Shown here: positions 1 through 64,000 of the stretch, in pieces
How positions within the stretch are numbered: the first letter of the stretch is position 1
How the letters are laid out: every line of letters starts with the position of its first letter
Assembly (NCBI RefSeq): GCF_000226095.1
Contig: NC_016473.1
Location: 806,001 to 870,000, forward strand
From: Thermothelomyces thermophilus ATCC 42464
Lineage: Eukaryota; Ascomycota; Sordariomycetes; Sordariales; Chaetomiaceae
Direction: 5' to 3'
DNA length: 64,000 nucleotides
Notes under the pieces: generated by a model
Databases searched by the model: none
What the model saw: only the letters and a program-made list of their open reading frames with translations
What the model was told of the DNA's origin: nothing
Program-made: the position numbers and the translations under genes

Positions 1-1033
1 TCGTATATTAGCGTGGACCATCAACGCCACTCTCCACCGCTAAATTGTGCACTTTAAGTGGAGATACATACAAGGAATTAATACGGTGTAATTGTTTTGC
101 GGGACCTGAGGGGAAGTAAAAGATTTTTGTGATCATCTGGCGTGACGTGTTCGACGTGCAAGCGCTGTAGTATCTGATGTGCTGGAAGTGGTGGGGTATA
201 TGACTGGGCGAAGCGCTGGGCAGTCGCATTCTCAGGGGCGCTCGTAGCCAGTGGATCGTCGCCCGGCAGCCGCTTTCCAAACGCACGCGCGGACCGTTCG
301 GCAATTAACTAACTAACCCCTGCTCGCATCGGCTGCAGTGGCGTGCAGTGCGGTGCAGATGAGGAGGAGTTGGTCCTCGCCATCCGCACAGCCCAGCGCT
401 TCCGAGGGCAAGCAAGATAAGGTATCCATCCGTAGTGTACACTAAAGTAGCGTGGATAAGGTACCGAATGGGGGCCTGCGGCCACCTGCAAAACAACATA
501 CCTTGTTTAAACGACACCACCGCGGCAGTGAACCTGGGAAGGACCCTCTCGGTGTGGGAAGATCCCGTCTGATCTTTTCATTTCTTGCCCGTCGCTCCCC
601 ATTTTTTGACTCTTTGTTTCCCCACCCTTTCCAGCTCCTGCATGTTTCGCCCTTGATTCAATTCCTCGTGTTGAGGGTTTACCTTTCTTTCAGCCTTGTT
701 TCCTACTCTCGATCTCCCCGGATCTCCGGGTCTTGTGGCGCCTTTCCTCGTCCACGTTACCGGGGTGCAGCGCGTTGCCGCGAGCATAGGGGACCGAGAG
801 CTCAACTTGTCGCAGCAGGTCTGCCTGGGCTCCTGTCTACCCACAGGTGCCTGAACTCTACCTACCTTACCAGGTAGTCGCGTACCTAATTAACCCAACC
901 CTACCTGGTCTTACCTGAGCTACCACCTCATCTACATCACCTTCTTGCCTACGCCCACTTTCTTCCCGGTCGTCCCGGGTCCCCCCCAAGAATCATCGAG
1001 CAGTCCTCCCGATCTATCTGCGGCCGGGCGAAC
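1..1033. other. intergenic, upstream of SUR7-like gene
   Basis: No gene was recognised. A pyrimidine-rich tract at about 570-720 and a cluster of CCTACC-type repeats at about 855-925 lie just before the start codon at 1034. They look like the long, pyrimidine-rich leader or core promoter common in filamentous fungi. Short open frames here lack family similarity. Confidence 0.5.
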
Positions 1034-2060
1034 ATGGGACTGCCGGCCGTACTCCGGTCCCGCTTGAATACCAGCTCCGAGAAGACTGACCCCTCAACGC
1101 CGTCAACTCCGATCTCCAAGGAACATGTCCTCGAAAGCAACGATGCCGGCTTCAAGCGGGCAACCCGCATGCGCCGGAACTTTGCTCTGAGCGCCTCCTT
1201 CTCCTATGTCCTCGCCTGGATCTTCCTCGTTCTTGTATGTTATTTTTTTTTCCCACCCAGGGAGAAGCATTCTTTAACCCTCCCTCAGATGATTATTATT
1301 ACTGAGATCAGACTAACTAACCTGTTATTTCCTCCCCCCCCTTTTTTTCTAGGTCCTCGTCGGCAACACGTATCCCCGCCCCGTCCTGTCGCAGACGTAC
1401 TTCTTCAAGCTCGACCTGACCGACATCATCCCCACGTCGGTCCCCAATGCCAGCCTGATCAACAGCATCGCCCAGTCGATCGGCCTGCACGACTTCTACC
1501 AGGTCGGCCTGTGGAACTTTTGCGAGGGCTACGTGGGCGTGGGCATCACGTACTGCTCGCCGCCCAGGACGCTCTACTGGTTCAACCCGGTCGAGGTGCT
1601 GACCAACGAGCTGCTCTCGGGCGCCACCATCGCGCTGCCCACGCAGGTCGTCACCATCCTGTCGGTCCTGCGCATCACGTCCCAGATCATGTTCGGCTTC
1701 TTCCTGACCGCCGCCCTCCTCGCCTTCCTCATGATCTTCGTCTCCCCGCTCGCCGTCGCCTCGCGCTGGTGGAGCCTGCCCCTCGCCGTCGCCTCCTTCG
1801 TCGAGATGCTGCTGCTCATCGCCGCCAGCGTCGTCGGCACCGCCATCAGCGTCGCCTTCAAGTACGCCGCCGAGGCCCAGAGCGAGCTCAACATCCACGC
1901 CGAGGTCGGCCCCAGGATGTTTATCTTCATGTGGCTGGCCACGGGCTTCAGCATCTGGGCCTTTGCCGCCCACTCGGGCATGGGCTGCTGCTGCACCTCG
2001 AGGCGGGATCTCAGGACCGGCAGGAGAGTGATCAGGAACGGGAGGGGAGTAAGGTTTTAA
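1034..2060 (+). CDS. SUR7/PalI-family four-TM membrane protein
   Basis: Two exons, 1034-1234 and 1353-2060, joined in phase 0 across a GTATGT...CTAG intron, give about 302 aa. The ATG at 1034 opens a short polar N-terminus. TM1 is at roughly residues 50-68, an extracellular loop follows, and three more hydrophobic segments lie at about 155-270. The loop carries the claudin-like pattern LWNFCEG...ITYCSPP, with two cysteines spaced as in the SUR7/PalI family. In yeasts, relatives sit in eisosome/MCC domains of the plasma membrane or act in ambient-pH signalling. Which role applies here cannot be told. A GTAAGG at 2049, just before the stop, could be a donor for a longer isoform, but the direct stop gives a normal end. 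The family call is firm and the exact function is not. Confidence 0.8.
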
Positions 2061-3567
2061 TTTTTTTTAAAAAAAAAAAGAGCCACTTGCTTCCTCCTTG
2101 GAGAGGGGCGGGAATCGGACAAAGGTCGCACCCATTTTCCGGTCGTTTTTGGGTTATCTTCTTTCGTTCTTCCGAGTCATCGACGTCTGGCATACAGGAA
2201 ATGTGTTGTCTCCCTGCATAGATTGATACCATGGTTAGAAACATGTTGGCTGGTCTTTTTTTGTTTGTTTATTTGTTTGTTAGAGCGGGGCGGCATCAGA
2301 CACCAAAAGCGGTTAACGACTTTCATTGCATATTATTTCTTTAGAACTCTGCATAGCGACTATCTCCTCAATGAGAAGAATCACTCTGCCATTGAAAGGC
2401 TCTCAGGCAGAGATTTGAATATGACAACCAAGGAGACGGGATTGCTCCATATTCCGTCATAAACAGTATGGATTACAAGTGAAGCTTCCCGCAGTCATTC
2501 AACTTCGTAGCCACAAGACATTCCACGTGGCAAAGATCCCCAGGAGGCAACAGATACAGGCAGGTAGACAGTTCATTGCAGTAGTTACATACACTCGGTA
2601 GCGGCAAGAGTACTAACTACAGGCGAAAACGGGATTGGCCAACTCCCCATCACAAGTGGGGGTTGCCGCTGTCATAACCCCCCATCATCACCATCACCGT
2701 CAATCAGAAAATGGGCTAGCTCAGACCCTTCCATGCAAAACAATTGAGGCCGGGTCGCGAGGCCACAAGCTTGTCCAAGTCCCCAACAGGCGGGCCCCTG
2801 CTCAAGAAAACCATCCCCTAGAAGCAGGAAACCGGAGGGGGTTCACAACTTGTCCCTCCCCACAAGCAGATACTCTCTCTGCTTGTCATGGTTCTTCGTT
2901 GCCGAGAGCTGGACCGCACTCCCCGCCAGGGGGAGCACAGTACTCCGGCCGAGGTTTGTCGTATGCGATGCCGCAACAAAATGAGAGAACGCAAGAGAGT
3001 ATTACATCTCAAGACAGGGCCAGGCAGCCATCGAGTGCCTCCCCCTTCCTTCTTCGCGAGGAAGCGGGAGGGAGACGCACACGCTAACGGGAGCGCAGGC
3101 CAACTGGGGACTCTTCTCCGACCCCGAGAACGACAACGGCTAAGCGGGAGCAGGGAGGGCTCGAACCAGCCGAGCCGACCTGTCCCCCTTTCAGACGTGC
3201 CGAGAAAGGAGGGAAGGAGGGAAGGGGGTTTGTGAGATCCCCGAGACAGCCAACGGGGGCTCACCGCTGGTGTGTTTCATAACAACGAAGTGAGCGAGTT
3301 GAAACTAGCCATCGTCCGATCAAGTCTCTTCTCCCTGCGGATATTGAATGTCCGGTAACGGACGGATGGTGTGTGTCGACTTGTGGTGAATCTCGGTAGA
3401 AAACAAGAAACACCGGAGGACAGAACTGTGAGGCAGATTCGGCAAGGGGAATCACAACGCCTCTGGCCCTCTTATTCAGCCCCAAGTCTGTGTTGACAAC
3501 AAGAACACCAAGAATGAACAACCTCTTCCATTGCCTCTGCCCGAGGCAACCGTGGCGGACAGCCGAC
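2061..3567. other. intergenic between convergent genes
   Basis: This should hold the 3' untranslated regions of the SUR7-like gene and of the EsdC-like gene. An A-rich run at 2079-2088 follows the SUR7-like stop. Open frames at 2223-2462, 2635-3087 and 2818-3264 show no family similarity or convincing splice structure. I see no other gene. Confidence 0.5.
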
Positions 3568-4404
3568 TTAAGCGCGGACGACGATGCCGTTGCGGCGGGA
3601 GCTGCGCTCGATGTACTCGGCCTCGTCCTCCGAGGAGGAGCACGACGAGTCGTCGTAGGCGCAGCGGGAGCCGCCGCAGTCGAGGCGGACGCGCTCGCCC
3701 TTTCGGGTGATGCCGTAGCGCTCGCAGGTGCAGCTGGAGCACTCCGAGGCCGGGGTGCTGTAGCCCGACGAGCCGGAGCTGTCGGAGTGATACGAGAGCG
3801 AGGAGCCGACCGAGGAGACCGGGGAGCCGGGGGCGCCAAAGTCGGTGATGACGTCCTCATCGTCATAGTAGTAGTCATCGTCGTAGATACCGGTGGAGGC
3901 GAAGCGGCTGCTGAGCTCCTCCTCGTCAAAGTCGTTGTCCAGAATGTGGCGGGTGGCGTTGGGCGACACGGGCTTGGGGGCCTTGATCTGGGAGATGGAC
4001 AGGGGCCGGCCCTTGGGGATGTCGCTGCTGATCGAGGCGCGCGAGCTCCTGCAGGAGGAGGACGAGGTCGACTTGCGGGAGGACGACTTGGAAGACGAGG
4101 AGGACTTGACCTTGGGCACGTCGAGGATGTTCAGGGCGCGGCCAGTGGTGGGTTCGACGGTGGAGTCCACGCTGGGGTTGTGCGAGACGTGGTAGCCGTC
4201 GATGATGTAGTAGTACCAGTATCGCTGGCCGGGCTGGAGGGTGGACTGCTGGAAGCGGAAGGTGCCCTTCCAGGTGCCCTTGGAGGAGCTCTTGTCCTTG
4301 GAGAGAGGGAGCTGGCCGGTGTAGTTGTCCCACGAGCCGAGGAGGTGGACCGTCTTGACGCCCGAGGAGACGCGGAGAGAGAAGGAGAGCTGGATGGCGG
4401 ACAT
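3568..4404 (-). CDS. esdC: EsdC-like protein with AMPK-type glycogen-binding domain
   Basis: Intronless, 278 aa, from ATG at 4404 to TAA at 3568. Residues 1-95 match an AMPK1_CBM (CBM48-like) glycogen-binding module: VKTVHLLGSWDNYTG, then the GTWKGTFRF strand and RYWYYYIIDGYHVSHNP, ending in the NILDVP strand. The rest is Ser-rich (poly-Ser at about 100-125) and acidic, with a Cys-containing patch (SECSSCTCERYG) near residues 225-240 and an SSSEDEAEY stretch near the end. In Aspergillus nidulans, esdC is an early sexual development gene with the same domain at the N-terminus. It has no kinase partner encoded nearby. The length fits that family (about 260-280 aa). Binding of glycogen is inferred from the domain only. 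Confidence 0.85.
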   Translation of the reverse strand: MSAIQLSFSLRVSSGVKTVHLLGSWDNYTGQLPLSKDKSSSKGTWKGTFRFQQSTLQPGQRYWYYYIIDGYHVSHNPSVDSTVEPTTGRALNILDVPKVKSSSSSKSSSRKSTSSSSCRSSRASISSDIPKGRPLSISQIKAPKPVSPNATRHILDNDFDEEELSSRFASTGIYDDDYYYDDEDVITDFGAPGSPVSSVGSSLSYHSDSSGSSGYSTPASECSSCTCERYGITRKGERVRLDCGGSRCAYDDSSCSSSEDEAEYIERSSRRNGIVVRA

Positions 4405-7360
4405 TTTTGACTTCGTTATTAGAAAAGATCGAGTGCTGAAAAGAATATTAAAAGTGTCCTGAGAGAATGTCTTTTGCGCCGGAGAGCGTGACGAGCAAGT
4501 TTGAACCAGAGTTGTTTCTTTGGTAGTAGAAGATGATTAAACAACTGAGTAGCAAGACCAGCAAGCTACCGAATTTCGTTTTTTTTTTTTTTCTTTGGGT
4601 ATTAGTTTGGCTTGACAGAGCACAGCTCTGTATGAGAGGAAAAAAAAAAGAGATGGAAAAAAAAAGAAACAACAAAGGTTTGGTTGTTGAGAACTTGCTG
4701 CAGAAGGAAAAAGGAGAAGGGAAGGAAGATGAGGCCGAGGGGAGCGGGCCTTATATCATCGCGAAGCCACGTTCTGCGATGCGATGGAAGGCGGGGGGGA
4801 GGGGAGCGGAAGGCACACCCAGCATCGGCCGGATTCGACCAAGCAGCTAGGGCAACACAAGAAGCAAGGCCTCGCAGAACCCGGCCATGGTGGGAGAATG
4901 ATGCGGGCTCCCGACTGAGGTGCTGCCATGCGAGGCCAAGAAAGCAGCCCTCTCTGTCTCTCAAGGTGAGCCGTGCAACCATGCAGCATCCCTGCAAGGT
5001 GGGCGGCTAACAAGCGAGTCTCCAGTGCGATCGCGATGGAGCCGGACCTCCAGAATGAGAGGGAGCGCTGAAGTGTGGAGAGGCCAGCCCCGCAGATGTG
5101 CCGGCACGGGCCAGAGTAATCACAAAACCTAGTCTATTTTGGGATTAGCTGGGCGTTTAAATCCCTGTCTGCATTCCTCTGTATTGGCCAATCAAGGCAG
5201 GAAACCAGCCAACTTCGTGCCTTCGACGACGGCCCGACGTCAACTTCATCACACCCGCTGCAATGCACCTTCCGCCAATAGTCGACCGTTGTGTCACTCG
5301 ACGGAATACCTTGAGCTGCTGTAGTTTTGGTCGGTCTCGTACCCAAGAACAAGGTTTAACTCTGCGAGCTCAAGTCTGTACGCGGCGCAGGAGAACATTA
5401 TCGGGAACTTTCAAACTCGGCCGAAGTCAGACTGCGGACGGTGTAGTAATGACGATGAGTACCTTCCAGTGCGGTCTGCACTTGTACTGGATAATGTAGA
5501 GTACGCCTTCCTGAAAAGGGTTGACCTCGTGGGATTTCCTGCGCGCCGACATGCCGCATCACCATGCGACCCTTTGCTGCAAGCTGCCTCGGCCATGTCG
5601 GAGTATAGACGCGTATTGGGTCGTTGATCCATAGTGCAGCATCTTTGGCCTTCCCCCCTCCGCCGACAACTGCGGGTAAATTAGTTAATTCATTGGCGGC
5701 TCTGCTCTTCCGGAGCAAGCGAGGCGATCCTGTAACTCACTCACGTACCGAAACCTTGTTGGCGAAGGATTATTCCGTGCGGACCTTAACTTCGACGCCC
5801 CGAACGTTCCAGGTTCTTGCCCAGGTGGCCGATTTCAGGGTCTCGCGGTGAGAACACCGCAACGGTGCGTGAGGATCCCGCAGACCTAGCAAGACAGAAA
5901 GAACGTGGCATTTCAGTGCAGTCTCGATTGCACTACTACAGGCTTCTTTGCAGCCAAATCCCCGTTTGCTGGTGGCTGGGGGATGGCAGAAAAGGGTCGG
6001 TTGCTCCCATTGCGAGGACCCCGCTCGGAATTGACCAGACATGACCATGCGGTGCAGTGTGGTTTTCCCACTCCTATCTCGCCCTCGCCCACACTGCCAG
6101 CTCCGCCATTCAATCAGCTCCCTGTAGCATCGGGGCTACTGCATGCAAGCAATTAACTCCCGCAGTAGCTCCGGCGGGTATGTGAGCAGGCGACCTGATC
6201 ACACTGTCAGCAGCCCCGTCCTTGATTCATACTGCAGCGGCGTGTTGTCTTTCATGGCCATCCGAAAGTGCCTCACTCGGCAGCTTCCCAAGATGACTCG
6301 TTCTCCGCGCCCGAATAGCCGCCATGGGTCCCATGAGTTCCACCCTTTCGCGTCTACATTGCAGGGCAGACGCAACAGCCGAACTAACTCACACAGTCGC
6401 GGCTCATCTTGAACCGCAAGCTGACCACGTCTCGCAGGACCATATCGGTTCTTTCTCGGTTGCTCCATCGATGATAACTCCAGCACTCGGAATGAAATAC
6501 CGATATGAACTCACCGAAAGGAGATTGCCTTTTCATGCCAGGCTCTTCCTAATGGCTCATTTCCCCACATTTCCGTCTCCCTTTTTGTCTTCTTGACTTA
6601 TTTACTTTACGTTTTATCTCCATTCCTTACTTTCTTCCCTTCTTCCCTTCTTAATTAACCCTTTTTCCCTTCCTTTGGTATTCATCGCCTCACGCGAAAA
6701 TTACTCGAGGGCTAGTCAACGGTGACTACAGGTTCTGTGGAACTCAGAGAGGCGTCATGCCTGAGCGTTTAATTTCTCAGCCATGTCTATCTTCCATTCC
6801 GTCGATGTCCACTGGCTTCGATGGCTGTGTGGCGGTTACGTTCATTACCTTGGAGTCTCGCCCAAGCGCTCGCTGAAACCCATCGTTGGCTGGAACTATA
6901 ATGGCCTGAAGATATCCTTATGAGACTGGCTCGCTTAGCCTGATGATTCTGTCCTTCAGTGCCTCTAGTATTGCAGCATGCCTTGAACAGACTATTTTGA
7001 CTCGGGACTCACTACACCCAAGTTCGCTCGCAATACAAGAACATCTCGTGGCACGCTGGACCTCAACTCACCAAGAACCAGCATAGTTTGCATATCTTTG
7101 AAACGGTAGCCTCTGGCTCAGTATCAGAGGAGAAGAACAGAGCAGGGAGGGAGGCTCAACCTCATGATTGTCCTTGCGTGTTCTGCTAGCTGCTGCTGCC
7201 TGGGCGACCCACTCCAAGATTGTGGGTCTACAGATGCTTGTTTCCTTCACTTAGCGACACTTTCTAAAAGAGTAGTTATGCTGTCCCACTCAACGCCCAA
7301 CTATAGTGAGCCGACAGCTAATGATCTTTCCATTTCTCGAAGTTCCTTACTACCGACACA
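4405..7360. other. long intergenic region between divergent genes
   Basis: Nearly 3 kb separates the esdC start (minus strand) from the HD-domain gene (plus strand). It holds homopolymer runs near 4579-4670, a CCAAT-type box at about 5185, and a pyrimidine-rich run at about 6580-6680. Many short open frames exist on both strands but none resembles a protein family. The length would fit a large regulatory region for the developmental esdC gene (inference). Confidence 0.45.
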
Positions 7361-8176
7361 ATGCCAGCTTTAGCCTCATCCGTCATGGATGCGTTTCCTG
7401 ACGATACGCTCGTCCAGGCCATCACAGCGCACGTCTCAGCTTACATGCAGAACTACGACGCCTCTCATTCCTGGGACCACATCGAGCGCGTCGTCGCCAT
7501 GGCACACCACATCTACGCCCATTCCGATCCCGCCTTCCGGTCCACCCTCGACCTGCGCACCATCCACCTCGCCGCTCTCCTCCATGACGTTGGTGATCGC
7601 AAGTTAGTGCCATTTCCCCTTCAATTCCCTTCAACGTCTCTCCCCTCCCCTCCCCCCCCCCCCCGGCGAACCTTCCTTCCTTTCTCCGCTGGATAGCTCT
7701 GCAAGACTTACCCTCCGAAACCAAACCCGACCAAACCAAAACCATAAAGATACCTGAAGCCCGGCGAGGACCCGACCACCCAGGTCCAGACCCTACTGCT
7801 CTCCCATTCGTGCCCGCCCGACCTCGCAGCTCGGGTGCAGACGATCTGCTCGGCCGTGAGCTACTCGACCGAGCGGGCGGACCCGGAGCGCGTCGCGTCC
7901 CTCGTCGCGACGCACCCGGAGCTGGCCGTCGTGCAGGACGCCGACCGGCTGGACGCAATCGGCGCGGTCGGCATCGGGCGCATGTTCACGTACGGCGGCG
8001 CCAGGACGGCCCGGAGCATGGCCGGCACCATGGAGCACCTCGACGAGAAGCTGGTCAGGCTGGAGGGCATGATGAAGACGAAGGTCGGCCGGGCCGTGGC
8101 CAAGGTGCGGACCGAGCGGCTCATCGTCTTCAGGGGGTGGTGGGACGAGGAGACGGGACTCGCGGGGCGGCAGTAG
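7361..8176 (+). CDS. HD-domain metal-dependent phosphohydrolase
   Basis: Exons 7361-7602 and 7750-8176 join across a GTTAGT...AAAG intron of 147 nt to give 222 aa, the usual size of small YedJ/YpgQ-like HD proteins. The metal-binding set is visible: H40 in SHSWDHIERV, the HD pair in ALLHDVGD (about residues 75-76), and a C-terminal aspartate in VQDADRLDAIGAVGIGR (about 144-149). The family hydrolyses phosphate esters, often nucleotides, and the substrate here is unknown. The start at 7361 is the first ATG, but 7385 (MDAFPDD) is equally placed for a shorter form. No targeting signal is seen, so it is probably cytosolic. The GC-rich second exon matches neighbouring genes in codon use. Confidence 0.88.
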
Positions 8177-8677
8177 CAGCTCAAGCGGCCCGAGGGATGG
8201 AATGGGATGCCCTCGCGACCCAGCGCGGACGCGGAGAACAGCTCGGCTTGGTTATCTTGACGGACATGTGTACATACATACAGGAAACACTGTGTCCCCA
8301 GTCTAGTTGACGACTTTGCGTTCTTCTTGGTTTGAAAGATACCCCCAATATAACCTCTTCAAAGGAGTCCAGCTCGAAAAGGCGCGGCGTTATCTCACTG
8401 GTTTCAGGACCAAAGAGAGGAGAACGATTGCTTCGTCTTGTCCTTTCTTTACAACGGACCCTTGGAAATTGATGATCTGGTGCACAAAGCAAAATAAGCA
8501 CGACCTTATTCCCACTCCAAACTTGAGTCTCTGGTCCGGAGCTCTTGAGGGCCCTGCCTCCCAACCCTAACCCGGCTTGGGAGGGGAAAAAAAGTGGACA
8601 AGGGCGCACACCAGGAGTCAACGCCAACTTCGACCGGCAAAAGTGACCAGGCGGAACAAAAGTAAACAAACATTCAG
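8177..8677. other. intergenic
   Basis: Probable 3' flank of the HD-domain gene and 3' flank of the minus-strand tRNA. It contains one copy of a dispersed TACATACATACA motif at 8271-8282. Nothing else was recognised. Confidence 0.5.
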
Positions 8678-8768
8678 GGGGCCACCCGGGGATTGAACCC
8701 GGGACCTCTCGCAGGAGTGCCTTGGGTTGTAACCCTAAGCGAGAATCATACCACTAGACCAGCGGCCC
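8678..8768 (-). tRNA. tRNA-Pro (anticodon AGG) with intron
   Basis: Read on the minus strand from 8768, the sequence forms a full cloverleaf. The acceptor stem GGGCCGC pairs with GTGGCCC. The D arm contains the A box (TGGTCTAGTGGT), the anticodon stem is CTCGC/GCGAG with loop TTAGGG-T, and the T arm carries the B box GGTTCAATCC. Anticodon AGG lies at 8736-8734. A 19-nt intron at about 8714-8732 interrupts the loop one base after the anticodon, at the standard position for nuclear tRNA introns spliced by the Sen endonuclease. The discriminator base is C, as usual for eukaryotic tRNA-Pro. Confidence 0.96.
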
Positions 8769-10897
8769 TTGATCCCGAAGCTGTGGATCTTTGTTGGCGA
8801 CGCAGTTCGGCAGACCCGCTAGAGAACAGAGTTTTCCCCGAGTCGATTCGGCCTCGGTAATCAACAGCGTGGGCACCCCCCCTCCCCCCCTCCAAAATTG
8901 CAAGGCCACCGAATCCTGGCTAGATAGACCAGGGCAAGCTTGGTTCTTGAAATGACATAAGCTCCTGCGAATGAATAATGATGTGAAAGTTTTCGCCAGG
9001 GAAATAGACGGATATGATTGTCGAGTACGTCCATCTGGTGCTTCACGTCCATGACCGGCAAGTCCTGGATGCTGGACGAGGGAGAGCGACTCCACTGTTT
9101 GCGTTCCGCCCGAGACCCACACTTTCCGAGCCTCCGGGCCCGAGTGGAAGGTTGCGAGGCTCGCTCCGGGGCTTCGCCGAGCTTACTGTGGAGGCCGACA
9201 CGTGGCTCCGAAACACTGCCCAAGGAAGAATAGGCGGGTAGGGCTGTTGAGCAACAGTGACTAAAATAGGTTGACTGGCTTCGAGTGAAGATGAAGTGGC
9301 TGGAGACATGAAAGAAGGAATGCAAGGGCAGCCTGCGACAAGTTATTATAACTGTTCGATTCCTCGATTCCTTGATTCCTCTGTGAATGTCCTGGTATTG
9401 AGCGGAAATGCAAGAAACCAAGCCTCGGTGGATACTAGGAGACACCGGGAAAAGTGAAAGGAAAGAAAGACGAGGAAAAGAAAGAAAAGGCGACTCTGCG
9501 AGGAACAATGTTTTGCTCGACTGGTGATAACCGTCACCAAAGCCGAAGAGTTGGGTGCTGATTCGCTCGGGCTGCTGATGCTCTCTGCAGGTGTGACCGC
9601 GTGCAGCGAAGCGAACCCGCAGCCAAAAAGCATCAGAAATCGTCTCGACTACTTCCAGCTGCAATTGCTCAATGTCGCACCCTCAGTCGGCACCGACAGG
9701 CGCGTGCTCTGTTCAAAAGATGCACAAAGTGGGAGGGGCAAAGGTTGAGCGAGTCCACATGTCGCAGCATGGAAGGAGATATTGAGAAGGAATTAGCCCA
9801 ATATCTACCAGCAGGCATGTGGGCATGCTGGCGGGTACCTTGTACGTCCACTATTACCTCTGGATACCCAGGCCCGAGTGAGAGTGAGATGCAAGATCTT
9901 GAGATGTCTCTCGAGGGAGCCGAGGCGGGGCGGGGTCGATGGGTCGGAACCTGCTTGATAAGAGGCTCCTTCCCAGCCTGCCACTTCCGGTGGGCCAGAG
10001 CTCGGCCAATGGAGGGGCTGGGAGCCTGCGGGGGGACCTTCCGCGTTGCAGCAGTCGGGCTGCCCACAGCGGCGCATTGTCTTGCCTGAGTGGCTGCGTG
10101 CCTCGGGCCTTTTGGGCGCTTTCATGGATGTCTCTCGTACGGAGGTACTGTTGAGCTTGATCGAGAACATCGCATTGTTTCCAGGCGTGCGCCATCAGTG
10201 CAACCCTCGCACCTCTGCTCCCTTGATCATATGCCCCCTTGCGACTACACACCTAAAGCGCCCACCCCGCATGCATCATGTTTCAAGGTCGTGCTCTTTA
10301 GAGGAAGTCATTACACGGCTAATGAAGTTGCGTGCCTGAGGCCGGTGACGGCATGATTGGCGATTGACCAGAGAGGTACGGGGTACGGAGCACGGATTAC
10401 ATACATACAGTAGCCACAACTCGCAGCCCACTCAAGCGCAGCGGCGAACAGGGTCGTCCTGCGCCAGATCGGACACGACACCCCGACCAAGCGTTTCCTG
10501 CCACCCAAGTTGCCAGCTTGGTGTACCCAGCACCATTTGGCCAACAAAACCACTCAGCTCTCACCTGAGCCACCTGTCGATGCCTCAGACAACCGACCAT
10601 TTTGTCCCGTTCCTAGGAAGGAAGGAACAGAAAATAAGACACTTGCTCCGTGTCCTCCACCGTCGCTTCAACCCGCTGGGGGTGTTCTCCAATCACAGGT
10701 GCTTTTGAAGGAGTGACGAGTCTCTGTGCACTGGCACCGCGCTGCCCGACGACTCTTTGCTAAGAACGACCACTCCGATTGTCGTCGGCAATATGCGCGC
10801 GATCTTGCTGCGTCTGCGTTTTCTGGTCTAGGAGAGAGCGAAAACGAACAGAGCATCAGAGGAGCCCATCTCCCAGTTGCTCACCGCGCTCGAGACG
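8769..10897. other. intergenic, upstream of large disordered-protein gene
   Basis: Just over 2 kb with no recognised gene. There is an imperfect direct repeat of ATTCCT/GATTCCT at about 9356-9382, a GA-rich stretch near 9440-9490, a GTACGGAG-type motif near 10138-10150 and 10373-10390, and a TACATACATACA copy at 10399. The part nearest 10898 is probably promoter and leader. A B-box-like GTTCGATTCC near 9353 has no tRNA around it. Confidence 0.45.
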
Positions 10898-13800
10898 ATG
10901 ACGGTTGATAACGAGCTCGGGGTTCCGCTCCCCAGCATGGGCGCACCCCATGCCAAGTTCGCTCTGGAACCGGACCCGGACCTAGACGGCCTCGGGAATC
11001 ATGCACCGATGTTTAAGAAGCACAAGGTTCTGCCTCACCCTCGGAAGGATGAACTACAGCGCTCGGGTCCGCTGAGGTACGGCCGGAAGAGCGAGGCATC
11101 TCTGCCCCGGAACAGCGCGTTACCAGCCGCGAGCCCGTCCGGTCGACACCACCGCGCGAGCCGGCAAGCAAGAGGTCCAGAGCCGCCACCCACGCCGCCG
11201 GCGCATTCCCGCACGTCCTCGGCCAGCCATCCGGCCAACCCCTCGACTCCACAGTATGCTGATACCCCCTTGGGCAGCACTGATAGCGTAGAGCCGCGCC
11301 CTCTAGCGACTCCCAACCAACAAACCCCGCCAACCCCAAACTTAACGCCCGATCAGACCCCTCCGGGTCCCCCGGTGGGCCAAGCCTCGCGCGGCCCCCT
11401 CCTGAACGTGCGGAACTCGTCCAGAGTCACGGCAGATTCAAGGGACGATTCGTTCACGACGGCGCGGGAGGACCCTTATTCGTCTGACAACAACAACGAC
11501 GACGGAAGGTCGACTCTGCGTCCCTCGTCACCTTCAGCCAGAACCTCACAAAGCACCGTCCGCCAGGTCGGCAGGGTAACCAGGAGCGTTTCGCAACCTG
11601 TAGGCCTGGGCCTCGGATTCGAACCGCGTCCCACCGAAGACTCGAAACCAAGAGCAGCACAAGAGTTTGCAAAGTTTGACGGCGATTGGACAAATGGACA
11701 GGCAGGAGCCAGCGAGGCTGATAGAAAGAGGGAGCGGGAGTGGGACTCTGGTCTTATGAAGAATGTAACCGTAAGGAAACGACGGCCAGCCCGTCCAACG
11801 GAGACGCACGACCCGGAAGTCGTGGACGACAGGGCAGTAACGCCAACCAACGCAGCCCGAGCGCTCCGTTCCGTGCCTCTAGAAGAAAGCCCGATCGTCT
11901 GCCCTTCGCGCAGGATCGCCTCGGACCGGTATCCAGCTCCCCGGGTTGCGGGTCCGCATTCCGAATCCTCTAGCAGCGTTGACGTAAAGCGTTCCTCGGT
12001 TATATCTACCAAGTCGAACGTCTCGGCGACGGTCGAGGCCATGGTTGTGGAGACGGCTCCTCAGCGGCGGAAGACGCTGCGACATGTGAAGAAGCAGAGC
12101 ACCTTGCGCGATTCGGGCTCCGAGATGTCCCCGGCAAGCTCCGCGCCGACATCCGTCTCACCGGCCGCCAACGGTCAACGCCAGCCTCTCGGCGCAGCTG
12201 CACCCATTGCGGGTGAGAACGTGCGTGAGAGCTACGCTTCAACAACTACAAACAACGCCATTTCGAGTCGGAAGGCCCGCCGTTCAGTGTGGGACAGCGG
12301 GGGCGTCCCGGTTGTCGTGATTCCCGAGCGCCGCTCCTCGGTCAGATCCAATGGGAAGCCGCCCTCCTTGCGGTCAACGAGCAGCAGGAGAACCTGGAGC
12401 CTGGGCTCTGCCCCCGTGTCGCAGCCGTCGGGGAGCAAAGAGCATGTTCCGATCTTTGAACGGCCGGGTCGTCGAGGAAGGGCCTACTCCGAGTCCGACG
12501 GGTCCAGACCAGGAGATCAGCGGACGATGGATTCTCCCCCAGTCATTCCGACCCGCTCATCTTCGCTCTCGGCGCCCACTAGCCGGAACGCATCGAGGAC
12601 CGGCTCCCTGACAGCTGAGAGTTTGCGCAACCACGGCATACTCCAAGCGCAGCAGGCCCATCGCGCCTTGCAAGAAGCCAGCTGGAAACTGGACCAACGT
12701 CACAACAACCCCCGGCCGGCGGCCGGCGACGAGCAGCAGAGCGGGCGGGAGGTACATCGCCCGTTAGCGAGTGTTGAGACCGAGAGCAGACAACCCGTCG
12801 TGTTGGCAGAGCGCGCCCCTCGACGAGAGAAGCAGAGCGAATTAGACGGAAGCCCCGCTCTAGCTCTCCAAGACTCGCACAGCACGCCGAAAGAGAACGG
12901 GGCCCTGGGGGTCGAGAGGGATGAAGATCCTTTCTTCGGGAAGCGGCTCTCTGTGCAGAACACGCCACTTTCGGTGGCTTCGGCAGAGACGACCACAACT
13001 TCCCACGCGGAGGTATCGGAAGCCATGGCCGTCAACATCTACCCACATCAAAGTAAATCCGTTGTCCTCGTCAACCATTCTGCCAAGCCGTCGGAGTCCT
13101 CCTCGCTGGAACAACAACACAAGAGCAGTTCTCTGGACACACCGATCGCCAGAGCGAGCGGCGAGAGGGCCGATGCTCTCTCCACGCCCCCACCGCTGCA
13201 GCCCCCCGTTAACGACGTCGACTCGCCGTTGAGGAACCCGAGGGCACCCCCCAAGCCGCCAGCCATCAACTTCATCCCGGCCACTCCGTCTGGTCTGACG
13301 CCCACGAGCGAGAAACAGAAACAGCTCGGCAACTACTACGAAATGACCGCGGAAAAGCCGAAGCGCGGCATGTCCCTCCTAAAACGGGCCCTGACTGGCC
13401 GAACGCCATCGGATTACGGCCCGTCCCCGGCCCGCCCGGTAGGCATCCTCACCCGGACATTTTCCCTCTCGCGAAACGTCAGACGCCGAAACGAGCGGCC
13501 GGGACTCCGGCGACGTTCAACAGTCGACTTGGTGCCTCCAGACGAGACTAGACTTCACCCGCATTGGCGGCCCGCTTACGTCCAAGACGAGCCTTGCGAC
13601 TGCCCCAGCTGCCGCGAGCGTGAGGAAGCCGACTACGACTACGACGACCGCGACCGCGACCGCGACCGCAACCGCGTCCGCGTCGGCGAAGACGAGGAGG
13701 AGGAGGAGCACGGCCGCACCTACCGCTATCCACCCATCGACAACCGCCCTGCCCGGTCCTCCCCTCCCTCGTTCCCCTCCCGCGTCACTCCGCGCCGCAG

Positions 13801-14575
13801 ACTTAGCGAGCGCATCAAGAGGACATTTGCGATCCTTCCGCTGCAGAACGGCTATGAGGATGACGACGAGGATGGGGACATCTTTGGCGGGTACGACCGA
13901 TCGTTCCCCGCCACGGCGCCCGACGCGCCCGACCGCCGGACGATCCGCCGCACGCCCAGCGGGAATCTGAGGGTGATGAAGGTCCGGCGGAGCATGGAGT
14001 CTCTGACGGGGCGCCGGGGAACGCCGCCTGCGGCTGCTGCGGGCCCCGCCGTCGTTGGTGGTGATAGCCAGCGACGGGGTCGTACCTTTGAGAGGGGTTA
14101 TACAAGGCTCTGGCGGTCGCTCAGTCGAAGGGCGAGGAGTGCGGTCCGGAGACGGGGCTCTCTCGGTGGCGGGATCGGTGGCGGCTATGCTGGCCCCACT
14201 GCTGCCGAGAGCAGGGATAAGGACAAAGATCAACGGGAAAGGCGCCATGGTGGTGGCCGTGGTAGCAGCAATGACGGGAGAGGCGGAGGCGGCGGCGGCG
14301 CGACTACGGCTGGGTTCCTGCCCTCCCTGGGCGATCGGATTAACATACCGCGGCGGCTGAGCGAGCGGCGGCGGGAGAGGCGGACAGAGGAGCTGAGGGG
14401 CAAGATCTCGGGGCCCCGGGAGGTCCGGGACGGGGTTGGGGACGTGATCCGGAGGAACTCGTGGCGCGATCGCGACGCGCTGTACGTGATGGAGCAGCAG
14501 AGGGAGAGGAGGCTGATGCTGCTGCAGCAGCGGCAGCAGCAGCGGCAGCAGCAGCAGGGAGAGCGGAGGGGGTGA
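10898..14575 (+). CDS. large Ser/Arg-rich disordered protein, unknown
   Basis: A single open frame of 1225 aa from ATG 10898. The frame stays open upstream to 10877 but without an ATG. The protein is almost entirely low-complexity: Ser/Pro/Thr-rich in the first 800 residues, then basic and Arg-rich with short acidic runs. No enzyme or known fold is recognised. Three patches look less random: CDCPSCRERE near residue 905 (a CxCxxC arrangement); related basic motifs RRRLSERIKRTF (near 965) and PRRLSERRRER (near 1150), plus RRTPSGNL (near 1022); and a C-terminal RRNSWRDRDALYVMEQQRERRLMLL helix ending in a Q/R run. Repeated RRxLS/RRxS sites suggest phosphorylation by basophilic kinases (inference). 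Codon use matches the neighbours. Small introns cannot be excluded. Confidence 0.75.
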   Translation: MTVDNELGVPLPSMGAPHAKFALEPDPDLDGLGNHAPMFKKHKVLPHPRKDELQRSGPLRYGRKSEASLPRNSALPAASPSGRHHRASRQARGPEPPPTPPAHSRTSSASHPANPSTPQYADTPLGSTDSVEPRPLATPNQQTPPTPNLTPDQTPPGPPVGQASRGPLLNVRNSSRVTADSRDDSFTTAREDPYSSDNNNDDGRSTLRPSSPSARTSQSTVRQVGRVTRSVSQPVGLGLGFEPRPTEDSKPRAAQEFAKFDGDWTNGQAGASEADRKREREWDSGLMKNVTVRKRRPARPTETHDPEVVDDRAVTPTNAARALRSVPLEESPIVCPSRRIASDRYPAPRVAGPHSESSSSVDVKRSSVISTKSNVSATVEAMVVETAPQRRKTLRHVKKQSTLRDSGSEMSPASSAPTSVSPAANGQRQPLGAAAPIAGENVRESYASTTTNNAISSRKARRSVWDSGGVPVVVIPERRSSVRSNGKPPSLRSTSSRRTWSLGSAPVSQPSGSKEHVPIFERPGRRGRAYSESDGSRPGDQRTMDSPPVIPTRSSSLSAPTSRNASRTGSLTAESLRNHGILQAQQAHRALQEASWKLDQRHNNPRPAAGDEQQSGREVHRPLASVETESRQPVVLAERAPRREKQSELDGSPALALQDSHSTPKENGALGVERDEDPFFGKRLSVQNTPLSVASAETTTTSHAEVSEAMAVNIYPHQSKSVVLVNHSAKPSESSSLEQQHKSSSLDTPIARASGERADALSTPPPLQPPVNDVDSPLRNPRAPPKPPAINFIPATPSGLTPTSEKQKQLGNYYEMTAEKPKRGMSLLKRALTGRTPSDYGPSPARPVGILTRTFSLSRNVRRRNERPGLRRRSTVDLVPPDETRLHPHWRPAYVQDEPCDCPSCREREEADYDYDDRDRDRDRNRVRVGEDEEEEEHGRTYRYPPIDNRPARSSPPSFPSRVTPRRRLSERIKRTFAILPLQNGYEDDDEDGDIFGGYDRSFPATAPDAPDRRTIRRTPSGNLRVMKVRRSMESLTGRRGTPPAAAAGPAVVGGDSQRRGRTFERGYTRLWRSLSRRARSAVRRRGSLGGGIGGGYAGPTAAESRDKDKDQRERRHGGGRGSSNDGRGGGGGGATTAGFLPSLGDRINIPRRLSERRRERRTEELRGKISGPREVRDGVGDVIRRNSWRDRDALYVMEQQRERRLMLLQQRQQQRQQQQGERRG

Positions 14576-15633
14576 GAGAAACAAAAGAGTGAAGATGGGA
14601 GTGGCGCTGGGGTGTTCTACGAGGGGTCGCTGTTGACGGAATGGCGGTTATGAGTTGGATGAATGGTCATGATGTGATGAGTCTTGCCTTTGCCCGCTTC
14701 TCCGTTTCATGTGTTCCTTTTCATGTTTTGGTCAACGGCAGCCGTGCGGAGCCGTGTGATACCTCACTGGCGGGCTCAGGAGTCTGCCAGGCCATGATCT
14801 GGGCGAAGGCGTTTGTTATCTTTTTTGCCTCATTTCGGCATTGGCAAGATGGGGGATATGCGATGATTGCATGACTGATGAGCGACTTTGGTTCTTACGG
14901 GAGAGAACCCAGTATGGCTTTTTCTGTTTTGTTATGTTTTGTTTTGTTTTCTTCATTTTCAGATCTCTTCCTGATGAGATGGGAGGTATATATGGCAGTC
15001 GGGAATTAGGGGAATGGTTGGCTTTGCTTATGAGGGAGATGGCCATGGAATAATCTTGCTTATGTCAGGCACGGCATGATGACTTAAGAGTTAAGTGTAC
15101 GGACTAGAATGAGCAACTCTTTGTATTTTTGTGGTAGACATTGTTACCATTCGTTGCGAGAAGACCACGGTTCATCTCTCATGACCTTGCTTTTGCTCCA
15201 AGTTCTTTGGGATCGCACTCGTCATCTGAAGTTAGGAGATGCTCGTGGACCGGATGTGCCCACGACAAGTCGAGTCTCTTCATTCTGTGCAATCTCTGGT
15301 CTTATCTCGCGTGCGCGAGAGTTCTTGACAACGTAGACGCAACACTGGCCGCTAGGACTCCCAAGGTAGAATGACTCATTACAACGTTGATCTATCTATA
15401 AGCGATCTAACAAGAATCCCGTCTTCATTTTTTTTTAAATCCCTCCTTAAACCGCGGAACGCCTTGTACGCCATCGCAGTAGTTTCCCCTCCTCTCTCAT
15501 AAGCCGCCCAGAACTGCCAGTTTTATAAAACAGCGGGAAAAAAAGTTTGCAACGATACCTCGTGACAACAAGGACAAACATCCTGCCACACCTCCAAAGA
15601 ACGAACTCATCCGACACCAACGTACGGAGTACG
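14576..15633. other. intergenic between convergent genes
   Basis: Expected to hold two 3' untranslated regions. There is a T-rich run with TTTTG repeats near 14920-14960 and a GTACGGAGTAC 11-mer at 15622-15632, directly after the U1-C stop codon. No coding similarity was seen. Confidence 0.5.
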
Positions 15634-16654
15634 TCAACGCTTCTCCCCCGAATACCCGCCCGGCGGCGGCGGGTACCCCTGATACCCTCCGGGGGCCCCA
15701 GGAGGCGGGGGGAACGGCAGACCGCCGGGCGCGCCGGGCGGGGGGAACGCGCCAGGGAAAGGGGGGGGCGGGGGCGGCGCGCTGGTGGTAGCAGAACCAC
15801 CAGCACCGGGAGCGGTTCCGGGAGCGGTTCCGGGAGCGGAGAAGTTGGGGGCCGGGAAGGGCGGCGCGCCAGGCGCCCCGGGACTCGGACTCGCCCCCGG
15901 AGGAGCGCCAGGAGCACCACCACCACCACCACCACCACCGGGGGCGCCGCCCGTGCTCGCGCCCGGCGGGGGCGGGAACGGCGGGGGCGGGAAGGGGAAG
16001 GGGGGAGCGCCCGCGGCGCCGGAACCGCCTCCCGGGAGAGGAGGGAACGGAGGCGGGGGGACACCGCCGGGCATGCCGGGGAAGGGGAAGGGCGGGGGCG
16101 GAGCAGCGGCGCCGCCGCCGGGACCGGTCGGGGCGCCGGGGAAGGGCGGCATGCCCGGGATCGGGGGCATGCCGGGCATTGGAGGCGGGGGCACGCCGGC
16201 CGGGCCGAGGCCGAAGTGGCCGCCGCCGGGCTGGTTGTGGGGGAGCATGGGGTTGGCGTGGGCCTGGCCCTCGGCGGCGTACGAGGACGTGATGGAGTCG
16301 ATGACGGACTGGGCCTTTTCGTGGCCGATCTCTGCACACGCGCGCGCGCGCGCGGGGGGCGGTCAGTCCTGTTGTTTCCACAACAAACAACGGTACGGGG
16401 AAGGGGTGGGGGAGACGGAAGAGGACGTACGTTGGTAGTAGTCGACTACGTTGCGCAAGTGGTTGCGGCCGCTGTTGTGGGCCTTGCGCACGCTCATCGA
16501 GTCATGGGTGAGGTAGACATCGCAGTAGTCGCAGAAGACTAGACAAACGAGCAAAGCGGGTTAGCGCGATGTGGAAAAAATCACGAGGAAGAGGAACGAG
16601 AAAAGAAGGGGAAAGGAAGGCTGGAATAGAACGGAATCGCCTACATTTCGGCAT
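15634..16654 (-). CDS. YHC1: U1 small nuclear ribonucleoprotein C (U1-C)
   Basis: Three exons on the minus strand: 16645-16654 (only 10 nt), 16431-16538 and 15634-16331. Introns are 106 and 99 nt with GTAGGC and GTACGT donors. They give 271 aa. The first 40 residues are the U1-C zinc finger, [17 protein letters not shown] then [20 protein letters not shown], with ligands C6, C9, H24 and H30 all present. U1-C stabilises pairing of U1 snRNA with the 5' splice site. The rest is a Gly/Pro/Met-rich tail (PPGAPG-type repeats) from about residue 85, longer than the core domain but typical of filamentous fungi. The very short first exon is easily missed by gene finders. The second intron ends in a (CG)n run. 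Confidence 0.95.
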
Positions 16655-17100
16655 CTTGACGGTTTTTGACGGTTTTTGACGGCGGGCTCGTGTCGCGACC
16701 GGGATCGCGATGCGCCGAGAAGTTGGTGATTTGCGATGGTGTGGTGTGGTGGTGGAACGAGGGAGAGGGCCGGGGACTTGGCTTGCTCCTTCTCTCGATG
16801 CGAGTTGTGAAGCTTGGTTAGGATGGTGGCGATTCGAATCAAAATGTCCCGACGTGATTTGGGTTAACTACATAGTAGTGGGGGTGACTGCTTGCGGGTA
16901 AGGAAACAAACCAAAAAGCTTCCCTGGGACACCCTGTGTTCTAATTGGTAGAAGTGCCAGTTGGTTGCCCCGCAATGCCTCCAGGGGCAAGCGACAGCTG
17001 GCCCTTCAGTTGCAGCTCACCCAAACCCGGACGCCAACTTCTCTTTGGTGCCTGCCATCGACAGAAACCGCATTCCGCCCGCGCGCTCGACACAGCGACC
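16655..17100. promoter_or_regulatory. divergent promoter shared by U1-C and erv25
   Basis: Only 446 bp separates the two start codons, so the genes probably share a bidirectional promoter. It includes an inverted CCAAT box (ATTGG at 16944-16948) and GT-rich repeats near 16738-16755. No TATA box is clear for either side. Both genes are housekeeping, which fits a shared constitutive promoter (inference). Confidence 0.55.
16656..16682. repeat. TTGACGG triplet repeat at 10-bp spacing
   Basis: TTGACGG occurs at 16656, 16666 and 16676, one helical turn apart, directly upstream of the U1-C start codon. It would lie in the leader or at the transcription start of that gene. Confidence 0.8.
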
Positions 17101-17956
17101 ATGGCCCGTTTGCGATCGCTGTTGCAGCAAGTCTGCAGCATACTGCTGCTACTGGCCGTCGGGTCACAGGCGCTCAAGTTCGATATTCAAGCAGGCAGCG
17201 GCCACGACAAGCACTCGCGGCGATGCATCCGCAACTTTGTCTCCAAGGACACGCTGGTCGTTGTGACAGCCATTGTCGACGGCTACAGGGGAGACGGCAT
17301 GCAGCTGAACATGCATGTAAGTTGTTTTACCTTCCTCTCTTCCGGGATATAGGTTTTTTTTTTTTTTTTTCAGATGATGCTTTCGAGAGACGGGACGCTG
17401 ACCGGAGTGTGTGCCTTTCTCTGCAGATCACGGACGCGACGGGGAACGAGTACGGTAAGCCAAAGGATATCGCGGGCGAGCAGCGCACCGTCTTTACCTC
17501 GCACGCCGACGCCCCGTTTGACGTGTGCTTTGAGAACATCCTAACCGGCTGTGGGTGCCCCCTTCCCTCCGCCCCCGAGCCAAACTCGCCGGTTGGCCGC
17601 GTTGCTGACAACACGGAACAAAAACAAAAACAGCCCGTTACGTCGAGCACCCGTTCCGACACATCGAGCTGGACATCGACATTGGCGCCGATGCCAAGGA
17701 CTGGTCGGCAATCCAGGCGACGGAGAAGCTGAAGCCGGTCGAGACGGAGCTGCGGCGCATCGAGGAGATGGTGGCCGAGATAGTGGCCGAGATGGACTAC
17801 CTCCGCGCCCGCGAGCAGACGCTGCGCGATACCAACGAGAGCACCAACTCGCGCGTCAAGTGGTTCGGCCTCGGCACGACCTTCCTGCTGATTGCCCTCT
17901 GGGCGTGGCAGATTATGTATCTCCGGGCCTACTTCAGGTCGAAGCATCTCATCTAA
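17101..17956 (+). CDS. erv25: p24-family cargo receptor Erv25 (COPII vesicles)
   Basis: Exons 17101-17316, 17427-17550 and 17634-17956 give 220 aa. A signal peptide (residues 1-24, [12 protein letters not shown]) is followed by a GOLD domain that starts LKFDI and has the cysteine pair CIRNF...DVCFEN, then a coiled coil (about 140-185, [22 protein letters not shown]). One TM segment (about 192-212) and the cytosolic tail [10 protein letters not shown] with aromatic and basic sorting signals complete the p24-delta layout. Erv25 pairs with Emp24 and helps load GPI-anchored and other cargo into ER-to-Golgi vesicles. Intron 1 holds a T16 run followed by a CAG that could be a weak alternative acceptor. 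The CTGCAG used here restores the conserved [18 protein letters not shown]. Confidence 0.95.
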
Positions 17957-18648
17957 TGGCTGGAATGGCCGGTCGGGACGGGCCGGGCCGGGCCGGGCTA
18001 AGGCGACTGGTTCTAAACTGTGGCTTTAGGGGGCAGGAGTTTACACACACCATCTTTGTTTTACGCTTTACGCGGGCGAGCACGGGATCATGATGTATGT
18101 ACTGTCCATGTTGTGTCTTGGCGGCGGAACAAAACGATTTAAACGAAAAAATAATTCGGGCGTCCATCTGTACCAGTCCATTGCTCGCATGTGTGGTCCG
18201 TGGCAATGCGAAGGGTAATCATGTAATGTGAATGGCATTACCGCCCGTCATCTGTCGTTGGATGGTATCTACTTGTCTCTAGATGTACGGAGTACTGTAC
18301 AAGTATAAATGCGATGGGCTCGGCCGATCGACCGGTACGGCAAAGCCCGGCAATCCGGATCCACACGTCTCGGCCTCGGCCCAGCCAAGCTTCGAACCCT
18401 GCGACCTACATACACAGTAGTACTTTCCGGCCCGCGCCCGTTACATATCCCATCTTCTTGCCTTGTTCTTTCCAAGAATACGGATACTCCGTCTGCAACG
18501 TTAATCGCAACCCGTGCAACAATCGTAAAGTAATTTCTTCCATTTGCGCGGACGATCGATTCAAGGCTCTATACGACGGACTGGAAGCAACGAAAGAGGA
18601 ACACGAAACGGAAGGGAGAAAGAAGGAAAGAAGTCCAGAAAGACAAAA
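17957..18648. other. intergenic between tandem genes erv25 and sdh5
   Basis: Holds the erv25 3' flank and the sdh5 promoter. A GTACGGAGTAC motif at 18285-18295 is followed by a TATAAAT at 18304-18310, about 340 bp before the sdh5 start. An in-frame extension upstream of 18649 exists, but it lacks the features of a mitochondrial presequence. Confidence 0.5.
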
Positions 18649-18948
18649 ATGGCCTCCCTCCGCCCAGCGACCCGCGCCGTCACCCGCGCGCGGCCGTCTC
18701 TCGCATCCGCCGTCCGCCTCTTGCACCCCAACCGCTTTGAGTCCTCTTCTTCCTCTTCCTCATCCTCCCCGTCCCAGCAGACCCCGGCCGAGGACCTCCA
18801 AGTAGGCGAGCTCCAGGGCGCCTCCTTCAGGATCGAGCCCCTCCGCCGCGTCGGCGAGGACCCCGCCACCATGCGCGCGCGACTACTTTGTATGCCTCCC
18901 CTTCCTTCCCGCTTCCCCGTCCCTCGTCCGGACGCACACATAGGGGGG

Positions 18949-18985
<37 letters not shown>

Positions 18986-19194
18986 AGAAGCATGGAAAGC
19001 TGACCCAGTTCCGTGGGACAGACCAATCTCGCAAGCGCGGCACGCTCGAGTCGGACCTCCTCCTCTCCACCTTTGCCTCGGCCCACCTCGCCACCATGAC
19101 GCCCGCCCAACTGGCCGAATACGACCGCTTCCTGGACGAGAACGACTGGGACATCTACTACTGGGCCACGCAGGACGCCAACGCCGCGCAATCA

Positions 19195-19231
<37 letters not shown>

Positions 19232-19434
19232 CGCCGCAGCAGCCGGAGCAGTCCCCGCGCCCGGGCGAGTGGGCGCAGACGGTGGGCACGTTCAAGCCCG
19301 CGTACCGGCCGGTGCCGGCGCGGTGGCGGGACAGCGAGATCCTGCGGATGCTGCGCGCCCATGTCGAGAGCCGGAGGGGCGCGGGCAAGGGCGGCATGGG
19401 GTTCATGCCGCCCCTGGAGGAGTATAAGCTGTGA
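18649..19434 (+). CDS. SDH5: succinate dehydrogenase assembly factor 2 (Sdh5/SDHAF2)
   Basis: Exons 18649-18889 and 19022-19434 give 217 aa. The N-terminus ([20 protein letters not shown]) is Arg/Ser-rich without acidic residues, as in a mitochondrial presequence. The core has the family's hallmark [19 protein letters not shown] (RGxxE motif, about residues 81-99) and [10 protein letters not shown] (about 132-141). Sdh5 binds the flavoprotein Sdh1 in the matrix and promotes covalent FAD attachment, needed for complex II. Odd points: a 12-residue glutamine run from (CAACAG)6 directly after the core, and a C-terminal extension ([22 protein letters not shown]...) beyond the bacterial-size domain. 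The 132-nt intron is a multiple of three and free of stops, so a retained intron stays in frame. Confidence 0.93.
18951..18980. repeat. (GA)15 microsatellite in sdh5 intron
   Basis: A perfect GA dinucleotide run lies inside the single intron of sdh5. Length changes here would not affect the spliced product. Confidence 0.9.
19195..19230. repeat. (CAACAG)6 repeat encoding poly-Gln in Sdh5
   Basis: Six perfect hexamers encode twelve glutamines, followed by PPQQPEQ, between the conserved core and the C-terminal extension of Sdh5. The unit alternates both Gln codons. Confidence 0.9.
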
Positions 19435-20171
19435 GGGAACAGGTCGAAGAGAACGAGAGGGCTTGGGTGGTCTGTATGATGGTTAAAGGTTGTATTGTAT
19501 CATGTGCTGTAAGAATTGGTTTCTCTCGTGTTCTGTCTCTCGGGGGATTCATGTACACTTCGTCGCATGCAGACGGATGATACTCGGGAAATCAGCCAGC
19601 AAGCAGGCAGGCAGGCAGAGGCATATATCGCACAAGGGAGGAAGCAGGAAAAAAAAACCAGATGGCGGTCATCTTTCTCTCTTTCTCGGATCATTCTCAG
19701 TTTCCTCACTCGGGGTATACCAGGTTCAAGTCCGCAATCCACATCCCAACGTCCAGTCTTGTTTGCCCTCCCAATTGCGCTCTGAAAAAAAACAAAAGGA
19801 GGCACCACCCCATCTTTCCCTTCATCCTTTCCCCCCTTCCCCTTCCTGTACAAAGACGCCAAGGGGAAGGAGAAAACAACAAAAAAGCACACACACCCGC
19901 TATGTCGCGCACCCCCACCCCCCAACCCCCCCAATATCCCACCAAAGCAGACAGGCCAGTATAGGAGAATGCAACGAACCGTCCGAAGCAACAATCCCCT
20001 CCAAAGCCCCCCAAAACACCTCAGAATATCGTTAAATAAGAAGGACATCTCATGAACCCAACCCGGCATTACAAAAACCGAAGCCCAAGCCAACCCCAAC
20101 TCCCAAGGTCTTGTTTTGTCTCGGGGGAAAAAAGAAAGGGGGGGGGGGGGGAGCTAGGGAAAGAAACTGAG
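19435..20171. other. intergenic between convergent sdh5 and dsn1
   Basis: Two 3' flanks are expected here. The region is AC/pyrimidine-rich near 19795-19960 with a G-run at about 20139-20150 close to the dsn1 stop. No gene was recognised. Confidence 0.5.
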
Positions 20172-21879
20172 CTAGCCGCCCTCGGGCAGGATCCGCCCTA
20201 GGCTCCTCAGCACCTCCATGACGCTGACGGCGCCGGCCCCGACGGCGCGGCGCTCCCTCTCCTCGCGCTCCCGCAGGCGGGCGGCGCTCAGGGCCAGGAC
20301 GGCGTCCGCCTCGCGGCCGCCCGTCGCCACGCGCGCGTCGAGCTTGTGCGCGCTGTCCGCCAGCCGGTCGACGCGGAACTCGAGCGCCGCCTGCGCGTTC
20401 TGCAGCCGCGAGCGCAGCTGCCGCTTGAAGGAGCTGAAGGCCGTGTCCGGGTTGGTCAGGGCCGACAGGATGGACGCCTCCGACGGGCTGAGGAGCGCCG
20501 GGTCCGGGAGGGGCGCCTTGCGCGGGTCCGGGTCCGGGTACAGCGGGGGCACGACGGGCAAGGGCGCGGCGATGGATTGCCAGGCGGCTTTTTGGGCTTT
20601 TAGCCTGCAGGGGCGCAACCGGCGGTTAGTGACGAAGTACACGGGGGGGGGGGGGGGGAGGGGGAAAAGGGGAAGGAAGCCCCCATACCTCTCGATCCTG
20701 GCTTCGAGTTCGGCAATCTTGGCGTCGTAGTCGACATTTCGTGGGTTGGGTTGTAGGACGACGGGTATGGGTGGTTTCGGCGCATCTTCGCGCGAAAACC
20801 AGTCGGAGAACTCGGATCGGGCGCCAAAGTCCTTGAGGAGTTGGTCTTGTATCGCGCGGGCTAAAGAAGACAAAAAAAAAAAAAAAAAAAAGTAAGGATA
20901 AGAAGTTAGCAAAACTAGCTCTCCCTCCTTCGAGGATTTCGGTCCGCTTTCAGACGTACCCCCTAAAATGGCGCTCGACCCTGGCTTCCCATGCGGCGGT
21001 TTCTCGCTCAGCGCCCGCTCGCCGCACCACACCAACAACTGCTTCATCCGCCGCGGCTCGCTCAGCCCTTCTGACGAGATGTACTTGTAGAACTCGGCCG
21101 GGTTGACCTCGCGGTGCGGCAACGCGGTGTGCCCGTTGTCGATCAGCGAGCTGGCCCGCCGCCCGCGCATACCCAGGCTGCTGCGCCGGCCGCCGTTGGC
21201 GCCGCCCTTCTTGCGGAACTCTTTGTTGCGGTTGATGATGGGCGTGTCGCTCAGGGGCAGCGCGATCAGCTGGGATTGCGGCTGGGCGGCGGATGGGCTG
21301 GGGGTCGAACCGTCGTTTCGCCCCGGTGATGGCGGTTGCTCGTCTCCGTATTCCCCCCGTTCTTCCTCTTCTGCCCCTCGATGCGTTCCGTTTACCTGCC
21401 CTGCTCTCGTCCGTCTTTGTTGCGGCCTCTTCTCGGCCGTCGAATCTCGCGCTTTCCTCCGAGATTTGGGCTTGCGGACTACCGGATCCTCTGCCGGTGG
21501 CGGCGTCTTGTCCAGGCTCGGTTTCCTCTTTGATATCCTTCTCGTTGTCGGCGCGGCAGCTGGTGCTGGTTCTGGTGCTGGTGCTGGTGCTGTTGCCGCC
21601 GCTGACCTGGACCGTGTCGGCATTGGTTGCGCTGCTGGCGCCGCAGCCGGAGCTGGCGGTGAGGCGCGTCGCCTCGGCCCTGTCTTGGGCGGTTTCCCCA
21701 CACTCCTCTTGACCGGCGCCGGCGCCGGATCCTCCCCTAGCTCGTCATCCACGGGCACCGATGCCGTTTTGGCACGCTTCGGCCCGCGCGTGAAAAGGAA
21801 ATCGCCATCTTGCTCGTCGTACACTGCTGCGGCTGCAGAGGAGGGGGAAACGTCAGCATCAGCGCCACCGCCGGCAGTA

Positions 21880-21913
<34 letters not shown>

Positions 21914-22091
21914 CCTTCCGCTTCCTCCCCCTGGTGCGTGTGGTCGGCTCGGCTTCTTGACCGCTCGGGAGAGGGCGCGAGGGCAAGAGGGGCAGCGACG
22001 TACCGGCGAGGCGTTTGCTTTGCCGTCGCTCCGGCTGGTTGCTCATGCTCAAGATTTGTAGCGGCTGGCGGGTCCGTACCAGAGTAGTCAT
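20172..22091 (-). CDS. dsn1: kinetochore protein Dsn1/Mis13 (Mis12 complex)
   Basis: Proposed exons on the minus strand are 22004-22091, 20960-21832, 20689-20860 and 20172-20604, giving 521 aa. The N-terminus RRQSKRLA joins AAAVYDEQDGDFLFTRGPKRAKT. A basic disordered region follows, then the diagnostic RRSSLGMRGRRASSLID (Aurora B-type phosphosites near residue 260) and the helical core ALPHREVNPAEFYKYISSEGLSEPRRMKQLLVWCGERAL. A coiled-coil-rich C-terminus ends at EGG. Dsn1 is a subunit of the Mis12/MIND complex that links CENP-C and CENP-T to Ndc80. All three introns (171, 99 and 84 nt) are multiples of three without stops, so the frame is open end to end for 639 codons. The first intron is inferred from a GTACGT donor, a CTCCTCTGCAG acceptor and better agreement with relatives. 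Without it, a poly-Ala segment would be included. Confidence 0.9.
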
Positions 22092-24151
22092 GGATGATGG
22101 CGGGGCGGTCGGCGCATGAAGGCGGCTGGGGCGGGATCTGAGGAGAGAGCTTCGGGCTCGTGGGGTGGGCGGTCAAGTCGGGTCGCTCGTCGGATTTCGA
22201 AAAGCGCAGGACAAAGAGTGCCGCAGGAGGCGTCCCGGAGCGCGTAGCGGCAATTGGAAACCAAATCGGCGACGAGGATCGCACGCGGGCAAAAAGGGGG
22301 GGTGAGGGGGGAACAAAGGTTGGGCGACGCGTCCAGTCGGGGTCTGCAACCGAGTCGTTTCGCGTTTTCGATGCCGCTTCGGGAGATCAGGGAGTTTCGG
22401 CAACTGCTGGAGAGGTGCGCCTGGGGTATATGCTGTTTCGGCGGCGAAAAACGATCCTCGGCCGAGTCAAAGAAACTGCGAGCGGAATAAAGTGGGCTTG
22501 CGGTATGTCGCGGGCGGAAGCAACGACCTGGTTTGTTTATTCGCGACTCTGCACTAGTAGAATGTTAGGTAGAATGTGGCTGCTTGGGCGCTCGGGCCAC
22601 CTGCCACTTGCCGCCCCACCATGGCTGTTGCAATCCGTACAATTTAATGATTGGATCCTTAGTGACGATGCAAACGCTCCCCACAATTCTTTTGTAAATG
22701 AACAAAGGGTATGAGAGCCGCTAATAATAGGGAGAGACGAGTGAAGTGCACGCCCGAGATTGATGGCACTCCGTCGTCCAAGGAGTTGCCTGAGAATACA
22801 CGACGAAGGCAGATCAGTCAAATTGGAAATAGTCGCTGTTTTCTTTCCGCCCAAGCAAATCGCTATTGGGCCTAGTCGGGTGTGGAACTACATACATACA
22901 AGGATTTCTTACCTTAACAAGTAATCCGTAATCGCTACAGAGTACACTACCCCAAGATTTCTGCATTTGGTGAAGAACGAGCAATTGGGCCCCGCCTTGG
23001 CCATGACCTCAGCCCAGGTCGACAGACATCGAGCTAATCCTGGTACCGCTTTGGCCAAGACAGTAATGCCAGATATGGCACTCAATGGGCTGTATGAAAT
23101 AGTGCATTTTGTATGTACCTCATTCTCTCTTTTTCCCTTCTCTTTTCCGTACACTCCGAGCCACAGATACGCCAGTATGTTTGACCTTAGCCCTTGGCTC
23201 CTCACGCGACCCAACATCCCCAAAAGATAAAGGCTTCATACGCAGCGAAGCCGTGTCACAATTATCGTAGCCCATTTGTTACCTCGTGCGGGACTAGCAT
23301 ACACGGATAGATCCAACCCTCATCCCCTCATCCTCAGTCATTGACGAAGAACAAGACGGTCCAGTTCCATAATCTTGTCCCATCAACCGACCCTTCCCCT
23401 CCCGCCAAATCTGACGCCACCAGTCACCAAGATTCCCTATCCCACACCCAACTCCTTTCCCTGCATTCCACGCATCTCCCTTTTCCCCCTCCGGCCATCC
23501 ATCCCGCCGGACGAGAAGCGGACAAACCAGAATAAACGGTCTCGAATCGGCAACGAGACGAACGCACCGAAGAGAAAAGCAGCCATAGCAGCAAACCCCC
23601 CGAAACCCCATAACGCCGCTTTTGATATATGCCCCTTGTTGCCGAATTCTACACAGGCGAAGCGGGGTGCTGCTTTTCCGCCACCCCCTCCCCCCGGGTC
23701 GACAAAACGGTCAGTCTTCTGCCTCCTATGGCAGCGACCCTTCTGCTTCCCTCGCCAATCCCGGCCAAGCCATGGCCGTCAGACGCCGTTTGAATAAAGC
23801 AACGCAAAAAAAAAAAAAAAATTGATGCCCGTATTACTGTACACCCTAATCCCCCCTCCAAAACAAAAGACAGCGGCGAAGGGCGCGATTCTACTCTCCG
23901 TTCTTCGGCGGCGGTTCGTGAAGATGGGTTGTGTAGTAAGGATACAAGGGGACGGATGATGGCTTCAGCCCCATCGCCGAGAAACGAAAGGTCGTTGACT
24001 CGCCCACTCTGCATGATATGGTCGGTACTCAAGCCCTGAGGAGTGAATCCCTAACTCGTCAATATCGCCAGGCTGCCGCGAGGCCGCCTGGTTGCCGAGG
24101 CATCATCGGTTGGGGCGATGGCTCGCTCAGTGCCTGGCCGTAGCCCACATC
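22092..24151. other. intergenic between dsn1 and atfA
   Basis: The left part is the dsn1 promoter and the right part the atfA 3' flank. A TACATACATACA copy is at 22889-22900 and an A-run lies at about 23805-23821. Short open frames (for example 22967-23230) have no family similarity. Confidence 0.45.
22327..22332. promoter_or_regulatory. MCB-like ACGCGT site upstream of dsn1
   Basis: ACGCGT lies 236 bp upstream of the dsn1 start, with a TTTCGCG element about 30 bp further upstream. Both resemble MBF/SBF (E2F-like) sites used for G1/S genes. ACGCGT also occurs elsewhere in the window by chance (for example near 5610), so support is modest. Confidence 0.35.
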
Positions 24152-26063
24152 CTATGAGAACCGCCGGTTCATGGCCTGGCCCGCCATGACGGGCTGACCC
24201 GCCATCGGAGGTGGCATGCCATAAGGATTCATGGGAGGATTGAAGGCTTCCATGGGCTGCTGCATGAATGCATTGTGGAGACCCTGTTGCTGAGTGACTG
24301 GGCAGTCTTTGTGGGCGAGGAGCAGGGTTTTCAGATTCACCACCTCCTCGCGGAGTTGGGTAATTTGCTGGGTGAGTGTCTCGTTCTCAGTAGAAAACAT
24401 CTCCACCTTGGACTGAAGGTTGGCAAGCCACTGCTTCTTCCGCTGACGGCACTTGAGCGCAGCCACTCTGTGAAACCTGTTAGCGCCATAGTTGTTGTAC
24501 GACCGGATAACGTGGACCGGGCGCACCTGTTACGTTCGAGAAAGTTCTTCCGCTTCTCCTCGTCTGTCATTTTGGCCTTTGGCCCGCTGTTGTTATTGTT
24601 ATTGTTGTTGTTGTTGTTATTGTTGTTATTGTTATTGTTACTGTTGCTGTTATTGTTGTTGTTGTTCTCTTCCTTGCCAATCTTCTCATGGCGCTCCTCC
24701 TCAGAATGGTCCATGTCCACGCTGCTTATCGACGCGCCACCGTTTGACCTCTGCTTCTTATTCGCGGGAGCCTTAGTTGCAGTGGTTTCCTCGGCCTTGC
24801 GCCGCGAGTTCGGAGCTGCACCTCCCGAGTTGCGCTTCCCTCTTGTGCGGGTGTTGGGGCGTGCGGTTTCACTCTCCTCCGACCCCTGGCTGACTTCGCT
24901 AGTGCCCCTGACCGAACTGCCCGTGAGCGAGGGCGCGCCGTTCATTTGCGGAGATGTGTTGAGGGGCTGCGCAGCCGGAGCGGAGGTGGTCGGCTGGGAT
25001 TGCACCTGTGCAGGCGGGACCGGAGGGTACTGTTGGCTAGAGGATGGCTGAGCGCTGTTCCGCCCCTGGGCCAGCAGGAAAAGACCGTTTGCCGCGTCGT
25101 TATCGTGGGGATCGAAGGGCCCTGTAGGAGCCTTCGACTCTGTCTTGGGAGCCTGCGCTCCGTTAGACATCTCCAGCGGCTGCGAGGTGGGCGCCGCAGG
25201 CGGCGCTTGTTGTTGATGCGCCTGGGCTTGCTCGCGCTTAGCAGCGGCAGCGCTGAGCGCAGTCCGGTGGAAGTCGAGTGTGCCGGGCGTCGCACTGGGG
25301 CCGCCGGCGAGGCCGAACATAGCCTGTGTGGTCGGACTTGGGGCAGGGAACATGGACCCGCTGCCCCCGGGGGTCAGACCGGTTCGCAGGGATGATTCGT
25401 TCGGGGTCGGAAAGCTGCCGCGGATGTGATGGGTGTCGCTAAAGTAATCATTTGTCGGCCCTGATAGCATGGCCGGACTGAGCGGGCCGGTCCGCAGGGA
25501 GCCACCGCCCCAAGCGAACGGCGTGTTTCCGGGAAGAAGAGAAGACGGGGATGTGAGTGCTGCGACAGAGGGCAGCTTCGTGCCACCGGGAGTTTCGGGG
25601 GGAGCGCCGCTGAACGATTGTTCGAAGGGGTTCGGCTCCAGACTCAGCGACCCTGCTGGCGCGTTCCCGAAGTAGTCGGGGCTGTTCGATCCTTGATGTT
25701 GCTGGTTTGGACGCGGCGGGGGGGCAAGCGGTTTTGCGGGCTCGGTATCGGTCGGCTCGTCGGCCTTGACGGCGGTGTCACGTTTGGAATCGGACTGCGT
25801 GTCTGCAAGAAACAAAAGAGTTGGCGACAGCCTTTCAACAACAGCGAGCACGGGGTGGCAGTGGCGGCGGGAACCACGGCAGCCACGGCAACCATGGCGG
25901 CGACGACAGCGACGACGACGACGACGACGGCGGCGCCATGGAAGACATGGCAGACGTAATGCAATCGTTGCTTGCACTCACCTTGCTGGGATGGAGATTG
26001 CTTGCTGGATTGTTTTGGTGACTGAGACGCACCGCGGCCGGTGGCTCCAGTGGGCGGCCCCAT
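24152..26063 (-). CDS. atfA: bZIP transcription factor AtfA/Atf1 (stress response)
   Basis: Exons on the minus strand 25982-26063, 24527-25802 and 24152-24467 give 557 aa. Introns are 179 and 59 nt, and the 59-nt one splits the basic region, a common position in this family. Ser/Pro-rich N-terminal segments include SPDYFGNAPAGSLSLEPNPFEQSF and GTKLPSVAALTSPS, resembling the Atf1 osmotic-stress and HRA/HRR regions with SP/TP sites for the Hog1/Sty1 MAP kinase. The bZIP (about 440-510) reads EEKRKNFLERNRVAALKCRQRKKQW, then leucine-zipper heptads. After it comes the GMPPPMAGQPVMAGQAM tail. An Asn run of about 27 residues with scattered Ser, encoded by AAT/AAC-type triplets, sits directly before the basic region. 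In filamentous fungi AtfA controls stress tolerance, conidia and secondary metabolism. Confidence 0.93.
24588..24666. repeat. GTT/ATT triplet repeat encoding poly-Asn in AtfA
   Basis: An imperfect trinucleotide run on the plus strand encodes the asparagine tract just before the bZIP on the minus strand. The codon mix (AAC and AAT) suggests an old, interrupted repeat. Confidence 0.85.
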
Positions 26064-26322
26064 GATGTCAATTCAGAATCTGGAAAAGGCCTTCTCAGGT
26101 GCAGAGCAAAGTTGCGGAATCCAAGGCGAATAGCTATGAGGTCACAAAAACATAAATGCCCATTAAAAAAGGGAGCTGCTACGCTAGGTGCAGCGTCCTC
26201 CGCTTGTGCAGAAAAAGCCTGGCTTCGTGGGCTGGTAAATACTTGACGTAGTGCGTCGCGCCCTTGTGCTCTGGTGGGTGGTGGGTGCGGGAGAGAGAGA
26301 GTCAAGACCGAGGACGGGGGAG

Positions 26323-26342
26323 CGACGTCAGGTATGACGTTG
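26323..26342. promoter_or_regulatory. paired CRE-like sites upstream of atfA
   Basis: CGACGTCA (26323-26330) and TGACGTTG (26335-26342) lie about 260-280 bp upstream of the atfA start. Each differs by one or two bases from the TGACGTCA palindrome bound by Atf1/CREB-type bZIP proteins. Autoregulation by AtfA is a reasonable inference. Confidence 0.5.
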
Positions 26343-29300
26343 GGGAAAGGAATGGCGCAATGAAATAAAAAATAATGGATAGCCCTGTGGGCCTGGGGTC
26401 CGTGGGCGAGCCGGTGGCAGCCAATCAGCAGGGAGAGTGCAGAGAGGGCCTGCAGGACCGAGCCAATCCAAGGAAGCACCGAGTCCAGCCAGATGGCAAG
26501 AACAAACCAGCAGCTGGGCACTCTGGTCTGATTGCAGCGATTTGCAGCGATTTGCAACCGAAAGGTCTCGATGCGATGACGGAGGGTAATTACAAAGCAA
26601 GGCCTGACCCTGACGACCTTGTGTCAAATTCCGCCCGTTCCCAGGAGCAGTGAAAGCTTGCTGTCGAAATGCTCTGCCATCGCGGTACCGAGCAGATCGA
26701 TCCCGGTTTGATTCGGCACTGGCCCACACTGCTGCCGTCTTAGTCTCTCGCGAATGTGCTTTTGACAATCCTCTGAGGGTCTCAGGCGGACTCGAACGGC
26801 AACACGGGCGGCCCCGTCATGATCAGTTTCATCAGCAAGTTATTTTGGCTGCACCGCTTGCTGGCGGTCTTGACTCCTGTTCTGCATGAGCAGCTCGGGC
26901 ACTGCACACACGAGCAGGATCATGGCATCAGAAGGGCCCTGTGGGGAAGCAGCACCGTAAGTTCATACTGTGTGAGATTGTTCCGAACATTTGCCCCCCA
27001 CTGCCGCTGGTGCTGGTGCTGGAAAGAACACAGGTGACAGCCCCCTGCATCTCTGGTCCTTATTAGCATTAACGGACAGGGCCGCTGTCCCAGGCGTTAC
27101 TGCTACATCAACAACCAAAAGCCGCAACACGTTGGCGTATTTGGCTCCCGCTGGTGCGCGTTGCCCAAGGTAGCAGGGGTTTAATTGGGGCGTCTGACTG
27201 AAAGGCATACGAGGCAAGTTGGCCACCATCTCCCCCCGTGTAGGACTACACCGTATTGGCATGGCAGAGAGTTACCGAGGCGATGGAATGCTCACCAGCA
27301 GGGCAGCTCACCATTCGTTCGGACTCATCTGCGGCTCTGCGCCGTTGCCAGCAAGGTGGCCGGGCTCCCTTTCCGGCTCCGGCGGAGAGAGGTCGTCTCA
27401 GCAGGTTTCCGAGACTCTCGGTACGGTCTAGCCCTTTCTCCTCATCCCTTCTACACTACCGCCTCCCCCATCGCCATAGCCCCAGAGGAGACGGGTTGAA
27501 GCGACAACCCTGACTCGAACAACAGATTCAATCAAACCACCCGTCGGTCCAGAACGAAAAGTAGATTTGAAGGAATGTGCCTCTTCACCGCTGTACCCAG
27601 TGGTGGACGGATTATTATTGGGACGCGGCGGAAAGGGAAACCGTCAGGGAGAGAGCACACGAGCCAAAGCCGGGGGCGTGTGTGCGTGTGTGCTTGTGTG
27701 GGGCGCTCGTGGCGAGTTGAGCCGAACCGTCGAATCAGGGCGCGCAGGTCGCGTCTGGAACCAAGAAGCCAACCGCCGTGTCTGGTCTGCCAGTCCAGGC
27801 ATGATGATTGCGTCAGGCACACTGTGCAATCTGGCCTTCCCGACCTAGAAGCCTTCCGTGTCTGGAATCCCAGTTTCAGCCAGCGGAGAACCACATTTGG
27901 TTTCTGCTCCCCGCTCGTGGAGTGCGCAAAGTAGCAACACTTGTTCGACTTTCAGGCGCGGTTCCTGGCACGCTCGGCTCGGCAGAAACACTCGACAAAC
28001 ACAAAAAGGCCTTGTTTACCACGGACATCTCGATCCAGACTTTCTTGGATCACCATCGCATCTAACTTGGACACACAAGATCTCTCAGCCTTTTTTGCCA
28101 TTTCCGGTCTGCGAAGGGTGGCCCCAGAGTTCTCGTAGATTGTTTTCTTCCTCTGCAGGCGATGACGTAACTGGGAATGCGGAAGGTGTCTCAGAGACGA
28201 TGTAACCCTAATTTTTTTACACTGTGGGGCTAAGTCTCTTTCGGTCGGCTCTCACTGCCCGTTCAGAGTGCTGTCCGCCATGAACGCGGCTCAGCAACCC
28301 AATCCTATCCATCAAGATTGGCCATCGCCAAAAGGACATTCACGTGTTTGACGGGCGCTTCCGTCGCTTAATGGCCGACTATTTTACAGATCGCATAGTC
28401 TAATGTCTAAGTGTATATAGATATTTCCGCCTTTGGCTTCTTTTTCTCCTCTCTTTTGCGGATCTTGGTTCTGGGAAGTGTAAAGAAGATACGGGGGAGA
28501 CGAGGGAGGAGGAACAGGGAACGATATTGAGAGGACCGTTATGGCTGGTTTACCTTTACTACCTCGTTACTACCGGTGCTGTCTTACTTTTCCTCTCTGC
28601 TCTGGTATCTTTCGGATCAAGACAAAAGAGCTCGTTTGCGGATGAGATCTGTCGAACATCGCTGCACGGTGCCAATATCTCGCGGCTCTCTTTGCCGTTG
28701 CCGCGGAACCCTAACGACCCTCATCAAGTATGACGCCACTCAGTCAGGGGTGGTTGCACGAATACACGATTCCGTCCACACCACCTCCTAACTTGTTTCG
28801 CGTACATGCAGGCTGTCTGCATGGGTCGACTGTCAGCGGCTGACTCGAACACGCGAGGAGCCACTTCTCTGCAGAGTCCAGGCATTTAGTTGCAACACAA
28901 GCAGAGCCAGGCTTCTGTCGCCGGTAAACTTCGTCTGCAATGTGTGAAGGAGGTACCTTAAACACGGTCTCAAAAATCGATGATGGGGGGAGACCTAACA
29001 AGTTCACCATAACAACTCTCAGGGGTTTACCTGCTCAAAAAAAACAACGTAAACAGGCTGGCTCTCTTCTTTCCGGCCGGCTATTGTCTTTCGCACCTCT
29101 CGCCTTGGGCCGCACTGTACTCCGTACCAGAGACACTAACGTACGCTAGCGTATTTCCGTAGACTACGGTATTTAAAAGGTGGCCGAGTAAGCCGACTTC
29201 CTATTCGGCTCGAGCTAGCGTCCGCTGGCCCGCTGTATCAAAAAGGCGTTCAGCAAAAGGTTAAGCGAACCACTTCTGGAATCTTACACATTACGTCAAG

Positions 29301-31352
29301 CTTTGATTGGTGATCCGACGGTTGCGTGTGGGGGAAAGAGCAGACTGGAATCCCGGCCGGTTCCCCGAGCCGTCAACTCAAGTGCACACTGTGCGCGCCT
29401 GTCCCTGCTTTCAGCAGAGTCGTGTAACGTTGTTGCCAACCCTTTCTCCGGCCCGACTGGGCACTTCTTCAATCGGAGTGGACCGCAATCGCACCACCAG
29501 GACGACCGACGCGTTGGTCAAGTCATTTGGCCCCCACTTCCTAACCTTCTACTGCAAGTATAGTGTACGGATGTAAACGGGGATGAGTACTCCGTATAAC
29601 CCTTAACAAGCGTGAATGGATCATGGCCATTCGGTAATCTCACGCAGAGGGACTCTCGTGTAGGAAAACACATGGTCCTCTAGTTTCCATCTTTTTTTTT
29701 TGGTTTCATATTTGTGATGGGTTCTTTCCATGTTGCTCAAGTCTTCCTTCCCTCCGTGTGGAGGTAATAATGTACGCTCTCTCTGCCCCCAAACCGAGGC
29801 AAGGAACAAACAACGGAAGAATATCTCGGCAAACAGGGAATTTTGCCGTCATCACAACCTGGAAAGCCCCCGCTCTGCCCTCCACGCTCTTGGTGTGTCT
29901 TGACGTTAGTTGCGGGTTCCTTCCCAGAGTTCCTTTCGGTGCACATCATGAAGGACAATGCATGGCCCAGCCCAAGCGAACTCAACTGAACCAGTACTCC
30001 ACAGCATGCCCGACCACAACGCGGCATCAAGACATGGTGTGTGTGTGCCTGAGCGGTATCCGATCCAGATCTGATCCAAAGCTTGGCTGGGAAAACGATC
30101 CAATCCCGACGACTCGCGTTTTCCCTCGGCAGAGCCGCAGACGTAATACACCCAATATCGACTTGGATTGTATGCGAGATATGCAACCACGGACGACATC
30201 GTACCGCATCTGCGCATCTGGTGCCTGGCTAGGAAGAGGTATGTACGTAGTATGTCATCCGGTCACGCCGCGGCGGATCTCGCTGTTTACCGTACTACAC
30301 TACGCTACAAGTTCTCTGTTAGATCGAGACCAGGCACTGCAACAAAAGGCCGGCTCCCCAAAATACCCGACCCCACACCCCACATTACATATATCCACGT
30401 TGATGGCGCATCAAAAAGTGAAACATAACAAACCATGACGACAACAATACCAAGAACATACCTCCCTTACCAAAAACACTGTACCCAAACAAACCCCACC
30501 CAGTCCAAGTCGCCATACACTCTCGGGATTTCCTAGCGGGACGACTAGAGGACGGTTGTCCGGTACCCGAGGAATCCGGACATTCGTATTCTGTCTGTAA
30601 CCATGATGTATCATATCGTATCTATATCTTTCGGAGAGCAGCAAGCTTGGTGAGTACGCGCTTTGGCTGGGAACCGTGCTCTACCTAATCGACAGAAAGG
30701 GGGTTAGAGGAATTGTCGTCCCCCGCAGGGAAAGGACCGGTGAGGCGGAACAGGGGTCACGGAGTAGCTTAGGCATCTCGTGGCAAGAGATTCCTTTGGG
30801 GATGGCGAGCGGGGGATCACAACCCACCACGGCCGGAGTAGTGTAAGGTTTGAACCGTGGATCGTTAGACCAGTTCATTCGGACCGGCGATGTGCTTACC
30901 GCCATGCCCTATACACATGGGACCGGAAACCCTCTCGTTCCAACCTCGTACGAGTCCCCTGGCGTTGTTGTATGCGGGCGACCAACGAACACGAGTTGAG
31001 AGCCCGTCCACTACAGCCAATGTGATGTTTTATGGCAAGGATTTTGTACTGTACTTACAGCCTGATTAAACTAGCAGCTACAGCTACGAATCAAGCGAGG
31101 CATCATGATTCCATGAACCGCACACAGCACCGAGGTCATTGGTATGTGAAAAACATGGCATCAGCCACTCGAGTAGTCATTCCGCTCCATATATATACTA
31201 CTACAAACGGGAAACCCTCAGTTCATATATCACACCTCGTTCAGCCGGCCAAGGCAGGCGCAAAGTGATAGTTTGACATTGATAATCTCACTGGGTCAGC
31301 CGGTCGCCGCAACTAAGCGCTATCTGGACCTTGATCAAAGCTAATCATGGTA

Positions 31353-31385
<33 letters not shown>

Positions 31386-31386
31386 A
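31353..31386. repeat. (TC)n microsatellite downstream of fhl1
   Basis: A TC dinucleotide run of about 34 bp with one interruption. It lies about 180 bp past the fhl1 stop and is probably in its 3' flank. Confidence 0.85.
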
Positions 31387-31566
31387 TGGGACATGAAGCT
31401 AGCATTTCCGTTTCATCGCTACTTCTCTCCGCGTCTCCGTGTGTCTTGGAGCGCAAAGAGGCGAATGCAGCAACAGCCACTGAACTCGTGGCATTCCGTC
31501 GTTACGCCTGGTTTTCTCTCACAAAAAACATCTGCAAAACCCCCCCTCGACCCGGTCATGTTCATC

Positions 31567-34500
31567 TTATCGAGCAGCCGGAACCGCTGCCGCAGGTGGC
31601 GTCGGCGGCGGGGCAGTTACTGGTGGCGGATTGGTGGTGGTAGTAGTAGTGGTGGTGGTCGTCGTCGTTGTGGTGGTAGGACTGGTAATACTGGTACTGC
31701 TACTTGTAGTGGCCACAGCCTCGTTGGTCGTGGACGCGGCAGGAGCTGGGGTTTGAGATTGAGCGGCGGGCACAGGGGTTGGAGCTTGTGCCTTGGGGGC
31801 AGCTTGGGACCCTCCTTGATTCGAAGTTACTGTAGTAGCAGAGGGTGAAGAACCGGGAGTAGGGGTGGGCGATTGGCTTAATGTCTGCGATGTAGCCGAC
31901 GAGGTAGCTGGCTGTACCCCTTGCTTCGTCGTCGGGTGCGGTGACGCTGCCGCGGCAGGCTGAGAGGACCCTTGAGCCGGCGCTTGCAATGGCGGGTTCA
32001 CGGCATGAGGCACCTTCTCCTGAGCCGTAACCGCAGCCGCGGCCGTAACAGGCTCGGTAGGCTTTGGGCTCGGCGCAGCGGGCGAAGTCTCCATTTGCGC
32101 TTGGACTGCGGTAGATGCGGGAGGCGCAGTCGTAGTTGGGACCGGAGCAGGGCCGTTAACTGGAGTAGAACCCACGCTGGGCAGTCTCGGAGCGTCATGA
32201 CCGGGTTGATGGGCAGCTGGCGTCGTGGCCGGAGCCGGAGCCGGAGCCTGTGGCTTGACCGGAGGTGCCTGCTGTGTCTGCTGCTGGGACAGAGCCGGAG
32301 AAGAAGCGAAAGCTGCTGTATTTGGCACCGCTGAGCTGACATGGGCTGTCTGTGGGGCCGGTTGATCGGGACCCTGACCTGCAGTTGGCGCAGGAGCTGC
32401 ACCGGAACCCGGTACGTGAGTGGGCCTCTGGGCCTGCGCGTTCTGGGCGGCGGCCTGGGCTTGAGCTTGCGCCAAGGCATGGGCCGGTGATTGGGGCTGC
32501 GATGGACCTGGGCCGGACACGTGAGCAGGGAGGGGCGCTGCTACTCCAGCAGGAGCAGGATGCTGAGGCGGCCTGGCGACTTGGCTCCCGGGGGCGGTCG
32601 TGCCTGGGGCTGGATGTTGGCCTGGAGCAGGAACCGGACCCTGGAGAGAACCCGAAGATTGGGCGGCCTGGGACTGAATTTGGGTTGGAGGAGGAGTGGC
32701 TGAGGCCTGGGGGGCAGAGGCTGACGCTGTAGCGGGACGAGGGACCTGCTGCGTGGGCGGCGGCGCGCTTGTCACGGTGGGCTTACTATTCGCTGGCGCT
32801 GAGGGTGCCGGAGCGGACGGGCGAGCTGGTCCTGGAGCCGGATAGGCAGGCAGCGGGGTGTTTGGTTTCGCGCCCTGACCTTGAGGTGCCGTGGCGGAAT
32901 ATTGGCCCGAAACGGCAGGGTTGGGAGCTGCTGATGCATGTCCTTTTACCGAAGTCTGCGTAGAGCCCGGCGCCGTCGGGGCAGGCGACGGGCCCGGCCT
33001 CGATGCAGGCTGAGGGGCCGAGGCAGAGGCTACGGCGGCCTGAGTCCGTTGATGCTCGGTCACTACCCGCTGGATGGCCACGATAAGGACGTTTTCTGCC
33101 TCGTCGTACTGCTTCTTCTCCGTATCGGGACCCGGCATCGTGCTCCGGTCGGCAAATCCCAGGACGCGGTCGATTGCTGACAAGATCAGGCGCTCCGCAT
33201 TCAACTTGCCCATCTTTGGTTCCAGCGTCTTGATCATGTTCCCTTTGAAGTTATTGAGAGCTTGTACCAGACCAGGGTGCAGAGACTGGTTGACCCCTAG
33301 ATTCTGCCGGCTGGACTCGAAGACGCCGAGCACGATCTTTTCCAGTCCCTCCTCCTCAGGAATCGTGCTCTCTGTCGCCAGCCCGAGGCCGCGGTTGATG
33401 ACGGACATGGCGATGGCCTCGGCAGCTGGCGTTCGCTTCTTCAGCTGCTCCGTGACCGTCGTCTTGAAGTTGGTGATGTGCCTGACCAGCTCAGGCGCGA
33501 CCGCCGGTTTGAGCGGGGCCGAGTTCGCGTTCATAGTAGCAGGCTGCGCTGGCCGCGTCCCGGCTGGCGGGTTCTGCGCGTACGGAGCTGTGGTGGTCCG
33601 GGGCAAGCCGTTGTAGGGTCTCGCCGACTGACCGGGCGGAGGACCTTGCCTTGCGGCCCCCTGGGGCGGAGCGCCAGGCTGGGCGGGCGCAGCGGGAGGT
33701 GGTCTCGCGGCATAAGGAGAAGAATACGCCATGGTCTGCGCGTTTCCTTGGGGCTGCTGCGCGGTGGTGGCCTGGTTCCCAGGGCCGGCGGCCGTGGGTG
33801 CAGCAGTGCCCTGCACCTGGCCAGGAACCGAGTAGGGCTGCCGCGGACCTTGTCGGGCGGCAGCGCCGACGGCCTGCGCGCCGGGCTGCGGTTGTGCGTG
33901 TTGCTGACCCATGGAGCCCTGGCCGTTGCCCGGCGCGTATCCGGGACGCTGAGGGGAGGCGGCGGCCGCCGCGCGATAACCCTGTTGTTGCATTCCCGTT
34001 TCGGCCTGGAACATTTGTTGCTGTCCCTGGGCGGCCGAGTTGGCATTGTAGTGCTGGCCAAAGGTGTGCATGTTTGTGGAGTGATGATGATCTGGCGAGG
34101 TCGCCTTGGTGCGCTTCTTGCCGGCATCGATATCGATCCCCGGCACGCGGCTCCAGAGGTGGGTCTCCTCGTTCTTCCTGAAGGCGTCGTTGCCGATGAG
34201 GTTGTGACGGACGCTGCTCTCCCAACCCTTGGTGTCGACGGTGAAGTAATAGAAAGGGTACTTCATCTGGATCCGCTTGTAGATCTGCTTCAGCGTCAGG
34301 CCGTCAGGCGCGGCGCTCAACACTTCGTCGATCAACATGCCGTAGTTCTTGGGCGGCTTCTGCAGCTGCTCCTCGGTGTAGTCCTCCCTGTTGAGCTCCA
34401 GGGGCGGCGTCTTGGGCTTCTCCCGCCGCCTCTCCTTGACGCTCTTCTCGACGTCGGAGCCTTCGCCCTCTTCGCCGTTCTTGGACTTCCGGGGCTTGTA

Positions 34501-36384
34501 CTTGCGCTTCTCCGGCCTGTCCGGGGCGTTTTCGGGGAGCGGGTGTTTGCGCGGTCGGCCGACCTTCCGCTTGACAGGCGGGTCGCCCGGCGGGGGCTGT
34601 GGCATGTTCTTCTTGGCAAGCTCCATGGCCGCCTTCTTCCGCAGCCTTTCCTCCCTCTTGGACATGATGCCGTTCTTGGGCGGGCGGCCGGGCCCGCGCT
34701 TCTTGGGTATCGGGGGGTCCAAGCTGGCGAGCAGCTCGAGCGACATCTCTGGTTTGATGTTGGGGGCCGGCGTCTCTGGGTCCTTTTCGATGGTCTCCAT
34801 GACCTCTTGCTCCGGCGCTTTCTCCGGTCCGGGCTCTGGCACGTCCTCGGCCGGCGGCTCCGAGAGCTCGCTGTCGCTGTCCTCTTTTGCAGGCGCGGCC
34901 GGGACTTCCTCGGGGCTCGTGCTCCGGCGCTCGGGATCGTGCGAGCTCTCAAAGTCGAAGCTCATCTCCTTGCCCCCTTCCGAATAGCGTCTGCTGTTAG
35001 ACCCGCCCTCCTCCTCCAGATTCTCCTCGGCGCCCGTCTTGCCGTGGGGGACGCCGTTGATGATGAAGACAAAGTCGACGTCTTTGATCTGCAAGCGGTC
35101 GCCGCTCTTCAGGACGACCTTCTCGTCCCTGTAATGCACATCCTCGCAGAAGAAGCCGTTCTTGTGGAGCGGGATGGCCTCGAAGACGCCGGCTTTCTGG
35201 TTGAACTGGATCTTGAGATGCTCCCTCGAGATGGCCTTGGTCCGGCTGGCGATGTTCGGCCCCGGCGAGTGGATGCCGATGAAGGGCACATAGTGGGGGG
35301 ACGGCCGGAGAGCGCTGAGGTTGACAGCCGCCGCCCCTGGCGTGTGCGAGACATATTGCCTGTTGAGCGTCGGGTTCTTATCTTCGGAGCCGGCCAGTTC
35401 GCCGGCGGCGGGCTCTGCGGGGTGGGAATCGCCCACGGCCGACCCTGCGCCGCCGCTCGTCTTCCTCCTCTTAACGGGACGGGGGTTCTCGTCGCCGTCC
35501 GACTCCGGGCCCAGCATGCCGCCTTCCTCGCTGACGTACGATTTGCTGAACTTGCCGCGGTCCTGCGTCGGGGGCGAGGGAGCGGGCAGGCCGCGCTCCT
35601 CGTGCTCGCGCACTTTGCGCTGGTACTCCTCGAGCCGGCGCTCGTCCCTCCTCGCCTGGTCCAAGGCACGCTGGTCGCGGCCGATGATGACGGCGTACGT
35701 GGTCATCTGGAAGACGCTGTCGGCGAACTCGATCCTGGCGAACGACTCGAGCGGGGCATCGGCCGGCGGGGCGGCGTTGGCGGCGTTCGGGGTCTCGGGG
35801 GCAAAGCCGTCCGGGGTGTCGAGAGCCGCGTTTGGCGGCAGGGAGACCTGGGAGGGGCGCACGGTGGAGGGAGGAAGCGTGAGCATCTGTGACTGGGAGG
35901 CGGCCGACAGGCGGGCGAGGGCCATGAGCAGCTGGGACTGCTGCGGGGTGTAGGGCGAGTAGAGATCGAGGCCGGGGCTGGTTGCGTAACTCATGGGGGC
36001 ATCCACGGGCACGTCGAGGTCCATGGCGTCGGGTACGGCGGCGGCCTGGCGCGTTTGCGGTGCCGGGGTCGCCGGCTGAGGGGGGAGAGGGTCTTCTTGG
36101 GCGGGTGCGGGCGGCGGGGGTTGTTGCTGGTCCGAGTCGCCGTTTGGTCGGGCAGTGGCGGGGTCGGCTCCCGCGTCGGGCGCATTGGAAGGTGCAGGAT
36201 CGCCATCGTGCCGGGCGGGAACGGCATCGTCTCCTGCTGGCGTCTCGCTGGTGATGGGCACGCCGACCGACGGTTCGCGGTTGCCCGGTTCCGGGTCCGG
36301 GTCCGGTGCAGGGTCTGTGAGAGGCGAGAAGGCAGGCGGTGCCGGCGACTCGCAGCCGGCGCCGTCCGAAACCGACGAAGTCAT
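31567..36384 (-). CDS. FHL1: Fhl1-type FHA and forkhead transcription factor
   Basis: A single 1605-aa frame. The ATG at 36384 (MTSSVSDGAGC) is preferred over an in-frame extension to 36483. In order: a disordered N-terminus; a split FHA domain (about residues 218-440: FARIEFADSVFQMTTYAVIIGRD, an inserted acidic loop, then HSPGPNIASRTKAISREHLKI and DVDFVFIINGVPHG); two AT-hooks (KKRGPGRPPKN near 561, KRKVGRPRKHP near 608); and a forkhead domain (about 670-755: KPPKNYGMLIDEVLSAA...WESSVRHNLIGNDAFRKN). A Gln/Pro-rich region, an unassigned helical region with an internal duplication (about 955-1110) and a long Ala/Pro/Gln tail ending in a 16-residue Thr run follow. Yeast Fhl1 works with Ifh1 on ribosomal-protein promoters, so a role in growth control is likely. 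The antisense strand has an accidental 804-codon frame. Confidence 0.92.
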   Translation of the reverse strand: MTSSVSDGAGCESPAPPAFSPLTDPAPDPDPEPGNREPSVGVPITSETPAGDDAVPARHDGDPAPSNAPDAGADPATARPNGDSDQQQPPPPAPAQEDPLPPQPATPAPQTRQAAAVPDAMDLDVPVDAPMSYATSPGLDLYSPYTPQQSQLLMALARLSAASQSQMLTLPPSTVRPSQVSLPPNAALDTPDGFAPETPNAANAAPPADAPLESFARIEFADSVFQMTTYAVIIGRDQRALDQARRDERRLEEYQRKVREHEERGLPAPSPPTQDRGKFSKSYVSEEGGMLGPESDGDENPRPVKRRKTSGGAGSAVGDSHPAEPAAGELAGSEDKNPTLNRQYVSHTPGAAAVNLSALRPSPHYVPFIGIHSPGPNIASRTKAISREHLKIQFNQKAGVFEAIPLHKNGFFCEDVHYRDEKVVLKSGDRLQIKDVDFVFIINGVPHGKTGAEENLEEEGGSNSRRYSEGGKEMSFDFESSHDPERRSTSPEEVPAAPAKEDSDSELSEPPAEDVPEPGPEKAPEQEVMETIEKDPETPAPNIKPEMSLELLASLDPPIPKKRGPGRPPKNGIMSKREERLRKKAAMELAKKNMPQPPPGDPPVKRKVGRPRKHPLPENAPDRPEKRKYKPRKSKNGEEGEGSDVEKSVKERRREKPKTPPLELNREDYTEEQLQKPPKNYGMLIDEVLSAAPDGLTLKQIYKRIQMKYPFYYFTVDTKGWESSVRHNLIGNDAFRKNEETHLWSRVPGIDIDAGKKRTKATSPDHHHSTNMHTFGQHYNANSAAQGQQQMFQAETGMQQQGYRAAAAASPQRPGYAPGNGQGSMGQQHAQPQPGAQAVGAAARQGPRQPYSVPGQVQGTAAPTAAGPGNQATTAQQPQGNAQTMAYSSPYAARPPPAAPAQPGAPPQGAARQGPPPGQSARPYNGLPRTTTAPYAQNPPAGTRPAQPATMNANSAPLKPAVAPELVRHITNFKTTVTEQLKKRTPAAEAIAMSVINRGLGLATESTIPEEEGLEKIVLGVFESSRQNLGVNQSLHPGLVQALNNFKGNMIKTLEPKMGKLNAERLILSAIDRVLGFADRSTMPGPDTEKKQYDEAENVLIVAIQRVVTEHQRTQAAVASASAPQPASRPGPSPAPTAPGSTQTSVKGHASAAPNPAVSGQYSATAPQGQGAKPNTPLPAYPAPGPARPSAPAPSAPANSKPTVTSAPPPTQQVPRPATASASAPQASATPPPTQIQSQAAQSSGSLQGPVPAPGQHPAPGTTAPGSQVARPPQHPAPAGVAAPLPAHVSGPGPSQPQSPAHALAQAQAQAAAQNAQAQRPTHVPGSGAAPAPTAGQGPDQPAPQTAHVSSAVPNTAAFASSPALSQQQTQQAPPVKPQAPAPAPATTPAAHQPGHDAPRLPSVGSTPVNGPAPVPTTTAPPASTAVQAQMETSPAAPSPKPTEPVTAAAAVTAQEKVPHAVNPPLQAPAQGSSQPAAAASPHPTTKQGVQPATSSATSQTLSQSPTPTPGSSPSATTVTSNQGGSQAAPKAQAPTPVPAAQSQTPAPAASTTNEAVATTSSSTSITSPTTTTTTTTTTTTTTTNPPPVTAPPPTPPAAAVPAAR

Positions 36385-37838
36385 CGCTTGTGACCTGAGG
36401 ACAAGCTCCTTCGTCAAGCTGTGGCAGCCAGGACAGGGCCTCGCAATAAAGATTGCGGTGCGCGGTGCGGGTGCAGCGAGCAAAGGGGCAGCCGGGGCTG
36501 GTTTTCTCGAACTTCTCGAATCTCGGGTCTAGCTTCAAGTCTCAAATCGATCCGGTTCGGGTTGTCGGTCGGAATGCGCCTGGCTTTCGCCTGCGAACGC
36601 CATTGGTAGCGCGAAGCCCAAATTTTGACCGCTGCCGGATTGCCAAGCGCCGATTGGCTGGAAGGCCCCAGTTCTCTCCGCCTTCCCCAACGCTCCCGCT
36701 TTCTGTACGAGTTGGTTGGCTGATTGTTCCAGAGCGGTCTGCCAGGAACTCGAGAGTTGGGCAGTTGCTCTCCTCTGCATGCGCTGACCGCGCCTACGCT
36801 TTTTTGATGAATTATCCGTATTTCTTCGAGGTGCAACCCTGCAGCATTCCGCACTATAAACCACGAGATATCATACGACCATTTGATTCATCAACTTTCA
36901 TCAATAGACGTTTTGCATCTGCTCACCGCATTATCCATTTGAGGATGCTCGTCACCACCAGCACAAACAGATATATACACAACGGGAACGCCCTCTACGG
37001 ATTGCAAACCTGGAGAACTCAATCTTGAACCTACCGACTCACGCAACGGCCCGAGAAAACGATGCACTCGCCGTCTTGGGCACTTCCATGATTTAAGAAT
37101 CGCTGGCACCCTGGAGAATTTTGATTTTCATTGCTTTGAAACAAACAGGGGACAAAACGTGAATAAAAAGAGCAAGAGGAAACCTCCGTCTCACTTCTAT
37201 GATTGAGCAGAAACAGACTCGGTTGCTCCTCTTGGCAATCTGCGTTTCAAAGCCGGGTTACACTGGGCCGAGCCCCGACCGGGCTGGTCCCAGAGACGGG
37301 CCTCGGGTCTGACTGTTCCACTCCGTGCCGCCCTCGAGCACGCCCTTATGGATGTTTCGGGCCCGGCCAACAGCCAGGCGCCGGCCGCCTTCCGGCACCT
37401 GCTAGCACCGAGGACCATTCCGATTGCTGTATGAGAGTTGGTATTATCGAGGCTTTGCAACGCGAGCCTATCGGTGTCGAAGCCGAAGTGGCCCGTCTTT
37501 AGTCTGCACCCCTTACAACCCCCCCAACCCCCCCAACCGGCAACAGCCTTGAGAGGCTTGAAAAACTTGCCGGTATTGAACATGACTGTACATGCAAAAT
37601 GCCGAAACGGCCGCATCCTGGGGCCGCCTCTCGGTACGACAGCGATGGGGGAATATATCCCAGGGGGCGGGCCCTTTCAGTGGTGTCGTTGTTTTGTAGT
37701 CTCCGATCTTCCTTGGCCCCCGTTTCTCTTACGTTCAACCTTCGACAGTACCTAGGTCCACTACGGCTGGTAGGCTTGACAGGAACATCTGGATGCCTAT
37801 GTCTCGCTGAACCCCAGCGAACAGCGAGTCCGCCCTAG
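36385..37838. other. divergent intergenic region fhl1 / four-TM gene
   Basis: 1.45 kb between divergent starts. The fhl1 side has several ATTGG boxes (CCAAT on the fhl1 strand) between about 36600 and 36725 and a heat-shock-like element at 36504-36520. The other side ends 24 bp after an in-frame-independent ATG-free leader. No additional gene was recognised. Confidence 0.45.
36504..36520. promoter_or_regulatory. tandem TTCTCGAA, heat-shock-element-like
   Basis: Two TTCTCGAA units separated by one base lie 120 bp upstream of the fhl1 start. Each fits TTCnnGAA, the core pair of Hsf1 sites, but the gap between pairs is one base rather than two. Function is therefore uncertain. Confidence 0.35.
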
Positions 37839-40046
37839 ATGAGTTACTCGGCGATGCCCCCGGGTGGAGCACCCGGGCGTAGCGCTCCCGGACATCCCCA
37901 GTTCGCGCCAGCAACCCAACCGCCCTCGTCTTCAAAGTTGCCACGGAAGCCCGTTGCTACAAATCCCCGGGCTCCTCCCACGAACGCAGCTTCGGCACAA
38001 CCGCCGCCGCCGAAGACCAAAGCCCCCGGGAACCTGGATGACGACGAGGGGAGCACAGCAGGCGAGATACCCATCCTCGCACCAAATGGTCTTTCAGGCC
38101 AATCCGTTCCCCCATTCTCTTCTTCCAGGTCAGCGGCTGCAGAGGACCCCAGGGCTGGGCTGGATGTTCCAATTCCGGAGCCACTGCGCATCAGACCGCC
38201 TAATCCTGGATCGTCAGCGGCAACTAGTACCTCCCAGAAGCCGCCAGTTCCCCAAGGATTGCGCCCGGGGCAGCAAGCGGCAGTACCCCCTCTAGCAAGC
38301 ACCTCTCGCCCTGGACCGTCCACGTTCCAGCCGTCGCGTTTCGAGCAACGCTACGCTGATGCGTCGAAACCGGAAGCAAGCCGTCCAGGACAGATTGAAA
38401 GACCGTTCCCAGCACCGCCTGGTCAGCCACCTTCTCGTCCTATCCCGCCTCCAACTCGCAGGAACGGCCCGGCCAAGGACTCGGCACCCCCGCAGCCGTC
38501 GAGCGTCGGCAACCCGCCTCCCGGGTCCGAACAGAACGGAGGTCTTGTCACGACAGCACAGGACGCAGGGAAGACGAGTGCAGGCAATGGCGATTTAAAA
38601 GACAAGTCGAAGGCAACCTCCAATCGACTTGCGGAGCAGCCTGTAGACTCATCATCCAAGGCAAGCTCGAGGCAACCCCCGAATCTAGACTCGGGGAAAC
38701 CAAACAACCCGTTTACGGAGCTTGCTAAACCGTCAGCGGCAAGCTCACAACCCCCTAACCCAGACTCGGGGAAACCAAAGAACCCGTTTGCGGAGCCTGT
38801 GAAACCGTCAGGGGCAGGCTCGAGGCAACCTCCGGATACCCAGCCTCCTCAAGGGCCCATACCCTCCAAGTTCCCCCCTTCCAATCCGTCTGCTCAAGGG
38901 GCCCCGAATGAGAACCGGCCGGAACCTCCTCCGAGGCCGCCAATGGACACAAGCAGAAAACCCCAGGGTACCGGGCCATCGGGATCCTCACCTCCAAGGC
39001 CAGCGCCGCCGCCGCCAAACCCGACGAACCCGCCGAACCCGGCGTTGGTGTCTAGTAGCCGGACAGGACCGCAGCAGCGCGTGTATAGGCCCACTCCGAC
39101 GAGCCCTCCTCAGCAGGCGCCTCAGCGAGGCCCTTCACGTGGTACTGGCGCCGACCCTGTGCGACAGGCACCCGGCTATAGTCGTGCCTGGTCGACCACC
39201 ACCACACAGCTGCCCAACCCGCCCCCTCGGCGACGGGACACGGGCTTCTCCCAGCCTGCCCACCGTAGCAACTACCCACAGGAGAGGAGCGCTCCGGCCG
39301 GGGGCGAACAACACTACAGCAGTGGCAACGACGACGACTCGGGAGCGGACAAGACGGCAGTCGATGAGACGATCGACCCAATCTACACGGTCCCGCGCTC
39401 GCACATCGTCCTGGCGGTCTTTTTCGTGTGGATCCTGCTTGTCGCCTTCGTCGTCCTCCCGGGCTCCTTCACCAGCGACAAGCGCAAGCAGGACGGCGAG
39501 ACGGTGGAGATCCCCCTGGGCGGCGCCGACGCCGACAGGAAGAAGCTGTCCCTGACGCCGGCCAACACGGCCGCCCTGGTCATCGGCTCCGTCTGCGTCC
39601 TCACCGGCGCCTTCGGCTCGGCCTGGCTCGGCCTGCGCTGGCGCCGCAACCACGTCTTCCTGCTCAACAGGCTGTACATGCCCCTCGTCCTCAACGCCCT
39701 CGCCGGCATGCTGGCGACCATCACGAGCGTCTACACGCAGCAGGCGGGCGAGTGGGGGCCGCAGGCGGTCGTCACGATCGTGGTGGAGGCCGTGGTGCTG
39801 GGGTTGAGCCTCATCTTCTTCTTCCTGCACAACTACTGGTTGATGCAGCGGGTGGCGAGCGACGAGGAGGGCGCCACGGAAGGTGGTGGGGAGAATACGG
39901 GGGACAAGGAGGAGGAGGAGAAGAAGAAGAAGAAGAAGAAAAAGAAGAAGAAAATGAAATGGAAGAAGGAGATGAATGGAAGGAGGAAGGGTGGGTTATT
40001 CGCGAGGCTGAGAAGAGTGCACAGCCAGCCAGGTAGTGTTGTGTAG
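37839..40046 (+). CDS. proline-rich four-TM membrane protein, unknown
   Basis: A single 735-aa frame from ATG 37839. Residues 1-510 are Pro/Ser/Gln-rich and disordered, with a tandem duplication near 280-330. The last third has four hydrophobic segments: HIVLAVFFVWILLVAFVVLPG (about 528-548), NTAALVIGSVCVLTGAFGSAWLGL (about 572-597), LYMPLVLNALAGMLATITSVY (about 609-629) and VVTIVVEAVVLGLSLIFFFLHNYWL (about 643-667). Between TM1 and TM2 is a short loop with KRKQDGE. The C-terminus is acidic, then carries a run of about eleven lysines and a basic end (GRRKGGLFARLRRVHS). With an even number of TMs, both ends should be on the same side, probably cytosolic. No named family is recognised. It resembles conserved uncharacterised fungal membrane proteins. 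Confidence 0.8.
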   Translation: MSYSAMPPGGAPGRSAPGHPQFAPATQPPSSSKLPRKPVATNPRAPPTNAASAQPPPPKTKAPGNLDDDEGSTAGEIPILAPNGLSGQSVPPFSSSRSAAAEDPRAGLDVPIPEPLRIRPPNPGSSAATSTSQKPPVPQGLRPGQQAAVPPLASTSRPGPSTFQPSRFEQRYADASKPEASRPGQIERPFPAPPGQPPSRPIPPPTRRNGPAKDSAPPQPSSVGNPPPGSEQNGGLVTTAQDAGKTSAGNGDLKDKSKATSNRLAEQPVDSSSKASSRQPPNLDSGKPNNPFTELAKPSAASSQPPNPDSGKPKNPFAEPVKPSGAGSRQPPDTQPPQGPIPSKFPPSNPSAQGAPNENRPEPPPRPPMDTSRKPQGTGPSGSSPPRPAPPPPNPTNPPNPALVSSSRTGPQQRVYRPTPTSPPQQAPQRGPSRGTGADPVRQAPGYSRAWSTTTTQLPNPPPRRRDTGFSQPAHRSNYPQERSAPAGGEQHYSSGNDDDSGADKTAVDETIDPIYTVPRSHIVLAVFFVWILLVAFVVLPGSFTSDKRKQDGETVEIPLGGADADRKKLSLTPANTAALVIGSVCVLTGAFGSAWLGLRWRRNHVFLLNRLYMPLVLNALAGMLATITSVYTQQAGEWGPQAVVTIVVEAVVLGLSLIFFFLHNYWLMQRVASDEEGATEGGGENTGDKEEEEKKKKKKKKKKKMKWKKEMNGRRKGGLFARLRRVHSQPGSVV
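38680..38828. repeat. tandem coding repeat, about 25 residues per unit
   Basis: Two adjacent copies of a unit reading PNLDSGKPNNPFTELAKPS and PNPDSGKPKNPFAEPVKPS, each followed by a short Ser/Gln linker, lie within the disordered part of the four-TM protein. The DNA copies are also similar, suggesting a fairly recent duplication. Confidence 0.85.
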
Positions 40047-40296
40047 GGGGTTGACAGACAACGGGTATGGATGTTAGCCGGGGGAGTTCATACGACCCGC
40101 TAGTGAATTGGCAATCTCGTGGATGGATGCACGAGAGTAGGGAGATGGTGCTTCCAGGGTTCCGGGAGGGACCAAGGTTTAGATTTAGACCGAGCGCTTC
40201 TATCAGTATCCATAATTTTCTTTTGTTCTCTTTTATTGATTTTTGATCTTACGGCCAAGGTTTCCCTCGGGGTGACAAGTTCCGCCGCTTTGTGTT

Positions 40297-41963
40297 TTAC
40301 CATAACAACGGCCTCCTCTCTCCTGCTACCTCCCAAACCCGCCTCCGCCCCGTCCAGTCGGCAATCTTGTACGCGGCATGACAGCAGCACCCCGCCAGGA
40401 ACCCAACGGCGTCATTCTTGAACGCCAGAGTGCCCGCCGCCGTGACCATCATGACCATCCATCTCTCCTCCCTCTCCTTCCCTCTCCTCTCTTCCACCAC
40501 CGCCGCCGCCGCCGCCCCGTCCCCGTCCTCGTCGCCCGCCCGCCAGACCCGGTCGAACCCGGCCCCAACCTTGCCCAGCTCCAGCCCGGCCGCGACGACC
40601 ATGACTCCGAGCGCGCCCCTCGGAAACCGCTGCAGCACGCCGACGACGCCGCTCTCCGCCGAAGAAGAAGAAGAAGAAGAAGAAGAAGAAGAAGAAGAAG
40701 AAGAAGAAGAAGAAGAGGGACCGGAGAGGGCAGCCACCAGGCCGAGCGCGAGCTTGGCGAGCCCAAGCAGGACGACGCTCGCGCCGCTGCGGGCGCCGAA
40801 CCGGACCTGCGCCGCCAGCCCGCCCGCGCCGTGGCACACGGGCATGGCGCCGGCCCAGCACCCGACCAGGTTCATGGCCGCGACCGACAGCCCGAGCGCC
40901 GTCACGCCCGCCGGCGGCGGCGGCGTTCGCGGTGTTCCGGTGGTCGATGATGACGCGGCGACGAGGTCGGCGGCGAGCGCCGAGACCGCCACGACCGAGT
41001 TGAGCGTCGTCAGCGGGAGCTGCGACAGGGCGGCCGTCCACGCCGCGGGGGAGGCAAAGCCCGGGAGGTAGAAGCGCAGCGGGCCGGGGTGCTGGTGCCG
41101 GTCCTGCTGGTGCTGGTCCTGCTGGTGGTGAGTGGAAACCAGTGCGGCGGGCGGCTCGGCAGCAGAGAGGGCGGCGAGCAGGCCGAAGAGGAAGAGGATC
41201 AGGGCGTAAGGGAAGCGCGGGGCGCGCTGGGTGAGGAAGAGGAGGAGGAAGGCGGCGAGGACGGCGAGGCGGCTGTCGAGCGGGGCGGCCGGCGCGAGCC
41301 AGGGGAGTGGGAGGATCAGGGAGGCGCCCGAGGTGACCAGGCGCAGGGCCGCGCCCAGCTGGATGCCCTTGACGACGGGGACGGGTATGCGGGCGGTGAG
41401 CAGGCGGAGGGCGCCGCTGATGCTGAGGACGAGGACGGCGACGGAGACGAGCGCGCCCGCCGCCGTCGTTGTCCGAAGAGAGAGGTGTGTCGAGATGGCG
41501 GATGCTGCTATGGCCTACGGCAGATGCGACAGGGCGGGTAGGTGTATGCATGTGAGCGTGAGAGAAGAAAACAAAGGAGTAAAAATTAAAATAAGATAAA
41601 ATAAAATAAAAATACGTGAAAAAAAATGGATCATATCTCACGAATATGGCCCCATGAAGGGAAGGAAGGCAAGGGAAACCAGGGGAATGATGAGAATGAT
41701 GTAGTAACCTATGTATGTACCTTCATGGGCTGTACAGGGAGCGGAATGGCAAAGACAGCGCCCGTGACCATGTTGAAGAGGCCAGAGAATATCAGCGTCG
41801 ACGGCAGGTCAATAGAGCCTTGCAGGGCGAGGGCGATCATGAGCGGGAGCAGAGTTCCCAGATCGCCGAGAGCGCCCGAGATCTCGGCGAGCGGGGCCTG
41901 CCGCAGCGTGCGGAGGTTGTATTGGTTCCGCCGAACCAGCTCCGAGATGAATGCGCGCTGCAT
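40297..41963 (-). CDS. MOT1-type molybdate transporter
   Basis: Exons on the minus strand 41721-41963 and 40297-41514, joined in phase 0 across a 206-nt intron, give 486 aa. The first exon carries the family signature EISGALGDLGTLLPLMIAL and ends at PLPVQPMK. The second opens AIAASAIS, so the PVQPMKAIAA motif spans the junction. About ten hydrophobic segments follow, with CHGAGGLAAQVRFGARSG near residue 315, the second MOT1 signature. These proteins (MFS_MOT1, related to SulP sulphate carriers) import molybdate for the molybdenum cofactor used by nitrate reductase. A run of about 19 serines from a GAA/TTC repeat lies between TM segments near residue 355, in a predicted loop. No molybdenum-cofactor gene is adjacent. 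Confidence 0.9.
40661..40716. repeat. (GAA)18 repeat encoding poly-Ser in MOT1
   Basis: A nearly perfect trinucleotide run of about 56 bp, read on the minus strand as TCT codons. It adds a serine tract to a loop of the transporter. Confidence 0.92.
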
Positions 41964-42549
41964 TGTCGGCGCGTCAATGTGTTCTTTCTCGAATTTGAAT
42001 TCCCCGTTGCCGCGATGGACCCGAGGTGTGAAGTGAAGGGTCGGGGGTATGGGTATAAGCGGAGGAAGAGAGGAGGAAGGAGAAAGGAGGGGAGGATGAA
42101 GGATGGAGAGCCGCTTCCCAATCGAAGCAATGGGCCCCGCTCAGCCCAAAGCGACTGCAACAACACACCGATGCTGATGCCGAAAGATCACCGTTCGCAA
42201 AGTCGCTATTCATGTTTTCATCCTAGTGCTGCGTAGAGTCATAATCCGCCGCCACTTGTTAATGAGAGAGGAGGAAAAGCGGGAAAAAATTGAAAACGAA
42301 AATGAATCAGCGTATTAGTCGCGGTATCTGAGAATAAGCATACGAAGACGTCTTGCTTCATCCTTTCTTTCCAATTCGCTCATCATAAAGAATTTTCAAC
42401 ACCAGTAAAAACAACAACAATAACAATAACAGCAACGAGAAACGGTAGTGGTATCTCTCGCTCATCATATACCAAGACACACTGTTCGGAAACCCCGCCC
42501 TTCTCCCCTCAACAGAGGGAGGCCTAACCAGTCGGTAGTCAAGGGCGGT
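41964..42549. other. intergenic between two minus-strand genes
   Basis: Contains the molybdate-transporter promoter and the 3' flank of the SUR7/PalI-like gene. AAC/AAT-type repeats occur near 42408-42436. No gene was seen. Confidence 0.5.
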
Positions 42550-43322
42550 TTACCAAAACCGCCTCCTCCTCGGAGGCGAGGCGTAGTCCGTCTTGGTCGC
42601 GGCGCCCCTGCGGCGGTGCAGCCGCGCGGAGCAGCAGGTGAAGAAGACGATGACGGCTCCGAGCAGCGAGCAGACGGCCGAGACGAGGATGGTCCAGGCG
42701 GCCGGGCCGTACCAGGCCTCGGCGCCGGTGGTCTCGCCCCGGTCGTTGGCGTTGCTCCGGATGATGCCGAAGAGGACAAAGTCGATGATGCACGCGAGGC
42801 CCGTCGCCAGGAACGCCACCAGCGCCACGAGGGATGCGAAGAAGGAGCCGATCGTGCCGGCGCCCACGGCCAGCAGGAAGGCGATGAAGTTGATCCCGCA
42901 GGCGATCGGGTGCAGGATCATGGCCTTGGTCAGGGTCCGCGTCGTGTCCTCGGCGTGTTCCGAGAACTCGGTCCCGTCCACCGCGGCCAGGAAGGCGGCC
43001 GGCGAGTAGCCGACCCGCGAGCGGGAGCAGTCGTCGCTGTAAGAAAAAGTCGGTCAGTCAGTCACCACCGTGGCTAGACGATGTATATCATTAAGAAGGC
43101 GAGAGAGAGGAGAATTTCTTACTCGGCATCGGGTCGGGTCAGGCAGTATCCAAAAGTGCCAAAGTTGATTTGCTCCCCTCCGCTATTGTCACCGCCGAGG
43201 TCGACCCTGAGGATAGCCAGGTCGTTGACCACGGGTGCCGAGATGCATGTTACGATGAGCAGGACCGTGGCGGCGAAGAGGAGGAAAGTGCCGAGGTGGT
43301 GGAAGAAGCCTGTTCTCGCCAT
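42550..43322 (-). CDS. SUR7/PalI (Rim9-like) four-TM protein
   Basis: Exons on the minus strand 43123-43322 and 42550-43036 (86-nt intron, GTAAGA donor, TTACAG acceptor) give 228 aa. TM1 is at about 8-30 (LGTFLLFAATVLLIVTCISAPVV). The extracellular loop contains INFGTFGYCLTRPDAEDDDCSRSRVGYSP, with the FGxxGYC...C pattern of the SUR7/PalI family. TM2-TM4 lie at about 110-215, followed by a short basic tail with two cysteines (FFTCCSARLHRRR). PalI/Rim9 helps the Rim21/PalH pH sensor at the plasma membrane. True PalI proteins have long disordered tails, which this lacks, so it may be a family member with another role. It is distinct in sequence from the SUR7-type protein at 1034. Confidence 0.78.
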
Positions 43323-43811
43323 GGTTGTGGTATTCGACTAGCTCACCCGAGAGTCTGAAGCGGCGATGGTCCGTGGGGCCAGAACTGTTTCGTATGAACC
43401 TGATAATAGTTGGAAAGCGGCCGGGCTGAAATCCGGAAATGTGGTTTTGTGGGAAGCAAACGATCATCGCGGAGGAGGACAGCCGACAGCATATATCAAG
43501 AGGTCCTACACACACGCGAGACAGACAGGTGAACAGGTCCATGGCCCGATCCCAAGCCCTGCTTGCCCAGCTTGCCTGTCGTAATGCCGTCGCCGCAGCG
43601 GACTGAGAGACGTCATCAGGGCTTTCCCAGTGTCCGGGGTGTGCGATCTGCAGGGGCTTGGCCGGGCTCAGGGCCGTTGCTCTCACGGCACGGCAGCGAC
43701 AAGACCACAGCGCTGGTTGCCATGGCGCCCTTGGACGGTAACAAGTGACACGTCAACGTGGACGGGAGGCGGTGGGCCAACCACAGCATGGCTCAGTGTC
43801 TGAGTAGCTTG

Positions 43812-43845
<34 letters not shown>

Positions 43846-44893
43846 GCTGTGGTGTGGATTGGCAGCGACGACGTCGCCATGCTCGGCATTGAGCTCGTGT
43901 AACTGCGCTGCTCATCTCTACACTATTCCCTTCTTGCAGTCTAGCGCCCAAAGGCTTAGCGTGCCGAGCGCGCAGAGTTGCGTCGGGCTTGGCTGTGCCT
44001 TGTTTCGACGTCGATTTCGGCTGTTCGGCGACGGCACGTGTTGCGCAAATCCTCACCCTATTATTGCCTGTTCCAAGCCTTCAAAACTCGACCCAGTTGT
44101 CGAGGTCGATGTTCTAGCATGTTCCGGCGGTTGTGAGTCGCTGTCCATAACATGGCGTAGTGATCTCCGACTCTGGTGTAGCAAAGAGTTCTTGCTGTAG
44201 AGCTTTTTCCTGAGCCTCAAACATGCCTCCTCATCAGTAGCCCGAGTCACACTACTTGCAGTAGATCCTGCAGTGTATCAGGCGGGTTGTTCCATTCTAG
44301 ATTCGGAGAATCAGACGTCTCGGGACCATCCGTGTCCCGCGTCGGCGGCCTCCAACTTACGACAACCAGCCGTGGCGCTGCACGCCATGTCTTATGGCCT
44401 CCACTCGAGAGAGCGGTACTGCTTGTGGAGGGCACAGCATTCGAGAGTGAATGGGCTACCTTCTCTGCGAGCAGAGACCGAAGTGTTGTGATTATTACGC
44501 GTCCTGCGGCTGAAGTGCTGCCTTTTCTTCGCATTTCTCTGCGGGGGAGAAGGGCTCAGCCACGATCGGACACGCACCAGTCGCATCCAATAGGGTGGCG
44601 AACCGTTTTGGGAGGAAGGGTAATCCCAGAGAGCTAGAAATAGTGTAGTAAACTCGTGGCGGTGATCGCTGCAAGTGCGATCAGGGTCTGAAGATGGTTT
44701 GCGTGACGGTCCGCCGTGGTGAAATATCCCACACGCATGGGCGACCCCCTTTGAGAGCCCGGTCTGCTGTGCCGATTCCGGGCCGCAGGATAAGATCTCG
44801 CGCTCTTCCTTAATGCGACCGAGAAGAAAAGAAACGCGGTGCTCCGAAAGGTGAGGCGCACTCTGTCCGTTCTGTTTGCTTTTTTTTTTGTCG
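43323..44893. other. intergenic with T30 run
   Basis: 1.57 kb between the SUR7/PalI-like start and the 3' end of the next minus-strand gene. The only structure noted is the T-run at 43815-43844. Short open frames show no similarity. Confidence 0.5.
43815..43844. repeat. homopolymer T30
   Basis: An uninterrupted run of 30 T on the plus strand between genes. It could be an old poly(A) tail of a retroposed sequence on the minus strand, but no coding remnant or target duplication was identified next to it. Confidence 0.85.
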
Positions 44894-45720
44894 TCAGGAA
44901 CCGTCGGCAGCGCGTGCGGCGCTCACTGCAGGCGACGTCTTCCCCTCGTTCCTCCGCCTCTCATACGCCTCGACAAGACTCTCAAACGCCGTCGCGTTCC
45001 TGGCCCGCTTCATCTGCCTCGCCTGCACAAAGTCGACTTTGCCCGACAGCCACGTCGCCAGCCCATCATCCTCCGCCAGCTGGCCCGCGCTCTCCCAGTC
45101 TGCCAGACCGGCCGAGGCGATGCCCGGGGGACAGACGGCGCCGAGCGCGGCCCGCGGCATCGAGTCCATGGCGAATAACTGCGCGTCGGCGTCCCGCTGC
45201 TTGCGCTGCTGCTCGTGCTCGGGCCAGCGGCCGTAGGTGAGGGACTCGCGGATGTGGGTGCGGTGCTTGTAGGCGGGGTTTTCGACTATCTTGACGAGGA
45301 ACGTCTTGGGCTCCGGCGTCGTGGCGGCGGCGGCAGTGCGCGTGCTGGCCGACTGTCGAGCAGCGTATTCGAACTCGAGTGGGCTCTTGGCGACCAGGTT
45401 GAGGGCCATCTGCGGCTGGGCGACGATGGAAACGAAGTGGGAAGGGTCCTGACAATCCAAATGGTCAGCTTGGGTTTTTCTTTTTCTTTTCCTAGTCTTT
45501 CCATCTTTTCTATTTTTCTCTTTTTCCCTGGTTTGGAAGAGGAGGAAAGGGGTGTGCATCGGTGACGAACATGGAGCTTCTTGAAGACCTCGACGTCGGC
45601 GTACTTCTTCAGCACTCCGAGGACTGCACGCCGTTCCGAGAGCGTCGTCGGCGCGGGTGTCACCTTGACGAGGATGCTGCGCAGCTTAGCTGCTGTAGGG
45701 CCCGCTTGTGAAAGAGACAT
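44894..45720 (-). CDS. conserved small fungal protein, unknown
   Basis: Exons on the minus strand 45571-45720 and 44894-45448 give 234 aa. The intron (121 nt) has a weak GTTCGT donor and a GTCAG acceptor. Splicing in phase 0 yields VFKKLHDPSHFVSIVAQPQMALNLVAKSPLEFEY, which reads as a continuous beta-alpha-beta segment. The N-terminus LRSILVKVTPAPTTLSERRAVLGVL and the later KTFLVKIVENPAYKHRTHIRES suggest an RRM-like or ferredoxin-like alpha/beta fold. The second half has acidic and Ala-rich helices (WLSGKVDFVQARQMKRA). It looks like an uncharacterised Pezizomycotina protein, and I cannot name a function. If the weak donor is wrong, the first exon would be shorter or differ. Confidence 0.7.
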
Positions 45721-45993
45721 CTCCGGGGGTTGCCTGGTCGCCGAGCGCCCTCTGTTCTTCCTCGGGTTTGGTCCACGCCGAAGTGCCGTCGACCTGTCAA
45801 AAGAGATTCAAGCTTAATTGCTGAAAACTCACTACTGCTAGTAGGCGCTGTCAGCTGCTCGGACCCGCTGTGGTGTCCGATCAGGTAGTGGGGACCCCGC
45901 CCTGCGCGCATGGGCCTCATCCATGTCCAACAAGCTCCAGTAAGGAGGCAGACACTAGGATTACTACTACGTAGTGTAGTATGTAGTTATGTA

Positions 45994-47170
45994 CAGTGGG
46001 GTCAGAAAAGTGTTTGCCCACTTTAACCCTGGTAAGCGACTTCCAAATCGGGTCAACCAACTACCCCCTCTTCAACTTTAACAACAGTTACACCGACTTT
46101 TCTATCTTCAACCTCCTCTTCAATATTATAAGATAGCTCCCAGACCAAAGACTACTCGCAGGGAACTTATAGAAGCCTAGAGATCCCTAATTTATGGCCT
46201 CCATTTAGCCAGATTAAAAGGAGATACTATTATAGCCTATACTAGCTTATCAAAACAGACTATTAACTATACTATCTCGAAAGTTAAATATAACCTTACT
46301 AATAGAGCTAATAAGCTATTCTAATCAAAGCCTAGATCTAGAAGACTATCTAAGTTAAATAATCAAGCTATCTGGTATCTTCTATAGTATATAATAATCT
46401 ACCAAATAGATATCTTTAAATTACTTATAATGCCTTCTAAATCTAGCTAGTAGATTAGTAACTTTATTATTTAAGCTATCCTTAAGAAGTTTAGAAAAGG
46501 TCATTATAAGGTATAGAAAAAGCTATATATTTTAGCTATTAATATAAAAAAATGGCTCCTCTTTGCTAAATAGAATAAATAGACTCTTTAGGCCCTAGTT
46601 TACTAGTTAGATAAGGCCTACTTTGAAATTAGCTAGGAGAGCTATATAGTCTATATTATATAAAGCCTATAAGAGAAATACTATCCTAATTATCTACTCC
46701 CTACCTTTAAAAGCAGCTAAACCAAAGTTAGTATTTAAGGTTGTTTTTATAGGCTATATAAGGGATCTCTTATTATCTTACCCTAGGGTACCTAGTTAAA
46801 CTAACTTAAATATACTAACTAGATCTTTATACTATACTTCTTTCCTTTCTATAATAAGATAAGGTTAATATATAGCTCTAAGGTATAATTATAAGAGAAT
46901 AGGGTAATATATTACTATAGGAGGTTTATTTAACTATTAAAGAGGGCTGCTAAGGTTTAGCTACTTTAATAGCTACTATAGAGCCTAGACCTTATTCTAA
47001 TTAAGAATATCTAGCACTAGATAAAGATAAGAATCTCTAAAAGGTAACATTAGATTAAGATAGTAGCTTAGATAGCTATAGTACTATAGGAAGTCTAGAG
47101 CTAAATACCTATTAAATTCCTAGTTAATTTAACTATAGTAAGCTAGTACTAACCCTCTAGGGCACTACTT
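45994..47170 (+). mobile_element. RIP-degraded Tc1/mariner transposon, left part
   Basis: The GC-rich flank ends in TA, followed by CAGTGGGGTCAGAAAAGTG at 45994, a typical fungal mariner/pogo-superfamily terminal inverted repeat. Downstream, plus-strand reading shows transposase similarity: an N-terminal helix-turn-helix-like part (RRELIEA near 46160; KGDTIIAYTSLSKQTINYTISKV near 46220-46290), the block EKYYPNYLLPTFKSS near 46675-46720, and a C-terminal NI..IKIRISKR block near 47010-47040 that matches the usual NPIENIW region. Stops are frequent throughout, mostly TAG and TAA, and C-to-T change in CpA context is evident, as RIP produces. I did not find the matching right inverted repeat, so the right end is lost or lies in the debris after 47170. 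Confidence 0.75.
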
Positions 47171-48372
47171 AGCACCTCTAGAACCAAACCTTTGTCTAGT
47201 TAGATAAGGAAGAGCTTCGGCTTAAAAAGTCCAAGGCGTCCGAGTATTCGCAGTCATAGTAGGCAAGTCCGACCATCTAGACGGTAACGACGATAAGGGC
47301 AAAGGTAGCGATAGCGATATCCCTCTAGATAGGTATAGAAGAGTCTACTTACGTGGAAAAAAATATCTATAACTTATAAAAGAAAGAAGAACTATATCCT
47401 ATTACTCTAATCTATTAGAGTAAAACGAGTATTAAAAGTTATCTATTATCTTTACCTATCTATCTAGCACCCCTGGATAGGTAACCCCTATTTATACCTA
47501 TTATATATAATAAAGCTCTATAGAACCGAAAAAACAAAACTATACTTTATGCCCCTCTAGTTATATTAAGAACTTCTAGCCCTAGTCTATACTTCCCCTT
47601 TAAATTTGCCTTAAGGCTCTTACTAGCGAATTCGGACCTAAAACTTTACTTACGTTCCTTATAATACCTAGCCTACTTAGCTCTATTATTACCTTTAGGT
47701 AAGGGTCGTTTCTTAGACGCCTAATGCCTTTACCAGGCTTTTACTTTAGTATCTAGTGTATCCTAGCCTATGAACTATAGTAGGTACTTAGGAACTAGCT
47801 TAAGATCTTTAGGCCTTAAACGTTCGAATAGTAGGGGCTAAGTCTATTTGGTAGGATTATCGTTAGGACGATGCTAATAAGCCTGTCCTTTCTTAGCGGC
47901 TTAGGTTAAGCGTATCTCCTATATCCATACCAGCTTACTTGGCTTTGTCTTAGTCTAACTAGGCGGCTATTATATTATTAAAGGCACCTATTTTACTAGT
48001 TACTACTATTATAACCTCAAAGGTTTTCTTTATCCTTCTATAGCTATAAGTTACTCCTCTACTTATTTTACTATACGCTAGTAAATAGCTATCTTTAGCT
48101 TATAAGGGTACTTAAGTACCTATTAGAGTAGCTAAGGCGGCCTAAGTCCCTTAGGCACCTTATTAAGAAACTGCTAGATAGTATTATCTAGGAGGACCTA
48201 GTAATCCTTTTTTATAACTAGTTACTCCTTTATTAGTAGTAGATTGTCTTCTCTTTCCTCTATCTAGATAGAGATAACTGATTTTGCCTATCCTAGCTAT
48301 AGCTATAGTTATAAAACCGGTAGCCTATAAAGTAGCTTATCTATAGGCTACCTAGGTAGTTAATAGAGATAG
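47171..48372. other. AT-rich RIP debris, identity unresolved
   Basis: TA-rich sequence with very frequent CTA/TAG, few CpA dinucleotides and no long open frame. A short less-altered patch lies at about 47210-47320. It probably belongs to the older repeat into which the Gypsy element at 48373 is inserted, because sequence of the same style resumes at 55967. Confidence 0.6.
48368..48372. repeat. target-site duplication GATAG, left copy
   Basis: GATAG directly precedes the TG of the left LTR and recurs right after the CA of the right LTR. A five-base duplication is normal for Ty3/Gypsy integration. Confidence 0.88.
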
Positions 48373-48820
48373 TGTCACGAATAAGCACATGGGCGGCCTG
48401 GCAGGCTGCAGCCAGGACGCGGGACATTCCGACAGCCAATCACTTGACGGACCAATCAGAAGATTATCACCGCCAAGACTAAGGTCTTCACTGGTGATAA
48501 TAACATATCACCGTCGACAACGCAGAATCACGAAGTGAAAGGAGAAGTGGTACTGGTGATAACTATTGAAGAAGGACAGACAATTATGTATATATAGCTA
48601 GCTAGTCACTCGTTATGGTGGACTCTGGGAGTTCACCAGTGGTAACAATCACAATCACAGTACTCATACCAAGCATTGCTGATTACTGTGAGAGACAACT
48701 CTAAGTGTTGTTGTGAACCCTTTGGCTTCACCGAATCCCTCAGACGACCCGCCTGCTTGTCCCGCTCAATCCACCTCCGTCTGGACCCTTTCAGAAGAAG
48801 TCTGAGTTGGGTTCGTCACA
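48373..48820 (+). repeat. 5' LTR of Gypsy element
   Basis: 448 bp, TG...CA ends. It carries GTATATATAG at about 48588-48597 as a likely TATA box and several copies of the (ACT)GGTGATAA motif in both orientations between 48468 and 48562. Confidence 0.93.
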
Positions 48821-48885
48821 CGTTGTTACCACTCCCTTTGTTCTGTCATAGTTCAGAACGGAGGTGACTTCGACCTCGACATCGA

Positions 48886-51800
48886 CATGGCTACCGACGT
48901 CACGGCCGAACAGCTGCTCACTTAGCTTGGTCAACTCCAGCAGCGGGTTTAGGAGTTGGACTAGAGAGACAAGGCTGCTTAAGCTCGAATCAAGGAACTC
49001 GAGAACCGCGAAAAGTACTCGCAGAAGTTGGTTAACGAGGCCTACGCCAAAATCGAGGCACTCGAGGGCGCCAAAGTGAAGCGCATCAAGATCGAACCAC
49101 CTAGCAAATACGGAGGAACCAAGGAGGATCTCGCAGGATTCCTAACAAACCTCCGATCCTACTTCCGGCTTAATGACGACAAGTTTCCGGATGACAAAGC
49201 CAAAGTCCTCTACGTAGCCACGAGACTAGAGGGCAAGGCACTTAGATGGTTCGAGCCTACGTGGAACGACTATCTCACCGAGGAAGATAAAGACGACCGA
49301 GACGCGTTCACGCAGGCAGTCTTTCGGTCCTACGACCGTTTCGAAGAAGAGCTTCGGAAGGTTTTTGGTGACAAAGACGAGAAGATTCATGCGTAAGAAA
49401 GACTCGCCAATCTCCGACAGACCAAGTCAGCAGCCTCCTACGCCGTACAATTTAGATAGGACATGCTCAAGTCTCAGCTTAACGACGAGGCGTTGATGCA
49501 ATTGTTCTATAATGGCTTGAAGGAAAAGGTCAAGGACGAGCTGTATAAGTACGATCGGCCTGAGACTCTAGATGAATACATCGCGCAGGCCATCAGAATC
49601 GATGATCGACTCTACGCACGAGAGCAGTAGAAACGAGGTCGAATGAACGGAACCACGGTTAAGGCCAACGACAAGAAAAAGCGAGCGTACGTCAGTACTT
49701 CGTACGGGACGTACCCTGGAGCTATAGATGTGGACGTAGCGTAGAAGCAAGACCAGAAGAAGACGACCAAAGACAAGTCCAATGTTACCTGCTACAACTA
49801 CAGAAAGAAAGGGCACTACAAGCGAGAATGCCGAAGCCCGAAGAAAGGATGGAAACTAACCCCGGGAAAGGAAATTGCGGCCATCGACGAAACCACTAAG
49901 GACGTCATCGAAGTAGCGGCCACGAGCTACGAAGACAAGGGCAGTGACACGGACAGTCTCAGACACGACGGCAACGGTGAAGACGAACAAGCACCGAACT
50001 CCGAACTGGTCACTGTGGATCCAGAGACAGGTCTTGCCGAATGGGACATGGCAGGAGAATATGCACCGCCAGCTTCGATTCTCCCGGCCTTAGGACAGTG
50101 GGGTTTTACGGTCACGTAGAGGCGGGATAGATCGTGGACAACCGACACCCAAGGAATCGAAAGACCTGGACCTGATGCTCTATTCCTCTAGGAACGAATC
50201 GAATGGTATCGTAACGAAGTTTTCCGACTTAATACGGAACTGCGCGAACGGGATGAACGCTTGACTCGACTTGCCTAGCAGAGCGATGAGATGAAGGACG
50301 AAATGAGGGAACTCCGACGTATCGTGGAAACTATCAAAGGAGAATAGCCCGTGATATATAATGGGCCCGATAGCTATACCGAGCATCTTGACGGCTAGCA
50401 ACTTAGCAACGACGTGCGGAACCTAGAATACTAGTTTATGTGAGCGAACCGCGGAAAAGACGAACGTACGTGGGAAAGCTACTAGAAGAAACACTCCTAC
50501 CTTAGCATTAGAGTACCTACGGTCTACGTACAATGGGAAGGATTCGGGAAAGAATTCCAATACCTTCTAGGCGACGCTACGCGACTGCACCCGCGACATA
50601 AGGCACATGTATAAGTGCCCTGGTTCTAGTGTGTGGTATACGAATGCCGATATCACTTCCGCGACAAATTCGAAAACAATCACTAGCCGACCTGACAGGA
50701 AAACAGGGACGGAGACTTGTGCCCTGTGGAATAGGTCTACGATATAGGAAACAGAGCGGCCGAATTGCTCTAGAAGATCGAAACTCGTAATCTAGAAGGC
50801 ATCACGGTAGTTCCAAAACGAGTCTGGCCTAGGCACTGCGGAACCGGACGAGACATATGGGACTCATGCTGGAGCAACGATTGCCTCTATCACGCGGACG
50901 AAAAGAAATTGCGAATTCGGGAGCTTTAGACGAAGCTATGGCACGCACGACGGAAAGCAGAACGGACCCAATGGTAGGAAGCCGCAAGCACTTAATGGCT
51001 CACGGAAATGAGCACGATTAACGAAGCCGCTATTAGCCGAACAACCGAAGAGGTCAGTACTGACCTGGGAAACGGGTCAGGGCCCTTCGAGGGGCCCGGA
51101 AACCATTAACGCCCGCGTAGTGGCGAGTGGTAGCGTAGTACAGGAGGAACTGGCGCAAGAGACCACTATATCGAGACCTCCCGGCAGGAACATGGGAAAT
51201 CGCCGTAATCTTTGGACGACGGCGGCAAGACAAGCGATTGTGGATAACAGCACAGTAGAAACAGCACGAAATGCTCGCACTAGTGGACAGTGGAGCAGAG
51301 ATGAACCTGATTTCGCCGACGCTTGTAAATCAGCTGCGGATACCCTGGAGAATGAAGCGGAAGCATGGCATAGTCAAAGGGCCATTTCCGACGCAATAGG
51401 TACGTAGAGAGACCGAACCGATTGACATCACTGTAGTAGGAAAGACCATAGCAGTCGTATTTAGCATTATGGACATGGGCAACGATAAAGACATGATATT
51501 GGGGTTACCATGGCATGAAGATTACGACCCGGACATTAGCTGGAAGAATGGTGGCCACCTGCGACCCCGAACGGAGTCGTATTCGACCAGCGAGATGGGG
51601 AGCGCGCAAGGATCGCGAGCGGACGATGCTCAGGGGAAGGCATGTCCTACGGATCCACCGCAAGAGACGGACAGTGGCAGGCAGACCACTACGGACTCTG
51701 GAAGAGGCGGCATAACGACATCGATATCGCGACAAGAGGAACAAGCTGAATCGCCGATAGCTGTTCTCTCCGTTGACGAATGTGGAGCACTGCAATTGGA

Positions 51801-54790
51801 GCAGTGGGTTGAGACAGGAGAAATCGCTAGTATCGCCATGGACGGAACCAAGTTCGCATACTACCAGAAAACCGAGAGACGAGACAAGACTGGGGAAGTA
51901 CTAAAGGAATACGAAGGACACCTAGCATTCGAACTAAAGCATCTGGAAGGATTACCAGAACACGGCCTATAGGATCACGAGATCAAGCTCAAGGAAGGAG
52001 CACGACTGAAGTTCTTCAAGATTTACCACACGAGCCAGACGCAGAACGAAGAACTTAAGCGATATTTGGAGGAGAACCTTCGAAGAGGACATATCCGCCT
52101 ATCGACATCGCCAGCAGGCTACCTAATCCTGTTTATGCCTAAGAAAGACGGAAAGCTACGGTTATGTGTCGACTATTGGCAACTTAACGAACAGACCGTG
52201 AAAAACCGATACCCGTTACCGCTAATCTTACGGCTCCGAGATTAGTTGGCAGGAGCCCAATATTTCACGCGTCTTGACTTGCCATCGGCCTACAACTATA
52301 TACGGATCAAAGAAGGCGACGAGTGGAAAACGGCCTTTAGGACACCTTATAGCCACTATAAGTACCTCGTCATGCCATTTGGACTTACGAACGCGCCGGC
52401 AACGTTCCAAGCCCTGATTGATCAAGCTATCCGACCCTTTCTCGACAAATTTGCGGTATGTTATCTCGACGACATACTCATCTTCTCCAAGACGATGGAC
52501 GAACACCGGAAGCACGTGAAAGCAGTGCTGGACGCGCTGCACGCGTACAAGCTATCAGTTAACAAGGAAAAGAGCGAATTCCATGTCAGGAAAACGGTGT
52601 TTTTGGGATACGAGATATCCCCGGGACAAATCCGGATGGAACCTTCAAAGGTTGAAGCCATCAAGAATTGGCCACGACCGACGTCAGTCACGGAAGTACG
52701 AAGTTTCATCGGATTTGCGAACTTCTACCGGATGTTCATCAGGAACTTTGGAGCGATCGCACGACCTTTGCACGAACTCACCAAGAAGAATGCTGAATTC
52801 CAATAGGAAGAACAACACGAGCAAGCATTCACGCAGATCCGCAACGCCATTACTGAAGACCTAGTACTGGTACTGCTAGACCCTAAGAAGTCATTTGAGG
52901 TGGAAACGGACGCTTTAGACTACGCTATCGGAGGACAATTGGGACAACGAGACGAACAAGGGAAGCTATATCCTGTAGCCTTCTTTTCAAAGAAGCTCGA
53001 CGGACCACGTCTCAATTACCCGATCTACGACAAGGAACTGCTTGCGATTGTCGAAGCTTTCAAGGAATGGCGACCATACCTCAGTGGTACGATTGAACCG
53101 GTATAAGTGTATATGGATCACAAGAATTTGCGATACTTTACGACGACGAAGGAACTCAACGGACGACAAATACGATGGGCAGAATTCCTCGCGGAATTCA
53201 ACTTCGAGATCCGCTACAAGAAGGGCAAAGAAAACGCACGAGCAGACATCTTAAGCCGACGAACGGATCACACGGAAGGACGAACGGGAACGACACCACC
53301 GTTGTTCAAGGAACGAACAGACGGAACGCTGCATCACGAAACGCAGACACCCGTGGAAGATGATCCACTTGACTCGTTCCTAGAATGCTGCGCAATCTTT
53401 CGAGAGGAAAGGATTAACGAGGCATAGTATCAAGTAGCACCCGGACTAGTGGTACCTGACGAAGTGGAAGAGAAAGATGGGAAACTCTGGTACCGAGGCA
53501 AGGCGTACATCCACGACAAAGATCAACAGCTGCGGATGATTCGAGAACTCCACGAGTCAAAACTCGGAGGACACAAAGGAGTCACGAAGACTATCGCACA
53601 AGTCAAGAAACACTACGACTTTCCACAGTTAACGGCACGGGTCAAGGAAGTCGTACGGAACTACGACATCTGCAATCGAAGCAAAACGGCACGACACAAG
53701 CCGTATAGGCTACTTCAGCCACTACCAACAGCTGACAAACCATGGAGTTCAGTTACGATGGACTTCATTACGAAGCTGCCAGAATCCAAGGACACGGCCA
53801 CAGGAGTAATCTACGATAGTATTCTTACTATAGTAGATCGCCTGACTAAGTAGGCATATTTCTTTCCCTACAAGGAGTCCTGGACAGCAGAACAGTTAGC
53901 AGACGTGATCTATCGGCAAGTTACATCAGTGCATGCTTGGCCGCAAGAATGGATCACCGACAGAGACACCAAGTTCGCATCGAAGTTCTGGCAAGCGTTA
54001 ATGCAACGATTAGGCGTTAACAGCAAACTGTCAACGGCATATCACCCACAGACCGACGGACAAACAGAGCGACTAAACCAAATCGTCAAACAGTATCTCC
54101 GTTCTTACGTCAACTACCAGCAAAACGACTGGGTCATGCTGTTGCCAACAGCACAACTCGCCTACAACACGACGCCAACAGAAACGACCAAAGTCACACC
54201 GTTCTTTGCGAACTACGGATACGAAGCAGACCTTAGGCAAGGACCAGAGGTCACAGTGCCAAGAGCAGCAGTCAAAGTAGAACAGATGCACGTACTGCAC
54301 GAGAAGCTTAAGAAGGAACTCGAGTTTGTTAAAACCAGAATGAAGAACTACTACGACAAACACAGGCTCGAGGGACCTTGCCTAGAGAGGGGAGACAAAG
54401 TCTACCTAATCGCACGAAACTTGCGAACCAAACGACCAAGCACGAAGCTAGACTTTAAGAAGGTCGGACCCTTCGTTATCAAAGAACGAATTTTGACATC
54501 TAACTACTGACTATCGTTACCGTCATCTATGCGACTACGGACAGATGTTTTTCATATTTCACTTCTCGAACCAGCACCAAAAAACGCCAAGGTTGCTACA
54601 CACATCGAAGCAGAGGACGAAGAGGAAGAATGGGACGTCGAAGAAATTCTGGATTCACGTATCATCAATGGGGAACTGTAGTACCTGGTCAAATGGCTTG
54701 ATTTTGGACCAGAGGACAACTCATAGGAACTAGCCAAGAATTTGAACTGCCCTGAGAAACTGGAACAGTTCTACCGGTAGAATCCGGATC
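48886..54790 (+). pseudogene. gag-pol remnant of Gypsy element
   Basis: Gag-like sequence occupies about 48886-49640 (for example SKYGGTKEDLAGFLTNLRSYF near 49105-49170), with a CCHC-type zinc knuckle region near 49789-49836. Next comes an unassigned stretch of about 1.4 kb. The protease DSGAEMNLI lies near 51285-51312, reverse transcriptase at about 52030-52800 with the catalytic YLDDILIFS near 52459-52488, RNase H at about 52880-53260, integrase at about 53500-54400 with its H2C2 zinc region and DDE core (TMDFITKLPES near 53755), and a chromodomain-like segment at about 54600-54790. The remnant is broken many times and cannot be functional as it stands. Confidence 0.88.
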
Positions 54791-54849
54791 GACCAAAGGA
54801 AAACCCGGGACAGAACCAAAGACGGCGCCCCAGTCGATAGCATCGACGG

Positions 54850-55391
54850 CATCATTAATCTATAACGAGGGCATAGCAGGCGTCTCTTGCTGCTCAACCT
54901 CCTCCAACTCGTCTAAGGTCGATAGACCACGCGCCACCATGTCGGTACCTTTCTCCACTAAAAACTCCTTCTGCTGACGAAGACGCCGGAGCCGCGTAAG
55001 CTTTTCGGACAACTCGCGCTAGGCTTCTTCCAGACGGCGTTAAGATTCATCCAGCTCAAGTTCGGCACGACGTTCAGCATCCTTAATACGACGCTGCTCC
55101 TAGAGAATGCGATCCACTAGAACAAACATCAGGAATCACATTCAGAGGAAAAAAAAAAAAAAAAAGAAAAGGAGACGTGCTTATAGGAAGAAAGCGGTAT
55201 GCTAGAGCCATCGCAAAAACGACCTCGACGAACGTAGGCTTCGCAACGCTTGTACGCGCGATCATTTTGCAAACGAGGCCTTGCGACGCGCACCAAGAGC
55301 AAGGCATAACGACAAAACCGTTCTCAGCGATGTTCTGAGCAAGGGAAGCACGGTAACGTGCAGAATGCGACTTCCGTTTCTCTATCGGCAT
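54850..55391 (-). pseudogene. antisense accessory gene remnant inside Gypsy element
   Basis: Between the chromodomain and the 3' LTR, the minus strand carries a coding remnant starting MPIEKRKSHSARYRAS at 55391. It includes GFVVMPCSWC followed by further cysteine-bearing sequence. A pyrimidine-rich tract near 55150-55175 ending in an AG looks like the end of an intron. Beyond it, the reading is rich in Arg, Glu and Leu, as in a coiled coil. The remnant is broken. The related element at 60700 has a counterpart in the same place and orientation relative to gag-pol, which is the main reason to treat it as a real part of this family. Function is unknown. The cysteines may bind zinc (inference). 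Confidence 0.65.
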
Positions 55392-55518
55392 TTTGTCAAC
55401 ATGGCGACCACGACGCAGAAACAGGGAGAATGCAGTACTCACAAGCGAAGGGTTGTTGGCGCTATTTGAAACGGCCTAAGAGGGCTTTCGGGTCGAAAGC
55501 CTTGAAGGAGGGGTATCG

Positions 55519-55966
55519 TGTCACGAATAAGCATATGGGCGGCCTGGCAGGCTGCAGCCAGGACGCGGGACATTCCGACAGCTAATCACTTGACGGACCA
55601 ATCAGAAGATTATCACCGCCAAGACTAAGGTCTTCACTAGTGATAATAACATGTCACCGTCGACAACGCAGAATCACGAAGTGAAAGGAGAAGTGGTACT
55701 GGTGATAACTATTGAAGAAGGACAGACAATTGTGTATATATAGCTAGCTAGTCACTCGTTATGGTGGACTCTGGGAGTTCACCAGTGGTAACAATCACAA
55801 TCACAGTACTCATACCAAGCATTGCTGATTACTGTGAGAGACAACTCTAAGTGTTGTTGTGAACCCTTTGGCTTCACCGAATCCCTCAGACGACCCGCCT
55901 GCTTGTCCCGCTCAATCCACCTCCGTCTGGACCCTTTTAGAAGAAGTCTGAGTTGGGTTCGTCACA
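55519..55966 (+). repeat. 3' LTR of Gypsy element
   Basis: 448 bp, the same ends as the left LTR. A purine-rich GAAGGAGGGGTAT just before it is the likely polypurine tract. Confidence 0.93.
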
Positions 55967-55971
55967 GATAG
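55967..55971. repeat. target-site duplication GATAG, right copy
   Basis: Matches 48368-48372 exactly and bounds the Gypsy insertion on its right. Confidence 0.88.
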
Positions 55972-58900
55972 ATATCCCTTTAAGGGTTTTTTAACTTTTC
56001 TAGCCAAAGGGAGCTATTAGGTAGATAGCCTAGAGCTATCTAGATTATTCTAAGCTAAAGCGTTAATATCTTATTCTTAGCCTCTATTACTTTTAGCCTT
56101 ATATATAGACGACCCTTCTACTAGAGGAGCTTAAGCTAAGCCTTATCTCCCTATTATATCTTCTAAAAGTAGAAGCGATGAAACTTAGTAACCTAGATAC
56201 TGTATTCCTACTAGCCTTTTTACTTTAATATTACCTATATTATTAGTTAGTATATATAACCTTTAGGCAATAGAAAAAGAAAGCTAGGGAGAATAACCTT
56301 ATCCAATAGAGTCTTAAATAGATCTTTTTGACTCTACTTATCGGAAGGATAGAAGTCTATATAATAGAGATAGGACTCTATCTAGTTATATATAGCTATA
56401 GCCTAATATAATTATTATAAGTGGTAAAGGATCACCTAGAATCGTTTTCTAGCCGTGTCCTTCTATTTCCATAAGGGTAGTACTAACTACTTAGGCTTCA
56501 GGTTGCTAATAGCTTCCAAAAAAATATAGATATATAGCTTATATAATACTAATATATATTAAAGCAAGTTTAGGAGGTCGTAGCCATTTAAGTACTCCTT
56601 TCTTAATATAAGCCCTTTAATATTATATAGGCTTATAGTAATATTATACTAATACTAGCCAAAGTATATCTTCCCTTAGTTATATAGCCTAATATATAAA
56701 GGAAATAGGTAATTAATAATTCGCTTATTAGTCTTAAGACTAGGACTTATAAGCCATTTTAGCCTTCTAGCTATAACTTCCCTAAGATAGGGAATAAGCC
56801 TAGTATACGGTTTGTTAAAGAGCTTCTAGGTATTACCGCTCCCTAGGTAGTTAGCGATTTCTTTCCCTAGAACCTAAATCGCAAGGAGGTACTAAAGAAA
56901 GAGCCTTAGGGTTTCGAGATCCTCCCCTAGGAAGAGTAAAGGTAGTCCTATACTTAGTTAGCTTAGCCCTCTAGTTAGAAGGAGAGGAACCGATCCTTCT
57001 CTTCCTCTTCGATCTAACTCTCTAATGTTATCCCCGTATATATTTGCTATTAGAAGACTTATATAGAGTCGCTTAAAACCTAGACTACTAATATTTGGAA
57101 ATAAATCGCTTAGTAAAACACTTACCTAATAGCGCTTAGCCATCTGACTAGGCAGAGAAGACATTTTGTTTAGCGTTTTTATAAGTCGGTAATTTGTAGT
57201 TTATAGTTATTAGTTATAGAAAAGAGAGAGAGGAGGAGGGTTAAGTTAGGGGTATTTATAGACCTTCTAGTTCCTCCTAGATACCTTCCTTATCTAGCTA
57301 TTCTAGGCTATATTTACTAGTTTTGGTACTATCTAATGGGTAATTATATTAGCCTCTATATAACTAGGTTATTCTTTATTATAACCTTAAGAAATGACCT
57401 TAACTTATATTTTATCTAGTAGTAATAAAGGAATATAACCTATTATATAATAGGTTATTCTAGCTTAGACGTACCTTCCTTAAATGAAAGTCTAGTAGTT
57501 CTAGTACTCTAACTATTAAATTGCTTAAAGGATAAGTATCCCCTATTTCTCCTTAAACTTCTTCCTACTTTTCTACCTTTCTAACTAACTCTTGCTTATA
57601 ATCGTCTTCCTTTGCTTAGATAGCTAGTACTACTTCTTCCTATATTACTTCCCCTTCGAACTTGCTATAAGCTCCTATAAGTAAGTTTGACTATTATATC
57701 TACCAAAAGAGTTAAGCGCTAGAGATATAAATCCTCTATCTAGGAAGATATAGAAATTAACAAGGATATTAAGCCTATACTTCCCTTAATAACTAACCGA
57801 CTAGTAGATTTGACGACTACCTAGGATAACCGGTTCTTTATACCTCTTAAGTTCATATAGGTAGTAAGAGTAGCTTACCTAGAAAATCCTTTAATGCCTT
57901 TAGATTACCTAGAGGTAGCCTTAATATAGTACTAGTATAAATTGTTCCTTTCGTACTATAGATTTCTCTTTATTAAGCACCCTAAGATATAGGTAGTCCT
58001 ATACATTCGCTAGGAGCTAAACCCTAATCCTAATACTTTAGAGCAAATGTTTAGAATTCTAAGACTTGCTCCTACCTATATAGAATTCTTCTATACCTAT
58101 AAAGGAGCTCTAGTGAAGTGGTTATACCTAGTTTTCGTGGAAATTAATAACGGTAGTCCGTTTACTTAGTAGATTTACACCATAGTTACCTACTAGGCCC
58201 GAGTTCTTAGTTTATTTATCTAGGTATTCGGGGATATATAAGAACGACTTCCTCCCTTTAATTAAAGAAAGAGCTAATTAGGGATATAGGAATCCGGCAC
58301 TATACTAGGCCTATAAATAGTCCTACCAAAGGTCAATAACTAAGGTTATCCCTCCAAGGAATAAGAAGCCTATTACTATCTATACTATATAGCTATTCCA
58401 TAGCTACATTTTAATAGGTCCTATCCTGGATAAATAGTACGAAAACTACTACTAGAGTAATAAGAAGTACTTATAAGAGGATATAATTAAAGATAGTTCC
58501 TAAGATCCTAATCCTAAACTTATAGGTTAAGCTAAATTTAACCTTAATAGCTAGCTAAAGAATGTCTAGCTAGTAATATAGAAAAAGAGCTCTCTAATTT
58601 TAACGGATTTAGATAGTATAGTTAGGGATTAATAGGTAGCTTATAAATAGGGTAGACAGCGTTTACAAATAGGGAATTAGAGATTTAAGGAAAAGAGGCA
58701 AAGGTAGTATAGAAAAGGGGTAATTAGGGGTTTAGATAGTAAAGAGTAAATAGAAATAAAATCAAATAGGGTTAACTTATACTTCTATTAATAGTTTGAA
58801 AATTAAAATCTAGGTAGTTTCCCTCTAGTTAGTTTGACTATAAGCTCTTACTATTGCCATCGTTACTCTTAGGCTTTAGATCTAGTAAGTCGGTCGCTTA

Positions 58901-59020
58901 GTTATAGCTACCTAGTTTATCTAGGAGCTTCCTCTTCTATTACTACTTCTTTAAACGCTTCCAATAGCAAGGAACCTACTTAGTTCTAGGGGTTCTACTT
59001 ACCTAGAAAATTATTAGATC
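55972..59020. other. AT-rich RIP debris, older repeat(s)
   Basis: Continuation of the repeat interrupted by the Gypsy insertion. It is TA-rich with very few CpA sites and no open frame of useful length on either strand. I could not assign it to a family with confidence. Minus-strand reading near 57166 gives a short MSSLPSQMAKR start followed by a GTAAGTG, possibly the first exon of a lost element or gene. Confidence 0.55.
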
Positions 59021-59370
59021 TGTCGGCTTTAAGCTAAACTCTATTATAGGCCCAGGCTATACCTAGGCTAGACAATGCCTAGGCTTTGCCCAGACACTGG
59101 AATAGACCTACCCCGCCCTACTTACACACGCCCCACGGGTCCGTAGAGCGTTCATTACTCGTTTGTAACTCGTCCGGTGGATACGCGGCCAAGGCCCGGT
59201 TAGCACCCAACCCAGAGCCTAACCAGGCCCTACCTAGGTCATATATATATATATTAGTTAAAAGGTACTCCTCTATACAACTCTTGTATTTTTCCTTCTT
59301 TTTCTCTCTAAAGTAGTCAAATAGAATATTATATACTTATCTACAGTTGCCATAAGGCCAGTATATTACA
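59021..59370 (+). repeat. LTR-like sequence, third element
   Basis: About 350 bp beginning TGTCGGC and ending TATTACA (TG...CA), less AT-rich than its surroundings at 59040-59220, with a TATATATATATA near 59230-59241. A gag remnant follows about 270 bp later on the same strand, as expected for a 5' LTR. No second copy is present in the window, so limits are tentative. Confidence 0.5.
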
Positions 59371-59639
59371 TTTTGACTACCTTCTTACTAGTAGTAACTC
59401 CCTAAAGGAGTTATCGATAACGTAGTTATAACGGATTTGATAGTATATAGGCCCTTAGGCTTAGTAGAATCATAGGAGCTTGTCTACTCCCTTTAAGTAG
59501 TAATAGAATAGTAGAATACGACGATCGACACTCTCCGAGCATCTTAAACCTAACCTATCCTAACCCCTAAGTCGGCTAAGGTACCCCTTAAAGCTTACCG
59601 GCCGTAGTAGAAGCGTCTCCTAACTAGACAACCTTTCGA

Positions 59640-60500
59640 TGGTAAAAAGGAACTCTTTATAGTATAGAAGAGTATAATGGAATATATCCTTATAGCTAAT
59701 AGAGATTTTATCGGCTCTAATTACGACTAATAGGTCTTTATCCAGGGAAACCTTACATGCTAGGTATAGACTTAGGTTATAGCCTACTATAAATTTATAG
59801 GCCTAAAAGTTAGGTATAATCTGATTAAGTTCCTCTAATATCTTAAGAGTATCTTCTCTGACCCCTATAAGAAGACGATAGCCCTATTAGAACTAGAATT
59901 CCTTTAATAGAGAGACGACAAACCATTTACCGCCTTTATTATTTAGTTTAAGGCCAAGCTATTAAAGGCAGGTAGTCTCCTTTAGAGTGATAAGCTACGT
60001 CTAATTAAATTATAATAATGCCTCTCTTTAAAACTTAAATATATAGTAGTCGGACGAGGAATTCCTTAGGATAATTATATAATAGTAGTCAAGAAATATT
60101 ATAAGATTACTATAGATCTTAAGGCTCTTTGACTTAGCAATAAGTATTAGTAGATATAAGGGTAGTAGGCAGTACCTATACTATAGAGAAAGAAGGATAT
60201 AGATAGAGATATACTAATAACTAGAATTAACTTATTATATACTAACCTATAGAGAAAGGGACCTAATAAGGATAGGGTAGGAAAACGTAAAGGTAACGCC
60301 CTATAGGCGAAATAGGTTAGTCTAGAAGTATATATAGCCTAATAAGTAGCTAGAGTATATATCTGATATAAGTAGAAGGGTCACTTTATTACTAAATATA
60401 ACTTTGCCCTTACTTTAAGGCCAGTATAATAGAACTAGTCAAGAACCGACATTAATACCTTAAAGGCTAAAGATTAGAAGGAAGATGATGACCTATCTAA
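59640..60500 (+). pseudogene. gag remnant of a third LTR element
   Basis: Plus-strand reading shows a Gag-like core (DDKPFTAFIIQFKAKLLKAG near 59908-59970) and a zinc-knuckle-like stretch near 60350-60405 (KGHF at its centre). It is heavily RIP-altered and broken many times. It is cut on the right by the LTR at 60700, so the reverse-oriented Gypsy element probably inserted into it. Confidence 0.65.
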
Positions 60501-60699
60501 TAAAGAAGACAAGGAGTAGGGAAAAGAGTAGCCCTTAAGTAAAGTCTTATAAGGGGGCTAGAAGACTATAACTACTTAGAAGATAAGTTTATAGAAATTA
60601 GTAAAAGAATAGATAGACCTTTTTTTCTTATTCTAATCTTCCTTAACTCTATTAGCTTTATAAACGCTTAAGTAAATAATAGATATTCTAGCTATAGTG

Positions 60700-61117
60700 T
60701 GTGACAAACCCAACTCAGACTTCTTCTGAAAGGGTTCAGACGAAGGTAAATTGAGCGGGACAAGCAGGCAGGTCGTCTGAGGGATTCGGTGAAGCCAAAG
60801 GGTTCACAACAACACTAGAGTTGTCTCTTACAGTAATCAGCAATGCTCGGTATGAGTACTGTGATTGTGATTGTTACCACTGGTGAACTCCCAGAGTCCA
60901 CCGTAACGAGTGACTATCTACATGTATATATAATCTTAGTGATCACTCCTGATCACGGTGATCGTGAGTGATTGTATGGTGGTGATCACCCTAATTGCTG
61001 GTGAGCGTAGTGATTACTGTGCTTCCTATGTTGTAATTGGTCCTTTCGTTCCTTCGGCTTGATTGGCCCGTTTGTGCTGGTAGCCTAGGCAGTATCTGTA
61101 TATATATTTCCATGACA
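60700..61117 (-). repeat. 3' LTR of second Gypsy relative
   Basis: About 418 bp. It is closely similar to the 448-bp LTR over the part next to 60700 (to about 60925) but clearly different over 60925-61110, where GTGATCAC-type repeats replace the GGTGATAA motifs. The left limit could be shifted by two bases because of a TGTGTG run. Confidence 0.82.
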
Positions 61118-61239
61118 CGATGCCCTCCCTCCAAGGCTTTTGACCCGAAAGCCCTCTTTTAGGCCGTTTTAAATAGCGCTAACACCCCTTGCGTTCCTTA
61201 TATGTGTTTTTCTCCTTAGCCTTTGTTATACTATTAATC

Positions 61240-61720
61240 ATGCCGTCTAACGCACACAGGTCCCTAGCGTCTATTTGTTATGAGCATTTGGCTTAGTTTA
61301 TTTCCGATCACGGGTTCGTAGTAATAGCGTGTTCCCATTATATAGAGTACAACCAAGTATATAAGATAATTGAAAAATCTTGTCGCTACAAGGCTTACGT
61401 ATATCAGGGTCGTGCTTATAATGGTTCTAGCGTTCTAGTTTCTTTTTATAAGTTCCTGTTTTCTTACAAGGGCACATCTCTAATCGTAACGTAGTAGATC
61501 GTATTATACGTAAGTAATATCGTTTAAAGGCTAAAGAGAAAGAGGCCGAAGCCTTGCTACAAGAATATTAATATAAAGCTTCTGAGGCGTTGGCCTGTCT
61601 GACTCGGGTTTATAAATAACGAGAGTTCCTAGTAGAGAAGGGGGTAGATATGGTTATACGGGGTTTGTCAAATCTAGACGAATTAGAGGCGGTAGAATAG
61701 CAGGAATCGGGGGCTGTCAT
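61240..61720 (+). pseudogene. antisense accessory gene remnant, second copy
   Basis: Starts MPSNAHRS at 61240 on the plus strand, opposite to this element's gag-pol. It contains GFVV followed by a cysteine-serine pair at the same spacing as in the remnant at 55391. It ends in Glu/Arg/Leu-rich sequence (for example EKGVDMVIRGLSNLDELEA near 61636-61692). It is broken and RIP-altered. The shared start, shared motif and shared position support a common ancestral gene in this element family. Confidence 0.6.
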
Positions 61721-61849
61721 GTAACTTAATGGTGGCGTCGATGTTATTAACTAGGACGCTATTTTCAGTTCTATCCTAGGTTTACCTTTGGCTAATCCGG
61801 GTTCTGTCGATAGAACTGTTCTAGTTTCTTAAGGTAGTTTAAGTTCTTG

Positions 61850-64000
61850 ACTAGTTCCTATAAGTTGTCTTCTAGTCTAAAATTAAGCTATTTAACTAGG
61901 TACTATAGTTCTCTATTAATAATATGTAAATCTAGAATTTCTTTGACGTCCTATTCTTCTTCCTTATCTTCTGCTTCAATGTGTATAGCAACCTTAGCAT
62001 TTTTCGGTGCTAGTTCGAGGAGTGAAATATAAAAAATATCTATCTATAGTCGTATAGATGATGGTAACAATAGTCGGTAGTTAGATGTCGAAATTCGTTC
62101 TTTAATAACGAAGGGTCTGACCTTCTTAAAGTCTAGCTTCGTGCTTAGTCGTTTAGTTTACAGGTTTCGTATAATTAGGTAGACTTTGTCTCCCCTCTCT
62201 AGGCAAGGTCCCTCGAGCCTATATTTGTTATAATAGTTCTTTATTCTAGTCCTGACAAACTCGAGTTCCTTTTTAAGCTTCTTATATAGTACGTGTATCT
62301 ATTCTACTTTGACTGCTACTCTTGGCACTATAACCTCTAGTCCTTACCTAAGGTCTGCTTTATATCTGTAGTTCGCGAAGAACGGTGTAACTTTGGTCGT
62401 TTCTGTTGGCGTCGTATTGTAAGCAAGTTGTACTATTGGCAATAGTATAACCTAGTCGTCTTGCTAGTAGTTGATATAAGAGTAGAGGTATTGCTTAATA
62501 ACTTGGTTTAGTCGCTCCGTTTATCTATTGGTCTGTAGGTAATATGCTGTTGATAGCTTACTATTGATGCCTAATCGTCGTATTAACGCTTGCTAGAACT
62601 TCGATATAAACTTGGTGTCTCTGTTAGTGATCTATTCTTGCGGCTAAGTATACACTAATGTAACTTGCTAATAGATTACGTCTGCTAGCTATTTAGCTGT
62701 CTAGGACTCCTTATAGGGAAAGAAGTATACCTATTTAGTTAGGCGATCTACTATAGTAAGAATACTATCGTAGATTACTCCTATAGCCGTGTCCTTAGAT
62801 TCTAGTAGCTTCGTAATAAAGTCTATCGTAACTAAACTCTATAGTTTGTCAGCTATTAGCAGTAGCTAAAGTAGCCTATACGGCTTGTATTATACCGTTT
62901 TGCTTTAATTGCAGATGTCGTAGCTCCGTATAACTTCTTTAACTTATATTATTAACTATAGAAAGTCGTAGTATCTCTTGATTTATACAACGGTCTTTGT
63001 AACTCCCTTATATCCTCCGAGTTTTGACTTGTGGAGTTCTCGAATCATTCATAGCTATTGGTCTTTATTATGGATATACACTTTGCCTCGGTACTAGAGT
63101 TTCCTATCTTTCTCTTCTACTCCATTAGGTACTACTGGTCTAGGTGCTACTTAATACTATGCCTCGTTGATCCTTTCCTCTCGAAAGATTACGTAGCATT
63201 CTAGGAATAAGTCAAGTAGATTATCTTCTATAGGTATCTACGTTTCGTAATATAGCGTTCTGTCTATTCGTTCTTTGAACAATAGTAGTATTATTTCCGT
63301 TCGTCCTTCTATGTGATCCGTTCGTCAGCTTAAGATATCCGCTTGTACGTTCTCTTTACCCTTCTTATAACGGATCTCGAAGTTAAATTCCGCAAGGAAT
63401 TCTGCCTATTATATTTGTTGTCCGTTAAGTTCCTTCGTTATCATGAAGTATCGTAGGTTCTTGTAATCTATATACACTTGTACCGGTTTAATTGTACTAC
63501 TAAGGTATAGTCACTATTCCTTAAAAGCTTTAACAATCGCAAGTAGTTCCTTATTATAGATCAGATAATTGAGACATAGTCTATCAAGCTTCTTTAAAAA
63601 GAAGGCTATAGGATATAGCTTCCCTTGTTCGTCTTGTTATCCTAATTGTCCTCCGATGGCGTAGTCTGAAGCGTCCGTTTCTACCTCGAATGGCTTCTTA
63701 GGGTCTGGTAGTACTAGTACTAGATCTTTAGTAATAGTATTATAAATCTTTATAAATGCTTACTTATATCGCTCTTCCCATTAGAATTTAGCGTTCTTCC
63801 TAGTAAGTTTATATAAAGGTCGTATAATCGCTCTAAAGTTCCTAATGAATATCTGGTAGAAGTTCGTAAATCTGATAAAACTTCGTACTTCTATAACTAA
63901 TGTCAGTTATAGCTAATTCTTAATAGCTTTAACCTTTGAAGGTTCTATCTAGATTTATCCTAGGGATATTTCATATCCTAGAAACACCGTTTTCCTAATG
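61850..64000 (-). pseudogene. pol remnant of second Gypsy relative
   Basis: On the minus strand: chromodomain-like sequence at about 61850-62040, integrase at about 62090-63120, RNase H at about 63300-63720 and the C-terminal part of reverse transcriptase to the window end. Block order and wording match the first element. It is broken many times. Confidence 0.8.

Follow-up and report, generated by a model that had tools for sequence, protein, structure and literature searches.

An antisense gene and the U3 region as one diverged cassette on a common Ty3/Gypsy chromovirus backbone in Thermothelomyces thermophilus

Introduction

Reports of antisense genes in LTR retrotransposons go back a long time, but have assigned these genes no known function. 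The AT-rich right part of the window (the whole 64,000-nt stretch of Thermothelomyces thermophilus DNA analyzed here) contains two related Ty3/Gypsy elements, A and B, each with a broken reading frame opposite to its gag-pol, and the question raised by this locus is whether these frames are remnants of a genuine gene and, if so, what that gene does for the element. A preliminary description of the window had singled out the frame in part because Ty3/Gypsy elements were thought to have normally no gene at this place, a premise that brtn of Boty and several plant elements do not support, as these are described in the sources cited (PMC7264820, PMC8365987). Here we show that the antisense gene and the U3 region of these elements diverge jointly on an otherwise nearly identical element, and we consider what this could mean for the role of the encoded protein. 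The search space was the T. thermophilus genome (38,744,216 bases, 7 contigs).

Results

Two related chromoviruses in the window

Element A has gag, reverse transcriptase, integrase and chromodomain between two LTRs, as in Ty3/Gypsy chromoviruses. Its LTRs are unlike at 6 of 448 positions, and the element is flanked by a 5-bp target duplication, GATAG (48368-48372 and 55967-55971). In Pfam searches the copy in the window matched RVT_1 (111.5 bits), and a sister copy, L002, matched Integrase_H2C2 (58.8 bits) and Chromo (50.2 bits), with rve at 31.7 bits, just below the cut-off of 32.6. The features of both elements are collected in Table 1. Between A (L002) and B, the last 1491 nt of pol show 238 C>T or G>A changes against 27 transitions in the reverse direction and only 3 transversions, a spectrum such as RIP (repeat-induced point mutation) of B would leave. 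Because of this RIP-like decay, transversions were used for all comparisons with decayed copies.

Table 1. Coordinates of the two elements and their antisense genes in the window.
Feature	Position	Strand	Remarks
Element A, 5' LTR	48373..48820	+	448 nt
Element A, gag-pol (gag, RT, integrase, chromodomain)	48887..54858	+	Broken by stops; pol stop 54856-54858
Element A, antisense gene, exon 2	54737..55116	-	Charged helical tail; four in-frame TAG in window copy; from alignment
Element A, antisense gene, intron	55117..55184	-	Donor decayed to AT; poly-T run; CTGAT; CTAG
Element A, antisense gene, exon 1	55185..55391	-	Six-cysteine cluster; one nucleotide short in window copy
Element A, conserved palindromic block GGGCTTTCGGGTCGAAAGCCTTG	55482..55504	+	Adjoins polypurine tract, between antisense gene and LTR
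Element A, 3' LTR	55519..55966	+	448 nt
Element A, 3' LTR, U3	55519..55751	+	Type A, with ATCAC/GTGAT sites
Element A, 3' LTR, R-U5	55752..55966	+	Nearly identical across types
Element B, 3' LTR	60700..61117	-	Type B U3
Element B, palindromic block	61132..61154	-	One mismatch to the element A block
Element B, antisense gene, exon 1	61240..61447	+	Decayed
Element B, antisense gene, intron	61448..61494	+	Donor decayed to AT
Element B, antisense gene, exon 2	61495..61808	+	Decayed; end by alignment, ~61808
Element B, pol, 3' part	61726..64000	-	Continues beyond window end

The antisense gene of element A has two exons

A minus-strand coding remnant had been proposed at 54850-55391. It is indeed present, with the first base of the ATG of its frame (MPIEKRKSHSARYRAS...GFVVMPCSWC) at 55391, and it extends further than was described, since a second exon reaches 54737 and thereby overlaps the 3' end of pol tail-to-tail on the opposite strand; in L002, for example, the pol stop lies at 1492-1494 and the antisense frame continues to 1373. 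The gene is an aORF-3R, lying antisense to gag-pol and between pol and the 3' LTR. Both exons are open in 18 of the 30 family-A copies fetched (L002-L017, L019 and L023), although these 30 copies had been picked by their antisense region and the 18 open ones are near-identical and thus not independent; the remaining 12 had stops or donor changes or were unread by the script anchors. Open copies have an exon 1 of 69 codons and an exon 2 that is open for 126 codons, and the predicted product in L002 has 196 aa. By comparison, the window copy is one nucleotide shorter in exon 1, has AT rather than GT at the donor and carries four TAG in exon 2. A search of the genome with the exon 1 protein gave 18 places with 100% identity among the best 150 of 519 candidates.

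A GT...AG intron is found in 17 of the 18 open copies (the script anchor missed L013), and in all 17 it starts with GTAAGC, contains a CTGAT site and ends with CTAG. Its length ranges from 66 to 80 nt in these copies, varying through the T run and not in steps of three. The poly-T run (55149-55165 in the window) is strongly variable between near-identical A copies, apparently by slippage. All three sense frames opposite the antisense gene hold stops in the open A copies. A conserved protein-coding antisense gene with a predicted intron is well supported by comparison of copies and types, and the Ty3/Gypsy chromovirus in the window carries this genuine two-exon gene in decayed form.

Four types of the antisense gene

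The reverse-oriented element at 60700 had been said to carry an antisense relative, and a homologous frame does run from 61240 to ~61808, likewise opposite to its own gag-pol and likewise broken. Twelve further B copies have the same two-exon gene, every one decayed. Alignment of the A and B exons shows gaps of 21 nt (seven residues) and 6 nt, both multiples of three, and the introns differ in sequence and, by 22 nt, in length. Additional family members were located through the 23-mer beside the polypurine tract, which had 465 matches in the genome at three or fewer mismatches (control, 0). Of the 56 exact matches, 15 loci could not be placed by eye on the A list or the B list, and all of these were fetched, and among the one-mismatch matches listed, 20 of the 21 outside the A and B lists were fetched. 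These 35 pattern-chosen loci comprised 5 of type A, 9 of type B, 11 of a type C, 9 of a type D and one (L100) that had lost most of the gene. In total, 73 copies were examined (30 A, the B copy of the window, the 35 pattern-chosen loci and 7 others), and the antisense type was assignable in all except L100. The antisense frame that the preliminary description expected in other family members was thus found in types B, C and D.

Of three type C copies checked, L078 is open in both exons, whereas exon 2 is interrupted by a stop in L074 and in L082. The type C intron has the same place and phase as that of A, with the donor GTCCGT, and intron position is equal in types A, B and C. The type B and type D copies seen were decayed only. 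Further types were sought in the 35 pattern-chosen loci and in 7 outliers of the type C search, and all typable copies were A-D, which leaves room for rarer types. L092 and L100 were considered as new types and rejected, both being deletion derivatives.

Some individual copies show rearrangement or variation. In L086 (G000:C6:2064669-2065990), which has a type A U3, an internal deletion has brought the beginning of the antisense gene up against the region for reverse transcriptase, and the copy is possibly a non-autonomous derivative. L117 (G000:C1:4607400-4608700) belongs to type B, but its U3 is shorter and lacks several of the ATCAC sites; at its pol end, 12-mer sharing is 1.0 with the type C reference and 0.97 with the B reference. 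L095/L097 represent a B variant.

Purifying selection on the antisense protein

Transversions between A and B in the exons fall on codon positions 1, 2 and 3 in the ratio 30:19:44 (chi-square P 0.006). Synonymous transversions numbered 35, compared with 17.8 expected at random placement, a value reached in 0 of 5000 simulations, and a transversion-based proxy of dN/dS was 0.39. The comparison of A with C (L082 exon 1 joined to L078 exon 2) covered 154 aligned codons that do not overlap pol; 79 residues (51%) were identical, and the differences by codon position were 62:51:101, with transversions at 44:26:68. Here dN was 0.51 and dS was not computable (NG86); synonymous transversions numbered 46 against 26.8 expected, again reached in 0 of 5000 simulations. 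Since the open A copies are nearly identical, selection was inferred between types and not within A, and pol was uninformative as a control for the codon-position test, having 3 transversions between A and B. By these comparisons (A versus B and A versus C), the antisense exons are deeply diverged between types and yet evidently under purifying selection.

This synonymous-biased divergence leads us to reject a chance open frame or a coding echo of the sense strand, which we regard as hardly credible. The near-identity and non-independence of the 18 open A copies would be in keeping with such a frame, but the opposite sense frames hold stops and the protein was retained in the diverged types while the DNA and the introns changed; the sense-strand explanation, which the preliminary description had named as one to be checked, is rejected with it. 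Local hypermutation of the diverged block is likewise improbable, since it takes time for synonymous change to reach saturation while the protein stays conserved.

A zinc-cluster-like product

The cysteine-bearing N-terminus and charged helical tail noticed earlier are supported by the open copies. The predicted type A product has a cysteine cluster with the spacing CX2CX6CX8CX2CX6C, followed by the charged helical tail of exon 2. The Zn2Cys6 family (PF00172) has the spacing CX2CX6CX5-12CX2CX6-8C. All six cysteines are present in A, C and the D copy L118, and at most five of six were seen in B (L114). The Pfam Zn_clus model matched type A with 13.6 bits (cut-off 21), covering half of the motif, and gave no match for type C or the B copy L068; few basic residues lie between Cys2 and Cys3 in type A. 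We therefore describe the predicted product as zinc-cluster-like and do not assign it to the Zn2Cys6 family. About half of the residues in the exon 2 pieces tested are charged, and these pieces have a weakly marked heptad pattern (58 and 65 of 2000 shuffles). PHROGs, Pfam and PDB sequences gave no convincing family for the product, exon 2 having weak matches to PDB sequences, several of them to coiled-coil proteins. No relatives were found for exon 1 in viral_contigs and genome_contigs, or for an A+B exon 1 alignment in viral_contigs, both of which are non-fungal collections.

The antisense gene and U3 diverge together

The number of transversions between A and B per 60-nt block stays at 0-1 in pol as far as 54800, is 2 in the block that contains the pol stop, rises to 3-19 over 54861-55460, falls to 0 at 55461-55520, rises again to 5-18 in U3 (55521-55760) and returns to 0 over 55761-55940. 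The antisense gene and U3 thus diverge on either side of a conserved block of ~60 nt. The profile of A versus C repeats this shape at both ends of the element; at its 5' end, U3 is unlike and R-U5-gag-pol is alike. Over ~2.8 kb of R-U5-gag-pol, the six pairs of types (one copy per type) differ by 9-14 transversions, or 0.32-0.50%. Similarly, the sharing of 12-mers in a purine/pyrimidine alphabet (reference copies L002 for A, the window for B, L082 for C and L083 for D) is 0.14-0.21 between types in the antisense region and 0.73-0.88 at the pol end; in U3 it is 0.11-0.15 between A and the others and 0.28-0.44 among B, C and D. Within the conserved block lies a palindrome, GGCTTTCG-GGT-CGAAAGCC, that has no transversions between A and B despite the diverged flanks; it may serve plus-strand priming, form an RNA hairpin or be a site common to the antisense promoters.

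The U3 type equals the antisense type in 68 of the 68 copies scorable for both. Five of the 73 copies were left out (L084, L089, L094 and L096, where the R start was not found, and L100, with most of the gene deleted and a type D U3), and L086 and L092 were counted although truncated (sharing 0.43 and 0.54). Since the antisense gene and U3 adjoin, this concordance is partly expected without any function, and the informative signal is the sharp steps at the pol end and at the R start, not the concordance as such. In the T. thermophilus genome, the antisense gene and U3 form a single cassette of ancient divergence on a backbone that the types share, and there are four or more such cassettes (A-D) on one nearly identical R-U5-gag-pol backbone.

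In reverse transcription, the 3' end of the RNA is the template for U3 and its 5' end that for U5, and a template switch near the pol end would consequently yield the cassette pattern. We infer that recombination between co-packaged RNAs during reverse transcription is the simplest cause. Tracing of cassette exchange in the pol end found one informative transversion column among 52 copies, too few for the purpose, and the case for recombination therefore rests on the contrast in divergence between cassette and backbone.

Repeated ATCAC/GTGAT sites in U3

One U3 of each type contains 5 (A, L002), 8 (B, L090), 6 (C, L082) and 4 (D, L085) ATCAC/GTGAT sites, compared with 0.8-0.9 expected from dinucleotide shuffles; these counts were reached in 0, 0, 0 and 2 of 300 shuffles, respectively. 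Among 5-mers present at least 4 times, to which the enrichment test was limited, ATCAC ranks first in A and C and is tied for first in B, and in D CACGA and GATCA rank higher. The site is preceded by T in 3 of 5 cases in A (TATCAC) and by G in 6 of 8 in B, 6 of 6 in C and 4 of 4 in D (GATCAC). Most sites sit between CCAAT and TATATA motifs where both are intact, and element A has 22-26 of them per kb of U3, compared with 9 per kb (2 sites) in R-U5 and 2.2 per kb in gag-pol.

The six sites of the type C U3 form three inverted pairs, GATCAC-N10-GTGATC, with a start-to-start distance of exactly 34 nt and unlike spacers; two or more equally spaced inverted pairs occurred in 0 of 20000 shuffles of this U3. 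Type A has two pairs, with 23 and 24 nt between sites, and type D has one, with 11 nt; no regular array was found in the type B U3. The type C pattern has 191 matches in the genome and the reversed pattern 1, which is mostly a reflection of LTR copy number. Such pairs also occur to the right of the window, at 870.8 kb and at 877.8-877.9 kb, ~7 kb apart (G000:C2:870460-877915, the first part of which is L076), an arrangement that suggests a type C element adjoining, or inserted into, element B.

Discussion

The unusual feature of these elements, beyond the antisense gene itself, is that gene and U3 diverge jointly on an otherwise nearly identical element, which suggests that each element type has its own matched regulator. 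Our preferred reading is that the window holds a decayed two-exon gene whose zinc-cluster-like product acted on the U3 of its own type, gene and U3 being one cassette, and we give this reading a probability of about 0.5. The antisense transcript would start in or beside the 3' LTR, from which antisense transcription is plausible, and would encode the cysteine-cluster protein; this would dimerize, possibly via its charged helical tail, and the dimer would bind the ATCAC/GTGAT half-sites, mostly between the CCAAT and TATA boxes, of the U3 of its own type. Binding to U3 is a putative function, suggested by architecture, co-divergence and half-sites. The bound protein would then regulate or de-silence the LTR of its own type, resulting in types without cross-reaction. 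Whether it would activate, protect from silencing or repress is not readable from sequence, and we lean towards a positive role. Against this reading, ATCAC could be bound by a host factor, the paired arrangement is regular in type C only, and in type D another 5-mer ranks above ATCAC. The sub-threshold or absent Zn_clus match, the weak heptad pattern, the exclusively decayed copies of types B and D and the concordance to be expected of neighbors also count against it.

A different possibility, which we consider clearly less probable, is that the gene encodes a genuine accessory protein with no action on U3, taking part for example in RNA binding, the assembly of particles, import into the nucleus or counter-defense in general, and that U3 diversified separately under host transcription factors or escape from silencing, so that the linkage reflects only neighborhood at the RNA 3' end. 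Adjacency alone predicts concordance, a host factor could use the ATCAC sites, the U3 subfamilies of crapaud have been ascribed to promoter function or chance in the published account (PMC10787394), and the plant antisense ORFs have no known function as summarized in PMC7264820. This explanation is disfavored, however, by the divergence of gene and U3 on both sides of the ~60-nt conserved block, by the complete lack of mixed cassettes among the 68 scorable copies and by the pairing of the type C half-sites.

Two other explanations concern the gene itself. The antisense RNA could be what matters, pairing as dsRNA with the sense transcript at its 3' end and feeding silencing; the gene is convergent with, and overlaps, the end of pol, and such a role has been proposed for plant elements (PMC7264820), but synonymous-biased divergence, in-frame exon gaps and cysteines kept across four types argue for a selected protein, making this improbable. 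Even less probable is that the gene was captured from the host and hitch-hikes, bringing the element no benefit. Its cysteine spacing does resemble that of fungal regulators, and the search for a host homologue covered the best 150 places only, but purifying selection is seen in several diverged types and the gene has the same place and intron position in A, B and C. Taken together with the open exons in A, the GT...AG introns and the in-frame gaps, these observations bear out the earlier proposal of a real, probably spliced gene.

Antisense genes without a known function and the unexplained U3 subfamilies of Podospora, which lie on a homogenized internal region (PMC10787394), are two puzzles that joint divergence, paired half-sites and a neighboring gene for a cysteine-cluster protein combine into one testable hypothesis. 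More generally, LTR retrotransposons of filamentous fungi might carry exchangeable specificity cassettes, each comprising an antisense gene for a small, DNA-binding, zinc-cluster-like dimer and the U3 operator array read by it. Recombination in the course of reverse transcription would move them between backbones, and selection for non-cross-reacting types would retain several ancient ones within a genome. We hold this extension tentatively, as somewhat short of an even chance.

The Zn2Cys6 regulators of Gal4 type (PF00172) are similar to the antisense product in cluster spacing, in a helical segment after the cluster and in inverted half-sites as the candidate target. Half-sites of the Gal4 type are CGG; the candidate ones here are ATCAC, and the antisense product is sub-threshold in Pfam. 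The antisense ORFs of plant elements and brtn of Boty are the nearest known genes in position and orientation. The latter is found in Botrytis cinerea and Sclerotinia sclerotiorum and, like the gene described here, is an extra antisense gene between pol and the 3' LTR of a fungal Gypsy chromodomain element; in the passages available, no U3 linkage, zinc-cluster motif or set of types is mentioned, and the two are compared here by description only (PMC7264820, PMC8365987, PMC4227169). Grande gene23, RIRE2 and Retand TRP28 in plants have the same position and orientation in most copies, and a nuclear or DNA-binding role is suspected for such ORFs, but they belong to other protein families as described, and the portions consulted mention no co-divergence with U3 (PMC7264820, PMC11963269).

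With regard to U3, the crapaud element of Podospora anserina likewise has U3 subfamilies, the cause of which its authors left open, although its R-U5 is conserved and its internal region does not track the LTR subfamilies; unlike the present elements, its figure legend gives gag and pol ORFs only, and "antisense" occurs 0 times in the text as available (PMC10787394). The word also occurs 0 times in the main text of a survey of fungal LTR elements (PMC3248453), and we found no report of a U3-linked antisense gene in the open-licence literature on extra, antisense or zinc-cluster genes of fungal LTR elements. If correct, the cassette reading would also account for U3 subfamilies in other fungal elements, such as crapaud.

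Judged by analogy, the nearest functional parallel would seem to be VANC of the VANDAL elements of Arabidopsis. VANDALs are not LTR retrotransposons. As in the accounts of VANC, where an element-encoded protein has relatives with different targets, those targets being repeated and fast-diverging noncoding motifs, the elements described here have repeated U3 motifs that diverge with the gene, although binding was demonstrated for VANC and is inferred here (PMC5735166, PMC10398659). If our preferred reading is true, these cassettes would be a source of new sequence-specific DNA-binding proteins and the equivalent, among retroelements, of VANC or of immunity types defined by regulator and operator.
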